DNA from: Candidatus Kuenenia hertensis
Lineage (GTDB): Bacteria; Planctomycetota; Brocadiia; Brocadiales; Brocadiaceae
NCBI GenBank assembly: GCA_021646465.1
Contig: SOET01000001.1
Coordinates: 62,001 to 126,000 of the forward strand
DNA length: 64,000 nucleotides
Direction: 5' to 3'
The notes beneath the pieces were generated by a model that was not told where the DNA came from, searched no databases, and worked only from the letters and a program-made list of their open reading frames with translations. Position numbers and translations under genes: made by a program. Below are positions 1 to 64,000 of this stretch, piece by piece. Position 1 is the stretch's first letter; the number at the start of each line of letters is the position of its first letter.

Positions 1-1329
1 ATATTCTAATTTTTGTGCAAAAAGTTTATCTTCAAACACATAAAATCCTGGGAAAATATCCGGGTGTTTACGAATAAGGTCTACCAGTATGTCAGGTTTA
101 CCATTCACCAATTCATTTCCATGTGGTAAATAAAAACGACTGGATACAACACTGGATTGCAGTTCTTCTCTAAAGATGAGTCGATACTTTTTTTCATTAT
201 ACAAACGGCTAAGGGGAAGCGGGGACAGGAGAGCCATACTTACGTCACAATTAAATTCTTTAAGGTAGAAAAGAAGAAAAACAGACTCCTTCAAATCCTC
301 CATTGACTCAAAAGGAAACCCCCAGATTAAATTTATCCTTACAATAAATTTATTGCATGCTTTTTTCACTACTTGAATGAGCCTATTAATATCAATAGGT
401 TTTGAAATTTTGCGCAAGACATTATTTGAGCCGGACTCAACGCCAAGAAAAATCCGGTAACAACCGGATTTTTCGAATATTTCGATCATTTCATCTGATA
501 GCAAATCAACTCTGCAATAGGCACTCCATTGAATTGTCAAACCCCTGTCGCGATAGGCTTTACAAAAATCAAAAACCCTTCCCTTGTTAAGAGTAAAGGT
601 GTCATCTAAAATAGTAACTTTCTTAAATCCATATTGTTTTTCTATGAGTTCCAGCTCTTTTATCACCAAATCTAAAGAGCGATACGTGGTATCATGTCCC
701 CAATAGGCAGATACATCACAGAAATTGCAAGGAAAGGGACAACCTCTTGCCGTTTGGATTCCAACTGTTTCATAAGATTTCATATCAACCAGATCATAAC
801 CAGGCAAGGGAAGATTATTCAAATTCTTTATTCGCTTTCGAGGCTGCGTGATGTGAAATACACCCTTCTCTTTACTCAACAAAAGTCCTTCCACACTTTC
901 AAGTGATTTTTTACCCTCTAAAGCTCTTAGGAGTTCAGGAAATGTTCTCTCACCTTCTCCTCTTGCAATTACGTCTATGTGAGGAAATTCCGCAATTAAC
1001 CTTTCAGCAACTCCTGAAGGCCCAATGCCACCGAGAACAATCGTTTTATCTGTATATCTTTCTTTGAAAATCTTAGTAGTATTTACCACCAGCGGTAATA
1101 AATTACTCATACAACTGATAGCTAAAACATCAGCATCATCCTCTATAAACCTTAAAAAAAAGGATGTATCAAGAGGATCCTCTAATTTTTCCAACTGGTA
1201 ATCTCGAAATTCGATGTTGAAGCCTGCATTCCTGGCTGCAGAAAGTAGATACAAACATCCCTGCGGCACTCTGGCGCCATCGTATTCTTTACTGGTTTTT
1301 ACAGCGCAATTTATGAGGGTTGTTTTCAT
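1..1329 (-). CDS. B12-binding-domain radical SAM protein (3' end outside window)
   Basis: No stop codon occurs before the window edge, so the gene is partial at its C-terminus; 443 residues are visible. The start is the ATG at 1327-1329. Residues about 1-140 form a B12-binding-like Rossmann domain (motif VLGGIGPSG, then a GEGE motif). The radical SAM core follows with the cluster motif ARGCPFPCNFC, cysteines at about 197, 201 and 204. This is the layout of cobalamin-dependent radical SAM enzymes, which methylate or rearrange unactivated carbons. The substrate cannot be told. It lies downstream, on the same strand, of a PqqD-like protein and a SPASM radical SAM enzyme, so a role in peptide modification is plausible but inferred. 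Confidence 0.88.
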   Translation of the reverse strand, partial: MKTTLINCAVKTSKEYDGARVPQGCLYLLSAARNAGFNIEFRDYQLEKLEDPLDTSFFLRFIEDDADVLAISCMSNLLPLVVNTTKIFKERYTDKTIVLGGIGPSGVAERLIAEFPHIDVIARGEGERTFPELLRALEGKKSLESVEGLLLSKEKGVFHITQPRKRIKNLNNLPLPGYDLVDMKSYETVGIQTARGCPFPCNFCDVSAYWGHDTTYRSLDLVIKELELIEKQYGFKKVTILDDTFTLNKGRVFDFCKAYRDRGLTIQWSAYCRVDLLSDEMIEIFEKSGCYRIFLGVESGSNNVLRKISKPIDINRLIQVVKKACNKFIVRINLIWGFPFESMEDLKESVFLLFYLKEFNCDVSMALLSPLPLSRLYNEKKYRLIFREELQSSVVSSRFYLPHGNELVNGKPDILVDLIRKHPDIFPGFYVFEDKLFAQKLEY

Positions 1330-1677
1330 TTATCTTGCCATATTAAATTACTAATGCCTGGTTATTATTGTCAGAATATTCTTCTGTTGTTTTATTCCAC
1401 TATCCTAAATTTCTCAAAAGTATGTCTTAGGTTATTTAATTACTTCGGCATTCTCAAACCATTATTTATGACTCGGTTGATTAAGTATCCTTTTGATAAC
1501 ATTCCATGCCATAACATAGCACTATGTAGTCTAAACAAGTTTGATTTGAAAGGACTTAATCAACAGAGTCATTTATACGACAGAAGCTATGAACACAGAA
1601 CTTGCCTTGAGAGCAAACTTCTATATAGTGGAAATGGTTTATTCCATTCTGATGCCACACTGGCTAATGCCTAAAAT
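1330..1677. other. 348-bp gap without a convincing gene
   Basis: A 106-codon plus-strand frame runs from 1354 to 1674, but it has no ribosome binding site and no recognisable motif. No strong hairpin or repeat was seen. Confidence 0.4.
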
Positions 1678-2067
1678 TCATTCATATTGGGAAACCACGG
1701 ATTCCTGAAAATCTAGATTTTGCAGTGCAGTTGACAAATCCTTAACAATCACACTTGGTTTTTCAAAAGATTTTCTTTTTCGTTCGATTAATATTCCTGC
1801 ATCGATCAGTTCTTTTTTTACCTTGGTGATTTCTGCTTCCAGATCAATTTCCTTTCCGATAAGGTACACATTTTTAAGATCATCCATGATCTCTCTTTCC
1901 GTCTTCGAATTTCTAATTCCATCAAGAATTATACGTGCCGATTTGTTAATAACTGATACTTTAGACTCTGATTCATTGACTGCAACGAGATCTTCCCCCA
2001 TTTCCCTCATCTCAATATTAAATGGAACGTTATAATATTCTTTTTCGGGACGCTCTTTTTCACGCAT
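1678..2067 (-). CDS. PqqD-like RiPP recognition protein
   Basis: 129 residues. The chosen start (ATG at 2065-2067) follows a strong Shine-Dalgarno GGAGGAAGATT; a longer frame to 2103 lacks one. Residues about 30-90 have the PqqD pattern: a beta region (ESKVSVINKSARIILDGI) followed by a winged helix-turn-helix (TEREIMDDL). PqqD-family proteins bind the leader of a precursor peptide and present it to a radical SAM enzyme. The C-terminal 40 residues are basic and then variable. It sits between a SPASM radical SAM enzyme and a B12 radical SAM enzyme, all on the minus strand, which supports a RiPP-type role. No precursor is proven. Confidence 0.8.
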   Translation of the reverse strand: MREKERPEKEYYNVPFNIEMREMGEDLVAVNESESKVSVINKSARIILDGIRNSKTEREIMDDLKNVYLIGKEIDLEAEITKVKKELIDAGILIERKRKSFEKPSVIVKDLSTALQNLDFQESVVSQYE

Positions 2068-2246
2068 AATCTTCCTCCTTACCTTCATTTTGTTAAAAAA
2101 CACACGAAGAAAAAATTTTTGGCGCTTACCTTATTTCTTACCTGAACTAAAATCTAAATAACTTTTGCAAATTCGTCCTAGATGGTGGCACGTGCTTTAT
2201 GGTTTACAATGGCGTCTAATTATCCACCATCTCCATCTTAACAGGG

Positions 2247-3317
2247 TTATTTACTCTGGGACGCTGCCAACCGTTGAGTGCTGGCCGTTCTCGTCCTGAT
2301 ACCAGAGAAACAGAGGGGGTCATTATGAAATTGTCCTGTGCTTGCGAATGACATAGTAATGCATCCCCCGCGGCACTGATCAGCCTTGTCGCAGCTGGCG
2401 CAGAATGAGCCAAGACTCACGGAAGAGAATCGCCGGTTATATGCGAACGAATCGGGATGGAACCAGATATCCCAGAAATCGTGCTGACGCAAATCCCCCT
2501 CAATGAGTTCGTCAGGCATGGAGAGACAACCCTTGACCTTGCCATCGCTTGTAATCCCGCAGGCGAACAGACCGGCAGGACAACCGTACCATGGTGGGTC
2601 ACTATTGTCGAGTTCGGTGTAATAACCATAGGCGTCGCCTGTCCGCATCACCATACCCTGTGCCCGGGCACGGGGTTCCCATGTTGTGACAAATGTTCCA
2701 AAATCGAGAAAATCATTCTCTGTCATACGGAGGTTACCGCAACGTGCCCTTCCCAAGGGAAAAATCGGCTGAAGCCGCCAATTTCTGACTCCTACCGCAA
2801 GAAACTGCCGCATCATCTCCGGAAGCTCGGGCAGATTAAGGGCATGGACACTGGTAATTACTGTTAACGGGAGACCGAATTTGACAGTCTTTTCAATAGA
2901 GGACATAAGACTGCGGAAAAGCCCCTTGCGACCTCTCACCGAATCATGCGTCACCTCTAACCCGTCAATGCTTACTCCTACTCCTGCCACCCCAGTTTCC
3001 TTCATGAGTGAGATGGCTTCGTCGTTCAATGCCATCCCATTCGTGACCATCTTGACAGTAATGTCATAGTCATGCAATCGTTTGGCCAACAACGGCCAAT
3101 CCTGTCTCAATAAGGGCTCTCCACCGGTAAAGTCAACTTCCTGTACAAGCATCTGGGGAAATTGGTCACACAAGGCCAGCGCCTCCTTTGTCGTGAGTTC
3201 ATGCTGCCTTGTTGTTCCAGCTGTCGACCCACAATGTCCACACCGTAAATTGCAGGCAAGCGTTAGTTCCCATCCAAGAATAAAGGGGAATCCATCAAAC
3301 GCTGTATTTTTATCCAT
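2247..3317 (-). CDS. Radical SAM/SPASM peptide-maturase-like enzyme
   Basis: 356 residues; ATG preceded by AGGAG. The SAM-cluster motif is CNLRCGHC near residue 22, followed by FTGGEPLL (the GGE motif that binds SAM). The C-terminal SPASM region carries many cysteines (CPAGLFACGI, then FCASCDKADQCRGGC, then DPLC), predicting one or two auxiliary Fe-S clusters. Relatives such as PqqE, the anaerobic sulfatase-maturating enzymes and RiPP maturases modify side chains or crosslink peptides. The adjacent PqqD-like gene fits a PqqE-like or RiPP role. The exact reaction is unknown. Confidence 0.88.
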   Translation of the reverse strand: MDKNTAFDGFPFILGWELTLACNLRCGHCGSTAGTTRQHELTTKEALALCDQFPQMLVQEVDFTGGEPLLRQDWPLLAKRLHDYDITVKMVTNGMALNDEAISLMKETGVAGVGVSIDGLEVTHDSVRGRKGLFRSLMSSIEKTVKFGLPLTVITSVHALNLPELPEMMRQFLAVGVRNWRLQPIFPLGRARCGNLRMTENDFLDFGTFVTTWEPRARAQGMVMRTGDAYGYYTELDNSDPPWYGCPAGLFACGITSDGKVKGCLSMPDELIEGDLRQHDFWDIWFHPDSFAYNRRFSSVSLGSFCASCDKADQCRGGCITMSFASTGQFHNDPLCFSGIRTRTASTQRLAASQSK

Positions 3318-3344
3318 TGTAATCTTTCTCCTGATGCAAAATGA

Positions 3345-3659
3345 TTACTTGGCGCCCTGGCGAATAAACTGCTGGAGCGCGATATAATCACCGGCCCGAA
3401 GTGTCGGTGACCGCCCTGAAAGCACATCGTCTGCAATGTTCAGAATGGTAGGCGCTATTTCCTGAGGGGGAGTCGCTCCCTCATTGATATGCGCATTCAG
3501 ATACTTACCCACTACCTCTCCTAATTGTTCGTTAATACCTATGTCGATGATATCCCTGTATTTTTTCAGACCATCAGGGCCTATAACTAAATACATCACT
3601 TCGGTCTTGCGTCGAAAGACCCATGTAGGAAGTGCTACCCGATAATTCAGAATTTCCAT
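3345..3659 (-). CDS. Small conserved-looking protein of the radical SAM locus
   Basis: 104 residues from the ATG at 3657-3659, which follows a G-rich AAGGGGGTATTAAT leader; a longer frame to 3749 has no ribosome site. It starts MEILNYRVALPTWVFRRKTE and is otherwise a plain alpha/beta sequence with no cysteine. Family not recognised. It lies 27 bp upstream of the SPASM enzyme, so it is probably cotranscribed. It could be a modified substrate, a partner protein or a leader-binding factor; nothing in the sequence decides. Confidence 0.6.
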   Translation of the reverse strand: MEILNYRVALPTWVFRRKTEVMYLVIGPDGLKKYRDIIDIGINEQLGEVVGKYLNAHINEGATPPQEIAPTILNIADDVLSGRSPTLRAGDYIALQQFIRQGAK

Positions 3660-3761
3660 ATTAATACCCCCTTTGCTTAATGGTTGTGATAAATTAACTA
3701 TAGATAAGATACAAACATCGAAAATTTGCAAGATGTCGACCAGCATCACCTCCTGTTTGTT

Positions 3762-4503
3762 TTATATTATCTCGATCTCCTTATCCTCAATAGCTCCAGC
3801 AACCTCCTTTATCCGTGCAGGAACTACACCTTCATCGTTGAACGTAAAGTATTTTGTCGAATATCTCTCTGAAAGCACCCGGATATCCCCGGTAACAAGC
3901 TCTGGGCTTCTTGCTGAGTATCTGTTGCCGTACACCCGACTATGCGAACAGAAGGCGCATCTGCGGAAGTAACAACCACGGCATGACAAAAGCGGAAGGA
4001 TAGGCTAAGGCGATAAATATCTTTTAAGTAGCGTTTCATCAAAAAAATGGTGTTGGCATCATATCCATGGGCTTTGGCGTGCATAATGGATTTTCCTTAA
4101 TAAGGGAGTCTTTTTTATAGATTAAATTTGGAATGGCCTCAAGCCTCGATCCTTTCTCAATGCATCTGCATAATTCAAGCAACGGTATCTCACCTTCATA
4201 TATTACAACACTGTCAAACAGCAGTCCGAACGCTTCAGGCCATTCTTTAAGCCTGTCGGCAAGGTGTGTGAATATACTCCCTCCGATTACAATATGCGTT
4301 TCGGGAAATTTTTTTTTGTATAACCGGGCAAATGTTCGCCCAGGGACTACCTGCGATACGCCTGCAATCGAAATTCCCAAAATTCCCGATGGTGAAAATC
4401 CGGGCAAAACATACTCATCAAAAAACTGAATAAACGGGTTCTCACGTAAATATACGCTCAAGGAAGGTATACTTAGACAAGGCTGTGTCGGACACCATAG
4501 CTG
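3762..4503 (-). pseudogene. Broken B12-binding radical SAM (RiPP-maturase-like) gene
   Basis: Three frame pieces read together as one protein. First piece: CPTQPCLSIPSL, then a B12-binding domain (VIGGSIFTHL) to PNLIYKKD and PTPFF. A run of seven T (minus strand, 4041-4047) ends that frame at a TGA. Removing one T restores DETLLKRYLSP, which then meets an in-frame TAG (4005-4007) where relatives usually have Glu. Beyond it the frame continues PILPLLSCRGCYFRRCAFC, the family's cysteine motif (RGCY, then C-x2-C), and stops at 3762. The start codon is missing (open back to a TAG at 4504), and a family member would extend a few hundred residues further. So the gene is truncated at both ends, frameshifted and nonsense-mutated. 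Neighbours are the small RiPP-like proteins. Confidence 0.8.
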
Positions 4504-4640
4504 CTAATTGCTTGAGATCCGACCCTCGGGTCCCAATCTTTCATTACATTGGCAAATTCATTTATAAGTTCAGAACCTTTCAGCTTCATTTTATCAAGCT
4601 CTCCTACCTTTTGTGCCAGGATTTCATCTCCTGCAAACAT
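4473..4640 (-). CDS. Small ORF, possible precursor-peptide remnant
   Basis: 55 residues, beginning MFAGDEILAQKVGELDKMKL and containing NEFANVMKDWDPRVGS. It overlaps the 5' edge of the broken B12 radical SAM gene in another frame. No Shine-Dalgarno precedes the ATG, and a TAG lies directly before it. A better start (ATG after GGGGGTG near 4664) opens a different frame, MNNVKTIRSIDV, that would join this one after a one-base shift. It therefore looks like the damaged remains of a slightly longer protein. Size and position resemble a RiPP precursor or accessory peptide, but this is inference. Confidence 0.35.
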   Translation of the reverse strand: MFAGDEILAQKVGELDKMKLKGSELINEFANVMKDWDPRVGSQAISSYGVRHSLV

Positions 4641-4780
4641 CTATGCTTCGGATAGTTTTCACATTATTCATCACCCCCAGTTATGATTTAACATGAGTTC
4701 GACATAAAAAAATTTATAACATTATTTGATTGCAGCTCCGCTGCGCTTGGCACCTATTCATTCAATCAATATACTGAATA

Positions 4781-5029
4781 TTATTCGTTTTCCCCACTTC
4801 CTCCTGGTATAGCCCCGAATGTCTGCTCATACCGTTCGACAGACTCCCGCAGAATCTTTAACAGAACGTTTGCATAATATGGACTGCTGACAATTCTTGT
4901 ATGAAAAGTTTCATTCTTACTGCATGACTGACCGAAATCTATTACAAACTCAAAGGCATTGTGCCCGATTTTAAAGGCATTTGCGTATTGCCCAACAAGG
5001 TGGTTATTTGTCTGTACATTTTTATTCAC
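4781..5029 (-). CDS. DUF3467 domain protein
   Basis: 82 residues with a GTG start preceded by AAAGGA at a good distance. The pattern QYANAFKIGHNAFEFVIDFG, then RIVSSPYYANVLLKIL and YEQTFGAIPG, is that of DUF3467. This is a small domain of unknown function found widely, often beside radical SAM or transport genes. The gene is the first of the minus-strand set that runs to the window start. Its upstream region (5030-5471) carries repeated TGTAACA palindromes. Confidence 0.75.
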   Translation of the reverse strand: MNKNVQTNNHLVGQYANAFKIGHNAFEFVIDFGQSCSKNETFHTRIVSSPYYANVLLKILRESVERYEQTFGAIPGGSGENE

Positions 5030-5085
5030 CTGAAAATCCTTTAATATGTCATAGCTGTGAAACCGTAAATTTATTCTTTCTTTTT

Positions 5086-5111
5086 GGATTCCTGCTTTCG
5101 CGGGAATGACA
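5086..5111. repeat. REP-like palindrome (ATTCCTGC...GCGGGAAT)
   Basis: On the minus strand this reads GTCATTCCCGCGAAAGCAGGAATCC. The imperfect hairpin with a GAAA loop is a dispersed extragenic element seen in many bacterial genomes. Here it sits in the leader of the DUF3467 gene. Confidence 0.5.
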
Positions 5112-5310
5112 TTTTTATTCTTATTTTACAGGTCTAATGCTTACGGATGCTTCACTTACTTCTTTTTTAAATGAGATATATAAGACAGTATTAAGCATTT
5201 AAGCAAGCCTGATACCGCGTTGAACAACTGATTATATTTCTTTGTAACCTTTGTGAAATAAGGAGTTAGAGGGATGTGAAAATTGTTTTTAAAAATGCAA
5301 AAATAAAATA

Positions 5311-5331
5311 GTGTAACAGGAAATGTTACAC
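5311..5331. promoter_or_regulatory. Perfect inverted repeat GTGTAACA-N5-TGTTACAC
   Basis: Eight-bp arms separated by five bp, about 280 bp upstream of the DUF3467 gene and 140 bp downstream of the sigma54-type regulator gene. Related half-sites recur at 5434-5480. This is a plausible operator or upstream activating site for the neighbouring Fis-type helix-turn-helix regulator. The binding protein is inferred. Confidence 0.45.
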
Positions 5332-5433
5332 TTTATTGTTTTAAAACAAAAAATATGCTGATGAAAATGGTGGGGAAAAAATTTGAAGAATAAGAATATG
5401 AACAACTTATGTGCGGGCTTCAATCGTCTTTAA

Positions 5434-5480
5434 AAATGTAACATAAAATGTAGCATGGATGTTACAAAGTGTTACATTTT
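5434..5480. promoter_or_regulatory. Cluster of TGTAACA/TGTTACA half-sites
   Basis: AAATGTAACA (5434-5443) is mirrored by TGTTACATTT (5470-5479), with a further TGTTACA at 5460-5466. The last arm overlaps the stop codon of the sigma54-type regulator (5472-5474), so the outer repeat could also act as its terminator hairpin. The half-sites match those of the 5311-5331 palindrome. Confidence 0.4.
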
Positions 5481-6857
5481 ACGTGGAAATATTTGAGAGG
5501 ATTCTTTCTTTTTTGTATTCTTTTTGTATTTTGTGATGTGGTACTTTTGCATCTTGCGATACATTGTCATGCGGGACCAGCGGAGTTTGATGGCGGCTTT
5601 GCTGATGTTCCAGTTGGTAGAAAGGAGAGCGGAAAGGAGTTGCTCCTGCTCATCTTTGGGAAGGTTGTTTATGTTTGCAAGCCGGTTGCGGAAATGTTCG
5701 GGAATATCCTTTAACGAAATTCTCTGTGAGGTTAAATAAACAAAGATTGTTTCCAACAGGTTTTTCATCTCACGGACGTTGCCAGGCCAATAATATTGTA
5801 CTAACCAATCCATGGCGTCGTCCGTAAAACCCTCTGCCGAACGATGAAACTGGTGGTTCAAATTTTGTATAAAATGATCCAGCAAGAGAGGTATGTCTTC
5901 CCTTCGTTCCCTCAGCGGAGGCAAATGTATTCTTGATATATTGAGACGAAAGTACAGATCTTTTCTGAATTTACCCTCTGTCATTAATTGATCTAGGTCC
6001 TGGTTGGTGGCTGCAATGATCCTGATATCCAAAGGAGCACTTCTGTGGCCGCCTAACCGTTGTATTTCTTTGCTTTCTATCACCCTTAATATTTTTGCCT
6101 GGTTATATAAACTCATGTCGCCTATTTCATCGAAGAATACCGTCCCTCCTGTTCCCTGTTTCAGCAATCCTTCCTGCGAGACGTTTGCTCCCGTAAATGC
6201 ACCTCTTTCATGTCCGAACAATTCGCTTTCCAGTAATGTTTCCGGTATTGCCGTGCAGTTGATGCAGACAAATGGTTTTCTGCTTCTTTCGCTCTTTTTG
6301 TGAATAAGTTCCGCCACCAGTTCCTTCCCGGTACCCGTCTCGCCGGTAATAAGTACGTTGCTTTCTGTTGGCGCAACAATGTTGATAGATTTCTTAGTTT
6401 CCTGTATTGAAGGATGCTCTCCTATCATGTTATTTTCATAGGTAGGGTGATACTTTGAACTTTTCTTTTGGGTGGGGTAGTCTTTCGCTTGAAAATCGGG
6501 AAGGCATCGTTTCAGACTTTCCAGAATTTCTTTCGGTTGAAAGGGATATTTTATGAAATCTTTTATCCCTATTTGAAGCGCTTTGAGAACACTTTCCAAC
6601 GAATAAGAAGGAGAAATGATAATGATAGGAATACTTTCCCTTATCAGGAGCATCTTTTGCGCCAATGCCAAATCATTACTTACAGCATTATGTAATGATT
6701 CAATAATTACCAGATTCGGATTGTTTTTTTGGAATAACGTTAGGGCAACATTTTTATCATATGATTCGATTACTTCAAAATTTCCCTGCTGCTGCAAAAA
6801 TTCTTTTACTGTTTGGTCTTGTTTAGTTTGTTTGTCAACCAGAAGAACTTTATGCAT
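5472..6857 (-). CDS. NtrC-type sigma54-dependent regulator with degenerate receiver
   Basis: 461 residues. Residues 1-120 are a response-regulator receiver fold, but the phospho-acceptor position reads VIIES (Glu53 instead of Asp), and the usual KPF motif reads YPF. Next is the sigma54-interacting AAA+ domain: Walker A GETGTGKE, the GAFTGA loop that contacts sigma54, and Walker B TVFFDEIGD. A Fis-type helix-turn-helix follows (NWNISKAAIKLRWSRMTMYR) and then a lysine-rich tail. It should activate sigma54 promoters. Normal Asp phosphorylation looks impossible, so control may be constitutive or through another input. Likely targets are palindromes just downstream (5311-5480), ahead of the radical SAM set. 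No good -24/-12 site was found there. Confidence 0.9.
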   Translation of the reverse strand: MHKVLLVDKQTKQDQTVKEFLQQQGNFEVIESYDKNVALTLFQKNNPNLVIIESLHNAVSNDLALAQKMLLIRESIPIIIISPSYSLESVLKALQIGIKDFIKYPFQPKEILESLKRCLPDFQAKDYPTQKKSSKYHPTYENNMIGEHPSIQETKKSINIVAPTESNVLITGETGTGKELVAELIHKKSERSRKPFVCINCTAIPETLLESELFGHERGAFTGANVSQEGLLKQGTGGTVFFDEIGDMSLYNQAKILRVIESKEIQRLGGHRSAPLDIRIIAATNQDLDQLMTEGKFRKDLYFRLNISRIHLPPLRERREDIPLLLDHFIQNLNHQFHRSAEGFTDDAMDWLVQYYWPGNVREMKNLLETIFVYLTSQRISLKDIPEHFRNRLANINNLPKDEQEQLLSALLSTNWNISKAAIKLRWSRMTMYRKMQKYHITKYKKNTKKKESSQIFPRKM

Positions 6858-7043
6858 TTTAATAATTCTCGTCTTAAAAGGTTAAAGTGTTAAAATTGCC
6901 CGAACCTTTCAACAGTTTTATCATTAAGCGCAAAATAGAAACCTTTAACGCACATACAACAAAAAATAGTGTGGAAGAAATTTAACTATTTTTAGATCGA
7001 TATGTTACGAAAACAGTCAAAAACTGATGAATAATTTACAATG

Positions 7044-7100
7044 AAAAAAAGTGTGTCATGGCACACTTTGTGTCACATATGTCACTGTGACACGCAAAAC
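7044..7100 (-). promoter_or_regulatory. Conserved double-hairpin element, copy 1
   Basis: On the minus strand it reads TGTCACAGTGACA, then TGTGACACAAAG, then GTGTGCCATGACACAC followed by seven T. This gives a palindrome and then a terminator-like stem with a U-run. A near-identical 48-nt copy lies at 25324-25377 on the opposite strand. It is about 190 bp upstream of the sigma54-type regulator (start 6857), where it could act as an attenuator or as a terminator for upstream transcription. Confidence 0.45.
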
Positions 7101-7194
7101 CACTTAGAAACAAAAGAGGGCGCCAAAAAGGGTATATGGCTGATTGTTATGATGTTAAAATAAATTCAGTATATTCCGTCTCAAATATAAATCT

Positions 7195-7476
7195 CAATAT
7201 TTAATTATGATAATTTCTCAAATTTTAATATAACCTGGTTGTTCAGGGCAAAAACTATTTTACAGGAATTAACTCTCATAATAATGTTGACATGTTGTAT
7301 TCCTCAAATTTCCAGCACTTGTCTAATTTAGATACCATATTTTAATCATTTAGGAGAAAGTAGTATGAAGCCAATACAATTAAAAGAAGGGGTTTATTGG
7401 GTTGGTGAAATTGACTGGGATTTAAGAAATTTCCATGGTTATTCAACCCAGCGTGGGTCCACATATAATGCTTATC
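7195..7476 (+). repeat. 282-bp direct repeat, copy 1
   Basis: Matches 12180-12461 base for base at a constant offset of 4985, with two substitutions and no gap seen. It holds the promoter region, the ribosome site (AGGAGAAAGTAGT) and the first 37 codons of the flavodiiron gene. Together with copy 2 it frames a 4.7-kb block of minus-strand genes. Confidence 0.95.
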
Positions 7477-8412
7477 GTGTTTTTTTGTAATACTCCCGTA
7501 TATAGCTTTCCCATCTTTAGTTATGTATTTTTTCAATACGATATTCGTCGGATCACTTATTAGATCATCGGCAGCACGAGGGTAGGCATAAGTAGTTGTT
7601 TCTATTGCATTTGTATCATTACTAAAAAAATTGGCATTGGCATATTCAGAAAGGCCAATAGTCGTACCAGCCGTAATATCCGGGTTTGTACCGTCATATT
7701 GATTGGTGTCTATAAAAGATGCAATGCTATCCGCGAGGCCGCTATAAAAACTATCCATGGAACCGTTAAAATAAATCGGGGTATAAGCGAAAAAATTCTC
7801 AACATTACTTTTGTTATCTCTTACCCATGTTTCGTAATTGTATTCCGGATGCTGGTCATTTCTTGCATGGGAAGGAGATGATGCATCCTGAACCAGATGC
7901 ATTAATTGACCAAGTCCCCTGAAGGTTTCAGCAAAATTATATTTGCGGGTTTCCTGATACGGAGAGGTCAAGGCATTTTTATAATAACCCATAACATCAT
8001 TCCAGGAATAATACCCTCCCGGGTTTTGTGTATATTGTGCCATTAATGCCCACTCAATAGATGACCAACCAAAATCTAATCCATAGTTGTAACCCATATT
8101 TAAAATTGGATCATGGAAATGGTTTATAGAACGTGCACGCCAATAATACCATGCGGGGAGATCTTCATATTTGCCACCAAGCTCAATCCAATGTCTAACA
8201 TTTTCATTATTAAATTCCTCATCTATTCCTTTTGCAAAATCTAGCTGATCTACAAGATAACCATTTAATGAAAATCCGGTTGGTAAGGTTGTTTCAGCTA
8301 CTTTTCTATTGATAAGTTCATGAGTATTTTCATGAAGGCCAAAAGTCATTTTACTAAAAAATAAAATCAAAACAATAAATTGCAAGAGTACACAAGTTTT
8401 TATAATTTTCAT
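7342..8412 (-). CDS. Secreted S1/P1-nuclease/phospholipase-C-like protein, 3' end replaced
   Basis: 356 residues from the ATG at 8410-8412, which has GAGGGC upstream and begins one base after the preceding gene's stop. An N-terminal signal peptide ([20 protein letters not shown]) is followed by His/Asp-rich motifs: [10 protein letters not shown] near the start, [16 protein letters not shown], and [21 protein letters not shown]. These are typical zinc ligands of the S1/P1 nuclease and phospholipase C superfamily. From about residue 313 onward the frame is simply the antisense of the duplicated flavodiiron fragment (below 7477). The natural C-terminus is therefore lost and about 44 residues are chimeric. 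Activity of the truncated protein is uncertain. Confidence 0.75.
7365..7476 (+). pseudogene. 5' fragment of flavodiiron protein gene (37 codons)
   Basis: Begins ATG after AGGAGAAAG and encodes [20 protein letters not shown] and onward to residue 37, identical to the start of the intact gene at 12350. It then breaks off into unrelated DNA at 7477. It is a by-product of the 282-bp duplication and could still drive plus-strand transcription antisense to the secreted-protein operon. Confidence 0.9.
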
Positions 8413-8413
8413 A

Positions 8414-9262
8414 TTAATGTGCCCTCTTATATATAAAATCATATTCATCTTTTAACATTTTCCTCCATATTGTAGCCTTATTTTTAAACCTAGGGGGTAC
8501 TCTATCTGCATTACGAACAGTCTCTTTTCTTTCCTCAATTGTTTTTACTTTAGGCAACCCAATTAAAGCGTAAGACTTAAATGGTTCCCTTACAGGAAAC
8601 CTTTCGAAATGATCTCTGGATGTCCAGAGTTCTTTGGCATTCATGAGATCTGCATCAAACGGAAGATCAAGATTCCTAACTTTTTCAAAAGGATTTTCAA
8701 GCGGTATAAATGGTGATGAACCTTTAAACTTCTCATTGTACAATTTCCGTTCTTCTTTATGTTCTATACTTTTTTCAAACACGATTCCTTCTGTATGTAC
8801 ATCTCTTTCCTTAATAGTTTTTACTTCTTTTCCTCCCGTTACTATTCTTCCTTCCGGTATATGCACTGTTTCATGGACTGGATAAATAAGGAAAGTATTA
8901 TAGCCTGGATAAGACCCGTAGCCAGGTTTGAAAATAATAAACCTGGTTTTTTCTCCGCCACTTGTAAGGGGGCAGAAATAAAAAAATATATTGCCCGGGG
9001 TAGTAAACTCTCCGTTGCTGTCAGTAAGGGTCTCCTGAACATCCGCACTATCACTGCCAGAATCCAGAGGTCCCCATACCGTCACACTGTAAATAGCTGC
9101 AACCAACGCTCCCTCAATAGGTTCTTTGGTCTCTGCATCTATCACCTTCCCTTTAAAAGCGCTTTCGTAATAAATAACCCAGCCACTGCTGGCCATTGCA
9201 GTATTAGATGTAGACAATAAAATTAATATCGTACATATGATTATGAAATAATTCCTTAACAT
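8414..9262 (-). CDS. Secreted protein with carboxypeptidase-regulatory-like domain
   Basis: 282 residues; ATG preceded by GAGGT. A signal peptide ends near TAMASSG. Residues about 35-130 read FKGKVIDAETKEPIEGALVAA, then TLTDSNGEFTTPG and KPGYGSYPGY. This is the beta-sandwich pattern of carboxypeptidase regulatory-like (CarboxypepD_reg) domains, usually adhesive or structural modules on exported proteins. The C-terminal 150 residues are charged and unrecognised. It is coupled to the downstream nuclease-like gene (one-base gap) and belongs to the operon behind the c-di-GMP riboswitch. Confidence 0.75.
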   Translation of the reverse strand: MLRNYFIIICTILILLSTSNTAMASSGWVIYYESAFKGKVIDAETKEPIEGALVAAIYSVTVWGPLDSGSDSADVQETLTDSNGEFTTPGNIFFYFCPLTSGGEKTRFIIFKPGYGSYPGYNTFLIYPVHETVHIPEGRIVTGGKEVKTIKERDVHTEGIVFEKSIEHKEERKLYNEKFKGSSPFIPLENPFEKVRNLDLPFDADLMNAKELWTSRDHFERFPVREPFKSYALIGLPKVKTIEERKETVRNADRVPPRFKNKATIWRKMLKDEYDFIYKRAH

Positions 9263-9420
9263 AGGTTACCTCTTAAATTAATAGTTATGAAAACTCGTAG
9301 TTCATTATCTTCGATGACCATTATTGCATTTCTATTAGCAGATTATGTATTTACACCTGCATGAAGAAATAATTGCTTCTTTTGCTAATTTGTACTATTT
9401 TAGAATACAAGCATCCAACG

Positions 9421-10450
9421 TTAAAATGCCTTTATCTTCCACAAACCATCCTGATCCTTTACAAACAGTAAATAATAGGAGTACGTGATTTCTTCTCTTG
9501 TCACTATGATTTCATATTCATCTCTGTTATCACCGATATCAACAAACCGTATATATCCCAATTCGTTGCCAATCGTATTAAGAACAGAAGAAAGGTCTGT
9601 AAACTGTTCCCGATACACTTCACAAAAACGATCATCAAAAAGAGCCAATGCACCCTCTACATCATTATTGATAAAGTATGTTATCAAACCCTCCCATTTT
9701 TCCTTAAAGTAGGCATCCATTTCATTTAAGGATAAGATGGTGATGGCAACTGTATCCGTATATAGGTTGCCCTGGTTATCAGTGACTGTGATAGTTGGAT
9801 AGTAGATTCCTTCCTGATTATAGACAAAAGATATATTGTCAGGATCTGCTATAATTTCATTAGCACCATTTCCTTTATAGTCTATTTCATACAAAATAAT
9901 TTGATTGCTTATTTGGGTATCCACGGCGAATGCGACTTCCAAAGGAGATACTCCGCTTGTTTTATTTGCAAAGAGATTTACCACGTTTTGATATTCGTTT
10001 GTTTGTACCGTTATTGAGTCTGTTATTTTATTACCATCCTTGTCTGTAGCAAATGCTGTTATTGTATTTGATCCTATTTCCAGAAATACACCATTGGCAA
10101 CAAACTCATTCCCCGATATTTCTGAAAGAACACTATTAACAATAATTCCGATATCCTGGATTTATTGTTTCAAAATCGGAAGGTGTAGCAGAAAGAAATG
10201 GCTCGAGTTCAGGAACCACACAAACGGAAATGTTTGATAAGGACAAAGTACTTTCGAATTCCGTTTCAATCAAAAAAGCCTCTCCACATTCCGCATCAAT
10301 TGTTATCTTTTCTGAAAACCATTGGATCGTATGTCCTTTCCCCGCATTGTCGTTTTTACCTCCACCCTTGCAGTCTGTAAAATATGCCAAAACGCACAAA
10401 AATTGAATAGCGACATAAAATAACATAAGAAGAATTCTTATTTTATCCAC
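9421..10450 (-). pseudogene. Secreted PKD-domain protein, frameshifted
   Basis: The first frame starts with a GTG at 10448-10450 (AAGGAG eight bases upstream) and encodes an N-terminal hydrophobic signal segment and a beta-rich domain up to SDFETINP, then stops at 10136. The next frame continues without a stop: IGIIVNSVLSEISGNE, then IGSNTITAFATDKDGN, then a PKD-like domain (YPTITVTDNQGN) and a C-terminal region with SnoaL-like features (FINNDVEGALALF), to 9421. Removing one G near 10155 joins the frames (AATCCAGATATCGG). It is either a one-base insertion or a sequencing error. It is the first gene after the c-di-GMP riboswitch, which suggests an exported adhesin-like product. Confidence 0.7.
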
Positions 10451-10720
10451 GTATTTTCTCCTTTAAAACCCTTGTTTAAAGATGTGTTAACTACATTAGG
10501 TTTTATAGTAAAAGAAAAAAAGAATACTCGTTTAGATAATGTAGACGAGTATGCATCAATTTCGCAAAATCAATCCAATAAGTTATCCTGCGAAAATATC
10601 GATTTATTTTGATAACATGACTGTTTTCTTTAATTCAGAAAAATGTCATGCCATTATTGCTGAGGATAGGAAATTCAATTGCCGCCGGTCATGAACAACA
10701 TGTTTGTTTTGCCTTTTTTC

Positions 10721-10766
10721 AAAAAAAAAGACCCAAGTCGGAATCCTAATCTGATACTTGGGTCTT
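10721..10766 (-). terminator. Rho-independent terminator of the c-di-GMP riboswitch
   Basis: Minus strand: AAGACCCAAGT, a 17-nt loop, ACTTGGGTCTT, then a run of nine T. The 11-bp stem is perfect. Its AAGACCC arm could instead pair with GGGTCTT inside the aptamer, giving the usual switch between termination and read-through. Confidence 0.85.
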
Positions 10767-10781
10767 CTATGAATTCATATT

Positions 10782-10862
10782 CATTTGGCAACCTGGCAAT
10801 CTTCACTACTGAAGACCCACGGCTTTGCGTCCCAACTTCGCAGTTGGTTTGCCTTTTTCAGA
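10782..10862 (-). ncRNA. Cyclic-di-GMP-I (GEMM) riboswitch aptamer
   Basis: The minus strand reads AAAGGCAAACCAACTGCGAA, then GTTGGGACGCAAAGCCGTGG, then GTCTTCAGTAGTGAAGATTG and CCAGGTTGCC. This reproduces the GEMM-I consensus: GGCAAACC, a GAA-capped stem, GGGACGCAAAGCC, and the tetraloop-receptor hairpin ending in AGGUNNCC. An intrinsic terminator follows 15 bases later. It would control the minus-strand genes from 10450 to 7342, all exported proteins, as expected for c-di-GMP control of surface or secreted functions. Confidence 0.9.
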
Positions 10863-10989
10863 TATTAAAAATTTTCAGCAGAGTAGCAAAAACGCAAAAA
10901 AATCAATATCTTTTTTTAATTCTTTATCGGAACAGGGAATCCCAAAAACATCTGCTTACAAATTACCCCTTAAGACAGCTAAAAAAATT

Positions 10990-12144
10990 TTAAGGAGACA
11001 AGGACACCGGCATACACGTATCCCGTGTCAATGACACATCCAGCACAAACAACCCACGATTTACATCGCTCACAATCACTATTCCGCTTGGGAAAAACGG
11101 ATAGACGCTCCATGCTCCGTTATATGATGATTCGTCATTTTCCGGATAGGTATCAAACCATCCGACCTGCTGTGGTTCTACCGGATTCTTTGCACAGAAA
11201 ACACGCAACCCCGCGGTATATTCCGCCTCAAATATAAACTTGCCGCGGACATATATATTGTGATCAATCGCTGAAACTCCCGAACTATACTCGTTAACCA
11301 GTTTTGGATGCTTCAGGTTCGTCACATCAAAAACAAGCGTCCTGTTTATATTGTCAAGTTCATCATTAAGATAGAGAAATCGTCTGTTATCATTTATCCA
11401 ACACTGATGCGCATACGCAAGATCGGGATATGGCGTCCGTGAAATACGAAACATATTCGATTTGTCCGTAACATCATAGATATCCAAGCCGCGGCCTTCT
11501 CCCGCTCCAAAACAGATTTGCCTGCCGGCATATGGTCCTCTTTTATACGTTATGACCTGTGCATCGTGTAATCCGTCACCGCCTTTAGCAGAAGACATCA
11601 TTCCCGCCAGTTCAGGGTTCTCCGGATCGATTAAATCATACGCAACCAACCGTTCCTCATTAATATTGGGAAGGCATAAATATAAAAATCCGCTCTTTTT
11701 ATCTATAGCAAGGTTGTGGGCAGTGTCTAACCCGTCTTCTGTAAACCTTTGAACAAACGTAACAATGCCATCATCGACGCCGGATAAATCGACAATATCC
11801 ATCCCTCCGCCGCATTCATTTACTACATAGGCATAATCCCGGTAAACCTTCACATCACCCCAATAACAACCGGTATGCGTTACATACTCAATAGTAACCG
11901 GATCGTAGGGAACGGTAATATCTACAATAACTAACGCGTCACGCACAACAAGAAGGGCATACTCACGTCCGGAACCGGAAACGTATCCCCAACAATCATT
12001 GGCGCTTTCCGGGTAAGAGGGTAAATCACTGAGAGAAACTTGTGATCGTAGAATAACATTTTTCGACTCATACTGCGCATAAGCATTTGACATCGCCATA
12101 ATACCCGTTAGGACAAAACAAAGGACTGTATTAAAAATATTCAT
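10990..12144 (-). CDS. Choice-of-anchor-B/LVIVD-repeat secreted protein
   Basis: 384 residues from the ATG at 12142-12144; the open frame extends to a GTG at 12180. A signal peptide ends at NAYA-Q. Repeated beta-propeller blades carry the LVIVD pattern: ALVIVDITVPYDPVTIEYV, GGGMDIVDLSG, LDIYDVTDKSN, TLVFDVTNLKHPKLV, GLFVLDVSL. LVIVD and choice-of-anchor-B proteins are exported beta-propellers, probably for binding or adhesion. The 282-bp repeat begins at 12180, directly upstream of the possible GTG. The gene's native promoter may therefore have been lost, and the start is uncertain. Confidence 0.75.
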   Translation of the reverse strand: MNIFNTVLCFVLTGIMAMSNAYAQYESKNVILRSQVSLSDLPSYPESANDCWGYVSGSGREYALLVVRDALVIVDITVPYDPVTIEYVTHTGCYWGDVKVYRDYAYVVNECGGGMDIVDLSGVDDGIVTFVQRFTEDGLDTAHNLAIDKKSGFLYLCLPNINEERLVAYDLIDPENPELAGMMSSAKGGDGLHDAQVITYKRGPYAGRQICFGAGEGRGLDIYDVTDKSNMFRISRTPYPDLAYAHQCWINDNRRFLYLNDELDNINRTLVFDVTNLKHPKLVNEYSSGVSAIDHNIYVRGKFIFEAEYTAGLRVFCAKNPVEPQQVGWFDTYPENDESSYNGAWSVYPFFPSGIVIVSDVNRGLFVLDVSLTRDTCMPVSLSP

Positions 12145-12179
12145 TCTCCACCATTTTTCATATTTCAAGTATTCTCTCA

Positions 12180-12461
12180 CAATATTTAATTATGATAATT
12201 TCTCAAATTTTAATATAATCTGGTTGTTCAGGGCAAAAACTATTTTACAGGAATTAACTCTTATAATAATGTTGACATGTTGTATTCCTCAAATTTCCAG
12301 CACTTGTCTAATTTAGATACCATATTTTAATCATTTAGGAGAAAGTAGTATGAAGCCAATACAATTAAAAGAAGGGGTTTATTGGGTTGGTGAAATTGAC
12401 TGGGATTTAAGAAATTTCCATGGTTATTCAACCCAGCGTGGGTCCACATATAATGCTTATC
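12180..12461 (+). repeat. 282-bp direct repeat, copy 2
   Basis: The intact partner of 7195-7476. It carries the promoter region and 5' end of the complete flavodiiron gene. Confidence 0.95.
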
Positions 12462-13531
12462 TGGTAATTGATGAGAAGATAACACTAATTGATGGCGTCA
12501 GACCGTATCTCTTTGATAAAATGATGCAGCGTGTTTCTTCTCTCATTGATCCCGCAAGCATTCAATATGTCATTTCAAACCATGTAGAAATGGATCATTC
12601 CGGCAGTTTGCCGCTTATTATGGATGTTGCAAAAAATGCAACTGTTTTAACATCCCCTAACGGGCAGAAAGGGTTACTGGCACATTACAAACGGAAAGAT
12701 TGGAATATGAATGTAGTGCAAATGGATGAAGAAGTCAACATTGGGAAAAGAACCTTCAAATTTTTTCTCACCCAGATGGTTCATTGGCCTGATAATATGG
12801 TAAGTTATCTGGTTGAAGATAAAATCCTTTTTTCGAATGACGCCTTTGGGCAGCATATTGCTTCACCCGAAAGATTTGATGATGAACTTTACTTCGGAAT
12901 TGCCCTTGAAGAGGCAAAAAAATATTACGCAAATATCGTTTTGCCTTATTCCTTACAAGTAAAGAAAACACTTGATAAGCTTTCTTCGCTGCCGATTGAC
13001 ATGATCGCCCCCAGCCACGGTATTGTATGGCGTTCACATGTAAACAACATTGTCACGGAATACAATACATGGGCAAGCAACGAACCAAGGAATAAATGCC
13101 TTATTATTTATGACACCATGTGGAAATCCACGGAGAAAATCGCGCACACTTTACATGCTGCTTTCAACCATAGCGGCATCGGTACAAAGATGATTAATCT
13201 CAGGCATAATCACATCTCGGACATTGTTACTGACGTATTAGATGCAAGATTTATTTGCGTGGGTTCCCCCACATTAAACAGTAATATGCTTCCCACCGTA
13301 TCCGCTTTTCTTACGTATCTCAAAGGTTTATCTCCGAAAAACAGGATTGGATTGGCATTTGGTTCTTACGGATGGGGAGGACAATCTGTTCGCCACGTGG
13401 AAGAGGCGTTAAAAGAATGCGATTTTGATCTGCTCGAAAACATAAAATTCCAATACATTCCTGATGAAACACAACTTCAGGAGACTTATGAAAAAGTAAG
13501 GCAGGAGATTGGGGGGAAAATAGACTCATAA
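12350..13531 (+). CDS. Flavodiiron protein (A-type flavoprotein, O2/NO reductase)
   Basis: 393 residues; ATG with AGGAG upstream. The N-terminal metallo-beta-lactamase-like domain keeps the diiron ligands His78-x-Glu80-x-Asp82-His83, His145, Asp164 and His223. From about residue 250 a flavodoxin domain binds FMN (LIIYDTMWKSTEKIA, then GSPTLNSNMLP and FGSYGWGGQ). Flavodiiron proteins reduce O2 to water or NO to N2O and protect anaerobes; NO is also an anammox intermediate. There is no extra rubredoxin domain, so an external electron donor is needed. Its promoter and first 37 codons are duplicated at 7195. Confidence 0.95.
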   Translation: MKPIQLKEGVYWVGEIDWDLRNFHGYSTQRGSTYNAYLVIDEKITLIDGVRPYLFDKMMQRVSSLIDPASIQYVISNHVEMDHSGSLPLIMDVAKNATVLTSPNGQKGLLAHYKRKDWNMNVVQMDEEVNIGKRTFKFFLTQMVHWPDNMVSYLVEDKILFSNDAFGQHIASPERFDDELYFGIALEEAKKYYANIVLPYSLQVKKTLDKLSSLPIDMIAPSHGIVWRSHVNNIVTEYNTWASNEPRNKCLIIYDTMWKSTEKIAHTLHAAFNHSGIGTKMINLRHNHISDIVTDVLDARFICVGSPTLNSNMLPTVSAFLTYLKGLSPKNRIGLAFGSYGWGGQSVRHVEEALKECDFDLLENIKFQYIPDETQLQETYEKVRQEIGGKIDS

Positions 13532-13631
13532 TAAGATTAATGTATGTTTATTGTTTTATTCCAAACATCTCTACATTGGTTGTTGCTATTAAAAGGAGTC
13601 AAGGCGCAAAGGATACAAGGGTTCAAGGGAA

Positions 13632-14003
13632 ATGCTTAAAAATTTTAAAGACTTGAAGGTTTGGCAAAAAGCTTATCAACTTTGTCTGGAAATCTATAAA
13701 ACAACAAAAAGGTTTTCAAAGGAAGAGTTGTATGGATTAACATCGCAAATAAGAAGAGCTGCCGTATCTGTTGTTTGCAATATTGCCGAAGGGTATGGGA
13801 GGAAGACGCTTCTGGAATATATACGATCTTTATACATAGCTTATGGCTCCATTTGTGAACTGGAAACACAAGTGCTTCTATCAGGAGATTTGGGTTATAT
13901 TGAAATTGAAAGAATAAAGACTCTTCAGGCAAATCTGTGTGAGGTTGAGAGAATGCTGAAAGCATTGATAAAATCGTTAGAAACCAAACACTCGAACCCT
14001 TGA
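13632..14003 (+). CDS. Four-helix-bundle (S23/IVP-like) protein
   Basis: 123 residues, starting FKDLKVWQKAYQLCLEIYK, with SQIRRAAVSVVCNIAEGYGR in the middle. This is the signature of the four-helix-bundle family first seen in 23S rRNA intervening sequences. Function unknown; the fold can form oligomers that bind nucleic acid. Short ggttcaag-type motifs flank the gene in opposite orientation (about 13599-13631 and 13994-14022), which hints at a small mobile or duplicated unit. Confidence 0.85.
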   Translation: MLKNFKDLKVWQKAYQLCLEIYKTTKRFSKEELYGLTSQIRRAAVSVVCNIAEGYGRKTLLEYIRSLYIAYGSICELETQVLLSGDLGYIEIERIKTLQANLCEVERMLKALIKSLETKHSNP

Positions 14004-14095
14004 ATCCCAAAACCTTGAATCCTTATTTAATCAATAAACAAAGAACCTGATGTTATTACTATCAAAATTCATATATTTTATTTCCCGCTAATTAC

Positions 14096-15865
14096 ATGAA
14101 AATATACTCATTACAGGACTTTCTTAACTACTTAGAAAAAAACGGCGAACTGGTTCGGATCAAAACGGAGGTTGACGCAAAACTTGAAGCTGCGGAAATC
14201 TCTATTCGCGCCCTTCAGCAGGGAATGCCCGCCTTACTTTTTGAAAATATAAAAGGTTCCCGATTCCCGCTTGCAATGAATATTCTTGCCAGCGATAAAC
14301 GGATAGAACTGGCGCTGGGAAAACATCCCGATCAACTGGGAGAAGAACTCATCACCTTCATGGAAGATGCAATGCCGCCGAAGCCAAAGGTGTTATTCAA
14401 ACACCCGGGAATTACAAAACGCCTGTTCAGCACCCTCCCAAAAACAACGTTCAGACCAACATCGCAGGAAGTAATTCAAGGGCCAGGTCTTGACGAACTC
14501 CCCATAATTACCTGCTGGCCGGAAGACGGAGGCCCATTCATCACACTGCCCCAGGTTTTTACCTGCGATCCCCGCAACGGAAAACGGAATGTTGGCATGT
14601 ATCGCATGCAGGTTTTTGACGGTAAAACAACGGGAATGCACTGGCAGATACAAAAAGGGGGAGGCTTTCATTATTTCCAATCCCAGAAAGCAGGGAAACC
14701 TTTTGAAGTCGCGGTAGCACTGGGAACGGATCCAGCCCTCTTACTGGCGACGGTAGCCGCCCTGCCGGAGGGCATTGACGAGGTCATGTTCAGCGGTTTC
14801 TTGCGCGGCAGAAGAACACGGATGACAAAAGGCAACACTATTTCAATACATGTTCCCGCAGACGCCGAATTTATACTGGAAGGCACCGTCCATTTGACGG
14901 AATTGCGGATGGAAGGGCCCTTTGGCGACCATTTTGGACATTATTCCAACGCCTCGGAATTTCCCGTTTTTCATATTAATATTATTACGCATAGAAAAAA
15001 TCCTGTATATCCCGCTACTGTTGTAGGCCGTCCGCCGATGGAAGACAAATATTTAGGAAACGCGACACAACAGGTGCTAGGCCCCCTCATCCGCCTCATT
15101 CACCCTGAAATAAAAGATCTCTGGGCATATTACGAGGCGGGATTCCACAATCTGCTGGTAGTGTCCGTTGAGGAACGTTACCGCAAAGAAGCCATGAAAA
15201 CGGCTCTCTCTATTATGGGCGAGGGACAGCTTTCACTGACAAAATGTGTTGTCACTGTATCAGAAGGAGTAAACCCGCGCGATTTCAATGCTGTTCTCAG
15301 GGAAATTCATGAATATTTTGACCCTGCATATGATTTTATTATGATTCCAAAGGTGCCGCTTGATACCCTTGATTTCACCAGTTATAAAATGAACCTGGGC
15401 AGTAAGATGATTATCGATGCGACAAGAGATAACAAAACAAAAGAACACGAAGAGAGAAACACTTCCCAAAATCTGGAAACGATAATAAAAAACATTGACA
15501 GCAGAATAATCGAATGGAATCTCCTGGCAGAGACGCTCCTGGTCGTTTCCGTAAAAGATAATGGAAGAGAGGTGGTACGCAACCTGACCAAATCCCCTGA
15601 AATTGTTTGGCCAAAAATCGTTGCCGCAGTGAGCCCTGACGTTGATATCCATAATCAGGAACAAACGATATGGGGCATTTTCACCCGCTTCGATGCGGAA
15701 AGGGATATTGTGTTTACGGAAGAAAAACTGGTGGGCATAAGTCCTGTCTTCAGAGGGAAAATGGGAATAGACGCCACATGGAAAAGGGGTTATCCATCAC
15801 CGCTTGTCATGCCGGACGAGATTATCGATCGGGTAAATAAGAAGTGGGATGCGTATTGGCGGTAG
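14096..15865 (+). CDS. UbiD-family decarboxylase (menaquinone type)
   Basis: 589 residues. It starts MKIYSLQDFLNYLEKNGELV, typical of UbiD. Family motifs include VGMYRMQVFD and MHWQIQKGGGFH (binding of prenylated FMN) and the catalytic region LRMEGPFGDHFGHYS with its Glu. Length and C-terminus (GIDATWKRGYPSPLVMPDE) match the longer menaquinone-biosynthesis decarboxylases rather than E. coli UbiD. The enzyme should decarboxylate an aromatic acid with prenyl-FMN made by UbiX, probably late in menaquinone synthesis. No other quinone gene is nearby, so the exact substrate is inferred. Confidence 0.88.
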   Translation: MKIYSLQDFLNYLEKNGELVRIKTEVDAKLEAAEISIRALQQGMPALLFENIKGSRFPLAMNILASDKRIELALGKHPDQLGEELITFMEDAMPPKPKVLFKHPGITKRLFSTLPKTTFRPTSQEVIQGPGLDELPIITCWPEDGGPFITLPQVFTCDPRNGKRNVGMYRMQVFDGKTTGMHWQIQKGGGFHYFQSQKAGKPFEVAVALGTDPALLLATVAALPEGIDEVMFSGFLRGRRTRMTKGNTISIHVPADAEFILEGTVHLTELRMEGPFGDHFGHYSNASEFPVFHINIITHRKNPVYPATVVGRPPMEDKYLGNATQQVLGPLIRLIHPEIKDLWAYYEAGFHNLLVVSVEERYRKEAMKTALSIMGEGQLSLTKCVVTVSEGVNPRDFNAVLREIHEYFDPAYDFIMIPKVPLDTLDFTSYKMNLGSKMIIDATRDNKTKEHEERNTSQNLETIIKNIDSRIIEWNLLAETLLVVSVKDNGREVVRNLTKSPEIVWPKIVAAVSPDVDIHNQEQTIWGIFTRFDAERDIVFTEEKLVGISPVFRGKMGIDATWKRGYPSPLVMPDEIIDRVNKKWDAYWR

Positions 15866-15922
15866 AACAACAACTTAAATTGAGAAGATTAAAGTAACTA
15901 ATTAAAACGGGAGAAATAACAA

Positions 15923-16234
15923 ATGAAAACGGAAAAAATCCTTACGAGTCTTATTAAGCCATTAGTACTTTCCGGAGCATATAAAGACGAGGCAGCAGCA
16001 CTGAAAGATATCGTGATTACCCAAATAGAAAGAAAGATAAAATCCTACGATAGAACTATCAATACGTTTCAAAAAAAATACGAAAAGGATTTTGATGTGT
16101 TTTCAAAAGATTTGAAAAATAAAGCAACTCTGGAATTAGAAGACGATTGGATGGAATGGAATGGGGCAATAGAGATGAAAAAGGCATGGAATGATGCGCT
16201 AAAAGAGGTTATTGAAAGTGAAGCAACGGTTTAA
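15923..16234 (+). CDS. Putative antitoxin partner of TumE-like toxin
   Basis: 103 residues, helical and charged, with a central coiled-coil-like stretch (IERKIKSYDRTINTFQKKYE). Its 3' end overlaps the start of the TumE-like gene by 17 bp, the classic coupling of a toxin-antitoxin pair with the antitoxin first. No DNA-binding domain is evident. The antitoxin role is inferred from position and size. Confidence 0.6.
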   Translation: MKTEKILTSLIKPLVLSGAYKDEAAALKDIVITQIERKIKSYDRTINTFQKKYEKDFDVFSKDLKNKATLELEDDWMEWNGAIEMKKAWNDALKEVIESEATV

Positions 16235-16604
16235 CCTTTTTGAAGTAATTTCGATACTAAAAGAGAGTGAATTTATATCAAGGGTAGAAATAAAAACCAT
16301 TGATGAAATTCACGAAAGCGGTATTTATAAGGTGCGATGCAGTTTAATTCCTTCGAAATATAAGCTTGAGAGAAGATTTGTAAAGACCCAAGAACAGATT
16401 TTATATTCCTATCAACTTTTTAGCAATACACCTATTGTTAGGTGGGATAATTCACCTCACTATCCAAAAATAAAAACTCATCCCCATCATTTTCATGCAG
16501 ATGATGGTGTTATCAAAGAATCAGAACTAACAGGCAATGTTGTTCCGGATATTAAAAAAATATTATATGAAATTACGAAAGTTATCGTAAAGTATGAATG
16601 TTGA
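16218..16604 (+). CDS. TumE/DUF6516-like toxin
   Basis: 128 residues from the GTG at 16218, eight bases after GAGGT; a TTG at 16212 is in frame. The C-terminal half has the DUF6516 pattern: EQILYSYQLF, VRWDNSPHYP, then THPHHFHADD. This family includes the TumE toxin of the TumE-TumA type II systems. The overlap with the upstream small gene supports translational coupling. Target not deducible. Confidence 0.7.
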   Translation: MKQRFNLFEVISILKESEFISRVEIKTIDEIHESGIYKVRCSLIPSKYKLERRFVKTQEQILYSYQLFSNTPIVRWDNSPHYPKIKTHPHHFHADDGVIKESELTGNVVPDIKKILYEITKVIVKYEC

Positions 16605-16692
16605 ATATTACGTTGAAAAGTATTAACAACACTGTCAATAATTTATTTATCAAATAACGCTTTTTTGGGTTAGATTTATATAACTTTTTTAT

Positions 16693-17418
16693 TTACCTCT
16701 TAAATAATTTCCCCTTTTTATGAAGTTGCTTGAATTTCCACACCATGAGTAACGTTTTCAAGAGTATCTTATAATTCAGTTTTGTTTCCCCATGGATTCT
16801 GTCTTCAAACTCTATCGGTATTTCCCTTATAGCAAACCCTTTTACATGTGCTTTATAAAACACTTCGGAGACAATTGAAGGGCCTGTTGAAATCATAGTG
16901 CCCAGTTGAATATCCTCCAATACCTTTCTTTTGAAACACCGATAACCGGAAGAAACATCATTTATTTTTAGTCCCAGTAAAATCCTGACGTAAACTCCCG
17001 CAAGAAATGTCACCATTCTGCGGACAATTCCCCTGTTCACATCCCTGCCGCCGCTCACGAACCTTGACCCGATTACCATGTCAGTATCCTGTAAGGCATT
17101 CAGCATTGCCGGAATATATCTCGGATGATGCGAAAAATCGGCGTCCATTTCCACCACATAATCCGCATTGTGATCCAGGGCATATTGGAATCCGGCAACA
17201 CCCGCGGAACCTCTCCCTCTGTCAGTTGTTCTCAGGAGCAATTCAACCCCCGGATGTACTTTGGCATGCTTTTTTACCTCTTCCGCTGTACCGTCAGGCG
17301 AGTTATCATCAACCACCACAATATGCAAATCAGAAATCTTCAGATTCAATATTTCCTGAATGAGTTTTCCGATGTTTTCTCTTTCGTTATAGGTAGGTAT
17401 CATTACGTATGTTTTCAT
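16693..17418 (-). CDS. Polyprenol-phosphate mannosyltransferase (GT2)
   Basis: 241 residues. The GT2 fold opens with VMIPTYNERENIG, followed by VVVDDNSPDGTA, the metal-binding VVEMDADFSHHP, and GSRFVSGG. The C-terminus holds EIPIEFEDRIHGETKL, typical of dolichol/polyprenol-phosphate mannose synthases (DPM1-like). It moves mannose from GDP-mannose to a lipid carrier at the membrane. There is no C-terminal membrane domain, so it is the soluble subtype. It ends the minus-strand unit that starts with the M20 peptidase (three-base gap). A lipid-linked mannose donor would suit the truncated TMTC-like transferase at 24283, but that gene is broken. Confidence 0.92.
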   Translation of the reverse strand: MKTYVMIPTYNERENIGKLIQEILNLKISDLHIVVVDDNSPDGTAEEVKKHAKVHPGVELLLRTTDRGRGSAGVAGFQYALDHNADYVVEMDADFSHHPRYIPAMLNALQDTDMVIGSRFVSGGRDVNRGIVRRMVTFLAGVYVRILLGLKINDVSSGYRCFKRKVLEDIQLGTMISTGPSIVSEVFYKAHVKGFAIREIPIEFEDRIHGETKLNYKILLKTLLMVWKFKQLHKKGKLFKR

Positions 17419-17421
17419 AAA

Positions 17422-18624
17422 TTATGTCAGCATCTCCATTGAAATAAGCGCCATAATCTTCGCGAAATCGATTAATTCCTGAACACTTATCGACTCATTC
17501 GCAGCATGAGCTTCATCATGGTCACCGGGCCCAAACCCAACAGCAGTAATACCCCTCTGTATAAGCTGCTTTGTTACCGTTGAACCTGATTGCCCCATAG
17601 GTTTCGGTTTGGTTCCTATTATTGCAGCAGTGTGTTTTGTAATTATTTCCACAAGAGGATTGTTAATAGGTACGTTTGTCGAAGGCTGATCAGAAGTAAC
17701 GTGCAAATCAAACCGGGCAGAATCTTGATCCTCGACTTCCTTTATAAGGTTTTTAATGTCATTAATAATGTCAACCGGGGAATCACCCGGCAAATAGCGC
17801 AGATCAATTTGAGCCTTGCAGGTGGCAGGCACTGTATTTGCCACTGTTCCGCCATGAATCGACCCCAGATTTATTGTTGGAGGGGAATGCAATGGATGAG
17901 AGGTCTGCCTGAATGTATACTGTTTGATTCGGTTTAACAGAGTAATCATGTTCCACACTGCGTTCACACCTCTCTCCGGCGTGGAGCCATGTGCCTGCTT
18001 TCCAAACGAGGTTATTTCCAGAAACAGAGCCCCCTTTTCCGTCACGTCAATCATTTGCATATTATGCCCCACATCCGGGATGATGGCATAGTCAGCGTCT
18101 ATACCGCACTCATGGAGTAAATATTCCATACCTAACGCAGAACCTCTTTCTTCATCCGCAACACCTGCCAATATGAATTGGCCTTTTAATCTGGATTCAT
18201 TTTCCTTGAGATATTTCGCTACTGCCATCAAGGAAGCCATTTGACCTTTATTGTCGGAAGAACCCCTGCCGAATATCCTTCCGTTTTCAACATATGCGTC
18301 AAAAGGGTCCTTCAGCCAGCCATCACCGGCGGGTACAACATCCAAATGGCATGCGGCCAGCAATGAGAGGGCGCCCTGCGTTCGTTCTTTCTTACCGATA
18401 TATCCAATAATATTTGTCCTGCTTTTTTCTTTTTCAAAGATTTTGTAAGGAATTTTTAGCAAGTTAAAATATTCCTCCACAACGGAAACAGCCAGAATTT
18501 CGTTGCCGGGAGGATTCTCAGTTTTTGTGTTTATTAATTTCCGTGCAAAAGTGATAATCTCATTTGTTTCATCCTGCATGTATTTTTCTATGTCTTTAAC
18601 CATATCATTCATTATAAGATTCAT
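17422..18624 (-). CDS. M20-family metallopeptidase (ArgE/DapE type)
   Basis: 400 residues from the ATG at 18622-18624 (AAGGAACAG upstream). Zinc-site motifs are AACHLDVVPAGDGW (His/Asp), GRGSSDNKGQ (bridging Asp), GVADEERGSALG (Glu pair) and the late GFGPGDHDEAHAANE His. A dimerisation domain inserts around residues 180-300. M20 enzymes hydrolyse amide bonds of N-acyl amino acids or dipeptides. The specific substrate (N-acetylornithine, N-succinyl-diaminopimelate or peptide) cannot be fixed from sequence. Confidence 0.9.
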   Translation of the reverse strand: MNLIMNDMVKDIEKYMQDETNEIITFARKLINTKTENPPGNEILAVSVVEEYFNLLKIPYKIFEKEKSRTNIIGYIGKKERTQGALSLLAACHLDVVPAGDGWLKDPFDAYVENGRIFGRGSSDNKGQMASLMAVAKYLKENESRLKGQFILAGVADEERGSALGMEYLLHECGIDADYAIIPDVGHNMQMIDVTEKGALFLEITSFGKQAHGSTPERGVNAVWNMITLLNRIKQYTFRQTSHPLHSPPTINLGSIHGGTVANTVPATCKAQIDLRYLPGDSPVDIINDIKNLIKEVEDQDSARFDLHVTSDQPSTNVPINNPLVEIITKHTAAIIGTKPKPMGQSGSTVTKQLIQRGITAVGFGPGDHDEAHAANESISVQELIDFAKIMALISMEMLT

Positions 18625-18948
18625 CAAAACTGTTCCTTGTAAAATAAAAAGCTATTCAAAATAATTTGCAGTGGTGGCAGGAGTTTAGATTTTTCAAACG
18701 GCTAAATTGATACAAATAATTCCTTGCTAAAATGCACCGTCAAGATACAATGGGTTTAAAAAATTTTCTCTTTTCTCGGAAAAAATGCAAATATTACCGT
18801 ATGCTAAAAACCGTTACAAATTATATGCAAAAAATAGATAAAAATTCAATGTAATTGAGGGTAAAACATTATGTAATCAAAAAGATCTGCTCATTGTTAA
18901 GGAAATTAAATGGTTGACAATACCACATATTCAGATAACATTTAAACC
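18625..18948 (+). promoter_or_regulatory. Divergent intergenic region with possible ftsH promoter
   Basis: TTGACA at 18914-18919, with a weak AACATT 17 bp later, would place transcription start almost at the ftsH ATG. No Shine-Dalgarno precedes that ATG (AACATTTAAACC), so ftsH could be leaderless. Otherwise the region is AT-rich without repeats. Confidence 0.3.
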
Positions 18949-20826
18949 ATGAAAAAAGACCAGCAAAAGAAATATACTGCGCCATCGCCACAATTAAAAA
19001 TCCTTATCATCTTTGCGTTGTTTTTCATCGCCATATATATGCTGCAACGGTATTCCGTTTCTACTTCAGTACCTCTCCGGCATACCATCAGCTATAGTCA
19101 GTTCCTCGCGCAACTGGAAGCAGGTAACATTTCTTCCGTTACTATTAAAAAATTACACATTACCGGCAAATTTTATAACGAAGCGCTCCTTCAGCTTAAC
19201 GAAAAACAAGAACCAACACGCGTGAAAAACTTCCAAACGCAGCTACCCAGTTTTCAGGGAGAGGGTTTGTTAGAAAAACTTAACAAACGGCACGTGGAAA
19301 TTCGCGTAGAATCTTCCGAAGAAGGCTCATTTTTCTGGCAGTTTTTAATTGGTCTTCTTCCCTGGATAATCATCGTCGGCGTATGGATGCTCATTATGAG
19401 GGGAGCCAGACAGGTAGGAGGGGGTGCGGGAGGGCTTTTTACCTTCGGACAAAGCAAGGCAACGCTTTTTGACGCAAAAAAGCCAAAAATCACGTACAAT
19501 GAAGTGGCAGGACTGGATAATGTGAAAAAGGAACTGACCGAAGTGATTGAATTCCTTAAAGACCCGGGTAAATTTGAAAAAATAGGGGCAAAGGTACCAA
19601 AGGGAGTATTGCTTATCGGCCCCCCCGGAACGGGAAAAACACTCCTTGCCCGTGCAACTGCCGGAGAGGCGGGAGTGCCTTTTTACAGTATCAGCGCCTC
19701 GGAATTTATTGAAATGTTCGTGGGTGTGGGAGCATCACGCGTAAGGGATATGTTCAAAAAGGCAAAAGAGGCGCACCCGAGCATTATCTTTATCGATGAA
19801 ATTGACGCCGTGGGAAGAACGCGCGGGGCAGGGTTTGGAGGCGGACACGATGAAAGAGAACAAACATTAAATCAGCTTTTATCGGAAATGGATGGTTTTG
19901 ACCCCCATACGGAAGTCATTGTCATGGCCGCTACAAACAGACCTGACGTACTTGACCCGGCTCTTCTCAGGCCAGGCAGGTTCGACAGACAACTGATAAT
20001 TGACAAACCGGGCTGGAAGGAACGCAAAAAAATCCTTGAGGTTCATGTCAAAAACAAGAAACTTGCCGAGAAGGTCGATCTCGAAAAGGTTGCGAGAGGA
20101 ACTCCGGGAATGACAGGCGCCGACCTCGAGAATCTTGCAAATGAAGCCGCCCTTATCGCCGTGCGCAAAAAGAAGAAGACAATCAATATGGACGATTTCG
20201 ATGAAGCGCGCGACAAGATTCTCATGGGTACCGTCAGAGAAGAAACAATCAGTGAACTGGAAAAGCGTATCACTGCATACCATGAAGCGGGTCATGCGCT
20301 TGTATCAATGAAACTGCCGGGAACCGACCCCATACACAAGGTAAGCATAGTTCCCAGAGGATTGGCAATGGGAGTAACGCAAATGCTCCCCGTGGAAGAC
20401 CGGCATTATTACCCTAAACAATACCTCATAAACAAACTCACCGTTGCCCTTGCAGGCAGAGGTGCAGAAAAGCTGATCTTTAATGACGTAAGCACCGGCG
20501 CCCAGAATGATCTTAAAGAAGCAACCGCCCTTGCCGAAAAGATGGTCGCACAATGGGGCATGAGCGACAAAGTAGGCCCCCTTAACCTTGGAAGGGCAGA
20601 GGAACATCCGTTTTTAGGGAGGGAACTCTCTCTGCCAAAACGTTACAGCGAGGATATGGCATGGCTCATGGATCAGGAAATACAAAAACTCATCCTGGAA
20701 GTAGAATCAAAAGCGGAGGATATATTAAAAAACAACAGAGCCGCCCTTGAAAAACTGGCAGAAGCGCTTCTCAAGGAAGAAACCCTTGAGAAAGAAGATG
20801 TGGAGAAAATACTTGAAAGTGCATAA
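18949..20826 (+). CDS. ftsH: ATP-dependent zinc metalloprotease FtsH
   Basis: 625 residues, normal length. Two membrane segments (about 16-34 and 125-147) flank a periplasmic-type domain. The AAA+ domain has Walker [14 protein letters not shown] (about 224), the pore loop [14 protein letters not shown], Walker [12 protein letters not shown] and the second-region-of-homology [19 protein letters not shown]. The M41 peptidase site is HEAGH at about residues 445-449. FtsH forms a membrane hexamer that degrades misfolded membrane and some cytosolic proteins. It is a single-gene unit here. Confidence 0.98.
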
Positions 20827-20895
20827 ACAAAGATGCAGTCCTCCCTGACGCACGCAGTGTTTCCTTATTCATAATAAGAAGAAAAGGAAAAAAAA

Positions 20896-21147
20896 TTAAC
20901 CTTTTAAAAACCTTCGGGTCATCTGTATATACTTCTTACCCGTCATAGCAGCGTTGTCATACTCCAGCCGCTGAAAACAACATTTACATTCGATATACGT
21001 GTCATTTTGCCGCAAACTGGGGAGCAGATCACTTTCGTTTGTTCGTATTCCAAGCTCAGGTGATTGCCTAATTGCTTGAACATTACTGGTAAAGACAAAA
21101 AACTCTTTATCGTTACCACATCTGGGACATATAAAAAATGCGTTCAT
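20896..21147 (-). CDS. Small zinc-ribbon-like protein
   Basis: 83 residues starting MNAFFICPRCGNDKEFFVFT, with a second knuckle CKCC near residue 55. Four cysteines in a CxxC...CxxC arrangement predict one zinc or iron site. The family is not recognised. A good ribosome site (AGGAGG) lies before the ATG. It is monocistronic. Confidence 0.65.
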   Translation of the reverse strand: MNAFFICPRCGNDKEFFVFTSNVQAIRQSPELGIRTNESDLLPSLRQNDTYIECKCCFQRLEYDNAAMTGKKYIQMTRRFLKG

Positions 21148-21317
21148 TTATAACCTCCTTTCTTTCTCATAATTTTGTTAAGATACTATTTAAATAATAA
21201 AATAATAAGATATTCCTTTTAGGATTTGTGATGTTCTTAATTTTAAATCATAAATTGCTTGAGTATTTTCTTTTTATCATTGTTTTAGTTTTGACATTTC
21301 TCTAAATTGCTGAAAAG

Positions 21318-21373
21318 AACAAAGGCTCCGCTCATACATATTTGAAAAGGGATGTATGAACGAAGCCTTTGTT
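21318..21373. other. Long hairpin between divergent genes
   Basis: AACAAAGGCTCCGCTCATAC and onward is mirrored by ATGTATGAACGAAGCCTTTG: a 22-bp stem with three mismatches and a 12-base loop. It lies between genes that both read away from it, so it terminates neither. It may be a small RNA, a processed hairpin repeat or a regulatory structure. Confidence 0.45.
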
Positions 21374-21679
21374 AAGTAAATAAAGCTGTTTTGAGTCTAA
21401 CACAGAACGAAAAGGGATGCAAGAAATAATTATAAATGCAGAAAAACGTAACATTATAATTGACAAATTAAACTATTATAACGCCTGCTTGCGGGTATAT
21501 CCTATTAGGGGTATTTACAAATATCTTCCATTTAGTAAAATTAAAATGTCTTATGTCAAGAAAAGCCTAGCCCAATTTTCGGTTTCCCTTTAATAAATGT
21601 ATTTTATCGTACTCGCAGAAAAGGAGAATTTACAATCTTTTTGTTACCTTATATTTAATTTCGAAAGGAGATAACTATT

Positions 21680-22174
21680 ATGTCTAAAAACGTTATTCTG
21701 GCAAAGGACATTATGAAGAAAACTATCACTGCCGCAAGAAAAGAAACTTTAGGAAGGTCGTTAGCAGAAAAACTATTAACCGGTAATTATAGCGGGATGC
21801 CTGTTGTAAATAGTAATAATCAGGTTATTGGAATAATAACTGAATTTGATCTTATAAAAGCAATGGATGAGGGAAAAGCGCTGGAGCAAGTAACGGCAGA
21901 AGATATCATGACCAAAAAGCCAATATGTGCAGAAGAAGATACTCCGATTGAAAAGATTATTCATGTTATGACAAAGGAAAATATTATTCGTATTCCTATT
22001 GTAAAAGATATGGTTCCGGTGGGGGTAATATCAAGAAGTGACATCTTAAGATGTGTTTACGGGGTTCTCAAGCCTGAATTTGTCAGGATTAGCACTGAAC
22101 ATGGCGAGATGGAAGTTGTTACAGAGTTCAGACAACCTCAATATAAAAGCGAGGAAAGTATAAGTTCAGAGTAA
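21680..22174 (+). CDS. Two-CBS-domain protein
   Basis: 164 residues; ATG preceded by AAAGGAG. Two CBS repeats: VILAKDIMKKTITAARKETLG through GIITEFDLIKAM, and VTAEDIMTKKPICAEEDTPI through PVGVISRSDILRC. CBS pairs (Bateman modules) bind adenosine nucleotides and sense energy state. The protein has no other domain and probably regulates a partner. A strong hairpin at 22191 follows as terminator. Confidence 0.9.
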   Translation: MSKNVILAKDIMKKTITAARKETLGRSLAEKLLTGNYSGMPVVNSNNQVIGIITEFDLIKAMDEGKALEQVTAEDIMTKKPICAEEDTPIEKIIHVMTKENIIRIPIVKDMVPVGVISRSDILRCVYGVLKPEFVRISTEHGEMEVVTEFRQPQYKSEESISSE

Positions 22175-22190
22175 ATGAATTTTTCCCATT

Positions 22191-22221
22191 CTTTTCGGCG
22201 GGTGTGTAACCCGCCGAAAAG
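22191..22221 (+). terminator. Strong hairpin after CBS gene
   Basis: CTTTTCGGCGGGT, gtgta, ACCCGCCGAAAAG: a perfect 13-bp GC-rich stem 17 bp after the CBS stop codon. No long T-run follows, so it may act as a bidirectional or weak terminator. The rest of 22222-22581 shows no gene beyond an unsupported 67-codon minus-strand frame and the 19-bp hairpin at 22461. Confidence 0.6.
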
Positions 22222-22460
22222 GCTGAGATTTATAGACGGCCAGATGCCCGTTTTTCAACTCTTGTCCGAACATACGTTTTCTTGAAGGTGTTACCTTTTT
22301 GCGGTCTTTTACAGCGGATTGAGTTCGGAAATAAACCCGCTGATTTTAAAACAACCGTAACCAATTGCCAATACATGCCTATAAACGCCAATATATACCC
22401 CTTCCCTTGCTTTTTTGTTTTTACCGTGTACAATTTTTGATAATCTTGCAGAAAAGTATT

Positions 22461-22479
22461 GTCGGGTAAGAAACCCGAC
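22461..22479. repeat. 19-bp hairpin repeat GTCGGGTAAGAAACCCGAC, copy 1
   Basis: An exact copy occurs inverted at 26207-26225. The element is a small hairpin (GTCGGGT/ACCCGAC) of the kind dispersed between genes. Confidence 0.7.
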
Positions 22480-22581
22480 TACTGATTTTATTTTGAGAAA
22501 CTAAAGTTTAATGATTCCTTTTACTCTTTTGTCATCGGCTATTTTTGTTTCTATAAGGTCTCATTTAGGGACGGCGGAGCA

Positions 22582-22785
22582 ATGATAATTTCAAAAAGAA
22601 TAAAAATACCCCGGGATGATATTGATAGTACGCAACTGCTTGAATATATTCTGGAGTATTTTAGAAATAATATAACCGGCGTAGTATTGCGATTTGCTAT
22701 TGTCGGGGTAAGCACGGATGACCTGGTTGTAGATGCTTCAATCAAAGTGAAAGATACCGTTACAAAAAGAAATATTGAAAAATAG
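22582..22785 (+). CDS. Small protein upstream of DUF3326 gene
   Basis: 67 residues; ATG preceded by GGCGGAG. Three bases separate it from the DUF3326 start, so the two are surely cotranscribed. The sequence (MIISKRIKIPRDDIDSTQLL, later VVLRFAIVGVSTDDLVVDAS) suggests a small alpha/beta domain. Family not recognised. Confidence 0.65.
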   Translation: MIISKRIKIPRDDIDSTQLLEYILEYFRNNITGVVLRFAIVGVSTDDLVVDASIKVKDTVTKRNIEK

Positions 22786-22788
22786 CGT

Positions 22789-23835
22789 ATGACCAAACAA
22801 TTTGTTGTAGCGCATATTATTCCGACAGGAGTGATGGCCGATATCGGTGGTTACGTAGGAGATGCTACTCCCGCAACCAACATGATTGCATCGATTGCCG
22901 ACAAAGTGATTTCTCATCCGAATGTCGTAAACGGAGTTGCACTTAACCTGGCGAATAGAAACATTCTCTATGTTGAGGGATACTCTCTGGATAAATTTTT
23001 CAAAGGTGAAGCAGAGCTAAAGGAAGTAGAAAAAAATAAAATCGGGGTTGTGTTAGACAAGGGAATAGAACAGGAGGGATATGACCTTGCGGTAAATACA
23101 ATCAACGCATTGAGAACCATCGGAGGCGTGGAAATAATCTGCCTCCATAAAACGAAAAAAGAGGTGCTGACGCGGGCAGTGAAGACAAAAAGCAATTCTT
23201 TTGTGGGAGAGATTAAACATGAGCAGATACTTATTGACGCCTGCGGGGAAGCAATAAGGCAAGGAGCTCAGGCACTTGCGATTTCTCTGAATATCCAGAT
23301 TGACATGAAAGATTTAAAAGCATACTTTGATGGGAAAGGAGCAAATCCCTATGGCGGAGCAGAAGCCGTAATTTCTCATCTGGTATCCGCCAGATTTGGT
23401 TTGCCCGCCGCACACGCCCCCCTCCTGAGCAAGTATGAGATCTACAGGGAAACGCACAGCGGAACGGTTGATCCAAGAGCCGCTGCGGAAGCAATAGGTC
23501 CGGCGTATCTCGGAAGTGTTTTGCGCGGACTGGATAAAGCTCCGAGACTTGTTGCCCATGGAGGAGATGTAAGTATCAGGGACGTTGACGCTATAATTCT
23601 TCCCTATACTTGCATGGGCGGTGTTCCCGCTCTTGCAGCCCAAAAATGGGGGATACCTATTATTGCAATAAAAGAAAACATGACCGTAATGAAAGCCACG
23701 CCGGATATTTTAGGAATGAAGAACGTGATTGTGGCTGAAAATTACTGGGAAGCAGGTGGAATTCTTGCCGCGATGAAGGAAGGAATCGACCCGCATGAAC
23801 TAAGGAGACCTCTGAGAAAGCTAACAATTACATAG
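22789..23835 (+). CDS. DUF3326 family protein
   Basis: 348 residues. It starts FVVAHIIPTGVMADIGGYVGDATPATN and keeps long glycine-rich blocks (NPYGGAEAVISHLVSARFG, PYTCMGGVPALAAQKWGIPI) that match DUF3326, known from bacteria, cyanobacteria and plants. Function unknown; the Rossmann-like loops suggest an enzyme. It pairs with the small protein immediately upstream. Confidence 0.75.
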   Translation: MTKQFVVAHIIPTGVMADIGGYVGDATPATNMIASIADKVISHPNVVNGVALNLANRNILYVEGYSLDKFFKGEAELKEVEKNKIGVVLDKGIEQEGYDLAVNTINALRTIGGVEIICLHKTKKEVLTRAVKTKSNSFVGEIKHEQILIDACGEAIRQGAQALAISLNIQIDMKDLKAYFDGKGANPYGGAEAVISHLVSARFGLPAAHAPLLSKYEIYRETHSGTVDPRAAAEAIGPAYLGSVLRGLDKAPRLVAHGGDVSIRDVDAIILPYTCMGGVPALAAQKWGIPIIAIKENMTVMKATPDILGMKNVIVAENYWEAGGILAAMKEGIDPHELRRPLRKLTIT

Positions 23836-23855
23836 TTTAATCTTGCGGAACCAGA

Positions 23856-24290
23856 TCAGCCACCAGCAATAGCAGGCACGACAAATATATGGTCTCCGTC
23901 TTGTACCGGTGTTTCCAGATTATTTAAAAATCTGATATCTTTATCATTGAGATAAAAGTTAATAAATAATACATATTTCATGCTCTCTCCTGATGTTCGT
24001 CTTGTCTTGTGGCGGATTGTCTCTTTGAACTCATCCATACTTTTCTTGCGTGGCCATCTCATCCCCCGTTCAAAGTGGTATCCAAGAAAGTCAAATCCGC
24101 TCCTTTGGGTTGCGTCTACTATTCTGGTCTTGTCTGGATGCAATGTCAGCCCTCTTGCTTCGAGCATTCCTTTCATTTCTTCCAATGACTTCTTTGCTTC
24201 TTCTTCATTTCTGCATAGGATGACGCTGTCATCCGCATACCTGACCATCTCATGCCCCAACCTTGCCATTTCGTGGTCTATCTTACTCAA
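23856..24290 (-). pseudogene. Chimera: group II intron reverse-transcriptase fragment joined to MoaD/ThiS 3' end
   Basis: One 144-codon frame made of two foreign parts. Residues about 1-103 are a group II intron reverse transcriptase piece: [18 protein letters not shown] (the catalytic YADD), then [10 protein letters not shown] and FDFLGYHF, ending in [12 protein letters not shown]. From about residue 104 it is the C-terminal half of a MoaD/ThiS sulfur-carrier ([11 protein letters not shown], then [13 protein letters not shown] with the terminal Gly-Gly). The junction falls in ESMKYV, around 23975-23990. The 5' half of the sulfur-carrier gene and most of the intron ORF are missing, so neither works as such. 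Confidence 0.8.
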
Positions 24291-25002
24291 TCGCTAATAA
24301 CGGACTTATTGCCATTTCTTTAGAAAACAAATTTAATCCATAACATAATAGTGAAATTATGTACCATAGAATGGTTTTGCGGTGATTTGATATGAGATAA
24401 AAAAAGAAGGCGGCAAAATAGAATGTTGCCATAATGAGGTCTTCTCTGAAACTGACAGCGTTTACCGCTTCTGCCAGCAAAGGATGAATACAAAAGATAA
24501 GGCTGGCAAGAAAGGCAATTAAAGTAGTTTGCCGGGACGATTCAAAAGAGTATTTGCCTGATATGATCGCAGTTTCATGAGTGAGTTCTTGCGTTTGTTT
24601 CATTATTTTTCCGATTAAAATATTTTTAATCAGAAGAAACAGGATTAAGGAGTTAATGGCATGAAATAAAACATTCGTAATATGATACCCTGCCGGATTT
24701 TGCTGCCAGAGGGAATAATCGATAAAATAGGAAAAAGTAACTACAGGGCGATAGCTAAGTTCCCCGGAAGCGGTAAAGTACTCGCTGGTGAAAAGCGTGG
24801 TGAATTTACTCCAAGAACGTATTAAATAATTATTTGTTATTGTAAAGGTATCGTCATAAACAAAGCCGTTCCTTGTGGCAGGTAAATATACAAGAACGGC
24901 TACAATAACAAGCAGGGGCAACAGGTAAAATGAAAGGCGAGAATTTCCATAATCTGCAATTACCTTCCCATCTTTGCGTATGGGCCGGTATGTATTATGC
25001 AT
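24283..25002 (-). pseudogene. Truncated TMTC-like membrane glycosyltransferase (N-terminal 239 residues)
   Basis: Begins MHNTYRPIRKDGK, then membrane segment LLPLLVIVAVLVYLPATRNG and the family motif FVYDDTFTITNN, later GYHITNVLFHAINSLILF, FCIHPLLAEAVN and SREDLI-like VSFREDLI. This is the N-terminus of multi-pass O-mannosyltransferase-like/TMTC proteins, normally over 500 residues with C-terminal TPRs. The frame ends abruptly at the border with the reverse-transcriptase fragment (about 24290). The loss is most simply explained by insertion or recombination at the intron remnant. Confidence 0.75.
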
Positions 25003-25323
25003 TTAATTTCTTAACTTCATTTAACATCAAAACTGAAAAGAATTGCTATTAAAAAATGGATGATTAAGAAAACGCAAATCAATTATCTACCAAAAGTTGC
25101 AGACGGGGCATTATACCTTATCACGTCTTCTTCTGCGTCTTTTTAAAATGTATTTTCTCCTGTTTAACCGATGCTTTTTCTTCCCCTCAAAACCGCAAGC
25201 CATATTAACTCCCTAAAAACATTAAAAAAATCTCTGAATAAATAAAAGTATGGCAAAATCATACCAATAATAGGTGGTAAATTCAATAAAATTAATTCGT
25301 CAAAAACCGCTACCTGCAAAACC

Positions 25324-25377
25324 ATGTCACAGTGACAAGTGTGACACAAAGTGTGTCATGACACACTTTTTTTGCTG
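25324..25377 (+). promoter_or_regulatory. Conserved double-hairpin element, copy 2
   Basis: ATGTCACAGTGACAAGTGTG, then ACACAAAGTGTGTCATGACA, CAC and seven or more T. It contains a perfect 16-bp palindrome GTGTGTCATGACACAC followed by T7 (terminator-like). It also contains an alternative stem TGACACA-AAG-TGTGTCA that excludes the first. Copy 1 is at 7044-7100 on the other strand. The rest of 25003-25483 shows no gene. Confidence 0.5.
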
Positions 25378-25483
25378 TGCCAATTTTTTATTTGCAGTTT
25401 TATGATAATCTTATCGTGCTGATATATTATAGCTATTGTAAAGGAATTTTCATTTTAATTAAGCGTGTTTGCGGGGAGGTATT

Positions 25484-25895
25484 ATTGTAAAGTATTTAAT
25501 TGCAAATACATATGACAGCAGCTATACTAAGCCGATTATGGAAATAATTCAGAGGCAGGGATGGAATACATTCAAACAGATATTTTTTGATCAATGGGAT
25601 AACTTTTAGAAGTTGTTTCCCAAGTATGATACAGACTATTATGATGAAGTGGTGGAGAAGATGTTCAATTGTGGTGATCCTGAAAAGATGGGGATGACGG
25701 AATATTTGTGTTTTTGGTTGTGGACGTGGGAAACGAGTAGTGCCAATGAGTTGTAAGAGCAGTTTTTGTTTAAGGTGTAGTACAGTGTATGTAGATAATT
25801 GGGTAAGTCAAATAAGCAAGATGTTACATGTGGGAGTAATCTATAGGCATATAGTGTTAACGGTACCGTCGGTGTTGCAAAGAATATTTTCAATC
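25484..25895 (+). pseudogene. IS91-type transposase fossil (zinc-binding N-terminal part)
   Basis: Reads IIQRQGWNTFKQIFFDQWDN, a TAG at 25607-25609, then KLFPKYDTDYYDEVVEKMFN and CGDPEKMGMTEYL. After a frameshift near 25720-25735 it continues CGRGKRVVPMSCKSSFCLRC and VYVDNWVSQISKMLHVGVIY, RHIVLTVPSVL. The cysteine-rich zinc-binding region with the RHIVLTVP motif is typical of IS91-like transposases. The rest of the transposase is absent and the fragment runs into the antisense of a coiled-coil gene. No terminal repeats were found. Confidence 0.65.
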
Positions 25896-26128
25896 TTGTT
25901 TTCCAGTTCGGTACGCAGCAATTGCAAATCTGTTCTGAGCAATTGCAGATCAGATTTTGTTATAATATTGCTTTTAGATGCCTCGATGAACTCAATAAGT
26001 TCTTTGGCTTCTTCTTCGTCAATTTTGGGTTCTAATTTTTTTATGAGATCGTATGCCTTGTATATGAAAGAACTTTTAACATAATTGATGTGGAGTTGCA
26101 ATGCAAAAATATGATGGTCATAGGTCAC
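25841..26128 (-). pseudogene. Truncated coiled-coil (DUF1640/CCDC90-like) gene
   Basis: 95 codons with a GTG start of doubtful quality. The core reads IYKAYDLIKKLEPKIDEEEA, then KELIEFIEASKSNIITKSDL, with a short tandem repeat LQLLRTDLQLLRTELENKIE. This is the pattern of small DUF1640-like coiled-coil proteins, which often end in a membrane anchor. Here the last residues (after about 25890) are antisense to the IS91 fossil, so the C-terminal anchor is lost. Confidence 0.5.
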
Positions 26129-26206
26129 TGGTCATTAGTCATTAGCCACTGGTCACTGGGGGTTGGGCTTAAAGCTGAGACCAGTGAATGAATTGTATGT
26201 ATTAAG

Positions 26207-26225
26207 GTCGGGTTTCTTACCCGAC
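26207..26225. repeat. 19-bp hairpin repeat, copy 2 (inverted)
   Basis: GTCGGGTTTCTTACCCGAC, the exact reverse complement of 22461-22479. Just before it (26125-26160) is a short imperfect tandem of GGTCACTGGTCATTAGTCATTAG-type motifs. Confidence 0.7.
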
Positions 26226-26394
26226 AGAATCTTAATTTTATGCAATTGATAACGAAACTGAAGATATAAAACGTGGGAGGGTACGTTACAAGCAGCGAAC
26301 CCGCAGTTGCACAAATTGGGGCAAACTTGTTCCACATATGAATTTAATCATGACTATGATGGGGTTACTTATTATCGGGAAGCAGAGCAGCAAA

Positions 26395-26775
26395 TTAACT
26401 CTCAATGGAGATAACCCGCAGTTTTGCTTTTTGCCCGGCAATGGAAAAGATAATGTTTGCGGTTCCGGGGGCGATGCCGTGTATGGTGAAAAAGGCTTTT
26501 CCGGTTGCATCGGTAATGGCTTCCGGGGTGACGGTTGCAATATCAGGTGAGGTGCTGAGTGCCTTGATCTTTAACCCAAAAAGAGGGCTTCTATTATTAT
26601 CCAACAGCGTAACACAGGTGTTATTTTCTGAACCTGAATGAAGTGTCATTTTAGACGGACGCACAATAATGGTAAATTCAGCTTCATCGCGGGGTATTTG
26701 GGTGCAGGAATTGAGAAAAAGGGAACTGCCTAATATAATGAAGAGAAACAATAATTTTAGTTTGTGATAAATCAC
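26395..26775 (-). CDS. Ig-like-domain lipoprotein
   Basis: 126 residues from a GTG. A signal segment LLFLFIILGSSLFLNSC gives a possible lipobox (LNSC). The remainder is one beta-sandwich of bacterial Ig-like type (VRPSKMTLHSGSENNTCVTL, then GKAFFTIHGIAPGTANIIF). Such domains are exported binding or spacer modules. It follows the methyltransferase gene by six bases and may be cotranscribed. Confidence 0.7.
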   Translation of the reverse strand: MIYHKLKLLFLFIILGSSLFLNSCTQIPRDEAEFTIIVRPSKMTLHSGSENNTCVTLLDNNRSPLFGLKIKALSTSPDIATVTPEAITDATGKAFFTIHGIAPGTANIIFSIAGQKAKLRVISIES

Positions 26776-26781
26776 GGTATT

Positions 26782-27462
26782 TTAGTAAGAAGTAAACATC
26801 AGAAAATACTGGTACGGAAGAAGAAATGTATATTTCCTTTGTAATACAAAACCCGCTTGCTTTAATTCATTGATAACCAATTCTTCCGGTAAACGGACAT
26901 TGAGCGGGGGGCCTATGGGGCTTTCTTTGCCAAATTCTATGATTGCGATTCTTCCGCCTGGTTTCAGTGACGATTTGACCTTCTTCATAAAATCAACAGG
27001 ATGTGCTATTTCGTGATACGTGCTCAGTAAAATTGCAGTGTCTATAGTGTTTTCAGGTAATAAAGGATCGTCCATGTTGCCCAGTACGAGACGGACTATT
27101 TCTGCATCAGAGGTACTTAGCCTGTTTTTGATATGATCAAGCATCTCTTGCTGTATATCTACCGCATAAACAATTCCGGCTGGCCCGGTCCGCTTCAAAA
27201 GTTTTGTAGTAAGGTAGCCGGAACCTGCACCGATATCTGCAATAATTTGACCCTTCTCAATTTCCAGTGCATCCAGTATTAATTCCGGTTTTTGCCAGGC
27301 GTCCCGGTCCGGCGCCTCAAGCAGTGGTATCTTTGAAGGGCTGAACAGTTTTCCGGGCCGCTTGAGTTGGAGGGTATTTTGAGCATAAATTTCAAAGCAA
27401 AGAAACACTATTCCCAATACGGCAACACATAGATGAAGTCCCCTGGTTCTTTTTCCTCTCAT
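26782..27462 (-). CDS. Exported or membrane-anchored class I SAM methyltransferase
   Basis: 226 residues. An N-terminal hydrophobic segment (GLHLCVAVLGIVFLCFEIYA-Q) looks like a signal peptide or anchor. The methyltransferase core follows: IADIGAGSGYLTTKLL (SAM motif I), VYAVDIQQEMLD, LGNMDDPLLPENTIDTAIL, LKPGGRIAIIEFG. Methyltransferases of this type normally work in the cytoplasm where SAM is available, so export would be unusual; in anammox bacteria the compartment is uncertain. Four bases separate it from the next upstream gene. Confidence 0.8.
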   Translation of the reverse strand: MRGKRTRGLHLCVAVLGIVFLCFEIYAQNTLQLKRPGKLFSPSKIPLLEAPDRDAWQKPELILDALEIEKGQIIADIGAGSGYLTTKLLKRTGPAGIVYAVDIQQEMLDHIKNRLSTSDAEIVRLVLGNMDDPLLPENTIDTAILLSTYHEIAHPVDFMKKVKSSLKPGGRIAIIEFGKESPIGPPLNVRLPEELVINELKQAGFVLQRKYTFLLPYQYFLMFTSY

Positions 27463-27465
27463 AAA

Positions 27466-27756
27466 CTAATTTTCCTTTTCATCTTCCTTTTCTTCCTGCT
27501 CCATCTTGTCTAAACGCAATATGAGCCAGATCGATGCGCCAATTGCGAATGGCAACAATATATATTGAATAATTTCGAGTTTTGAACGGGGTGATGGTGT
27601 TATTTCAGGAAGCGGCGGAGGGGCTTGCTGTTGTTGTGCAGAAATGGTTTCCTCTGATTGCTTGCTTTCTTGTGTTGTCTGAGCGTTAGCGGTAACAACA
27701 GATAGCAGAGTGCCTGTTAAAAGAAAAAAACAAATTATAATCAAAAATTTTTTCAT
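27466..27756 (-). CDS. Small exported membrane protein
   Basis: 96 residues from the ATG at 27754-27756. A signal peptide ends near TANAQ, followed by a Gln/Pro-rich stretch (SAQQQQAPPPLPEITPSPRS), one membrane segment (YILLPFAIGASIWLILRL) and an acidic tail EEKEDEKEN. No family recognised. It looks like a small anchor or assembly subunit of a membrane complex. It is cotranscribed with the methyltransferase. Confidence 0.65.
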   Translation of the reverse strand: MKKFLIIICFFLLTGTLLSVVTANAQTTQESKQSEETISAQQQQAPPPLPEITPSPRSKLEIIQYILLPFAIGASIWLILRLDKMEQEEKEDEKEN

Positions 27757-27796
27757 AATACAATTTCTCAATAATCGTAACACTTTAGCTTTTCGA

Positions 27797-27921
27797 GATA
27801 CCAGCAGTTACTGCTTGTTCCCAAACTTCTGTTTGGGAATACAATTTTAAGGAGAAACTGAGTTTCTCGTCCATTTACGCTCCCAAACAGGAGTTTGGGA
27901 GCGAGCAGAAGGAGTTTTTCC
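27797..27921. repeat. Compound hairpin repeat (TTCCCAAAC/GTTTGGGAA type)
   Basis: Holds TTCCCAAACTTCTGTTTGGGAA, then GAGAAACTGAGTTTCTC, then CTCCCAAACAGGAGTTTGGG. The same three-hairpin order is found inside the MITE-like elements at 36396 and 41463 and in the array at 57783. Confidence 0.75.
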
Positions 27922-27948
27922 CAAAAAACTAAAGGGTTGCCAATAATC

Positions 27949-29004
27949 TCATTTTGGAAATACGAGTTCTTTATAAATATCAAATTCTTTTTTCGCCTCC
28001 TCGTGTTTGCCGAGTTTATTATACGAATCTCCCAGCAATAAGTGTGCATTTGTATTTTCAGGATTTAATTCGATCAGTTTTTGGCAAATATCCACAGATT
28101 CATTATAAAGTCCTTTTTTATTATAGGCAAATCCAAGATTGTAGAGTGCGTCATGATTTTCAGGCTCAATATCTAAAAGTTTTTTAAACGCTTCGATGGC
28201 TTCGTCAAATCTCTCTGCCATATTATATGCGACACCAATATTGTAATAGGTTTTGGTATGATTCGGGTTAATGGTTAATGCCATACGGTATGCCTCTATT
28301 GCTTTGTCAATTTCGTTTTTTTCACCATAAATACACCCCATATTATAGTAAACATTGGCATTGTTTTGATCCAGAGAGACATATTTTTCAAATGCAATAA
28401 CGGCATCATCAATCAAGCGTTTCTTGTAATAAAGAGTTCCCAGTTCGAGGAGTGATTTGGTATCATCAGGGTCTAATTCTATCACTTTTTTAAAGCATGC
28501 AATTGCTTCGTTCGTTTTGCCTGATTTATTATACGATAAGGCAAGCATTTCAAATGCTTCTTTCATCGTGGGGTCTAAATTAATTGCCTGATTAAATGCT
28601 TCTATCGATTCCTCTGTCAGTCCCTGGTGGAAGAGTTCTGATCCTTTGTTGTAATAATCCACTGCGGTGAGGGGTTTTTCCTGAATAGTTTGTTCAGCTT
28701 GTTGCTTTTCATCGATAATGATCTGTTGTTTTGCAGAAATTGATTCTGTTGTTGTTTTTGGCGCTTTTTCTTCAATAATGGGTTTTATATCTTCATGTGG
28801 CTTTGTACTTGTTGCCACTGCATAAGGAACAGGGGTGGCATCCATTGTTTCTATCCGTTCTATTTCTATTATTTCAGTTACAGGGCCTTCTTTTTTGCCG
28901 CATCCCAAATTGACAATAACAAAACAACAGGTTAAAAAAATCGTACAACGGTAAACTGATTTTAAACCCAAAAGAAATTCAAAATGGTAATTTATTTTTT
29001 TCAT
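27949..29004 (-). CDS. TPR lipoprotein
   Basis: 351 residues from the ATG at 29002-29004 after a GGGGG ribosome site. The signal segment ends FVIVNLGCGKKEG, a likely lipobox cysteine. A proline/lysine-rich linker is followed from about residue 120 by six to seven tetratricopeptide repeats (for example AVDYYNKGSELFHQGLTEES, VYYNMGCIYGEKNEIDKAIE). TPR arrays are protein-protein scaffolds; many anammox cytochrome complexes have such exported partners. No catalytic domain. Confidence 0.85.
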   Translation of the reverse strand: MKKINYHFEFLLGLKSVYRCTIFLTCCFVIVNLGCGKKEGPVTEIIEIERIETMDATPVPYAVATSTKPHEDIKPIIEEKAPKTTTESISAKQQIIIDEKQQAEQTIQEKPLTAVDYYNKGSELFHQGLTEESIEAFNQAINLDPTMKEAFEMLALSYNKSGKTNEAIACFKKVIELDPDDTKSLLELGTLYYKKRLIDDAVIAFEKYVSLDQNNANVYYNMGCIYGEKNEIDKAIEAYRMALTINPNHTKTYYNIGVAYNMAERFDEAIEAFKKLLDIEPENHDALYNLGFAYNKKGLYNESVDICQKLIELNPENTNAHLLLGDSYNKLGKHEEAKKEFDIYKELVFPK

Positions 29005-29230
29005 GTTTTTCCCCCGAATTCCTTTTTTAAATATAACATTTAACATTCTTACTGGCATTGTAGTGTGGCAAGTAGAATTGTCAAGAAAATTAAGTCTTGT
29101 TTCGGCGGCTATTTTTATTTTGCTATTTTGAAATTACGTGTTATAAAAATATTTAAGAATGCTATTCAATAGTATAAATAAGTTTTGTTTCAGTGATGTA
29201 TGGTTATCATAATCTGAACAAGCAAAGACT

Positions 29231-30733
29231 ATGGATAATGTAGAATTACAATCCGATAGGGAACTTTTCTATTATTCCCCTGTTCCTCTCTGGATAGAAG
29301 ATTTGTCTGCTGTTAAGGCTTACATTGACCGCCTGCGTAGTTCCGGAATCAGGGATTTCAGAAAATATTTTACCGATAATCGCGAGGATGCCGAGAAGTG
29401 TTTGAAAATGGTGAAAACTGTTGATGTAAATAAATATGCAATGGAATGTTATGGGATAAGAGATAAAGAATATATAAGCGGGCAGTTGAACTTGTTTTTT
29501 GGTGAAACTACCTACAATACTTTCACAGAAGAGCTTATAGCGATTGCCGAAGGAAAGACACGATTTGAATGTGAAACGATTACTAAAAGTTTAACAGGTA
29601 GTGAAAAACACACGCTGTTACGATGGATTGTTCCGCCTGATTATGAGGAATCATTCTCTAAAGTATTGGTTTCCACCGTTGATCTCACTGAACGAAGGCA
29701 AGCAGAAGAAGCTGCTGCATGGGAGGCAAAGATTAATGCTGCACTCGTGGAGTTGTCAAAGGCTTTACTAAAGCCGGATAAATCTATTGGAAATTTATCG
29801 GAACTTGTTCTGGAGTATGCAAAAGGTTTAACAAACAGTCCTGTTGGTTACGTCGGGTATATTGACAAACAAACGAACAGTTTTATTTCTCCTACGATAA
29901 CCAATGAAATTTCAGAAATATTTGACATACCAAAAGGAAACATCAATTTTAATGAATTCCATGGGTTGTGGGGCTGGGTGTTGGAAAATAAAAAACCTCT
30001 TGTATCGAATGATCCGTTAAATGACGGGAGGTCGAAGGTATCATTAAAGAAGAATATATCTTTAAAACATTTTTTATCAGTACCTGCCATGCTTGGTAAG
30101 GTAATTGTAGGACAGGTAACGGTGGGTAATTCTGCAAAAGATTATTCTGAAAAAGATGTTCAGTTGTTGGAACGCATTGCGGTTCTCTACGCCATTGCAA
30201 TACAACACCTGTGGACGGAAGAAGTCATTACGCATATGGCTTATTTTGATGAAATAACTAATCTTCCAAACAGGAGGCTGTTTAATGACCGTCTGTATGT
30301 AGCCATTTCAAACGCAAGTCGATACCGGAAAAGACTTGCAGTAATGTTTCTGGACCTCGATGGATTTAAAAATGTTAATGATAGTCTTGGCCATCAAATA
30401 GGTGATCAATTACTCGTAGAAATTGCTTATCGGCTGAGTCATACCGTCCGGCAATCGGATACGATTGCAAGAATGGGTGGTGATGAATTTATTGTTTTGT
30501 TAACGCAAGCAGACCATGTCGATAATATAATAAGTGTTGCAAATAAGATACTTGAAGCGGTAAAACAACCAATACTACTTGATGGTAACGAAATACGTAT
30601 TACCATCAGCATCGGAATTGCACAATATCCTGATAATGGTAAAGACGTGAATACATTGTTGAAAAGCGCGGACATTGCCTTATATCGTGCAAAAGAATCA
30701 GGGAAAAATAATTATCAGTTTTCGTCTTTATAG
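29231..30733 (+). CDS. Diguanylate cyclase with PAS-like and GAF domains
   Basis: 500 residues, no membrane segment. Residues about 10-160 resemble a PAS sensor ending in VSTVDLTERRQAEE. Residues 165-335 form a GAF domain. A linker follows (MAYFDEITNLPNRRLFNDRL), then the GGDEF domain with the active motif GGDEF at about 416-420. The inhibitory-site RxxD (RQSD, 407-410) sits five residues before GGDEF, so product feedback is expected. It should make c-di-GMP from two GTP. A c-di-GMP riboswitch exists in this window at 10782. Confidence 0.93.
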   Translation: MDNVELQSDRELFYYSPVPLWIEDLSAVKAYIDRLRSSGIRDFRKYFTDNREDAEKCLKMVKTVDVNKYAMECYGIRDKEYISGQLNLFFGETTYNTFTEELIAIAEGKTRFECETITKSLTGSEKHTLLRWIVPPDYEESFSKVLVSTVDLTERRQAEEAAAWEAKINAALVELSKALLKPDKSIGNLSELVLEYAKGLTNSPVGYVGYIDKQTNSFISPTITNEISEIFDIPKGNINFNEFHGLWGWVLENKKPLVSNDPLNDGRSKVSLKKNISLKHFLSVPAMLGKVIVGQVTVGNSAKDYSEKDVQLLERIAVLYAIAIQHLWTEEVITHMAYFDEITNLPNRRLFNDRLYVAISNASRYRKRLAVMFLDLDGFKNVNDSLGHQIGDQLLVEIAYRLSHTVRQSDTIARMGGDEFIVLLTQADHVDNIISVANKILEAVKQPILLDGNEIRITISIGIAQYPDNGKDVNTLLKSADIALYRAKESGKNNYQFSSL

Positions 30734-30805
30734 AACAACCTCTCGCAAACGCATGTTTTTGATACACCTCTAAAAAACTATCGGATACTATCGGAGGGAA
30801 TAACT

Positions 30806-32305
30806 ATGAAAAAGCTATTTGTTTGTGCCTTATTTTTGTCTTTCATTTTTCTTTTTACTTCAAAAACATACGCCATTGGTAAATTACAACAGGATTTGCC
30901 ATTTGCGGTGAGTGAACAGACACAGGTATGTATATTATGCCATAAAAATGTGACTCCGGGTATTGTGGAAGATTGGAAAGCAAGCAGGCACTCAAAAATA
31001 ACTCCGGAAATTGCTATAAAAAAGCCGGTATTAGAAAGAAGGGTTTCGAGTGAGATAATACCGGCGGATAAGAGTTCGGTAGTTGTTGGCTGTTACGAAT
31101 GTCATAGCCAAAACAGCCATCTGCATAAGGACAATTTCGAGCATTTCGGATTTCAAATCAATGTAGTTGTGTCTCCAAACGATTGCAAAACATGTCACGC
31201 AAAAGAAGTGGAGCAATATTCCGGCAGCAAGAAAGCATATGCGTTGGATAACCTGCGGGAAAATCATATTTATCACAAATTTGTAAATGCGATACCAAGT
31301 ATAAAAGAAGTAAGAGATAATTCTTTACGATATGTAAACGCATCCGAAAATTCAAAAATGGTAACATGCTATGTCTGTCACGGTTCAGAGGTAACGGTAG
31401 AGGGTATGAAGGAAATACCCTCCAATTTTGGAAGCATTAAAGTACCCTCCCTTAATAATTGGCCAAATCAGGGCGTAGGAAGGATTAACCCCGACGGAAG
31501 CCGTGGCGCCTGCACATCGTGCCATCCGAGACATAGTTTTTCTATTGAAATAGCCAGAAAACCATATACGTGTTCTCAATGTCACATTGATCAGGATGTG
31601 CCGGCTTTTGAAGTATACAAAGAGAGTAAACACGGAAACATTTTTTTTTCAAAGCAGGATACCTGGAATTGGAACAGTGTACCCTGGAAAGTCGGCAGGG
31701 ATTTTCAAGCTCCTACCTGTGCTACGTGTCACAATAGCCTGCTTGTAAATCCGGAAGGTAAGGAAATTGTTTCCCGGACTCATGACTTTGGCGAGCGGTT
31801 ATGGGTCAGATTGTTCGGGCTTATTTATTCACACCCTCAACCTAAAAGTGCAAAAACGTATGAAATAAATAATAAAGATGGGTTGCCATTACCTGCAACA
31901 TATATGAATGAATTAGCCGCAGAATATTTAATTAATGAAGAAGCACAATTGCTGCGGAAAAATGAAATGAAGAAAGTATGTAATGGTTGCCACAATACCG
32001 ACTGGATTATAGGCTACTTTGAAAAGCTTGACTCAACAATAGAAGAAACAGATACGATGGTTTTGAATACTACAAATCTTATGAAAAACATGTGGGATAA
32101 GGGATTTGCAGATGCATCGAATCCGTTTGATGAATTGATTGAAATGTTGTGGGTAAAAGAATGGTTTTTTTATGCAAATTCAATCAGGTTTGCCTCTGCT
32201 ATGTTAGGCGCCGATCGTGCTACTTTTAAAAACGGGTGGTGGCAGTTGACGGAAAATTTTTATAAAATTCATGAATATGCAAGAAAATGCGGATCCGAAA
32301 ATTGA
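30806..32305 (+). CDS. Octahaem cytochrome c, hydroxylamine-oxidoreductase-like
   Basis: 499 residues with a signal peptide ending near TYA-IG; strong ribosome site GGAGGG. Eight CxxCH haem motifs lie at 42, 96, 127, 188, 236, 256, 305 and 392 (CILCH, CYECH, CKTCH, CYVCH, CTSCH, CSQCH, CATCH, CNGCH). Spacing, the KESKHGNIFF segment after haem 6 and the helical C-terminus fit the HAO family, of which anammox bacteria have many paralogues for hydroxylamine, NO or nitrite chemistry. I could not place the Tyr that crosslinks to the P460 haem in oxidative HAO, so a reductive role is possible. The product should work in the anammoxosome. Confidence 0.9.
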   Translation: MKKLFVCALFLSFIFLFTSKTYAIGKLQQDLPFAVSEQTQVCILCHKNVTPGIVEDWKASRHSKITPEIAIKKPVLERRVSSEIIPADKSSVVVGCYECHSQNSHLHKDNFEHFGFQINVVVSPNDCKTCHAKEVEQYSGSKKAYALDNLRENHIYHKFVNAIPSIKEVRDNSLRYVNASENSKMVTCYVCHGSEVTVEGMKEIPSNFGSIKVPSLNNWPNQGVGRINPDGSRGACTSCHPRHSFSIEIARKPYTCSQCHIDQDVPAFEVYKESKHGNIFFSKQDTWNWNSVPWKVGRDFQAPTCATCHNSLLVNPEGKEIVSRTHDFGERLWVRLFGLIYSHPQPKSAKTYEINNKDGLPLPATYMNELAAEYLINEEAQLLRKNEMKKVCNGCHNTDWIIGYFEKLDSTIEETDTMVLNTTNLMKNMWDKGFADASNPFDELIEMLWVKEWFFYANSIRFASAMLGADRATFKNGWWQLTENFYKIHEYARKCGSEN

Positions 32306-32455
32306 GAGGCAAACCTTCTGCAACTTTTTTATTATAGAGATTATAACTGATTTTGTGTTTTACAATTATGATAGGTTTGTGATATAGTCAAGCATATCTG
32401 GTTTGACTTATATTAATTCAGATCAAGTAATTCAGTTACACGAGTGTTATTATTT

Positions 32456-32557
32456 ATGGATCATTTTATTACACGCCCTTCCTCTGCTTCCCCACAAACC
32501 TTCGTAGAAATCAGTAATAGCGTAAATAGAAATCATTTAATGTCTATTCTATGGTGA
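32456..32557 (+). CDS. Possible 33-codon leader ORF
   Basis: ATG GAT CAT ... TGG TGA; its stop overlaps the start of the DUF362-ChaN fusion (ATGGTGA). No Shine-Dalgarno and no homology recognised. The overlap could couple translation, but it may be chance. Confidence 0.2.
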   Translation: MDHFITRPSSASPQTFVEISNSVNRNHLMSILW

Positions 32558-34689
32558 GTACAACAAAGGTTTCCATTATTCGTTGCGAAGATTATGACAA
32601 GGAGAAGATTTTCTCTGCCCTTGATCAAACGTTTGAATTTTTCGGTGGTATTGACAATATAATAAACAAAGGCGCTAAGGTGCTTTTGAAACCGAATTTT
32701 CTGAAAGAAAGCCATCCCGAAGATTGTGCGGTTACTCATCCATGTATTATAGAAGCAATAGCTGAGAAATTACTGGAATTTGGAGCGACTCCGATTATTG
32801 GAGATAGTCCTGCTTTTGGCGCTGTATCAAAGATTGCCAGGCGCTTGAAACTTGACACGTTTGCGGAAAAACACGGAATCGACATTATTGAACTTGATAA
32901 TGCGCGCAGGGTAAAAGCAAAATGCGGGGAAAGAACTTTTCACTTAACGGTTTCCGGGAAAGCGTTGGATGTTGATGCCATTATAAATATTCCAAAACTC
33001 AAGGCACATGTACAATTACTATATACCGCTGCGGTAAAAAACATGTATGGCTGCGTGAGCGGCAAAAGGAAGGTATGGAGGCATTTTCAGTCAAATAATA
33101 ACATCAGGTGGTATACGGAAATGTTATTGGCAAATTATCATGGAGTAAAGCCGTCGTTTACCATTGTAGACGCCGTTATGGCAATGGAAGAACGCGGTCC
33201 TTCGGGGGGTATTCCCAAAAATGTGTCATTGTTGATTGCGGGCGAGGATTGTATTGCCATTGACCGCGTTATTGCAGAAGTTATTGGAATACCTCCATCT
33301 CATGTACCTATTTTACAAACAGCAAAATTACATAACATAGGAGAGCAAGATTTGAACAGAATAGAAATTCAAGGTGAATCATTGTCCGCTGTGAAGGTTG
33401 ATGATTTCAGATTGCCGGAATTAACACCCGTAGGGTTTGGTTTTTTAAGAGTTGTAAAAAGCCTTTTTAAACATTTATGGATGAAAAATTTCGAAAAAAC
33501 TGCATTACTTTTTTTCCCATTTATTTTGATGTTGCCTTTTAACGCTTTTTCAGAGGATGAAAAAGTAACCAGATTGAAACATTTTCCCTCAAAAGTGGAA
33601 GCTGACGATATTGTTCACGTGCCGACAGGGCAAATAATGAAATTTAATGACTTGTCAAAATTTTTTGATGCCGCAAGCATTCTCTACGTGGGAGAAGTTC
33701 ATGCCATGAAGGCCACTCATGAGGCGCAATTAAAAGTACTGCAGGTGTGTTATGAAAAATATGGAGAAAATCTCGCCATTGGCATGGAAATGTTTACGAA
33801 GCCCTATCAGCCCTTTTTAGACCAATGGGTTGCCGGAGAAATTGACGAGGGGAAATTTTTGGAATATACGGATTGGGATAAACAATGGGGCTTTGATTAT
33901 TATCTGTATAAAGACATATTAGATTTTGCAAGGGAAAAGAAGATCAGCGTGCGTGCCTTAAATGCGCCAAAAGAGATGGTGAAAATGGTGAGCGAGAAAG
34001 GGCTCGTCTCTTTGACAGAGGAAGAAAAGGCAGAACTCCCTGAAATTGATACAACGGGTTTTTTCCATCGTGTTTATTTGCAGGAAGTTATCGGAGGTCA
34101 TTTGCACGGAAAAGAAAATCTGGAAAAGTATAATAACGTACAATGCCTGTGGGAAGAATATATGGCTCAATCCATTGTGGACTATTTATCCTCCTGGGAA
34201 GGGAAAGGGAAGAAAATGTTGGTTTTTGTAGGGAATGGCCACATAATTTATGATATTGGGATTCCATCCAGGGTGTTCAGGCGGACGTTATTACCGTATT
34301 ACACTTTTTATCCTACCGTTATTAGTGAAGGAATACCGGGAGAGGGGCATCACATGTTTCTCCCTTCCATCCCGCTAGAGCCAGCGGACTTTATCTGGGT
34401 AGTTTCAACTACTACCACCCAATCAAAAAGAATATATCTGGGTGTTCACATAGAATACAGAGAGGATAAGAAATTAATTATACAAAAATTGAGTGAAGGC
34501 GGTCCCGCGGAGAAGGCAGGCCTTATGGAAGGAGATATTATTTTGTCTGTTGACGGCAAGACTCTGAGTACTGTTGGTGAATTGGTTCATTACCTTCAAA
34601 CAAAGCAGTTTGGGGATTCTTGTACCGTTAATATAAACCGCGATGGCACGAAGATTACCTACGCGGTTACTTTGTTTGAGATGAAATAA
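32551..34689 (+). CDS. DUF362 - ChaN-like - PDZ fusion protein
   Basis: 712 residues. Residues 1-300 are a DUF362 domain (VLLKPNFLKESHPEDCAVTH, IPKLKAHVQLLYTAAVKNMYG), often linked to Fe-S or aldo-keto functions. At about 310-335 a perfect signal-peptide-like segment starts with Met (MKNFEKTALLFFPFILMLPF, then NAFSED). Next, residues 365-610 form a ChaN/Tiki-like domain (ILYVGEVHAMKATHEAQLKV, GMEMFTKPYQPFLDQW, GNGHIIYDIGIP), a family that binds haem or acts as a protease. The end (625-712) is a PDZ domain (GGPAEKAGLMEGDIILSVDG). The layout suggests two ancestral genes fused in frame, or an internal start making an exported ChaN-PDZ protein. Confidence 0.8.
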   Translation: MVSTTKVSIIRCEDYDKEKIFSALDQTFEFFGGIDNIINKGAKVLLKPNFLKESHPEDCAVTHPCIIEAIAEKLLEFGATPIIGDSPAFGAVSKIARRLKLDTFAEKHGIDIIELDNARRVKAKCGERTFHLTVSGKALDVDAIINIPKLKAHVQLLYTAAVKNMYGCVSGKRKVWRHFQSNNNIRWYTEMLLANYHGVKPSFTIVDAVMAMEERGPSGGIPKNVSLLIAGEDCIAIDRVIAEVIGIPPSHVPILQTAKLHNIGEQDLNRIEIQGESLSAVKVDDFRLPELTPVGFGFLRVVKSLFKHLWMKNFEKTALLFFPFILMLPFNAFSEDEKVTRLKHFPSKVEADDIVHVPTGQIMKFNDLSKFFDAASILYVGEVHAMKATHEAQLKVLQVCYEKYGENLAIGMEMFTKPYQPFLDQWVAGEIDEGKFLEYTDWDKQWGFDYYLYKDILDFAREKKISVRALNAPKEMVKMVSEKGLVSLTEEEKAELPEIDTTGFFHRVYLQEVIGGHLHGKENLEKYNNVQCLWEEYMAQSIVDYLSSWEGKGKKMLVFVGNGHIIYDIGIPSRVFRRTLLPYYTFYPTVISEGIPGEGHHMFLPSIPLEPADFIWVVSTTTTQSKRIYLGVHIEYREDKKLIIQKLSEGGPAEKAGLMEGDIILSVDGKTLSTVGELVHYLQTKQFGDSCTVNINRDGTKITYAVTLFEMK

Positions 34690-34741
34690 GGGGTTCAAAA
34701 AAATAACAGGAAGTAATGGTTTTATTGTAAAACTGCATTCT

Positions 34742-35575
34742 TTATGACGGTAATGAGTGGTTGTGGTACTTAATTTTTTTTGCTTCTGCATCCAGCCCCT
34801 TCCTCCATTCTAAATATTTCCCTGGGAAAGGCTTCTTTTTTTTCAGCATATGAAACAAATAATTGGTCCTCGATTCCACCATTAATTGCGCCAATTTGGT
34901 ATTGTCGTGTATATATTTCCCTATCAAATTCAGTATCTTTTTTTTGTTTTTGTAAAACGTTTCTATCAATTCTACAACATGAGGGATATCCCGGAGAGGT
35001 TTTTTAGTAAAAAGATCAATTATTGTATCTGGAAATGCCAGAATATCCTCATCCTTATCAATAATAAGACATGCGTTATTATCAATAGCGTGTATTTTGT
35101 TATCATTGGCAAATAACATATTTCCCAGGTGTCTGTCGCTATTGCCGATTATAAAATCAAAGATTATCAATCGTTCGTAATGCTTTTTTTCTTTACTGGT
35201 CATTTTAATTATTTGATATCCGTCACTCGCATTTTTTACCCATTCCTGAACAGAGCCATTATATCGTACATTGTTAATGACGTCGTCAATTACCATCGTT
35301 TTGGGTACTAATCCCAGACCCACAATTTTGTCGATCTGATAAACAATAGCCTCCCGAATGGGAGTATCCGGATTATCTGCCATCCAGTAATGCCTGATAT
35401 CGCATTTAAATATTACGCTGCTTCCATCTTTAAAAGTGATTTTCTCAGGCCCCCGTGGTCCTCCCATCCAGCGTTCCCTTTCCACTTTTTCTATTTCTTT
35501 ATCTTTTATGCTTCCGAAAATATCAAGTTTCAGATCGTTTTCAATGTAATTGTCTGTATGCTTGTGAGGAACCAT
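34742..35575 (-). CDS. PI3/PI4-kinase-like (HipA-fold-like) kinase
   Basis: 277 residues. Lys-site region VIFKCDIRHYW is followed by REAIVYQIDKIVGLGLVPKT, the catalytic loop FDFIIGNSDRHLGNMLF (D-R-H...N) and the metal-binding AIDNNACL. This order matches bacterial proteins with the phosphatidylinositol 3-/4-kinase fold. Substrates of bacterial members are mostly unknown and may be proteins or lipids. It follows the metallophosphoesterase gene by five bases on the same strand. Confidence 0.7.
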   Translation of the reverse strand: MVPHKHTDNYIENDLKLDIFGSIKDKEIEKVERERWMGGPRGPEKITFKDGSSVIFKCDIRHYWMADNPDTPIREAIVYQIDKIVGLGLVPKTMVIDDVINNVRYNGSVQEWVKNASDGYQIIKMTSKEKKHYERLIIFDFIIGNSDRHLGNMLFANDNKIHAIDNNACLIIDKDEDILAFPDTIIDLFTKKPLRDIPHVVELIETFYKNKKKILNLIGKYIHDNTKLAQLMVESRTNYLFHMLKKKKPFPGKYLEWRKGLDAEAKKIKYHNHSLPS

Positions 35576-35580
35576 AGACT

Positions 35581-36300
35581 TTAACCTCCTAACCGCAATG
35601 CATTTTCCTTTGGCAATCCAGCCTTATAAATTTTTTCCATAGCAGAATGAATGTCGTATTTAACCCGCTTGATTTGAACAATTTTTTGTTCAGAGTCGTA
35701 AATAGCATAAGACGCCCTCAAATCCCAGTCCCGCGGCTGTCCTACACTCCCTACATTTATAAGGGCCTTTTCAACATTATTTAAATCAAATACATGTCCT
35801 TTCTCCAGTTGAATAGAACCATGATTAAGAAATAATGCCGATGGCACGTGTGTATGTCCGTAAAAACAAAGTGGCGTACGTAATATATCAAAACTCAATT
35901 GAGCATCTGCGAATGATGTGATGTAGTCAAAAAATTCCGGCCGGTTCAAAGAAGCATGCACAAGGGTAATGTCATTACATTCCTCAATCAGAGGCATATT
36001 TAATAAATAATCTTTATAACTTTTTGAAAGCTGTTTTGATGTCCATAGGGCGGCTTCTTTTGCAGCTTTATTGAAATAACTCACAGGAAATTTTCCCACC
36101 ACGGCATAGTCATGATTGCCAGCAACGATCTTGCAGCACAATTGTTGTGTCAAATCGATGCACAAATTTGGTTCGGCGGCGTAACCTACCACATCTCCCA
36201 CACAGAATATTTTATCAACATGTTCTTTCCGTATTTCATCCGCAACAGCAGCCAGTGCGTCGTAATTGCTGTGAATGTCACCTATTATTGCATAAATCAA
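35581..36300 (-). CDS. Metallophosphoesterase (calcineurin-like)
   Basis: 239 residues with the full metal set: GDIHSN, GDVVGYA, AGNHD, VHASL and FYGHTHVPSA, plus NVGSVGQPRD. This is the YfcE/MJ0936-like calcineurin family acting on phosphodiesters or phosphoproteins with two metal ions. It is translationally close to the PI3/4-kinase-like gene, so the two may form a phosphorylation/dephosphorylation pair. That pairing is inferred. Confidence 0.9.
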   Translation of the reverse strand: MIYAIIGDIHSNYDALAAVADEIRKEHVDKIFCVGDVVGYAAEPNLCIDLTQQLCCKIVAGNHDYAVVGKFPVSYFNKAAKEAALWTSKQLSKSYKDYLLNMPLIEECNDITLVHASLNRPEFFDYITSFADAQLSFDILRTPLCFYGHTHVPSALFLNHGSIQLEKGHVFDLNNVEKALINVGSVGQPRDWDLRASYAIYDSEQKIVQIKRVKYDIHSAMEKIYKAGLPKENALRLGG

Positions 36301-36395
36301 TAATTACTCCCTTTTATCACAGATGAAAACAATGTCATTAAATACATGGATCGTTATTCTGCTTAAAGATGCAAAGAAAACTTGTCTGAAAAATT

Positions 36396-36679
36396 GTATC
36401 TATTCAGCATAAATGTTACACGGCTCGTTCCCAAACTCCAGTTTGGGAATGTACTTGTTGTAGAGACGCATTGCTATGCGTCTCTACAAGTCTTGCCAGT
36501 ATATTGAGAGATAGGAAATAAAATTATCTGATTCAAATAGTTTGCAATTTAAATAACTTGTTAAGTCAAACCCTCACGGGAAACAGAGTTTCCAGTGCAA
36601 TTGCGTTCCCAAACTGGAGTTTGGGAACGAGTTGCGCTCTGCGCCCCAGATAGTTTGATAAATTACGCTGAATAGATAC
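36396..36679. mobile_element. MITE-like element, copy 1 (284 bp)
   Basis: Terminal inverted repeats GTATCTATTCAGC and GCTGAATAGATAC, bounded by the 8-bp direct repeat GAAAAATT on each side (36388-36395 and 36680-36687). No ORF. Inside are TTCCCAAAC/GTTTGGGAA hairpins and an extra nested palindrome TTGTAGAGACGC...GCGTCTCTACAA. Copy 2 is at 41463-41731. The 8-bp duplication and GTA start recall IS66-type ends, but the parent transposase is not in the window. Confidence 0.85.
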
Positions 36680-37011
36680 GAAAAATTACCGATATTTTTG
36701 CTTTCTGATAAATGCAATTATTTAGTCTCTGCAATGCGCATAAATTCTGTGGTACAAGTTCCACTATGGCCGGGAACAGTTCAAGAAATAATTTTAACAT
36801 AAACTATTAGTTGAAGGCAATGGTTTCATCGTGAAGAGGTATTTATCAATAAACGGCAGTCCTTAATTTCACATTCCAACAACATCCTTTAGAGTATACC
36901 CTTTTTAGGGTATTGAAAGAATGAAAAAAAGTGATTAACTATATATAAGATGTTTGTATCCTATATATCCGGTATATCTGGAAAAATCATGTAAGAAAGG
37001 GAGGAATAATC

Positions 37012-37482
37012 ATGAAGAGGATATGGTGTATGCTTTTTGTTTTAGGGGTATTCGTTACATTTTATAGTTCAAATGGTATGGCTGAGGAAGAAATTGCCAA
37101 GAAAACCTTGAAACAGCAGATGGAGCTCAAACTGGAATATGTACAGGAAATACTTGAAGGTATTGCCAAAGAGGACTTTTCTAAGGTTGAAAATGGTGCA
37201 AATAAGCTCGTTGAACTATGTGAAATTGTAGGATGGACAGAGACAAAATCAAAAGGACAGTTCAAAAAACATGACAAAAAATTCCATGAAGTTGCACAGG
37301 AGCTTGTAACTCTCGCAAGGGCACAAAATCTCGAGGGGGTACATTATAAATACAATAACTTGGTTATGGATTGTATAGATTGTCATCAGCATATACGCGA
37401 TGTAGAAGCCCCTGATAAATATATCGGCGGAGTGCATGAAGGAGAGTATTTATATAAAGGGAAGCACGTGCATTCCAGATAA
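37012..37482 (+). CDS. Small monohaem cytochrome c (c'-like)
   Basis: 156 residues; ribosome site GGGAGG. A signal peptide ends near SNGMA-EE. Four helices follow, with one haem motif CIDCH (about residue 125) near the C-terminus. The late single CxxCH in an all-helical protein resembles cytochrome c'/c556-type folds. It should be exported and could carry electrons or bind NO. It is monocistronic, with a strong hairpin terminator at 37588. Confidence 0.8.
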   Translation: MKRIWCMLFVLGVFVTFYSSNGMAEEEIAKKTLKQQMELKLEYVQEILEGIAKEDFSKVENGANKLVELCEIVGWTETKSKGQFKKHDKKFHEVAQELVTLARAQNLEGVHYKYNNLVMDCIDCHQHIRDVEAPDKYIGGVHEGEYLYKGKHVHSR

Positions 37483-37587
37483 AGTTTTTTGCTAACCAAA
37501 CAGAATAAACTTGAGAAAGAGGATTTTGTTCGAGTTGCATATAAAGGTGGGAAAAGGCCACATCCTGTTCTTTCTGTGAAGAGAATA

Positions 37588-37632
37588 GGGGGTATGAAAT
37601 AGTAACCTGCATTTTCAACTATTCATACCCCC
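37588..37632. terminator. Convergent terminator hairpin
   Basis: GGGGGTATGAAATAG, 16-nt loop, CTATTCATACCCCC: a long stem with one bulge between the cytochrome gene (+) and guaB (-), which converge here. It could serve both. Confidence 0.75.
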
Positions 37633-37689
37633 GCTTTCAACGGAAGTGCACACCAGGGTGAAATTAAACATGCCGAACATAAATTTACT

Positions 37690-39204
37690 CTATCGTACCC
37701 TTCTTAAAAGCCCGAGGTGCGGTTCTTTGCTGGAATAGAGATCATGAACACCTCCTTCTGCCTGTGCGGACGGAGACCTCATTTCAAAACGAAGATTTCC
37801 GTCATATAATCCCTTATGAAGATCATGAATGCTTTTACAGCCAAGTTCCTGCAGTGAATGCAGCAAGCTTTGCATCAGGTATTGTCCGAGATGAATAACA
37901 GATCCCTTATCAACAACCGTTCCTGAAACGCCCTGTGCAACTTTTATCCGGTCTTCAACAGACAAATACCTTTTCCCGCCACCCTTTTCCATAGCCTCGT
38001 GGGATGCCATACCTCTGTATTTTTTTACACGCATGCTCCCCTCATAAAAATATTCACCAGGGGATTCCGTCGTGCCGGCAAGCAATCCGCCCATCATAAC
38101 AGTGCTTGCTCCCAAAGCCAATGCCTTGACAATATGTCCAATGTGGGCAATTCCACCGTCAGCAATAACAGGAATGTTCGCGTATTCTCTGGAAAATTTC
38201 GCGGTTTGATACACGGCAGATCCCTGCGCCCTTCCCACGGCAAGGGTGTCCTGTGTGATACAAATGGAACCGCTTCCCATGCCGATTCGAAGGGAGTCTA
38301 CACCGGCGTCAATTAATGATTTACATTGCTTTGCCGTAACAACGTTTCCTCCTATTACATCAATGTGTGGATAGTGCTTCTTGATATATTTTATCATGTT
38401 AATCTGAAAAATCGTATCTCCCTGTGAAGAATCGATAACGATCACATCTACGCCCGCCTTTTCCAACTCCGAGAGGCGTTCCTGATCTTCTTCACGCGTA
38501 GAGAGCGCAGCGCCGACAAGGAGCTGCTTGTACTTATTTTTTGAAGAAAATGGGAAATCCTCGTTTTTCAGCAAATCGGTACGACTCATAAGTGAAACGA
38601 GCCTTCCCTCTTTATCGATAATCGGCAATTTCCCCTTTTTACTTTCTCTTAAAATTTTGTTTCCGTCGGCAAGAGAGATCCCGGCAGGGGCAGTAACTAA
38701 TTGCTTGGTCATTACCTCACTTAAGCGTTTCGTTCGATTTTTCTCGAAATCAATATCCCGCTTCGTGACGATTCCCACTAATTTAGAGTTTAATGTGCCG
38801 TCTTCTGTGATGGGAATACCGGAAAACCCATACACTTCCTTGATATTATCCACATCCCTGATAGTATGAGCAGGGCTGAGAACGACAGGCTCCGTGATAA
38901 AACCATTTTCAAATCTCTTTACCTTGCGAACTTCCTTTGTCTGTTCTTCTATGGTATTGTTATAATGAATAATGCCAATGCCTCCCAGTAACGCCATGCT
39001 AATGGCCATCTTTGACTCCGTAACGGTATCCATAGGAGAACTGACAAGGGGCCGTTTGACTTTTATATTGCGGGTAAGGTTGGTATCAAGATTAATTTCA
39101 TCTAAAACAAAATCAATGTGTCCGGGGAGCAGGATGAAGTCGTTATAGGTAAAACCTTCTTCACGATCAAAAAGTGTTTTTGCATCAAGTCCGTTCGGTG
39201 GCAT
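37690..39204 (-). CDS. guaB: Inosine-5'-monophosphate dehydrogenase
   Basis: 504 residues, normal length. The catalytic barrel carries [25 protein letters not shown] and the active-site loop [11 protein letters not shown] with Cys at about 314. Two CBS repeats lie at about residues 95-205 between barrel halves. The flap includes [13 protein letters not shown]. The enzyme oxidises IMP to XMP with NAD+, the committed step to GMP. GGAGG lies about 14 bases before the ATG, a rather long spacing. Confidence 0.97.
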
Positions 39205-39819
39205 GGGTTGTGTTGTTTACCTCCAATTAACGATTAAAAAGTCGTCTGTATAATTAAAAGATTTAATATTATGTTATATAATCAGGCCGCTTCCGGCAGC
39301 AGCGTTAAAAAAGCATTTTTTAAAAAAGGGAATAATGTAGTCAAAAGTATCTGCTTTTCGAAAATTTTGCAATACTTATCATCTAACTATTAAGAAATAG
39401 TATACAGACCAACCCTCCGTTGTGCAAGATGCATAACAAAGATATGCCGCAACCATAGAAAACAAGAAAGCGGGCCTTTTTTGCTTGCTGCTAAAACGCT
39501 TTGATATATCAAATTTATTATAACAATTTAGAATTTTGAAAAAGATTTTTAAAGTCTTTATTTCAGAATAGTTACAACTTATAAAGGTTGTCCCCCACTT
39601 TTAATACAAAGAGGTTCATTTGGCCAGTCTGCGGAGTTTGGGAATGCGCCGTGTATAATATTTACGTTGAATAATTACGTTCTGGCAGGATTTAAATGGA
39701 TACGGGGATACATCTGCATATATCAATGTCATTAAGTTAAACTACATGGATACACAGATCCGGTTTATAATTGATATTTGTTGCCGTGTTATTAAATATA
39801 TGTTGCGGGTTCCCTTCTT
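39205..39819. other. 615-bp intergenic region with degenerate MITE end
   Basis: No gene is visible. At 39662-39678 TTACGTTGAATAATTAC matches the MITE-like end TTACGCTGAATAGTTAC at 15 of 17 positions, preceded by GGAGTTTGGGAATGCG as in the intact copies. This is probably a decayed third copy. The left end was not found. Confidence 0.4.
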
Positions 39820-40380
39820 CTATTCGATGATAATGTCTGAACAAACCCTGATCTGATTTGATATGTTCCAGTAATTTGGAGAGGTAGCCATTACTGTTCT
39901 GTGGACTTCTTCAAATTGTTCTTTAGTTCCGTCTCCTTTGATGTGTACCTTATAACGAATTTCGTCATAACCCGGTTTGATGGACTTATCAATTCCAAGG
40001 AATCCACGGAGATCCAATTCTCCTTCCGTTTCGATTTCCACGCTCTCTAGTTTTATACCTTTCATTGCCGAGGCAATGACATATGTGTTCATCACACATG
40101 CATTCAATGCTGCCATTAATACTTCCTGGGGATTTGCTGCCGTATTTTCTCCCAGAAGTTCTTCCGGTTCATCAATTGCAATTTTAAAATTTCTTTTTAT
40201 TTTCTGGCCGCCAATTTTATACGATTCAACACGTGTTTCTGTTCTGGTAGTTCCTTTCCAGGACGTTAATACCTGAAACTTAACTTTGCCTTTGGCTGGG
40301 TATTTTGACACCTCTTCCATTACTTGCTTCAACGCATCGGTATCTATGCCGTTTAACTTTACTTTTGGATTCAACTCCAT
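39820..40380 (-). CDS. OsmC-family protein
   Basis: 186 residues. The OsmC fold is marked by NPQEVLMAALNACVMNTYVI (first redox Cys) and, later, HRTVMATSPNYWNI. At that second site the usual HCPV-type cysteine is absent, so the classic two-Cys peroxidase chemistry is doubtful. OsmC/Ohr proteins reduce organic hydroperoxides; single-Cys relatives exist with unknown roles. An upstream diiron protein gene (40435-41367) lies on the same strand. Confidence 0.85.
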   Translation of the reverse strand: MELNPKVKLNGIDTDALKQVMEEVSKYPAKGKVKFQVLTSWKGTTRTETRVESYKIGGQKIKRNFKIAIDEPEELLGENTAANPQEVLMAALNACVMNTYVIASAMKGIKLESVEIETEGELDLRGFLGIDKSIKPGYDEIRYKVHIKGDGTKEQFEEVHRTVMATSPNYWNISNQIRVCSDIIIE

Positions 40381-40434
40381 TTCTCATCCTCCTGTTTTTA
40401 TATTTTTTGAATCTCGTATCATTTATGCCTTATA

Positions 40435-41367
40435 TCACCTGATCTTCATCAGTGCTTTGATGATATTCTGACGATGAGTTTCTGTAGTTATTTCTTCTAA
40501 AATCTTCTTAAAGCGTGGGTGTTCTATTCCAGAAAATATATACTGCCAGCGGTAAGCCTTGAGCAAATTAGTTTTGATGCGTTGAATGGTTTCCTGGCTA
40601 AACGTTCTTTTGCAAATTTTCAGAAAATATGCGGTATCAGCATCACTCTGTACCTTTAGTATACCGTCTACTGCAACTATGAGTTCGATCAATTCATCAA
40701 CAGCCTTGTCCCTTTCCTCAGGGGTAAGCTTACTATCCTCCCGTGGCCATTCGAGTTCATCTATGAGAGCGTGCTGACATTCCTCTTTCCAGTGAAAGAA
40801 AAATACATCTTTGTATAAATCAGACAGGTTTTCATCCGGTTCGATGCTTTGCTTGTAATGTGCCTGGGTAAAAAGTTCAATTTCGTAAATGAGAGCTAAT
40901 ACAGCCCAGGTTGATTTTCCCAAAACAACCGCCGCAACCTCATTAGGTTTCGGCACGAAGCAGTAACCTTCAGGCATCCCACAGGCCATCATTTTGTCAA
41001 TTCGACGGAATAATTCCTGATGTTTCAGTTCTTCATCGCTGAAGCGTACAAGTGCTTCAAGCGCGGTCTGATCGCCCATCCAATGATCATGGGTAAATTC
41101 TAATATTTTTGCAGTAATAAAGCGTTCGACAAACCCAAACATGTTAGCATAGGTTCTGCCCTGGATTTGACTGAGGAGCTTTTTTTCATCGTCACTCAGA
41201 AAATCAAGTTGATAGACTTTAGAGATGCCATCAGGGAGAAATTTCTGCGAAAAATCAAACTCACGCCCCCTGATAATATCCTTGTCGATATCCCATCGTA
41301 CACTTTTTGAGGATTGAATACATTTTGCGTAACGATCAGTTTCAAGTTCAGGAGTATATTTCTTCAT
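40435..41367 (-). CDS. Ferritin-like diiron protein
   Basis: 310 residues, helical. Metal-ligand motifs are FSDEELKHQELF (ExxH) and HWKEECQHALIDELEW (ExxH), with further acidic residues in EFTHDHW and IYEIELFTQAHY. This fits a ferritin-like diiron carboxylate fold of oxygenase or oxidase type (for example AurF-like). Substrate unknown. It lies next to the OsmC gene, suggesting oxidative-stress duty, but that is inference. Confidence 0.65.
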   Translation of the reverse strand: MKKYTPELETDRYAKCIQSSKSVRWDIDKDIIRGREFDFSQKFLPDGISKVYQLDFLSDDEKKLLSQIQGRTYANMFGFVERFITAKILEFTHDHWMGDQTALEALVRFSDEELKHQELFRRIDKMMACGMPEGYCFVPKPNEVAAVVLGKSTWAVLALIYEIELFTQAHYKQSIEPDENLSDLYKDVFFFHWKEECQHALIDELEWPREDSKLTPEERDKAVDELIELIVAVDGILKVQSDADTAYFLKICKRTFSQETIQRIKTNLLKAYRWQYIFSGIEHPRFKKILEEITTETHRQNIIKALMKIR

Positions 41368-41462
41368 TTTTATTTATTTGCCCTTGTGTTAATAAAACAG
41401 TCATAAGAAAAACGAAGATCAATCAGTATTGATTGTAACGATTATTTTATCCTAAAAATTCC

Positions 41463-41731
41463 GTAACTATTCAGCGTAAATGTTACACGGCTCGTTCCCA
41501 AACTCCAGTTTGGGAATGCATTTGTTCGAGAAACTCCGGTTTCTCGCCTGTATATTGACAGATAGGAAATAAAATTATCGGATTCAAATAGTTTGTAATT
41601 TAAATAATTTGTTAAATCAAAACCCTCACGGGAAACAGAGTTTCCATTGCAGTTGCGTTCCCAAACTGGAGTTTGGGAACGAGTTGCGCTCTGCGCCCCA
41701 AGTAGTTTGATAAATTACGCTGAATAGTTAC
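41463..41731. mobile_element. MITE-like element, copy 2 (269 bp)
   Basis: Terminal inverted repeats GTAACTATTCAGCGTAA and TTACGCTGAATAGTTAC are perfect over 17 bp. The 8-bp direct repeat AAAATTCC lies on both sides (41455-41462 and 41732-41739). No ORF. Internal hairpins: GTTCCCAAACTCCAGTTTGG, CGAGAAACTCCGGTTTCTCG, GTTCCCAAACTGGAGTTTGG. Strongly similar to copy 1 but without its nested palindrome. Confidence 0.9.
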
Positions 41732-41976
41732 AAAATTCCTTCGCTTAATAAACAGGTAGAATTCTTGTTTGTATTTAACTTTTCTTCTTTGTTAAAGTAT
41801 AAATTGGACAATTGTTCAATGGTATTAAAAAAATATCCGGCATTTTCTTTTGTAATGCAGTTCTGCAAAGAATTTGATATAATTACAACCTAAATTTGAT
41901 TATTTTTAATGTCACGCGGAAACAAACTATTACGAAACATCATTTCCTGATAGTTTTTAAATCAATTGACACTATT

Positions 41977-42717
41977 ATGAAAATACACAATATGCAGAAA
42001 AAGAAAAATTTTTTCAAAAGACATTATCCGAAAGGGTTAGGAATGGTTTACGAAGATGAAGACATCCTGGTGATAGACAAGCCAGCAGGTCTTTTGACGA
42101 TGGGGACGGAGACAAATAAAACAAGAACCGCCTATTACATTCTTACGGATTATGTACGCAAGGGGTGTGCTAAATCCAGAAAACACGTTTTTATTGTTCA
42201 TCGGCTTGATCGGGATGCTTCAGGGATACTTGTATTTGCAAAGAATGTAAGATCGAAACTTAATTTACAGGAACAGTGGCAGGACACGGAAAAGAAATAT
42301 CTTGCGGTCGTTTGTGGCAGACCCGCAGAGAAATCCGGGACGATTAGTACGTATCTAACGGAGAATAGGGCTCATGTTGTGTATTCCACATCTGACACAA
42401 AAAAAGGGAAATTATCCCATACAGCCTATAAGGTTGTTAAAGAAACCAGGCGCTTCAGTTTGTTGGAAATTAAACTTTTGACTGGCAGGAAGAATCAGAT
42501 ACGGGTGCATCTTGCCGAACGGGGACACCCGATTGTGGGTGATAAAAAATACGGAAAAGAAAACGGTATATGTAAATGGTTAGCGCTTCATGCCCATTCG
42601 ATATCTTTCAGGCACCCATCTAGCGGTGAGTTCATTACGTTTGAATCAAAAACTCCCTGGTATTTCAATAAACTTATTGGAAGTGCAGGTGACGTCGGGA
42701 AACCGGCGAATCAGTAA
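41977..42717 (+). CDS. RluA-family pseudouridine synthase
   Basis: 246 residues from the ATG at 41977; the open frame reaches back to 41896 without better support. Motifs: YEDEDILVIDKPAGLLTMG, the catalytic FIVHRLDRDASGILVFAK (HRLDR, nucleophilic Asp), LLTGRKNQIRVHLAERGHPI and GDKKYG. It converts uridine to pseudouridine in rRNA or tRNA. There is no S4 domain, so it resembles the RluA/RsuA-like short type. Confidence 0.92.
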   Translation: MKIHNMQKKKNFFKRHYPKGLGMVYEDEDILVIDKPAGLLTMGTETNKTRTAYYILTDYVRKGCAKSRKHVFIVHRLDRDASGILVFAKNVRSKLNLQEQWQDTEKKYLAVVCGRPAEKSGTISTYLTENRAHVVYSTSDTKKGKLSHTAYKVVKETRRFSLLEIKLLTGRKNQIRVHLAERGHPIVGDKKYGKENGICKWLALHAHSISFRHPSSGEFITFESKTPWYFNKLIGSAGDVGKPANQ

Positions 42718-42773
42718 ACAGTAACAAAACAACTATTTTTTCCAAAAAACTTATTTCTATTACGATAAATGTC

Positions 42774-43718
42774 ATGCAAGTAGCAATTCTTGGTGCAACA
42801 GGTTGCGTTGGGCGTAACCTGATAAAAAAACTTATTACTTCCAATGAGCACGATATTATTGCCTCATGCAGATATGAAAACAAGATCGATAAGAGTTTAA
42901 TTTCTCAGCGGCTGGAGTGGAGAACGGTAAATCTGGAATACTCTGAAAGTATAAAGGAATTTCTTCAGGGGGCAGAGGTGTTGGTATATCTGGTTCATTC
43001 TTTACAATCTTCAGGGTTTGAGTCTCTTGATAAAATGTATGCTCATAAGGTGGGGGAAGTGGTATGTAAAGCAGATATAAAAAAGATCATTTATATGAGT
43101 GGCATTATTCCAAGACACGAGAAACTATCACACCATTTAAAGAGCAGGATGGAAACAGGAGAAGCACTTGCTTCTCACGGGATAAGCGTGGGCGAAGTCC
43201 GCGCGAGTATACTTTTGGGCACCTGTAGCGCCTCATACCGTATGATATATTACCTTGCAAAACGCCTTCCCCTAATGATAACACCAAAGTGGCTGAATTC
43301 CCTTTGTGCTCCTATTGCACTGGACGATGCAGTCGAAGCACTTGAGGCATTGATAAATCGGGAAATTGAAGGGCATGAAATCTTTGAAATTGGTTCAGAT
43401 ATCATGCGTTACTGTGATTTATTGTCCTTGTGCGGAAAATCGACACATGGTTACGAAAATGCTATTTTTACGGTACCTTTTTTTGCTATTTCTCTATCTT
43501 CTCTCTGGATAGAATTTATAACGGGTGTGCCAAATTCTATTGCCAGGACACTAGCGGAGAGCCTTGTAAATGATTCTGTTTATTCAAATAATCGATTTAA
43601 AGAAATTACCGGGCACGATCCTAAACCTGTAAAAGATGTTTTAAAGGAATGCGCAGAACAGATGAAGAAAGAACGGGAAGAACGTATTAAATCTTTTGGC
43701 AAGAAAAAGGGAAGTTAA
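42774..43718 (+). CDS. NAD(P)-binding atypical SDR protein
   Basis: 314 residues. The start VAILGATGCVGRNLIKKL carries the GATGxxG dinucleotide motif, followed by VLVYLVHSLQSSGFE and IIYMSGIIP. The Tyr-x3-Lys pair of classical dehydrogenases is not clear. This places it with extended or atypical SDR proteins such as NmrA-like sensors or DUF2867-linked epimerase-like proteins. Reaction unknown. Confidence 0.8.
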   Translation: MQVAILGATGCVGRNLIKKLITSNEHDIIASCRYENKIDKSLISQRLEWRTVNLEYSESIKEFLQGAEVLVYLVHSLQSSGFESLDKMYAHKVGEVVCKADIKKIIYMSGIIPRHEKLSHHLKSRMETGEALASHGISVGEVRASILLGTCSASYRMIYYLAKRLPLMITPKWLNSLCAPIALDDAVEALEALINREIEGHEIFEIGSDIMRYCDLLSLCGKSTHGYENAIFTVPFFAISLSSLWIEFITGVPNSIARTLAESLVNDSVYSNNRFKEITGHDPKPVKDVLKECAEQMKKEREERIKSFGKKKGS

Positions 43719-43814
43719 GCTTTTTCCATTCATTTTCGTGTAATTGCTATTGTGAATCATTTGCTTCATAAATATCTGTGAATTAAAATCAGTATAATTT
43801 TTTAAGGAAATGCC

Positions 43815-44237
43815 ATGTCTAATGTCAAAGCAAAAGTAAAGGAATTTTTGGCTTCTGCTAATAAGGTGGCAGTTGCCACGTGTATTAATAATGCGCCCTC
43901 ATGTCGTATTATGGAGGTTCAAAAGGTGGAAGACGATTTAACCCTGTGGTTTGTAACGCACAAGAGTTCTCCAAAGGTGGATCATATTCAAAGAGGCAGT
44001 GAAGTATGTATTGTAGGGCACAAAGAGCATACGCATATGGATATCAGGCTGACTGGTAAATGTGAAGTGTTTACTGACATGGAAACAAAGAAATTTATTT
44101 GGAATGAGAAAATGGCTCCTTTTTTTAAGGAAGGAATAAATGATCCTGATCTTGCCGTTCTCAAATTTCTTCCTAAAAAAGCAGAATACCGGGATATAAC
44201 AACCGGAAGTTTGTATCCTGAAATGGAAATGCTATAA
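43815..44237 (+). CDS. Pyridoxamine-phosphate-oxidase-like flavoprotein
   Basis: 140 residues with a split-barrel pattern: NKVAVATCINNAPSCRIMEV, DDLTLWFVTHKSSPKVDHIQ, CIVGHKEHTHMDIRLTGKCE. It belongs to the PPOX-like/general-stress-26 group, which binds FMN or F420. It is too short and lacks the sites to assign true PNPOx activity. It overlaps the converging transaldolase-like gene by six bases at the 3' ends. Confidence 0.85.
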   Translation: MSNVKAKVKEFLASANKVAVATCINNAPSCRIMEVQKVEDDLTLWFVTHKSSPKVDHIQRGSEVCIVGHKEHTHMDIRLTGKCEVFTDMETKKFIWNEKMAPFFKEGINDPDLAVLKFLPKKAEYRDITTGSLYPEMEML

Positions 44238-44870
44238 CTGAATTCCAGTACCTTTTGAATTGAACTGATTCATCGCCTCTTCAGAGTGTTTGTGGATAAC
44301 TAATGTTGATAAGATGTTGAAAGGTACGGTTAAATGGTCAGCACCGGAAAGGATCGCGGCAGCCGCTTCTTCGGAAGATTTGATACTTGCAGCCAGAATT
44401 TTCGTCGGGCTTCCTTGAAGTATCTTTGCCATGTCGCTTACGAGGGCAAGTCCGTTTCCCATGAGTTTTGTTGCCCTGCTAACGTATACCGCAATGTATT
44501 GAGCTCCCGATTCTTTCGCCACTAATGCCTGAGCAACGCTGAATAGGGCAGTAACGCAACAAGGTATTTCTTTGGAAAGAGAAGGGATTATCTGAAAACC
44601 AGCGGCAAGAGGAGGAATTTTCAGTACAAGCTGATCGCCGGCAATCTCTTTTGCCATACGGGCTTCTTTGATCATGTCTTTCCTATTTGACGAGATAAGT
44701 TGATAAAACAGTTTTCCCATATTGAGTTTCGTAAGTTGCATTAATATTGATTCAGCCTTCTTGCCTGATTCCGAAAGGAGTATGGGATTCGTGGTGATTC
44801 CACCGACCCATCCGAGATCCATTGCCAATTTTGCTTCTTCAGGAATAGCAGTATCTACAAATATTGACAT
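44232..44870 (-). CDS. Transaldolase/fructose-6-phosphate-aldolase-like protein
   Basis: 212 residues, the length of FSA/TalC proteins. Motifs: IFVDTAIPEEAKLAMDLGWV, GGITTNPILL, the Schiff-base Lys84 in LVLKIPP, CCVTALFSVAQALVA, and KILAASIKSSEEAAAAI. It should be a class I aldolase of the pentose-phosphate type. Transaldolase versus fructose-6-phosphate aldolase activity cannot be separated here. Confidence 0.88.
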   Translation of the reverse strand: MSIFVDTAIPEEAKLAMDLGWVGGITTNPILLSESGKKAESILMQLTKLNMGKLFYQLISSNRKDMIKEARMAKEIAGDQLVLKIPPLAAGFQIIPSLSKEIPCCVTALFSVAQALVAKESGAQYIAVYVSRATKLMGNGLALVSDMAKILQGSPTKILAASIKSSEEAAAAILSGADHLTVPFNILSTLVIHKHSEEAMNQFNSKGTGIQL

Positions 44871-45005
44871 AGCATATTATTTGGTATAGAGAAAAATACA
44901 AATTGTACCTTTTGCACAATTAGTAAACGGCTTCAACGCCATTTACTACTTACCATAAAAGTTTCCGGTAATAAAGGGAAGGGATTTTTTAAAAGTGCCT
45001 CATAC

Positions 45006-45710
45006 TTATGGGAAACGGTTGAGAGTGATATCCGAATACCACGCCTTCACTTTTCCATGTGTCCGGTCGGCATTGGTTTGAAGTCCGACATAAATGACGC
45101 CGGGGGGAGCTTTTCCAAATTCGCGCAAATAGTCCTGATAATGATTGACCTTGTAATCAAGCCACTTGCCTGTCTCTGCGTCTCCGCTTTGTACAATAAT
45201 TATTTTTGCCCTGGCCTCACAGGGGCTTTCATATCTTTCTCCGGCAGGAACGTTGTTTCCAAACGCATAGATCAATATTGTGTAATTATACGGTATGGAG
45301 AGAAACGTCTTTCCATATACAATGCATACAGCAGCAGGGTAATCATCGCCTCCTACTTCCTTTTCCCTGCTTTCAGGCAGGATGTTCGACACCTTCCATT
45401 TCCAGCTTAAAAAAGGATATTCCAAAGGATTAATACGGACGGAGCGAAAAAGAATGGCACCACTGTCGTTAGCGTTTACATGAAGAACACCTTTTCCTTC
45501 CATCTCAATCAATTCCGGTATAAACCGGTTTTTTATTTCCCTGCAAATACCCTTGTAGCTTTTCCATCCTATTGGTTTGCCTTTTTCAAATTCCTTTTTG
45601 GAGAAAGATGTTATAAGGACAGAGTCTTGTTTTACCATTTCAGTACAATAAGCCGTTAAAGAAAAAACCACAATAATTAGTAATGTGCTATAAAAGCAAT
45701 ATTTTATCAT
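45006..45710 (-). CDS. DUF3047 exported protein
   Basis: 234 residues with a signal peptide (YSTLLIIVVFSLTAYC). The DUF3047 pattern is clear: FSKKEFEKGKPIGWKSYKG, FLSWKWKVSNILPESREKEV, GGDDYPAAVCIVYGK, GVIYVGLQTNADRTHGKVKA. The fold is beta-sandwich-like, role unknown, probably in the periplasm-like space. It lies 31 bp downstream of the deaminase gene. Confidence 0.8.
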   Translation of the reverse strand: MIKYCFYSTLLIIVVFSLTAYCTEMVKQDSVLITSFSKKEFEKGKPIGWKSYKGICREIKNRFIPELIEMEGKGVLHVNANDSGAILFRSVRINPLEYPFLSWKWKVSNILPESREKEVGGDDYPAAVCIVYGKTFLSIPYNYTILIYAFGNNVPAGERYESPCEARAKIIIVQSGDAETGKWLDYKVNHYQDYLREFGKAPPGVIYVGLQTNADRTHGKVKAWYSDITLNRFP

Positions 45711-45741
45711 AAAAAGCGCAATTATTCATTTTTTTCTGTTT

Positions 45742-46179
45742 CTATTCAAGTTCCCCTATATCTTCATTCCAGAGTTTGGGATTGTTTTGTATAAAGGTTT
45801 TCATTAATTGTTTGCACTCTTCGAGGTTTAAATCAACAATCTCTACCCCGTGCAATTCCATAAATTCTTTTGCGCCGCTAAAGGTTTCTGATTCTCCCAC
45901 AACGATTTTTTTTATGCGAAATTGCACAATTGCTCCGGCGCAAAGATAGCAGGGCATTAAGGTAGAATAGAGTGTTGTACCACGATATGTTCCTACTCTT
46001 CCGGAATTGGTTAGACAGTCAATCTCCGCGTGTGCAATGGGATTGTTTTCCTGCACACGCTTATTGTGTCCTCTGCCGATAATTTTTCCATCCTTTACTA
46101 AAACGGAACCAATAGGTATACCTCTTTCCTGCAATCCCTGCTTTGCTTCTTCTATTGCGGCACGCATAAAACTGTCCAT
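45742..46179 (-). CDS. Nucleoside/cytidine deaminase-like protein (zinc)
   Basis: 145 residues from the ATG at 46177-46179 (GGAG seven bases upstream). Zinc and catalytic motif: NPIAHAEIDCL (HAE) and STLMPCYLCAGAI (PCxxC). The family converts cytosine- or guanine-type bases by hydrolytic deamination; this one resembles cytosine deaminase (FCY1-like) proteins. A second deaminase follows upstream on the same strand, probably from an old duplication. Confidence 0.88.
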   Translation of the reverse strand: MDSFMRAAIEEAKQGLQERGIPIGSVLVKDGKIIGRGHNKRVQENNPIAHAEIDCLTNSGRVGTYRGTTLYSTLMPCYLCAGAIVQFRIKKIVVGESETFSGAKEFMELHGVEIVDLNLEECKQLMKTFIQNNPKLWNEDIGELE

Positions 46180-46208
46180 ATGTTTTTCTCCCAAAAAATG
46201 GCGATACT

Positions 46209-46697
46209 CTAATAAAATCTTTTATTTTGCTGTTTAAGCCATAAGGTAAAAAGTGATAACGTTTCTTCCCGGAGAACATTTCTACATATTTCAATAGGGC
46301 TTCCGCCGATTCTTTTCATGATTTCGTTGGGAATCGAAAGTTCATTAAATCCGATTTTTAGTGCGTCTTCAATACGGGCGCCGTACACAATTTTTGAGAT
46401 TTTTGCCCAGTGGCAGGCGGAAAAACACATGGGGCACGGTTCGCAGGTGGAATATATCGTGCAGCCGGACAAATCAACGGTATTTAAGGTATTGCAAGCT
46501 TCCCGTATTGCATGAATTTCTGCATGGGCGGTAATATCCGTGTTTTTCCATACATGATTGTGGGTACAACTTATTACCTGGTTGTTTTTTGTTATACATG
46601 CGCCAAAAGGTGTTTGCCCATTAAGGATTCCTTCTTTTGCCTTGTTTATGGCAAGGTGCATATATTTTTTGTCAGTGATTTCTTCCGTAGTCGTCAA
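46209..46697 (-). CDS. Nucleoside deaminase-like protein (guanine deaminase type)
   Basis: 162 residues if started at the TTG at 46695-46697, which has AGAGGT at proper spacing; a GTG at 46718 is the alternative. Motifs: GQTPFGACITKNNQVI, DITAHAEIHAIREACN, STCEPCPMCFSACHWAKISK. The PFGA and CHWA features resemble guanine deaminase/TadA-like enzymes. It probably shares a transcript with the next deaminase (29-bp gap). Confidence 0.85.
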   Translation of the reverse strand: MTTTEEITDKKYMHLAINKAKEGILNGQTPFGACITKNNQVISCTHNHVWKNTDITAHAEIHAIREACNTLNTVDLSGCTIYSTCEPCPMCFSACHWAKISKIVYGARIEDALKIGFNELSIPNEIMKRIGGSPIEICRNVLREETLSLFTLWLKQQNKRFY

Positions 46698-46907
46698 AAG
46701 TACCTCTTTTCGCTGCACTATAAAATAACACTCGTTTCAATCAAGCCGGATTTTACAAAGTATCCTGTAATCAAGCAAGAAATATGTTGATAAATATTAT
46801 GAGAACGGATATTTTTGCATGATGTTTCGGAAGATTGCATTCTCAGTTGTTTCTGTATAAGATAACGATTAATAATGAAATTCTCTTTTGATTGGGGGCT
46901 TTTCACT

Positions 46908-47132
46908 ATGGGTGAATTCGGTTCTTTTGGAAAAATTCTGATAGCGATAGGTGTTATAATGATTATTATCGGAGTGTTGTTTCTGTTCGGAAACAAAATT
47001 CCGTTTTTAGGAAGACTTCCCGGAGATGTTGCCATCCAGAAGAAAAATTTCAGTTTTTATTTTCCCATCACCACGTGTATCATTATCAGTATAATTCTTT
47101 CTCTCATAATGTGGTTGCTGAGTAAGAAGTAA
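46908..47132 (+). CDS. DUF2905 membrane protein
   Basis: 74 residues from the ATG at 46908; an upstream in-frame ATG at 46875 is possible. Two membrane segments (ILIAIGVIMIIIGVLFLFG and ITTCIIISIILSLIMWLL) flank the motif KIPFLGRLPGDVAIQKKNFS, diagnostic of DUF2905. Function unknown. It converges with trpF. Confidence 0.8.
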   Translation: MGEFGSFGKILIAIGVIMIIIGVLFLFGNKIPFLGRLPGDVAIQKKNFSFYFPITTCIIISIILSLIMWLLSKK

Positions 47133-47142
47133 TACATCCCTC

Positions 47143-47751
47143 TTACATCCATTTTGCATTTGTTATAAATTCTTTCATGAGAGAGGCGTCTTTCTTTCCC
47201 GGCGAGGATTCTACGCCGGAAGACACATCCACGGCATAAGGAGATACCGCACGAATTGCCTCTTTTACATTATCTGGCGTCAATCCACCCGATAAAATAA
47301 TAGCTCCAAATTTGCGCGCCTTTTTTGCGATTTCCCAGTTAAACGTTGTTCCCGTTCCCCCCATGACTCCTTTAACATAACTGTCCAGTAAAAATGCGTG
47401 AGGTTTATAAAGCGCCAGTGTTTCAAGATCATGTTCTCCCTTAATTCTGAAAGCTTTGATGACTTTGAAACGTGGCATATCTTCCAGGTAAGAAGGAGGC
47501 TCATTGCCGTGAAGTTGTATGGTAGTTATGCCGCAATATTTACAAATATCGGTGATCGTCTCTTTTTTTTCATTCACAAAAACCCCTACGGTTGAGACGA
47601 ATGGAGGAAGTTCAGCGATAATATCTCTTGCCTGTTCCTTTGTAACCCTGCGCGGGCTTTCCGCAAATACGAAACCAAGGGCGTCTGTACCGAATTCTAT
47701 GGCCGATAGGGCATCGTTACTATTTGTAATGCCACAGATTTTTACTCTCAT
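47143..47751 (-). CDS. trpF: Phosphoribosylanthranilate isomerase
   Basis: 202 residues. The barrel starts MRVKICGITNSNDALSAIEF with catalytic Cys7. Next are ALGFVFAESPRRVTKEQARD, TIQLHGNE, LLDSYVKGVMGGTGTTFNWE (general-acid Asp), LSGGLTPDNVKEAI and DVSSGVESSPGKKD. It catalyses the Amadori rearrangement in tryptophan synthesis. No other trp gene is adjacent. Confidence 0.95.
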   Translation of the reverse strand: MRVKICGITNSNDALSAIEFGTDALGFVFAESPRRVTKEQARDIIAELPPFVSTVGVFVNEKKETITDICKYCGITTIQLHGNEPPSYLEDMPRFKVIKAFRIKGEHDLETLALYKPHAFLLDSYVKGVMGGTGTTFNWEIAKKARKFGAIILSGGLTPDNVKEAIRAVSPYAVDVSSGVESSPGKKDASLMKEFITNAKWM

Positions 47752-47868
47752 AATTCATGCTGATTTATTCAGAATAGTTCTGCGTCTTGAAACATAGGCG
47801 ATAGTTTATTCCTGATTTCTCTAGTAGAAATTAATTCTTTTGTATAGGTCATGTTTCTTTACTGGTTT

Positions 47869-49446
47869 TTAATGTTTGAAGTGCCGTTGACCGGTTAACA
47901 ACATGGAAATTCCATGTTCATCTGCTGCGGCGATTGATTCATCGTCCTTGTTCGACCCGCCGGGTTGGATGATGGCGGTTATTCCTGCTTTTGCCGCAGT
48001 ATCAACGCTGTCTCTGAAGGGGAAAAAGGCGTCAGATGCCATTACTGTGCCCTTTATCCTGTTGCCTGCTTTTTTAATGGCAATTTCGGTGGAATCAATC
48101 CTGCTCATCTGGCCAGCGCCGACACCCACAACCGCTTCGTCTTTTGCCAAAACAATGCAGTTTGATTTAACGTGCTTACAGATAGTAAATGCGAAACGAA
48201 GGTCGGCCATTTCCTGTTCGGTTGGTTGTTTTTTTGAAACTATTTTAAGATTTTCAGGATCATACAAAGAAAGGTCCCTGCTTTGTAAAAGGACTCCTCC
48301 TCCAACGCCCTTAATTTCCTGAATCTTCGCATCTCTCTCTTTTGCAGAAAGATGACCGGTTTTTAAAAGTCTTAAATTGCTGCCCCACTTCCTTTTTGTC
48401 GTGAGTATATCAATTGCTTGCTGATCGTAATCGGGAGCTATTATTGCTTCGACAAAATGTCCCGGTTCGGTAATAGCCTCCGCAGTTGTTACATCTACCT
48501 TCTTGTTTAATCCCAGGATACATCCGAATGCGGAAACCGGGTCGCCGTTATAAGCCTTTGTAAATGCATCTGCCAGAGTATTTGCTGATGCCGCCCCGCA
48601 GGGATTTGTATGTTTGATTACGATAGCAGACGGTTTCTCAAATTCCTTCACCAGTTCTAACGCTGCGTGAAGGTCTATTATATTATTGTATGAAAGCTCT
48701 TTGCCGCATAATTGCTGCGCGTTGGAAACACAAGGTTCGCTAATATTTTCTTCGACGTAAAAAGCCGCCGATTGATGGGGGTTTTCTCCGTACCGCAGTG
48801 ATTGCCGTTTGATATAATCAAGGGATAGCGCTGTTGGGTATCCTCCTTTATCTTCACCGATACCATCAAAATAATTTGCAATTACCCTGTCATAGCGTCC
48901 TGTTGTTCTGAAAGCTTCAACGGCCAGTTCAAAACGCATTTTTTCGGAAATGTTATTGTGACCGGCTTTGAGTTCCGCAATAATGAATTCATAACGTTTT
49001 GGATTTACAATAACGATGACGTCTTTGTAGTTTTTGGAAGCAGAACGAATCATGGAAGGACCTCCAATATCAATATTTTCTATGGCCTCTTCCATGGCGA
49101 CCCCTTCCTTTGCGATTGTTTTTTCGAAGGGATACAGATTTACCACTACCATATCGATCGGTTTGATTCCCAGTTCGTTCATTTGCTTTTTATGGGTATC
49201 GCTGTTTCTTAAGGCAAGGAGTCCTCCATGTACTTTCGGGTGCAATGTTTTTACGCGGCCATCCATGATTTCGGGAAATCCGGTGTATTCGGATATTTCA
49301 ATTACGGCAATGCCATTTTCTTTCAATAATTTGCATGTGCCGCCGGTGGAGATGATTTCCACCCCTAACGATTGTAATTCTTTTGCAAATGCTACAATTC
49401 CTGTTTTGTCAGAGACACTGATAAGCGCCCGTTCCAATTTCGTCAT
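47869..49446 (-). CDS. purH: Bifunctional AICAR transformylase/IMP cyclohydrolase
   Basis: 525 residues, normal length. The N-terminal MGS-like cyclohydrolase domain holds ALISVSDKTGIVAFAKEL, ISTGGTCKLLKENG, GRVKTLHPKVHGGLLA. The C-terminal transformylase holds LRYGENPHQSAAFYV, IVIKHTNPCGAA, KHVKSNCIVLAKDEAVVGVG and DAFFPFRDSVDTAA. It performs the last two steps of IMP synthesis, upstream of guaB in the pathway. It lies 23 bp after mlaA. Confidence 0.97.
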   Translation of the reverse strand: MTKLERALISVSDKTGIVAFAKELQSLGVEIISTGGTCKLLKENGIAVIEISEYTGFPEIMDGRVKTLHPKVHGGLLALRNSDTHKKQMNELGIKPIDMVVVNLYPFEKTIAKEGVAMEEAIENIDIGGPSMIRSASKNYKDVIVIVNPKRYEFIIAELKAGHNNISEKMRFELAVEAFRTTGRYDRVIANYFDGIGEDKGGYPTALSLDYIKRQSLRYGENPHQSAAFYVEENISEPCVSNAQQLCGKELSYNNIIDLHAALELVKEFEKPSAIVIKHTNPCGAASANTLADAFTKAYNGDPVSAFGCILGLNKKVDVTTAEAITEPGHFVEAIIAPDYDQQAIDILTTKRKWGSNLRLLKTGHLSAKERDAKIQEIKGVGGGVLLQSRDLSLYDPENLKIVSKKQPTEQEMADLRFAFTICKHVKSNCIVLAKDEAVVGVGAGQMSRIDSTEIAIKKAGNRIKGTVMASDAFFPFRDSVDTAAKAGITAIIQPGGSNKDDESIAAADEHGISMLLTGQRHFKH

Positions 49447-49469
49447 AGTATTCTTTCTCCTTTTAGCTG

Positions 49470-50510
49470 TTATTCATTAATCTTTTTGATTCTGTTTTTT
49501 GTATAAGCATCCTGAAGCGCTATGTAAGGATCAAGAGCAGGTTTTGTAATTTTCTCATACGTTTCTTCTGCCTCTAAAGAACCAGTGTTTGTGACATCGT
49601 ATGCTTTAATCCCGAATCCTTCTATAGGTGCGAGGAAGAAATAGGTAACCCATGTTATTGGATTAAGGGCGGTATCTCCGGCAAGTCCAAAGGTATCACG
49701 TACGTTAGACGGACCGAAAAAGGGCAATACAATGTATGTACCGGAATCCATCCTGGCTTTGGCAAGGGTCTGTCCCACGTCTTCATCGTATTCCTTTAAA
49801 TCGAATCCGGCTTTTGCCACATCAAAAAAACCTGCGAGACCTAAGGTGCTATTGATTGTGAAGCGTAATAGTTCGGTGCCTGCACCTTTTCCCTTTCCCT
49901 GGAACAGACAATTAAAAAAGCGTCCCGGCATTTGTAAGTTAGTGTAAAAATTTCTCACGCCCTTCCTGGCTGGCTCGGGCATTGCAAAACGGTATCCTTT
50001 ATATACCGGTTTAAAAAAATAATAATAAAACTTATCATTAAAAGCAAACATAGCACGATTGAATGGTTCAATGGAATCCTTTATCAAAATTTGTTCTTCC
50101 TCTTCGCCTAATAATTCTTCTTCTAAAGTAAGTTCGTCTTCCATATCCATAGTAAGCTCTTCCTCTGTAGTAATCTCTTCTCCTGCTTTTTCTGAAACTT
50201 CGGTTTCAGCAGTTTCCAATGTGATTTCTTCTGATTCGTTATTATTTTCGTTTGATGAAATTTCTTCTGAAGTATTATTTGTGTCTTCAACAAAAACAAC
50301 TTCCATTTCCACATCAGCCGTTTCCCCGTTTTTGTTTGTGTCATTATCTTTATTAACAGAATCATCTACGGACTCAGAATCCTCGTTATTTAAAGCTAAA
50401 GCTTCTGTAAACTGTTCTTCTGATGCCGTTGTAGTTTTTACCCAAAAAGGAATGGTGTTAAACTGGAAAGCGAGTATAAAGATAAAGGACAACAAAACGG
50501 GTGTTTTCAC
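49470..50510 (-). CDS. mlaA: MlaA (VacJ) lipoprotein-like with long acidic N-terminal extension
   Basis: 346 residues. After a signal segment (TPVLLSFIFILAFQF) comes about 110 residues of Glu/Asp/Asn/Ser-rich sequence (for example EDTNNTSEEISSNENNNESE). The MlaA domain then runs from IEPFNRAMFAFNDKFYYYFF through GVRNFYTNLQMPGRFFNCLF, FTINSTLGLAGFFDVAKAGF, GTYIVLPFFGPSNVRDTFGL and NPITW. MlaA extracts phospholipids from the outer membrane and gives them to MlaC. The usual lipobox Cys is not obvious and the acidic extension is atypical. It is the last gene of the mla operon. Confidence 0.92.
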   Translation of the reverse strand: MKTPVLLSFIFILAFQFNTIPFWVKTTTASEEQFTEALALNNEDSESVDDSVNKDNDTNKNGETADVEMEVVFVEDTNNTSEEISSNENNNESEEITLETAETEVSEKAGEEITTEEELTMDMEDELTLEEELLGEEEEQILIKDSIEPFNRAMFAFNDKFYYYFFKPVYKGYRFAMPEPARKGVRNFYTNLQMPGRFFNCLFQGKGKGAGTELLRFTINSTLGLAGFFDVAKAGFDLKEYDEDVGQTLAKARMDSGTYIVLPFFGPSNVRDTFGLAGDTALNPITWVTYFFLAPIEGFGIKAYDVTNTGSLEAEETYEKITKPALDPYIALQDAYTKNRIKKINE

Positions 50511-50582
50511 TTGAATGCTCCTGAAATTAAGGTTGATGAGAAATAATCATTACTCTGTTTTCTGTTTGCGATTGCCAAAGGG

Positions 50583-51185
50583 TTATCTTTCAGCAATTTT
50601 TTCCTTTAACATTTTTACGAGCTCGGAATATGGAGATTTCACAAGGATGCTGCTGAATTGACTGCGGTAATTATTTACTAAGCTTACCCCTTCAATTATC
50701 ACGTCATATATTTTCCAGTTTCCGTCGTTGCTCTTCAGGCGAAATTCTACAGCAGCTTCTTTGCCGGTATTTAAGATAAAATTTGTTTGTACTATCGAGT
50801 ATTTCCCTTTTTCCTTTTCCTTTAACAAAACAACTTCTTTTGCCGAATAGGAGCCGGTTTCTCCCAGATAGGTATTTCTAAGGATGCTGGTGAATAATCT
50901 GGTGAATTCATTTCTTTCTTCGGCGTTCAGTTTTTGCCAATACTGGCCAAGCGCCCTTTGTGACATTTCTTTAAAATTAAAAATAGGAGAAAGTTCAGCC
51001 CATAACTTTTCTTTACGTTCGCAACCTTTGTCATCCCCTTTAAGGGTTTCATCTTCCAGGATTGCTATTCCGTTTTTTACGTATTTCATGACAAGCTCTC
51101 CTGGTTCGCCTGCCCATAAAGAAGAAAAGGGGGTTAGAAGTAATGCGAAAAAGAACAGTTTCAATGCAAATCTTTTATTTTTCAT
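50583..51185 (-). CDS. mlaC: MlaC/Ttg2D phospholipid-binding protein
   Basis: 200 residues from the ATG at 51183-51185 (AGAGGA upstream). A signal peptide ends near SSLWA-GE. The MlaC pattern includes IFNFKEMSQRALGQYWQKLN, FTRLFTSILRNTYLGETGSY, VEFRLKSNDGNWKIYDVIIE and SLVNNYRSQFSSIL. It ferries phospholipid between MlaA and the MlaFED complex. It lies four bases downstream of mlaD. Confidence 0.93.
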   Translation of the reverse strand: MKNKRFALKLFFFALLLTPFSSLWAGEPGELVMKYVKNGIAILEDETLKGDDKGCERKEKLWAELSPIFNFKEMSQRALGQYWQKLNAEERNEFTRLFTSILRNTYLGETGSYSAKEVVLLKEKEKGKYSIVQTNFILNTGKEAAVEFRLKSNDGNWKIYDVIIEGVSLVNNYRSQFSSILVKSPYSELVKMLKEKIAER

Positions 51186-51189
51186 GTAA

Positions 51190-51636
51190 TTAATCCTCTG
51201 CTTTTCCAAAAACAAAATTTCCGATAAGCTTTTCTAAATCAAGAGGAGGTTCTGTCTCAATCAGATAACCTCCTGGTTCTATTATCTGGTCGGAACCTCC
51301 CGGTGTAATCTCAACATATTTTTCCCCTAAAAGTCCTTTTGTACGGATAGAGGCAATAGCATCTTCCTGTAGTTTTATGTCGTTTCTGATTTCCAGGATT
51401 ACTATTGCTTCATAATCTTTGAGGGCTATTGCATCGACTTTGCCTACTTCTACTCCAGCTATTTCAACCGCAGTATGTTTTTTTAAACCTTTTACCGAAC
51501 TAAAGACAGCGTTAATTTGGTAATAGTTATCACTGAAAAAATTGATCCTGCCAAGTTTTACCGAAATATAACCCATGCAAAGTATACCACAGAATATAAA
51601 TATACCGACCGCGATTTCAACATCAAATTTTTTCAT
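51190..51636 (-). CDS. mlaD: MlaD MCE-domain protein
   Basis: 148 residues, short as in E. coli MlaD. One N-terminal membrane helix (VGIFIFCGILCMGYISVKLG) is followed by a single MCE domain (YYQINAVFSSVKGLKKHTAV, EIAGVEVGKV, SIRTKGLLGEKYVEITPGGS). It forms the hexameric ring of the lipid transporter. Confidence 0.93.
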   Translation of the reverse strand: MKKFDVEIAVGIFIFCGILCMGYISVKLGRINFFSDNYYQINAVFSSVKGLKKHTAVEIAGVEVGKVDAIALKDYEAIVILEIRNDIKLQEDAIASIRTKGLLGEKYVEITPGGSDQIIEPGGYLIETEPPLDLEKLIGNFVFGKAED

Positions 51637-51672
51637 AAGTTTTCACCTTTTATTAACAAGGGGTATACCAGA

Positions 51673-52419
51673 TTATTTTATAGAAATAGGGCCTTCCAAT
51701 TCCGCATGAATAAACTGATGAACTATCGGATTATTTGAATCCTGAATTTCCTGTGGAGTGCCTTCTGCAATAATTTTTCCATCGTACAACATAGCAACAC
51801 GGTCAGCGACAGAGAATACTTCGGGAATTTCATGGGTTACCATAATTGCCGTGAAGTGTAAACTTTCTTGTAACGACCGTATTAAGTTGTGAATTGCTTT
51901 GGCAATCAAAGGATCTAATCCAGTAGTAGGCTCGTCGAAAAAAATTATTTCTGGATGCATTACCAGGCACCGCGCAAGAGCAACGCGTTTTTTCATACCG
52001 CCGCTAATTTCCGCCGGATATTTATTTTCTGCACCGGAAAGCCCCACGTTTGCAAGTTCCCTGAATACCGTTTCCCGTATGTCTAATGCCTTCATTCGTG
52101 TCTTTTCCCTGAGGGGAAATGCTACATTTTCAAAGACGGTGTATGAATCAAAAAGCGCTCCACCCTGAAAAACGACGCCAAAGCGTTCTTTTAAACGCTT
52201 TAGGGCCTTTCCTCTCAGTTTGCTGATATCCTGGTTGTCTACCAGGATCTTTCCCTTATCGGGTTTTGTCAGGCCGATTATGTGTTTTAGCAGTACGGAT
52301 TTTCCTTTTCCGCTGCCTCCAATCAATGCTAAGATATGGCCGTCTTCTATTTTTAAATTAACACCGCGTAATACTTTGTGTTCATTAAAACTTTTGTGTA
52401 AATCGATGACCTCAATCAT
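51673..52419 (-). CDS. mlaF: MlaF ABC-transporter ATPase
   Basis: 248 residues. Walker A GGSGKGKSVLLKHI, Q-loop VVFQGGALFDSYTVFENVAF, signature ISGGMKKRVALARCL, Walker B IIFFDEPTTGLDP, H-loop VTHEIPEVF. It energises the Mla lipid transporter; the GGALFDS motif after the Q-loop is typical of this subfamily. It follows mlaE by 10 bp. Confidence 0.95.
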   Translation of the reverse strand: MIEVIDLHKSFNEHKVLRGVNLKIEDGHILALIGGSGKGKSVLLKHIIGLTKPDKGKILVDNQDISKLRGKALKRLKERFGVVFQGGALFDSYTVFENVAFPLREKTRMKALDIRETVFRELANVGLSGAENKYPAEISGGMKKRVALARCLVMHPEIIFFDEPTTGLDPLIAKAIHNLIRSLQESLHFTAIMVTHEIPEVFSVADRVAMLYDGKIIAEGTPQEIQDSNNPIVHQFIHAELEGPISIK

Positions 52420-52429
52420 TTATTTTGAA

Positions 52430-53212
52430 CTATGCAACCAGCAAAGATGTCATAAAATAATCCCATATAAGAATCACAACGGAAGAAATTACCACGGACT
52501 GCGTTGTGGCTTTACTTACTCCTTCTGCCCCATATCCTGTATAAAAACCTTTGTAACAGGAAATCCACGTTATCAAAACACCAAAACTCAGTGATTTGTA
52601 AAATCCTTCAAAAATGTCCCTGGCTGCAACAAAATCATTGATTCCGCCAAAGTAGGTGCCGCTGGAAACGCCCAGGAGGACTACACCAATTAAATATCCT
52701 CCAAAAACTCCAAGAACTACAAAGATCGCATTAAGAAGGGGGAGTGATATTACTCCTGCAAGTATATTTGGTATAATAAGATATTTGTATGGGTTTAAAG
52801 CCATAGCGTCAAGCGCGTCTACTTGTTCGGAGATTCTCATAATCCCGATTTCCGCTGTTATAGCAGAGCCTGCACGTCCGGTAACCATCAAAGCGCAAAT
52901 AACCGGCCCTAACTCTTTAATCAGCGACAAAGCTACCGCCGGCCCAATCCTGGCTTCCGCGCCAAACTTGATTAATACATGATACATCTGTAAGGCCAGT
53001 ACCATCCCGGTGAATGAACCAGTTAAGACAATAACCAGAATCGTCTTAACTCCAATGAAGTTAATTTGTTTGATAACTCTTCTGATTAAATAGGGAGGAA
53101 ACAACATCCAAAACAAAGAGATAGCAAAAAAACACCCCATTTTCCCCAATTCCCTTATGAATTTATGGAGAGATTTGCCTATAATTTTAAATGGAAAAAA
53201 AACCGGATTCAT
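52430..53212 (-). CDS. mlaE: MlaE permease
   Basis: 260 residues with about five to six membrane helices. Family motifs: LTGSFTGMVLALQMYHVLIK, GPVICALMVTGRAGSAITAE, ISEQVDALDAMALNPYKYL and GFYTGYGAEGVSKATTQSVV. It is the integral membrane part of the MlaFEDB lipid transporter and the first gene of the five-gene operon mlaE-F-D-C-A. The MlaB STAS subunit is not encoded here. Confidence 0.95.
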   Translation of the reverse strand: MNPVFFPFKIIGKSLHKFIRELGKMGCFFAISLFWMLFPPYLIRRVIKQINFIGVKTILVIVLTGSFTGMVLALQMYHVLIKFGAEARIGPAVALSLIKELGPVICALMVTGRAGSAITAEIGIMRISEQVDALDAMALNPYKYLIIPNILAGVISLPLLNAIFVVLGVFGGYLIGVVLLGVSSGTYFGGINDFVAARDIFEGFYKSLSFGVLITWISCYKGFYTGYGAEGVSKATTQSVVISSVVILIWDYFMTSLLVA

Positions 53213-53381
53213 AAATTATTAAAAAATGATGATTTCTTTAATTATGTTATTCTAAATTTCACAACGTGTTATGGCGAAAAATGAAAGAATTTCAAATAAG
53301 TAATATTTACATAAAGCAAGTGCATAATTTAACATAAATTATTTTATTTATCAAGAATTAACAGGGTGCTGCACTAAGTTT

Positions 53382-54407
53382 TTAGATGTTTAGTGGGTGC
53401 TTTTGTCTTGAGAGTGCCGATTTCATTTCAGTATCTGCTTCTATATTTTTTATATGATAGTAATCCATTATGCCCATATTCCCTTCACGAAACGCCTGTA
53501 CAATTGCTTTCGGCACCTCGGCTTCTGCCGCAAGTATTTTTACTCTGCTTTCTTCCGCAAGTGCTTTTATTTCGTGCTGACGTACAATGGCTGCCTCTTT
53601 GCGTTTTTCCGTCTCCGCCAGAGCTATTTGTGTGTCTGCTCTGATTTGTGCGGATTGCAATTTTGCCCCGATATTTTCACCAACGGTGATATCGATTATG
53701 TTAACAGAAAGCATGGTAAAGGCAGTATCAGCGTCAAGCTTCTTTTCCATGACATACCGGGAGATAAGGTCCGGTCTCTCCAGGACTTTTTTATAACAAT
53801 CTGACGACCCGATAGCGGTAATAATGTTTTCTCCCACCCTTGCAGCTATGGTTTCTTCCGTGGCACTGCCAACCAGTTTTTCAATATTTGTACGTAACGT
53901 AATACGCGCCTTTACTTTTATCTGAATACCATCTTTTGTTATTGCATCAAGCGTTGAAGTCCCTTTTGCCGGATCAGGACAGGCAAATTCCTTGGGATAA
54001 ATGCTGGTCTTGACTATATCGAAAATATTTCTTCCTGCAAGGTCTATAGCGCAGGCATTATCGAAGCTAAGCTCAATATTTGCCTTGCTTGCCGCGATAA
54101 TTGCCCGGACTACCTGGTCAACATTTCCTCCGGCAAGGTAATGGGCTTCCAGGGATGATGGTGCGATATCTATTCCCACTTTTTTCGCCATAATGCGGTA
54201 TTTTACAATTGATTTTACATCAATCCGTTTAATGGCCATACCGATTATTTGTGAGAGTGAGATTGCAGCACCGGAAGAAAGGGCATTTATATAAAACCTG
54301 CCGTAAGTAAAAATAATGAATAAACTGAAGCAAATAAACAAAAAGAGCAATAGATAAAGTGATAATGAAATCGAAGTTGGCGCTAAAAGAAAGGGCAAAT
54401 ATTGCAT
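53382..54407 (-). CDS. floA: Flotillin-like protein FloA
   Basis: 341 residues. One N-terminal membrane hairpin (LYLLLFLFICFSLFIIFTYG) is followed by the SPFH-like core (AYLAGGNVDQVVRAIIAASK, DLAGRNIFDIVKTSI, IKVKARITLRTN), an Ala/Glu-rich coiled coil (IALAETEKRKEAAIVRQHEI) and a short tail. FloA oligomers organise membrane microdomains. It stands alone between mlaE and mutS. Confidence 0.9.
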   Translation of the reverse strand: MQYLPFLLAPTSISLSLYLLLFLFICFSLFIIFTYGRFYINALSSGAAISLSQIIGMAIKRIDVKSIVKYRIMAKKVGIDIAPSSLEAHYLAGGNVDQVVRAIIAASKANIELSFDNACAIDLAGRNIFDIVKTSIYPKEFACPDPAKGTSTLDAITKDGIQIKVKARITLRTNIEKLVGSATEETIAARVGENIITAIGSSDCYKKVLERPDLISRYVMEKKLDADTAFTMLSVNIIDITVGENIGAKLQSAQIRADTQIALAETEKRKEAAIVRQHEIKALAEESRVKILAAEAEVPKAIVQAFREGNMGIMDYYHIKNIEADTEMKSALSRQKHPLNI

Positions 54408-54586
54408 GGCTTTTCCTCATATGAAATTTTTAAGCGGACAATTTGTTTTCATGTTAATTTAAATATAAGGGAAATTCAATCTTTGTGGGCAATGCCCACC
54501 CTCTGGTAAAAGTAACCGAAGTCCTAATTTAATGTTTAATTTCATATATTTGTACTATAAAAAAGATAAAATGCAAGAGTTGTCTT

Positions 54587-57199
54587 TCATTCATCTTCAT
54601 TCAGTTTTTTCTTTAATTCTGCAAGTTTGTTGAGGGCTTCTGCCGGTGTTATTTCCTCCAGGGCAAGTTTTTTTATCTCATCGACTACCAAATCTTCTTT
54701 TGAGGCAAAGAGTTTTCGTTGTCGGGGCTTTTTTACGTGGTCTGTTTTTAAAGGGGCAAATTTCGGTTTGCCGTTTATGTCTAATGTCGCGGCTTCCAAG
54801 TTGTTCAAAATAGTGCGTGCACGATGAATAATTTGCTTTGGAACCCCCGCAAGGCGTGCAACATGTATTCCATAGCTCTTATCTGTTCCACCGGCCACAA
54901 TTTTCCGCAAGAAGATTATTTCTTCACCCCACTCTTTCACCGCGATATTAAAGTTTTTAATGCCGGGGAAGAGTAGTGATAATTCCGTTAATTCATGATA
55001 ATGAGTAGCAAACAAAGTTCGCGCCCTGATGTTCTGGTAAATATATTCTGTAATTGCCCAGGCAATACTGATTCCGTCAAAAGTACTTGTCCCTCTTCCT
55101 ACTTCATCTAAAATGATTAAGCTGCGTTCGGTGGCATTATTCAGAATGTTTGCGGTTTCATTCATCTCCACCATGAAAGTGCTTTGTCCTTTGGAGAGTT
55201 CATCAGAGGCGCCTACACGGGCAAAAACCCTGTCGATAGCGCCGATGGTTGCATTTTTTGCAGGGATAAAACTTCCCATTTGCGCCATAATAACGAGAAG
55301 CGCGGTTTGTCGGATATACGTACTTTTCCCCGCCATATTTGGTCCTGTTATGACCATAGTCTTATCATGAACACCATCCAGATGTATATCGTTGGGTACG
55401 AACCGTTCTCTTTCAAGTTCCATGCTAAGCACGGGATGGCAACCGTCATTTATTTTTAATTCAAGCCCATCGGTAATTTCCGGCAATATATATCTGTTTT
55501 CTCCCGCGAGTTTTGCCAAGGTTGTCAGGACATCGATTTGTGCAATTGCTTCTGAAATATCCTGGAGTTTCCTGGTAAAAGTGGAAGCCTTATCCCGTAA
55601 TTGAATAAAAAGGTCGTATTCCAGGTCTTTTGCCCGCTCTTCCGCAGTAAGTACTTTTGCTTCATAATCTTTGAGTTCCGGCGTGATGTAACGTTCGGCA
55701 TTTTTTAAGGTTTGTTTTCTGATATAGGCAGGAGGGATATTATCTTTGTGAGTATTGGTAATTTCAATATAATATCCAAAAACTTTATTGTATCCGACTT
55801 TAAGGGAATTAATATTTGTCTTGGCAATTTCTTCCGCCTGAAAGTTTGCAATCCATTGTTTTCCATTTTTACTTATATAGCGAAGTTCATCAAGCGTTGC
55901 ATCGTACCCTTCTTTAATAAGACCGCCATCTTTTACCGAATGCGGGGGGTCTGGCACGATTGCCGTGCCAATCAATGTTCTTAATTCATCAAGAGGGTCG
56001 ATTTGTTTTTCTCTATCTGAAATAATAGTACTGATGAAGAAAGCCAATTTTTCTTTAATATCCGGCAACTTTGAGAGAGATTGCAGCAGCGAGATAAGAT
56101 CACGTGCATTTGCGCGTCCGCAACTTACCTTTGCCGCAATTCTTTCAATATCATAAATATCCTGTAAAATAGTGATGATTTCTCTTCGCAATTCGGATTT
56201 TTCCGTTAATTCTTTTACGCCGAGCTGGCGATATTTTATTTCATCAGAATTTTTTAAAGGACTTATGATCCAATCCTTCAGTAATCTTGCGCCCATGGGA
56301 GTTTTTGTCTGATCAAGTACCCCAAGAAGCGATCCTTCACGACTTTTGTTGCGAATGGTCTGTATAAGTTCCAGGCTTTGTTGTGTTGCCCTGTCCATAA
56401 CCACCCGATTAGTTGTTTCGTACTTTTGTATTTTGGTAATGTGTTTGAGCGACGTTTTTTGAGTCTCTTTCAGATAGAACAGTATTGCGCCTGCGGCGCC
56501 CAGGGCATGTCCTGCATCCTGACATCCGAATCCTTCCAGGGAATTTGTGCCAAAGTGTTCCAGTAATGTTTGGTATCCGGTGCTTTCAGAAAATTCCCAA
56601 TCTGGCCTCGGAGTGATCATGGTATTGCATTCAATTTTTATTTTTTTCGTGAAAGTGGTATTATTTTCCGCAATATCTCCGGGTATTAATATTTCTGATG
56701 GGTTTAGCCGGGCAAACTCGTCAAAAAGCCTTTCATTATTGATAGTTTCTATCTCGAATTTTCCGGTAGACAAATCTATCCACGACAAACCAAAACCATC
56801 CTTATTCTTCACTACGGCTAACAAATAATTATTGTTTTTATCTTCGAGCAGCGCATCTTCAGTGACAGTTCCCGGAGTAATAATTCTGATAACACCGCGA
56901 TCAACAATTCCTTTTGCCTCTCTGGGGTCCTGAAGTTGTTCGCATATTGCGACTTTATGGCCTGCCTTTATTAATTTTCTGGTATACGATTCTGCGGCAT
57001 GATGAGGTATACCTGCCATTGGGACTGCATTTTGCCCCTTGGAACGGGAAGTAAGGGTAATTCCCAATACCTTTGAAGCAATTTTGGCGTCTTCAAAAAA
57101 TAATTCATAAAAATCGCCCATACGGAAGAAGAGCAACGCGTCTTTGTGGTCCTTTTTGATCTCATTGTATTGGCGTATCATAGGTGTTTCCGTGATCAT
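54587..57199 (-). CDS. mutS: DNA mismatch repair protein MutS
   Basis: 870 residues, normal length. The N-terminal mismatch-binding domain has the Phe-x-Glu clamp in LLFFRMGDFYELFFEDA. The connector, lever and clamp domains follow. The ATPase has Walker A TGPNMAGKSTYIRQ (about 618), STFMVEMNETANIL, Walker B LIILDEVGRGTSTFDGISIA and the ATHYHELTEL switch. It recognises mismatches and recruits MutL (not here). Three bases separate it from the downstream DUF123 gene start, but that gene lies upstream in transcription. Confidence 0.97.
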   Translation of the reverse strand: MITETPMIRQYNEIKKDHKDALLFFRMGDFYELFFEDAKIASKVLGITLTSRSKGQNAVPMAGIPHHAAESYTRKLIKAGHKVAICEQLQDPREAKGIVDRGVIRIITPGTVTEDALLEDKNNNYLLAVVKNKDGFGLSWIDLSTGKFEIETINNERLFDEFARLNPSEILIPGDIAENNTTFTKKIKIECNTMITPRPDWEFSESTGYQTLLEHFGTNSLEGFGCQDAGHALGAAGAILFYLKETQKTSLKHITKIQKYETTNRVVMDRATQQSLELIQTIRNKSREGSLLGVLDQTKTPMGARLLKDWIISPLKNSDEIKYRQLGVKELTEKSELRREIITILQDIYDIERIAAKVSCGRANARDLISLLQSLSKLPDIKEKLAFFISTIISDREKQIDPLDELRTLIGTAIVPDPPHSVKDGGLIKEGYDATLDELRYISKNGKQWIANFQAEEIAKTNINSLKVGYNKVFGYYIEITNTHKDNIPPAYIRKQTLKNAERYITPELKDYEAKVLTAEERAKDLEYDLFIQLRDKASTFTRKLQDISEAIAQIDVLTTLAKLAGENRYILPEITDGLELKINDGCHPVLSMELERERFVPNDIHLDGVHDKTMVITGPNMAGKSTYIRQTALLVIMAQMGSFIPAKNATIGAIDRVFARVGASDELSKGQSTFMVEMNETANILNNATERSLIILDEVGRGTSTFDGISIAWAITEYIYQNIRARTLFATHYHELTELSLLFPGIKNFNIAVKEWGEEIIFLRKIVAGGTDKSYGIHVARLAGVPKQIIHRARTILNNLEAATLDINGKPKFAPLKTDHVKKPRQRKLFASKEDLVVDEIKKLALEEITPAEALNKLAELKKKLNEDE

Positions 57200-57202
57200 T
57201 CG

Positions 57203-57643
57203 TTATACCTCATAACATTTGCACTCCGGCGAAGCAAATTTGCCTTTAAGGGAAAATATTGCACTGCCAGGGTTTTTTTTGAAAAAATAAAGATGGGAAA
57301 TGCATGAACAATCTGATGAACCGAAGCCTTTCACAGGCATTATTGCCTCTTGTAAAGCGCCAATCTTACGCCCCAGGACGCATTCAAGATTTTTTCCCCC
57401 CGTGTAGGAATAAATAGTTATAATTTGTCCATGATGCAGCAGATAGTCAATGTGCCAGCGTGATTTTTTTATTTGGCGCAAATGTCTTTCAATTCTAAGG
57501 TTCAGGTTGTTTTGTGCACTTCCGGCATAAACGTAATAACCTATGGGAAAATGAAATGTCCCTAATTTGCCAATTTGTATTTTCTGTGCTTTTAAAAGTG
57601 TAATTACGAGACAATAAATCCCTTTGTTAAAAGAAAAACTCAT
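57203..57643 (-). CDS. DUF123/GIY-YIG-like (Uri-type) nuclease
   Basis: 146 residues. The pattern GIYCLVITLLKAQKIQIGKL, PIGYYVYAGSAQNNLNLRIE, RHLRQIKKSRWHIDYLL and GFGSSDCSCISHLYFF matches DUF123, a GIY-YIG-related domain sometimes fused to endonuclease III. The GYYVYAGSA segment takes the place of GIY-YIG. A DNA-repair nuclease role fits its position directly before mutS in the same transcript, but it is inferred. Confidence 0.82.
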   Translation of the reverse strand: MSFSFNKGIYCLVITLLKAQKIQIGKLGTFHFPIGYYVYAGSAQNNLNLRIERHLRQIKKSRWHIDYLLHHGQIITIYSYTGGKNLECVLGRKIGALQEAIMPVKGFGSSDCSCISHLYFFKKNPGSAIFSLKGKFASPECKCYEV

Positions 57644-57782
57644 TTTTTATTCTGCCATGGATAATGCACCCTTCGACTCCCTACCTGTCCGGTAGACGGG
57701 CGCTTAGGGTGATAGTTAACCGCTCAAACTGTTTTTAATGACCATGCTAATTTGACGTTTAAGGAATTTCAATCTTCCGGCT

Positions 57783-57894
57783 CGTTCCCAAATTTCATTT
57801 GGGAACGTAATGGTCGAGAAACTCTGTTTCGAATGATACGCACGAAACAGAGTTTCGTTTGATATCGTGTTCCCAAACAGAGTTTGGGAACACG
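57783..57894. repeat. Compound hairpin array (TTCCCAAA/TTTGGGAA type)
   Basis: GTTCCCAAATTTCATTTGGG, then GAAACTCTGTTTC and ACGAAACAGAGTTTCGT, then CGTGTTCCCAAACAGAGTTT and its mirror. It is the same three-hairpin order as inside the MITE-like elements but without their terminal repeats. The rest of 57644-58148 is non-coding. Confidence 0.75.
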
Positions 57895-57960
57895 TAGTCG
57901 GAAAGTTGTTGCCAAAGGTAGCCTAATTGGGAGCATTCCCAAATTTTTGCAAAATCCCCC

Positions 57961-57991
57961 CGTGGGTTCAGGTCTGTGACCTGAACCCACG
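57961..57991. repeat. Perfect 14-bp palindrome with TGT loop
   Basis: CGTGGGTTCAGGTC, TGT, GACCTGAACCCACG. It is a very stable hairpin in the intergenic region downstream of nothing obvious: both flanking genes are on the minus strand, so it could terminate the DHH phosphoesterase upstream only if transcription continued far past its stop. Probably a repeat element. Confidence 0.6.
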
Positions 57992-58148
57992 TTTCATACG
58001 TGGCAATTTAGCCATGAAATGTATATACCGCTATTCATCAAATAAACTATTGGGTTCAAATTACAAATCTGAACCAGCAAGGAGTTCCCCGAATAGTATA
58101 AAGAAATATGTTGCAAATGGGAAGTCAGTATTTTGACAGAGGGGGGGG

Positions 58149-59102
58149 TTATTGAAAATAGCCCAGAATGAGATTTTTGAGAACTCCGTATTGAAGTTTA
58201 TTGATTAATTCTTCAAATACCTTTTCGGCCTTTTCATTGGGAATCTGGCATGTACCGGCGTTTGCATGTCCGCCGCCGCCATACAAAGACATTATTTTCC
58301 CGATATTTGCTTTATACGACCGATCGATAATAGACTTACCCGCCACAAAAATAGTTTTGTTTTGAACGGTATCCGACAGGAGTTGCAGCGATACATTACA
58401 CTCCGGATACAATGCATATACAATAAATCTGTTTCCGGGATAAATTACTTCTTCATATCTAAAGTCAATTATCACCAAATTATGGTATACAGAGGCGCAT
58501 CGTAAAACCTGTGCTTTGTATTGATCGATAACAGAAAAATAGGAATCAATCCTTTCCTCTATTTCAGGCAAACTGAGTATTTCCAATATGGGGTGATCTA
58601 TGCAGTAGTCAACTAATTTAAGCATTAACTGATAATGAGTGGAATGGAATTTTCCGAATTTTTCAAGGCCGGTTCTTTGGTCAATTATGTAATTTAAAAG
58701 ATCCCAGCCCGAGGGATAAAGAATTTCATACGTCGTGAAATTGGCAGTGTATCCTTTATCCACGGCAGTTAATAACTCATCGCTGATGTTGGGAAAAGTC
58801 CTTTTCCCTTCAAAATAATTATATACCACTTTCGTGGAGGAAGGAACATTGGTATCGATAATAAAATTATCTTTTTTACCTTTTATGTTTTTTAAACTAC
58901 CGGGATAATTGTCAAATACCAAATGGGCTTTTTCTCTGTAGGGCAATCCAGCCATGATATCGTGGCTGGTAATTTGTATTTTCCCGGTTTCAATTTCTTT
59001 CGGATGGGTAAAGAGAATGTTTTCTAATACATCCAGTGATTTAAAAAGAATCGCACATCCCAAACCATCGAAATCTCCTTTTGTAACTAATTGATATTTC
59101 AC
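58149..59102 (-). CDS. DHH-family phosphoesterase-like protein
   Basis: 317 residues. The start has TKGDFDGLGCAILF in place of the DHH N-terminal motif, then AHLVFDNYPG, and the C-terminal DHHA1-like motif LYGGGGHANAGTCQIP. The family cleaves phosphodiesters or polyphosphate with manganese. The exact DHH triplet is not seen (the region around VFDNYPG replaces it), so activity is uncertain. G8 lies just after the stop codon (58141-58148). Confidence 0.78.
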   Translation of the reverse strand: MKYQLVTKGDFDGLGCAILFKSLDVLENILFTHPKEIETGKIQITSHDIMAGLPYREKAHLVFDNYPGSLKNIKGKKDNFIIDTNVPSSTKVVYNYFEGKRTFPNISDELLTAVDKGYTANFTTYEILYPSGWDLLNYIIDQRTGLEKFGKFHSTHYQLMLKLVDYCIDHPILEILSLPEIEERIDSYFSVIDQYKAQVLRCASVYHNLVIIDFRYEEVIYPGNRFIVYALYPECNVSLQLLSDTVQNKTIFVAGKSIIDRSYKANIGKIMSLYGGGGHANAGTCQIPNEKAEKVFEELINKLQYGVLKNLILGYFQ

Positions 59103-59188
59103 GGCATGCAGACTACTCTCAAATCATTCAATGTTTAAATAAAACGGCGGGAGGCGGAAGTTTTGAACTTTTAAACGCCTTTATTATC

Positions 59189-60736
59189 TCAATAATAATC
59201 AGTTTTACCATTATGTGGCGGCATCATCTCTTTCATTATATGGCCCAGCGTTTTGGCCTCAGGAATATGCGCAGAATAAAAAACAGGATTATAATTATGA
59301 GATTTCCACTCAACATTTACACAATCGTTTAACTGGTCAAATATGATATTGGCATAATCTGCAGAAGGGTTATAAAAAAAGCTGATTTGCGACAATTCTA
59401 TGCCCTCTTTTAATAGTTGATCTATTATTGTTTCCAAACTTTTCGTGTGGGTGGCGACAATTACACAGTGAAGATTATTTAACTGGTAAGGATACAAATC
59501 GTAGCGCCGTATTTTTTGCAATATTTTCCGGAGATAACTTGTTTTTCGATTGCCTAAAAGATACTGAGTGAGAGGATTTTTGTGATAAATTTCATCTACA
59601 GGGCTGATATGCGCAAGATAACCAAAGCTTCTGGGATAAGAAAAAATGACCGTAGTACATGGTCCGACTCCTTTTGTCTCTAATATTTCCCCCGACTTCG
59701 TCATGGCATATTCGTTAATATCCACTCTTTTACTCTTTTGGTTTGATAATGGTTTCCTGCCCTGAACAGAATTCATGGTATTTATGCCTGGCAGGTGATC
59801 TACAATTTTTGACAGAAAGTATTTTTCATACTCCTTATAAATCTTTGAAACAACCTCGTCCTCGTCGATTTCAACAATAATGATCCAGGATTGACCAAAC
59901 ACCTCGAATTGCTCAAAGGTGCTTAATACATTTATACCCCTGTAATCCTTTATAATCTTGTCCCCCGTTTTTTGCCGGAGCGCAAGTTTAACCGCTTCAG
60001 TATCTACTTTACGTTTCAAAATAGTGCTATCTTCTATAAATCTTGAATCCGTCAGCATTAACTTGTTTTCATTTACAAGATATACTTCTCCGGTCCTTCC
60101 AAGATTTTCATGGTCAGATAAAATAGCATTGATTTTGTTTATAGGAAATTGCAAAACAAACCAACCAACAAAATCCTTCTCTTCATATACAGGCACAACA
60201 AAAAAAGCGGCGGGTTCATCTGAAGGGGGATAAAATTCATAGCTCACAAATTCTCTTTCAGGCACTTCCTTGAGATGTCTCGCAAGGGAAGTATCGGAAT
60301 ATCTTCCCGTAAAAAGATTTGTGTGGTAATCATCTTCCTGTTTTATACTATGAAAAATAAAACCTTTGCTATCTACAAAAAGAATATCATAGAAGTCCTT
60401 ATATATCGTAACAAAATTCACATCCGCCTCATACTCTTTCTTTTGGATACTTAATACATCATCAATTCCTGAAGCGGCAACCTGATAGTATTTCTTTATC
60501 AGGTAAAAACAATCAAGCATGCTTTTATCCGAAGCGATGCCCTTCGCTATATTTTTTATTTCAGCAAAATATGTAATTATTCGCTCTTTTTTGGCGGCTC
60601 TTATCTCCCTCAAAAACTGAAAATCACGTCCTATAAGGTTATCACCTGGTATTCTTTTACATCCTGTATTAACTAAGAGAAAAATGAATAACACAATCAA
60701 TCCAGCATGATTTCTGTATTTCCAAAAAGCATTCAT
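59189..60736 (-). CDS. Lipoprotein with dCache sensor and CheD-like domain
   Basis: 515 residues. The signal segment ends LLVNTGCKRIPG, giving a likely lipid-modified Cys26. Residues about 40-295 form a double Cache domain (FYDILFVDSKGFIFHS, VGWFVLQFPINKINAIL, NLGRTGEVYLVNENKLMLTD). Residues about 340-500 resemble the deamidase CheD: MTKSGEILETKGVGPC (catalytic-type Cys360), then SYPRSFGYLAHISP (His376, 16 residues later). CheD proteins normally deamidate chemoreceptors in the cytoplasm; fusion to an exported Cache sensor is unusual. No kinase or methyl-accepting domain is present. Confidence 0.75.
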   Translation of the reverse strand: MNAFWKYRNHAGLIVLFIFLLVNTGCKRIPGDNLIGRDFQFLREIRAAKKERIITYFAEIKNIAKGIASDKSMLDCFYLIKKYYQVAASGIDDVLSIQKKEYEADVNFVTIYKDFYDILFVDSKGFIFHSIKQEDDYHTNLFTGRYSDTSLARHLKEVPEREFVSYEFYPPSDEPAAFFVVPVYEEKDFVGWFVLQFPINKINAILSDHENLGRTGEVYLVNENKLMLTDSRFIEDSTILKRKVDTEAVKLALRQKTGDKIIKDYRGINVLSTFEQFEVFGQSWIIIVEIDEDEVVSKIYKEYEKYFLSKIVDHLPGINTMNSVQGRKPLSNQKSKRVDINEYAMTKSGEILETKGVGPCTTVIFSYPRSFGYLAHISPVDEIYHKNPLTQYLLGNRKTSYLRKILQKIRRYDLYPYQLNNLHCVIVATHTKSLETIIDQLLKEGIELSQISFFYNPSADYANIIFDQLNDCVNVEWKSHNYNPVFYSAHIPEAKTLGHIMKEMMPPHNGKTDYY

Positions 60737-60804
60737 TCTATTACTCTTAAATATTTATTGAAATATATTTCACCTGATACTATTAACAACAAGAAATCGT
60801 ACTA

Positions 60805-62430
60805 TCATTTTTCAGTTATCTCCGAATCTTGGCCATAGAACCTTGTAACCATCTTTAACCTTCTCATTTCTTCTGCCGCGCGTTCCTTATCTCCTAGCTT
60901 TGTGTATAGCTCAATAAGGTTGGTGTGCACAATAGGATTAAAGGGATTCACCCGATTTGCCTGTGAAAGGAAATCTATTGCCGTTTGATATTCTCCTTTT
61001 CTTTGGTACAACTCACCCAGGGAAATATACGTGGTAGTGTATTCGGGATAATATTCAAGAGCGGCCTTTAATACCTCTTCCGCCTTTGCATACTGCGTAT
61101 CCCTGATATAGGCGGTTGCCAGCTTATTCTGAATCTGAGGGGAGATATTTTCCGCCCTCTTAAACGCTTTTTCATATTCTATAATAGCTGCGCTATACAG
61201 CCCTTCGCGCCGTAAAAGGTCTCCCAGCATCGCAAATTTTCTTGCTTCTTTTACCTCTATTTCGGCAACGCTTTCAAGATCGTCCACAATCGCGGAAGTT
61301 TCCTTTAATTTCGTCGGAAGTATTTTGATGCCGTGAACTCTTCTCAGTTTTTTTTCTTTCAGGTATTGCAGCCAGTTCTTTTCGAACATATCAAACGGGA
61401 TCCCGATAACAGACGATATTGCGTCTTTCGCGTCTAAACCTCTTTTTATTTCATCGAGTATTGCGGTAATCAGGACATAACCGCCCTGAAGAAACAAATA
61501 ATCAACTGCCGTGAATACTTCTGCGAAGGCAAGGGCAGTATCTTCTCTTTTTTCTAACTTGGCCAAAGAGGGATGCATTTGCTCGAATGTGATAAAGTAG
61601 TCCTTCTCTACCGCCTCCGCCAGAAGACTTTCGAGCGAAACGGGCAATGCCGGGGTATCATCACCCAACCATCGTCTTTCCTCATATTTGGCAATACCTT
61701 CATGAAGCCAAACCGGTACACGGTTATAGGTCTTTTTCATTATCACATAATGTACATATTCATGAGTAAGGGTATCGAGCCATTCATATCCACGCGGCTG
61801 CAATCTCGGACTCGTAATGATTACCCGGTTAAATAAACAAATTGCGACAGTACCGGAAGTTTCAATTTCTTCCTGCTTCAAAGTGGAAATGGTGCAAAAA
61901 CTTTCGGCGTCCGGATATACTTCTACGAGTATTTTGTCTTGGGGGAAATAGTCCAGATCACTTCCAATTGCATGATAAGCACTTTCAAGCGTATCAAGGG
62001 CGTATTCAGCTAAAATTGCGTCTTTTTCTTCCAAAAACCGAAAAAGAAAATGTTCGGATTCGATTTCTTTAAACTTGCCAGCGGTCTGGTATATTGTTTG
62101 TACAAAATGATAAAATTCTTCCCCTTCCGGTATGATTTCAGGGGCTTTTTGAGTTTTTTTCAAAAAATTCAGAGATTCCTCATACCTTCCCTCATAAAAA
62201 CGTACTTTCCCGACGAAAAAACACACATGAGGGTCATCCGGGGCTAATAAAAGCACTTTTTCTGCTGCCTTTTTCGCCTCTTCAATCTGCCATGCATTCA
62301 AACATTCCTCGCCATAAACGATTTCACCCAGAATGTCAAAAAACTCATTCGTCCGGGCATTCGCAATACTTCCCCTGAAGATAAGGAACACAAATACTAT
62401 CGATATAATTATTGTTGATTTTCTTTTCAT
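60805..62430 (-). CDS. Exported TPR protein with gluzincin (peptidase-MA-like) domain
   Basis: 541 residues with a signal peptide ending SIANA-RT. TPR-like repeats lie at about 40-110. The metallopeptidase domain (about 125-330) has LTHEYVHYVI (HExxH) and the third ligand region PVWLHEGIAKYEERRW. C-terminal TPRs follow (GLYSAAIIEYEKAF, YTTTYISLGELYQRKGEYQT). Peptidase MA proteins are secreted or envelope proteases of unknown substrate. It follows the DUF4175-type gene by seven bases. Confidence 0.85.
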   Translation of the reverse strand: MKRKSTIIISIVFVFLIFRGSIANARTNEFFDILGEIVYGEECLNAWQIEEAKKAAEKVLLLAPDDPHVCFFVGKVRFYEGRYEESLNFLKKTQKAPEIIPEGEEFYHFVQTIYQTAGKFKEIESEHFLFRFLEEKDAILAEYALDTLESAYHAIGSDLDYFPQDKILVEVYPDAESFCTISTLKQEEIETSGTVAICLFNRVIITSPRLQPRGYEWLDTLTHEYVHYVIMKKTYNRVPVWLHEGIAKYEERRWLGDDTPALPVSLESLLAEAVEKDYFITFEQMHPSLAKLEKREDTALAFAEVFTAVDYLFLQGGYVLITAILDEIKRGLDAKDAISSVIGIPFDMFEKNWLQYLKEKKLRRVHGIKILPTKLKETSAIVDDLESVAEIEVKEARKFAMLGDLLRREGLYSAAIIEYEKAFKRAENISPQIQNKLATAYIRDTQYAKAEEVLKAALEYYPEYTTTYISLGELYQRKGEYQTAIDFLSQANRVNPFNPIVHTNLIELYTKLGDKERAAEEMRRLKMVTRFYGQDSEITEK

Positions 62431-62437
62431 TATGATA

Positions 62438-64000
62438 TCAATCTACCAATCTTTGATAATAATCTTTATTTAAATCTCTGTATTTTTCTGGCAGGCCCTC
62501 TTTCAACGCATCAAGAATTTCCTCTCTGAACTTTTTCGGCACTTTATATGCATCCTCTGAGGGGATTTCTACCTTCTCAGAAGTAGAGGCAACCTGCCCC
62601 TCTTCCATCCTGCCGCGGAAAGGCATAGGCATCCCTTCTCCCATCATTCCCTGTTTTATGTGTTCTTTTGCCTGCTGCACTCCTTTTTTTGCCTCAGCAA
62701 GACGATACAACGATTCTCTTTCCTCAATAACAGCGCCGGGAACATCCTGGCCTTCCAGACGTTCCTTCGCACCTGACATGGAATTTGAAGCCATCTCAAG
62801 TTGCCTGTTTGCTTCTTCATCCATAAATGGCGTCTGGTGAGAAAGCTGGTCTAACATTTCCATGATTTCATCTGCTTCATTTTTATACTCTCCCTGTTTC
62901 TCGGCATACTGTTTCAATCTTTCCTGGTCTTCCTGATTCATACTGGCAACACGGTGTTCATCGAGAAACTTTGCCATCGATTCAAGGTCACGGGCTATCT
63001 CCTGGCTTTGCTTTGCTGCATCTTCAATCTGTTGTGTTGTTTTTTGCTCTTCCTCCGGCAGTAATTCTTTCCCCTCTTGCTTTTTCATTTCAAGAGAATC
63101 CTGCATACGGTTGTTCCAGTGGTTTGTGTTTTGTGCAACTTCCCGCGCCAATTCTAATGATTCGTTAATATCTTTCCCTTTCAGCATTTCTTCAAGATGC
63201 GAAAGGGCTTCTTCCGTCTGAGGTAATTCCTTATCGATATAAAGGAAATCCCTTAGCAGGGGGTCTCTGTTAATCTCCCGGTTCAGCTCCGCATTTTTTC
63301 TTGTCAGTTCTGACAATTTACCTGCGTCTTCCTTTGATAGCTCTGATGTATCATCCCTTCCAAACAACTCACTAAACTGGTTCAGTGGCATTGGCGTTAC
63401 TCTTTGTTCTGAAAACTGTCGCAGTTGCTGTTTTGTTTGAAGATATTCCTGCAGCAATTCATTTTTTGCCAGATATTCTTTTGTCGCTGCAATGTCCCGT
63501 TTCACCTCTTCTATCCTCTTTTCCTGTTTTTCGAAAAACGACTGCAATGTTTCGTTCATTGATTCTGAAGCACGTTCCTGAATATCTTTCTTCAAATCTT
63601 CTGTTTTCTCTGCAAGTGTTCTTTGCTTATTTTCCAGTTCTGACATGGAATCCAGCGCCTTATCCATCTTTTTCAGTGTATCAGAATAAAATGAATCCGT
63701 CAGTTCCTGTGAACTGGAATTCATCTGGTCCATCATCCTTTGTAAAGAAGAAAGCATCCTTTTTGCCGCCTGCAACGCAGTTTCGGCGTCTCCGTTTTTA
63801 AGAGCGTTTTTCATCTCATTTAAATCTTTCATAATATCATCCTGTTCTATTCCCTTCATTGCGTCTGCGTTCAGGAATTCATCCATATGCTCACTCTGTG
63901 CCATTTGCATGAGTTTCATCATCATTTGCTGAATCATGTTTTCAATATTCTTCAGTTCGGCAAGCGCTTTTTCACTCAATTCCATGTCCCCTGTTTCGCG
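62438..64000 (-). CDS. DUF4175-type coiled-coil protein, C-terminal part (5' end outside window)
   Basis: The frame is open through the window edge; an internal ATG lies at 63983-63985. The visible 520 residues are almost wholly coiled coil, rich in Glu, Lys, Gln and Met (MDKALDSMSELENKQRTLAE, EHIKQGMMGEGMPMPF), ending VPKKFREEILDALKEGLPEK and DLNKDYYQRLVD. This C-terminus is typical of large DUF4175-like membrane proteins whose N-termini hold membrane helices. The partner is the TPR peptidase seven bases downstream. Confidence 0.75.
   Translation of the reverse strand, partial: RETGDMELSEKALAELKNIENMIQQMMMKLMQMAQSEHMDEFLNADAMKGIEQDDIMKDLNEMKNALKNGDAETALQAAKRMLSSLQRMMDQMNSSSQELTDSFYSDTLKKMDKALDSMSELENKQRTLAEKTEDLKKDIQERASESMNETLQSFFEKQEKRIEEVKRDIAATKEYLAKNELLQEYLQTKQQLRQFSEQRVTPMPLNQFSELFGRDDTSELSKEDAGKLSELTRKNAELNREINRDPLLRDFLYIDKELPQTEEALSHLEEMLKGKDINESLELAREVAQNTNHWNNRMQDSLEMKKQEGKELLPEEEQKTTQQIEDAAKQSQEIARDLESMAKFLDEHRVASMNQEDQERLKQYAEKQGEYKNEADEIMEMLDQLSHQTPFMDEEANRQLEMASNSMSGAKERLEGQDVPGAVIEERESLYRLAEAKKGVQQAKEHIKQGMMGEGMPMPFRGRMEEGQVASTSEKVEIPSEDAYKVPKKFREEILDALKEGLPEKYRDLNKDYYQRLVD

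Follow-up and report, generated by a model that had tools for sequence, protein, structure and literature searches.

A predicted c-di-GMP-I riboswitch of OFF polarity and its related copies in Candidatus Kuenenia hertensis

The locus and its operon

The window analysed here, a stretch of 64,000 nucleotides from Candidatus Kuenenia hertensis, carries on its minus strand a c-di-GMP-I (GEMM-I) aptamer and an intrinsic terminator, and behind them lies a short operon (Table 1). The limits given for the riboswitch in the initial annotation, 10721-10862, proved to be exact. The plasmid collection gave no match. The first reading frame of the operon begins with GTG behind AAAGGAG, 271 nt past the terminator, and in the interval stands a second hairpin that is possibly a weak terminator, to judge from its arms and T run. 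A second aptamer just past the first terminator, suggested by the likeness of GAAAAAAGGCAAAAC near 10719 to the beginning of an aptamer, was also considered, and Rfam gave it no support.

Table 1. Positions of the riboswitch elements and operon genes in the window
Feature	Position	Strand	Basis
c-di-GMP-I (GEMM-I) aptamer, G20/A47/C92, GCGA tetraloop on P2	10783..10862	-	RF03167, RF01051, base identities
GGGUCUUC, aptamer P3 strand and antiterminator strand	10811..10818	-	pairing kept in class A copies
GAAGACCC, switching strand, pairs with aptamer or terminator 3' arm	10760..10767	-	
Intrinsic terminator, perfect 11-bp stem (13 with flanking pairs) and T run	10721..10768	-	
Second hairpin ATACTCGT/ACGAGTAT and T run, between riboswitch and first gene	10515..10552	-	read in sequence
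First operon frame, 104 aa, N-terminal hydrophobic signal, upstream part of broken PKD gene	10136..10450	-	
Rest of PKD gene, other frame (listed ORF 9984-9421)	9421..10163	-	PKD match below cut-off, G030 homologue
Secreted protein, carboxypeptidase-regulatory-like N-terminus (weak)	8414..9262	-	PF13620, E 0.0014, below cut-off
Nuclease/phospholipase-like secreted protein, repeat sequence in place of its C-terminal 46 aa	7342..8448	-	

The PKD gene, annotated at first as frameshifted, does have a broken frame. Its homologue in a related genome of the same order (G030) can be aligned with it in a single frame, at 49%, between about 10155 and 9433, and extends further upstream, at the point where the frame of the window hits a stop. 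The 104-aa upstream frame showed no similarity to the N-terminus of that homologue, so the lesion may be more than a simple frameshift. The nuclease/phospholipase-like protein matched no Pfam family, its nuclease label coming from a motif only, and its homologue in G030 has a frame of 598 aa; in the window the gene has lost its C-terminus to a 285-bp direct repeat. The two copies of this repeat (7192-7476 and 12177-12461, 99% alike and 4985 bp apart) bracket an LVIVD gene, the riboswitch and its operon, and the repeated sequence carries the upstream region and the first 37 codons of a flavoprotein gene at 12350; it may have arisen by insertion, by duplication or as an assembly artefact. Judged by its reading frames, the operon is at least partly decayed.

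The idea that the operon is a conserved riboswitch target was tried and rejected, as G030 has homologues of all three operon genes, and the 6 kb available upstream of its PKD gene showed no aptamer, within contigs that end inside the cluster. In another relative (G002) the LVIVD and flavoprotein genes are arranged as in the window, homology stops at window position 11028, and the remainder of that contig end holds no aptamer. The riboswitch was seen next to this operon in a single genome, and within what was compared the two are an addition specific to this genome. Control of the PKD, carboxypeptidase-regulatory-like and nuclease-like genes by the riboswitch, as initially annotated, is thus a claim that stands in part: it is plausible that the operon from 10450 to 7342 is the target, but the PKD frame is disrupted, the nuclease-like gene has lost its end to the repeat, a hairpin intervenes and the link is seen in a single genome.

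Elsewhere in the window, an element of about 49 bp with overlapping inverted repeats (GTGTCACAGTGACA..TGTGACACA..AGTGTGTCATGACACACT, then a T run) occurs at 7041-7095 (minus strand) and 25325-25373 (plus strand), one copy of it preceding a sigma-54 regulator (6857-5472). It is repeated at several sites in this genome and in G002 with 88-94% identity, often ahead of signalling genes, and may be an attenuator, a binding site or a mobile repeat.

Identity of the aptamer and its ligand

The covariance search proposed in the initial annotation bears out the GEMM-I aptamer. The variant family RF03167 (c-di-GMP-I-GGC) matched 10862-10783 on the minus strand over the full model (1-80) with 68.0 bits, above the curated cut-off of 59, and an E-value of 6.1e-14, and was the sole Rfam family above cut-off across the 64-kb window; the parent family RF01051 gave 75.4 bits (cut-off 35, model 1-87). 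The two rankings differ, RF03167 being best by E-value and RF01051 higher in bits. The E-value, together with some 18 homologous copies in the same genome, excludes a chance match.

Positions 20, 47 and 92, numbered as in the Vc2 aptamer and by comparison with it the ligand-contacting bases, are G, A and C. Aptamers for c-di-GMP have G20, A47 and C92, and those for cGAMP have A20; with G at position 20, the copy in the window lacks the mark of GEMM-Ib. A comparison of 96 copies, drawn from this genome and related ones, shows G at position 20 in 95 of them and A at position 47 in all 96. The loop of P2 is of the GNRA type in 93, and the six pairs of P2 are preserved in 98-100% of the copies, in as many as six standard pair types. 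RF03167 has a consensus G at 47, so that the window shares with this family a full-length match above cut-off and differs from it at this very base; the name 'GGC' probably denotes positions 20, 47 and 92, its middle letter being 47. On account of the base identities at 20 and 47 and the conservation of P2 over the 96 copies, we file the aptamer as a canonical c-di-GMP-I aptamer by its sequence, despite the better E-value of the GGC variant, and the three contact bases point to c-di-GMP as its ligand.

Terminator and predicted switching

The perfect 11-bp terminator stem followed by nine T, as first described, was found again: the 5' arm AAGACCCAAGT (10766-10756) pairs perfectly with the 3' arm ACTTGGGTCTT (10738-10728), and two of the nine T (10729-10721) fall within the stem. 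The aptamer strand GGGUCUUC is complementary to GAAGACCC, which overlaps the terminator 5' arm. The proposed pairing of GGGTCTT in the aptamer with the terminator arm is therefore supported by complementarity, and likewise by the order of folding and by conservation in paralogues and relatives.

When transcripts of increasing length, all starting at 10866, were folded, the aptamer prevailed up to about 105 nt, the antiterminator reached a probability of 0.73-0.77 at 110 to 130 nt, and the terminator took over with 0.98-1.0 from 135 nt. For the complete leader, the terminator fold has -46.4 kcal/mol versus -37.6 kcal/mol for the forced antiterminator, and since equilibrium thus favours the terminator by about 9 kcal/mol, antitermination must be kinetic. 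At low c-di-GMP, nascent GGGUCUUC would base-pair with downstream GAAGACCC, a pairing that would open aptamer helix P3 and occupy the terminator 5' arm, so that the polymerase reads on; with c-di-GMP bound, P3 would be locked and GAAGACCC left free, and the terminator would form and stop transcription. Since the folds are nearly balanced at 110-130 nt, a ligand that stabilises the aptamer would tip the system towards termination, and from this anatomy we infer that the ligand should turn expression OFF. We consider it highly probable, on the folding model, that the locus is a c-di-GMP-I riboswitch with a termination platform acting as an OFF switch.

There is a precedent in Cd1 of Clostridioides difficile, a c-di-GMP-I OFF switch that acts by transcription termination with kinetic antitermination (PMC9262584). 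Both systems share the aptamer class, the compatibility of aptamer and terminator, and a transient antiterminator that breaks the aptamer; by computation, the window copy likewise has a terminator that does not overlap the aptamer and folds together with it, and a mutually exclusive antiterminator that disrupts the aptamer. The two differ in phylum, in that the antiterminator here uses the GGGUCUU strand of P3, and in its nearly unchanged reuse across a dozen paralogues. Another candidate pairing, between the aptamer 5' strand AUCUGA and UCAGAU in the terminator loop, is present in the window, yet across 31 copies it resembles shuffled loops (at least 6 pairs in 13 of 31, versus about 32% expected) and was discarded.

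Related copies, alternative readings and meaning for the Brocadiales

This genome (4.17 Mb) contains 18 RF01051 matches above cut-off, and 12 of them, the window copy included, have the same design, here called class A, with AAGACCCA or a sequence close to it as the terminator arm. In class B, the aptamer 3' strand (AGCCUUACUGC) itself serves as the terminator 5' arm. An automatic rule sorted 98 copies sampled in this genome and its order into 31 of class A, 23 of class B (an approximate count, because the rule overlooked C17c, a class B copy on inspection by eye, and called C76 through a wrong hairpin), 16 of other kinds and 28 without a terminator. Both designs coexist in the present genome, where class B is represented by C61, C43, C76 and C17c. 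The antiterminator has a probability of at least 0.7 in 27 of the 31 class A copies versus 20 of 186 controls with shuffled arms. Within class A, CCCA of the arm is invariant and identity in the stem above falls to 32-52%, a pattern to be expected where a second partner in the aptamer constrains the lower arm. None of ten terminator-like hairpins unrelated to a riboswitch in the sequence of this genome carries the arm; two apparent exceptions are in fact riboswitch terminators seen from the other strand.

A third platform type, in which the terminator stands apart and has a 5' arm, AACCUUACU, similar to the aptamer 3' strand, was observed in copies from G005, G007, G012, G015, G019 and G021 (e.g., L163, L171, L170 and L174), often ahead of DUF1559 prepilin-like genes, where the genus of the window has class A. 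Moreover, GEMM-I copies stand in series in this genome, 0.3-1.1 kb apart: three at C5:7311-9306 (L054), and two each at C17:28481-29141 (L053) and C38:4620-5002 (L052). Most of these have their own terminator, and the third copy of C5 is degenerate and close to a start codon. Tandem c-di-GMP-I riboswitches are known, e.g., Bc3-5 (PMC4759541), and the series resemble them, apart from the spacing of 0.3-1.1 kb; the window copy is single.

An ON switch, in which the ligand prevents termination, is known from the pilM GEMM-Ib riboswitch of Geobacter metallireducens, which responds to cGAMP (PMC9262584). With pilM the class B copies of this genome share the use of the aptamer 3' strand as a terminator arm, and by this analogy ligand binding should prevent termination in them too. 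That ON-type platforms coexist in the same genome lends the same polarity some room in the window, but the copy here belongs to class A, its terminator does not overlap the aptamer, both form at once and it is the antiterminator that disrupts the aptamer, and we regard an ON switch as very improbable at this site. Still less credit is due to another cyclic dinucleotide, such as cGAMP, as the ligand. GEMM-I scaffolds can indeed change ligand through position 20, and the best E-value falls to a named variant family; nevertheless, pilM-like A20 is absent from the window and from 95 of the 96 copies, A47 is present against the RF03167 consensus, the higher bit score belongs to RF01051, and the contact bases are the set for c-di-GMP, which makes cGAMP unlikely.

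A different question is whether the switch, intact in sequence, still has a working target, or is a recent relic that controls at most the carboxypeptidase-regulatory-like protein while its operon decays. The broken PKD frame, the nuclease-like gene cut by the 285-bp repeat and the terminator-like hairpin ahead of the first gene would all fit such a loss, but aptamer, switching strand and terminator are without decay, with scores among the best of the genome, and the first gene starts behind a good ribosome-binding site; we hold this loss to be unlikely, if less so than the two preceding alternatives. The reading we prefer remains that of a c-di-GMP-I OFF switch with the operon as its plausible target.

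The genes that follow the copies of this genome include those for a DUF1559 prepilin-like protein, an HTH protein followed by an AAA ATPase, a chondroitinase-B-like secreted protein, a subtilase-Kelch protein, an alpha-amylase, an amidase, a sodium:sulfate-type symporter and a PAS histidine kinase; after the copies of relatives, prepilin-like proteins, PilM-like proteins (by eye) and large secreted proteins recur. GGDEF matches number 25 in the same genome and EAL matches 9, of which two are apparently pieces of one gene. Across the family, RF01051 copies number from 1 to 56 per genome, the highest figure being that of G020 (4.1 Mb), with 55 of its 56 matches above cut-off. To our knowledge, the published high is roughly 30 copies per genome, in Geobacter, a figure that G020 with its 55 exceeds, and the present genome has 18.

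As a single switch, the riboswitch in the window is of an ordinary and known kind; what is uncommon is the size of the family, with up to 55 copies, and the two-way design. A search of openly accessible literature found no description of c-di-GMP riboswitches in anammox bacteria. We lean towards the view that c-di-GMP riboswitches form a major layer of regulation in the Brocadiales, the anammox order, with tens of copies per genome and two opposite termination designs within one genome, by which the same signal may switch off one group of surface and secretion genes and switch on another. For anammox reactors the formation of granules and biofilms is of importance, and anammox riboswitches can be tested in vitro without genetics. 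If true, such c-di-GMP control of prepilin-like proteins, secreted enzymes and signalling proteins would give a testable point of access to organisms in which manipulation is difficult.
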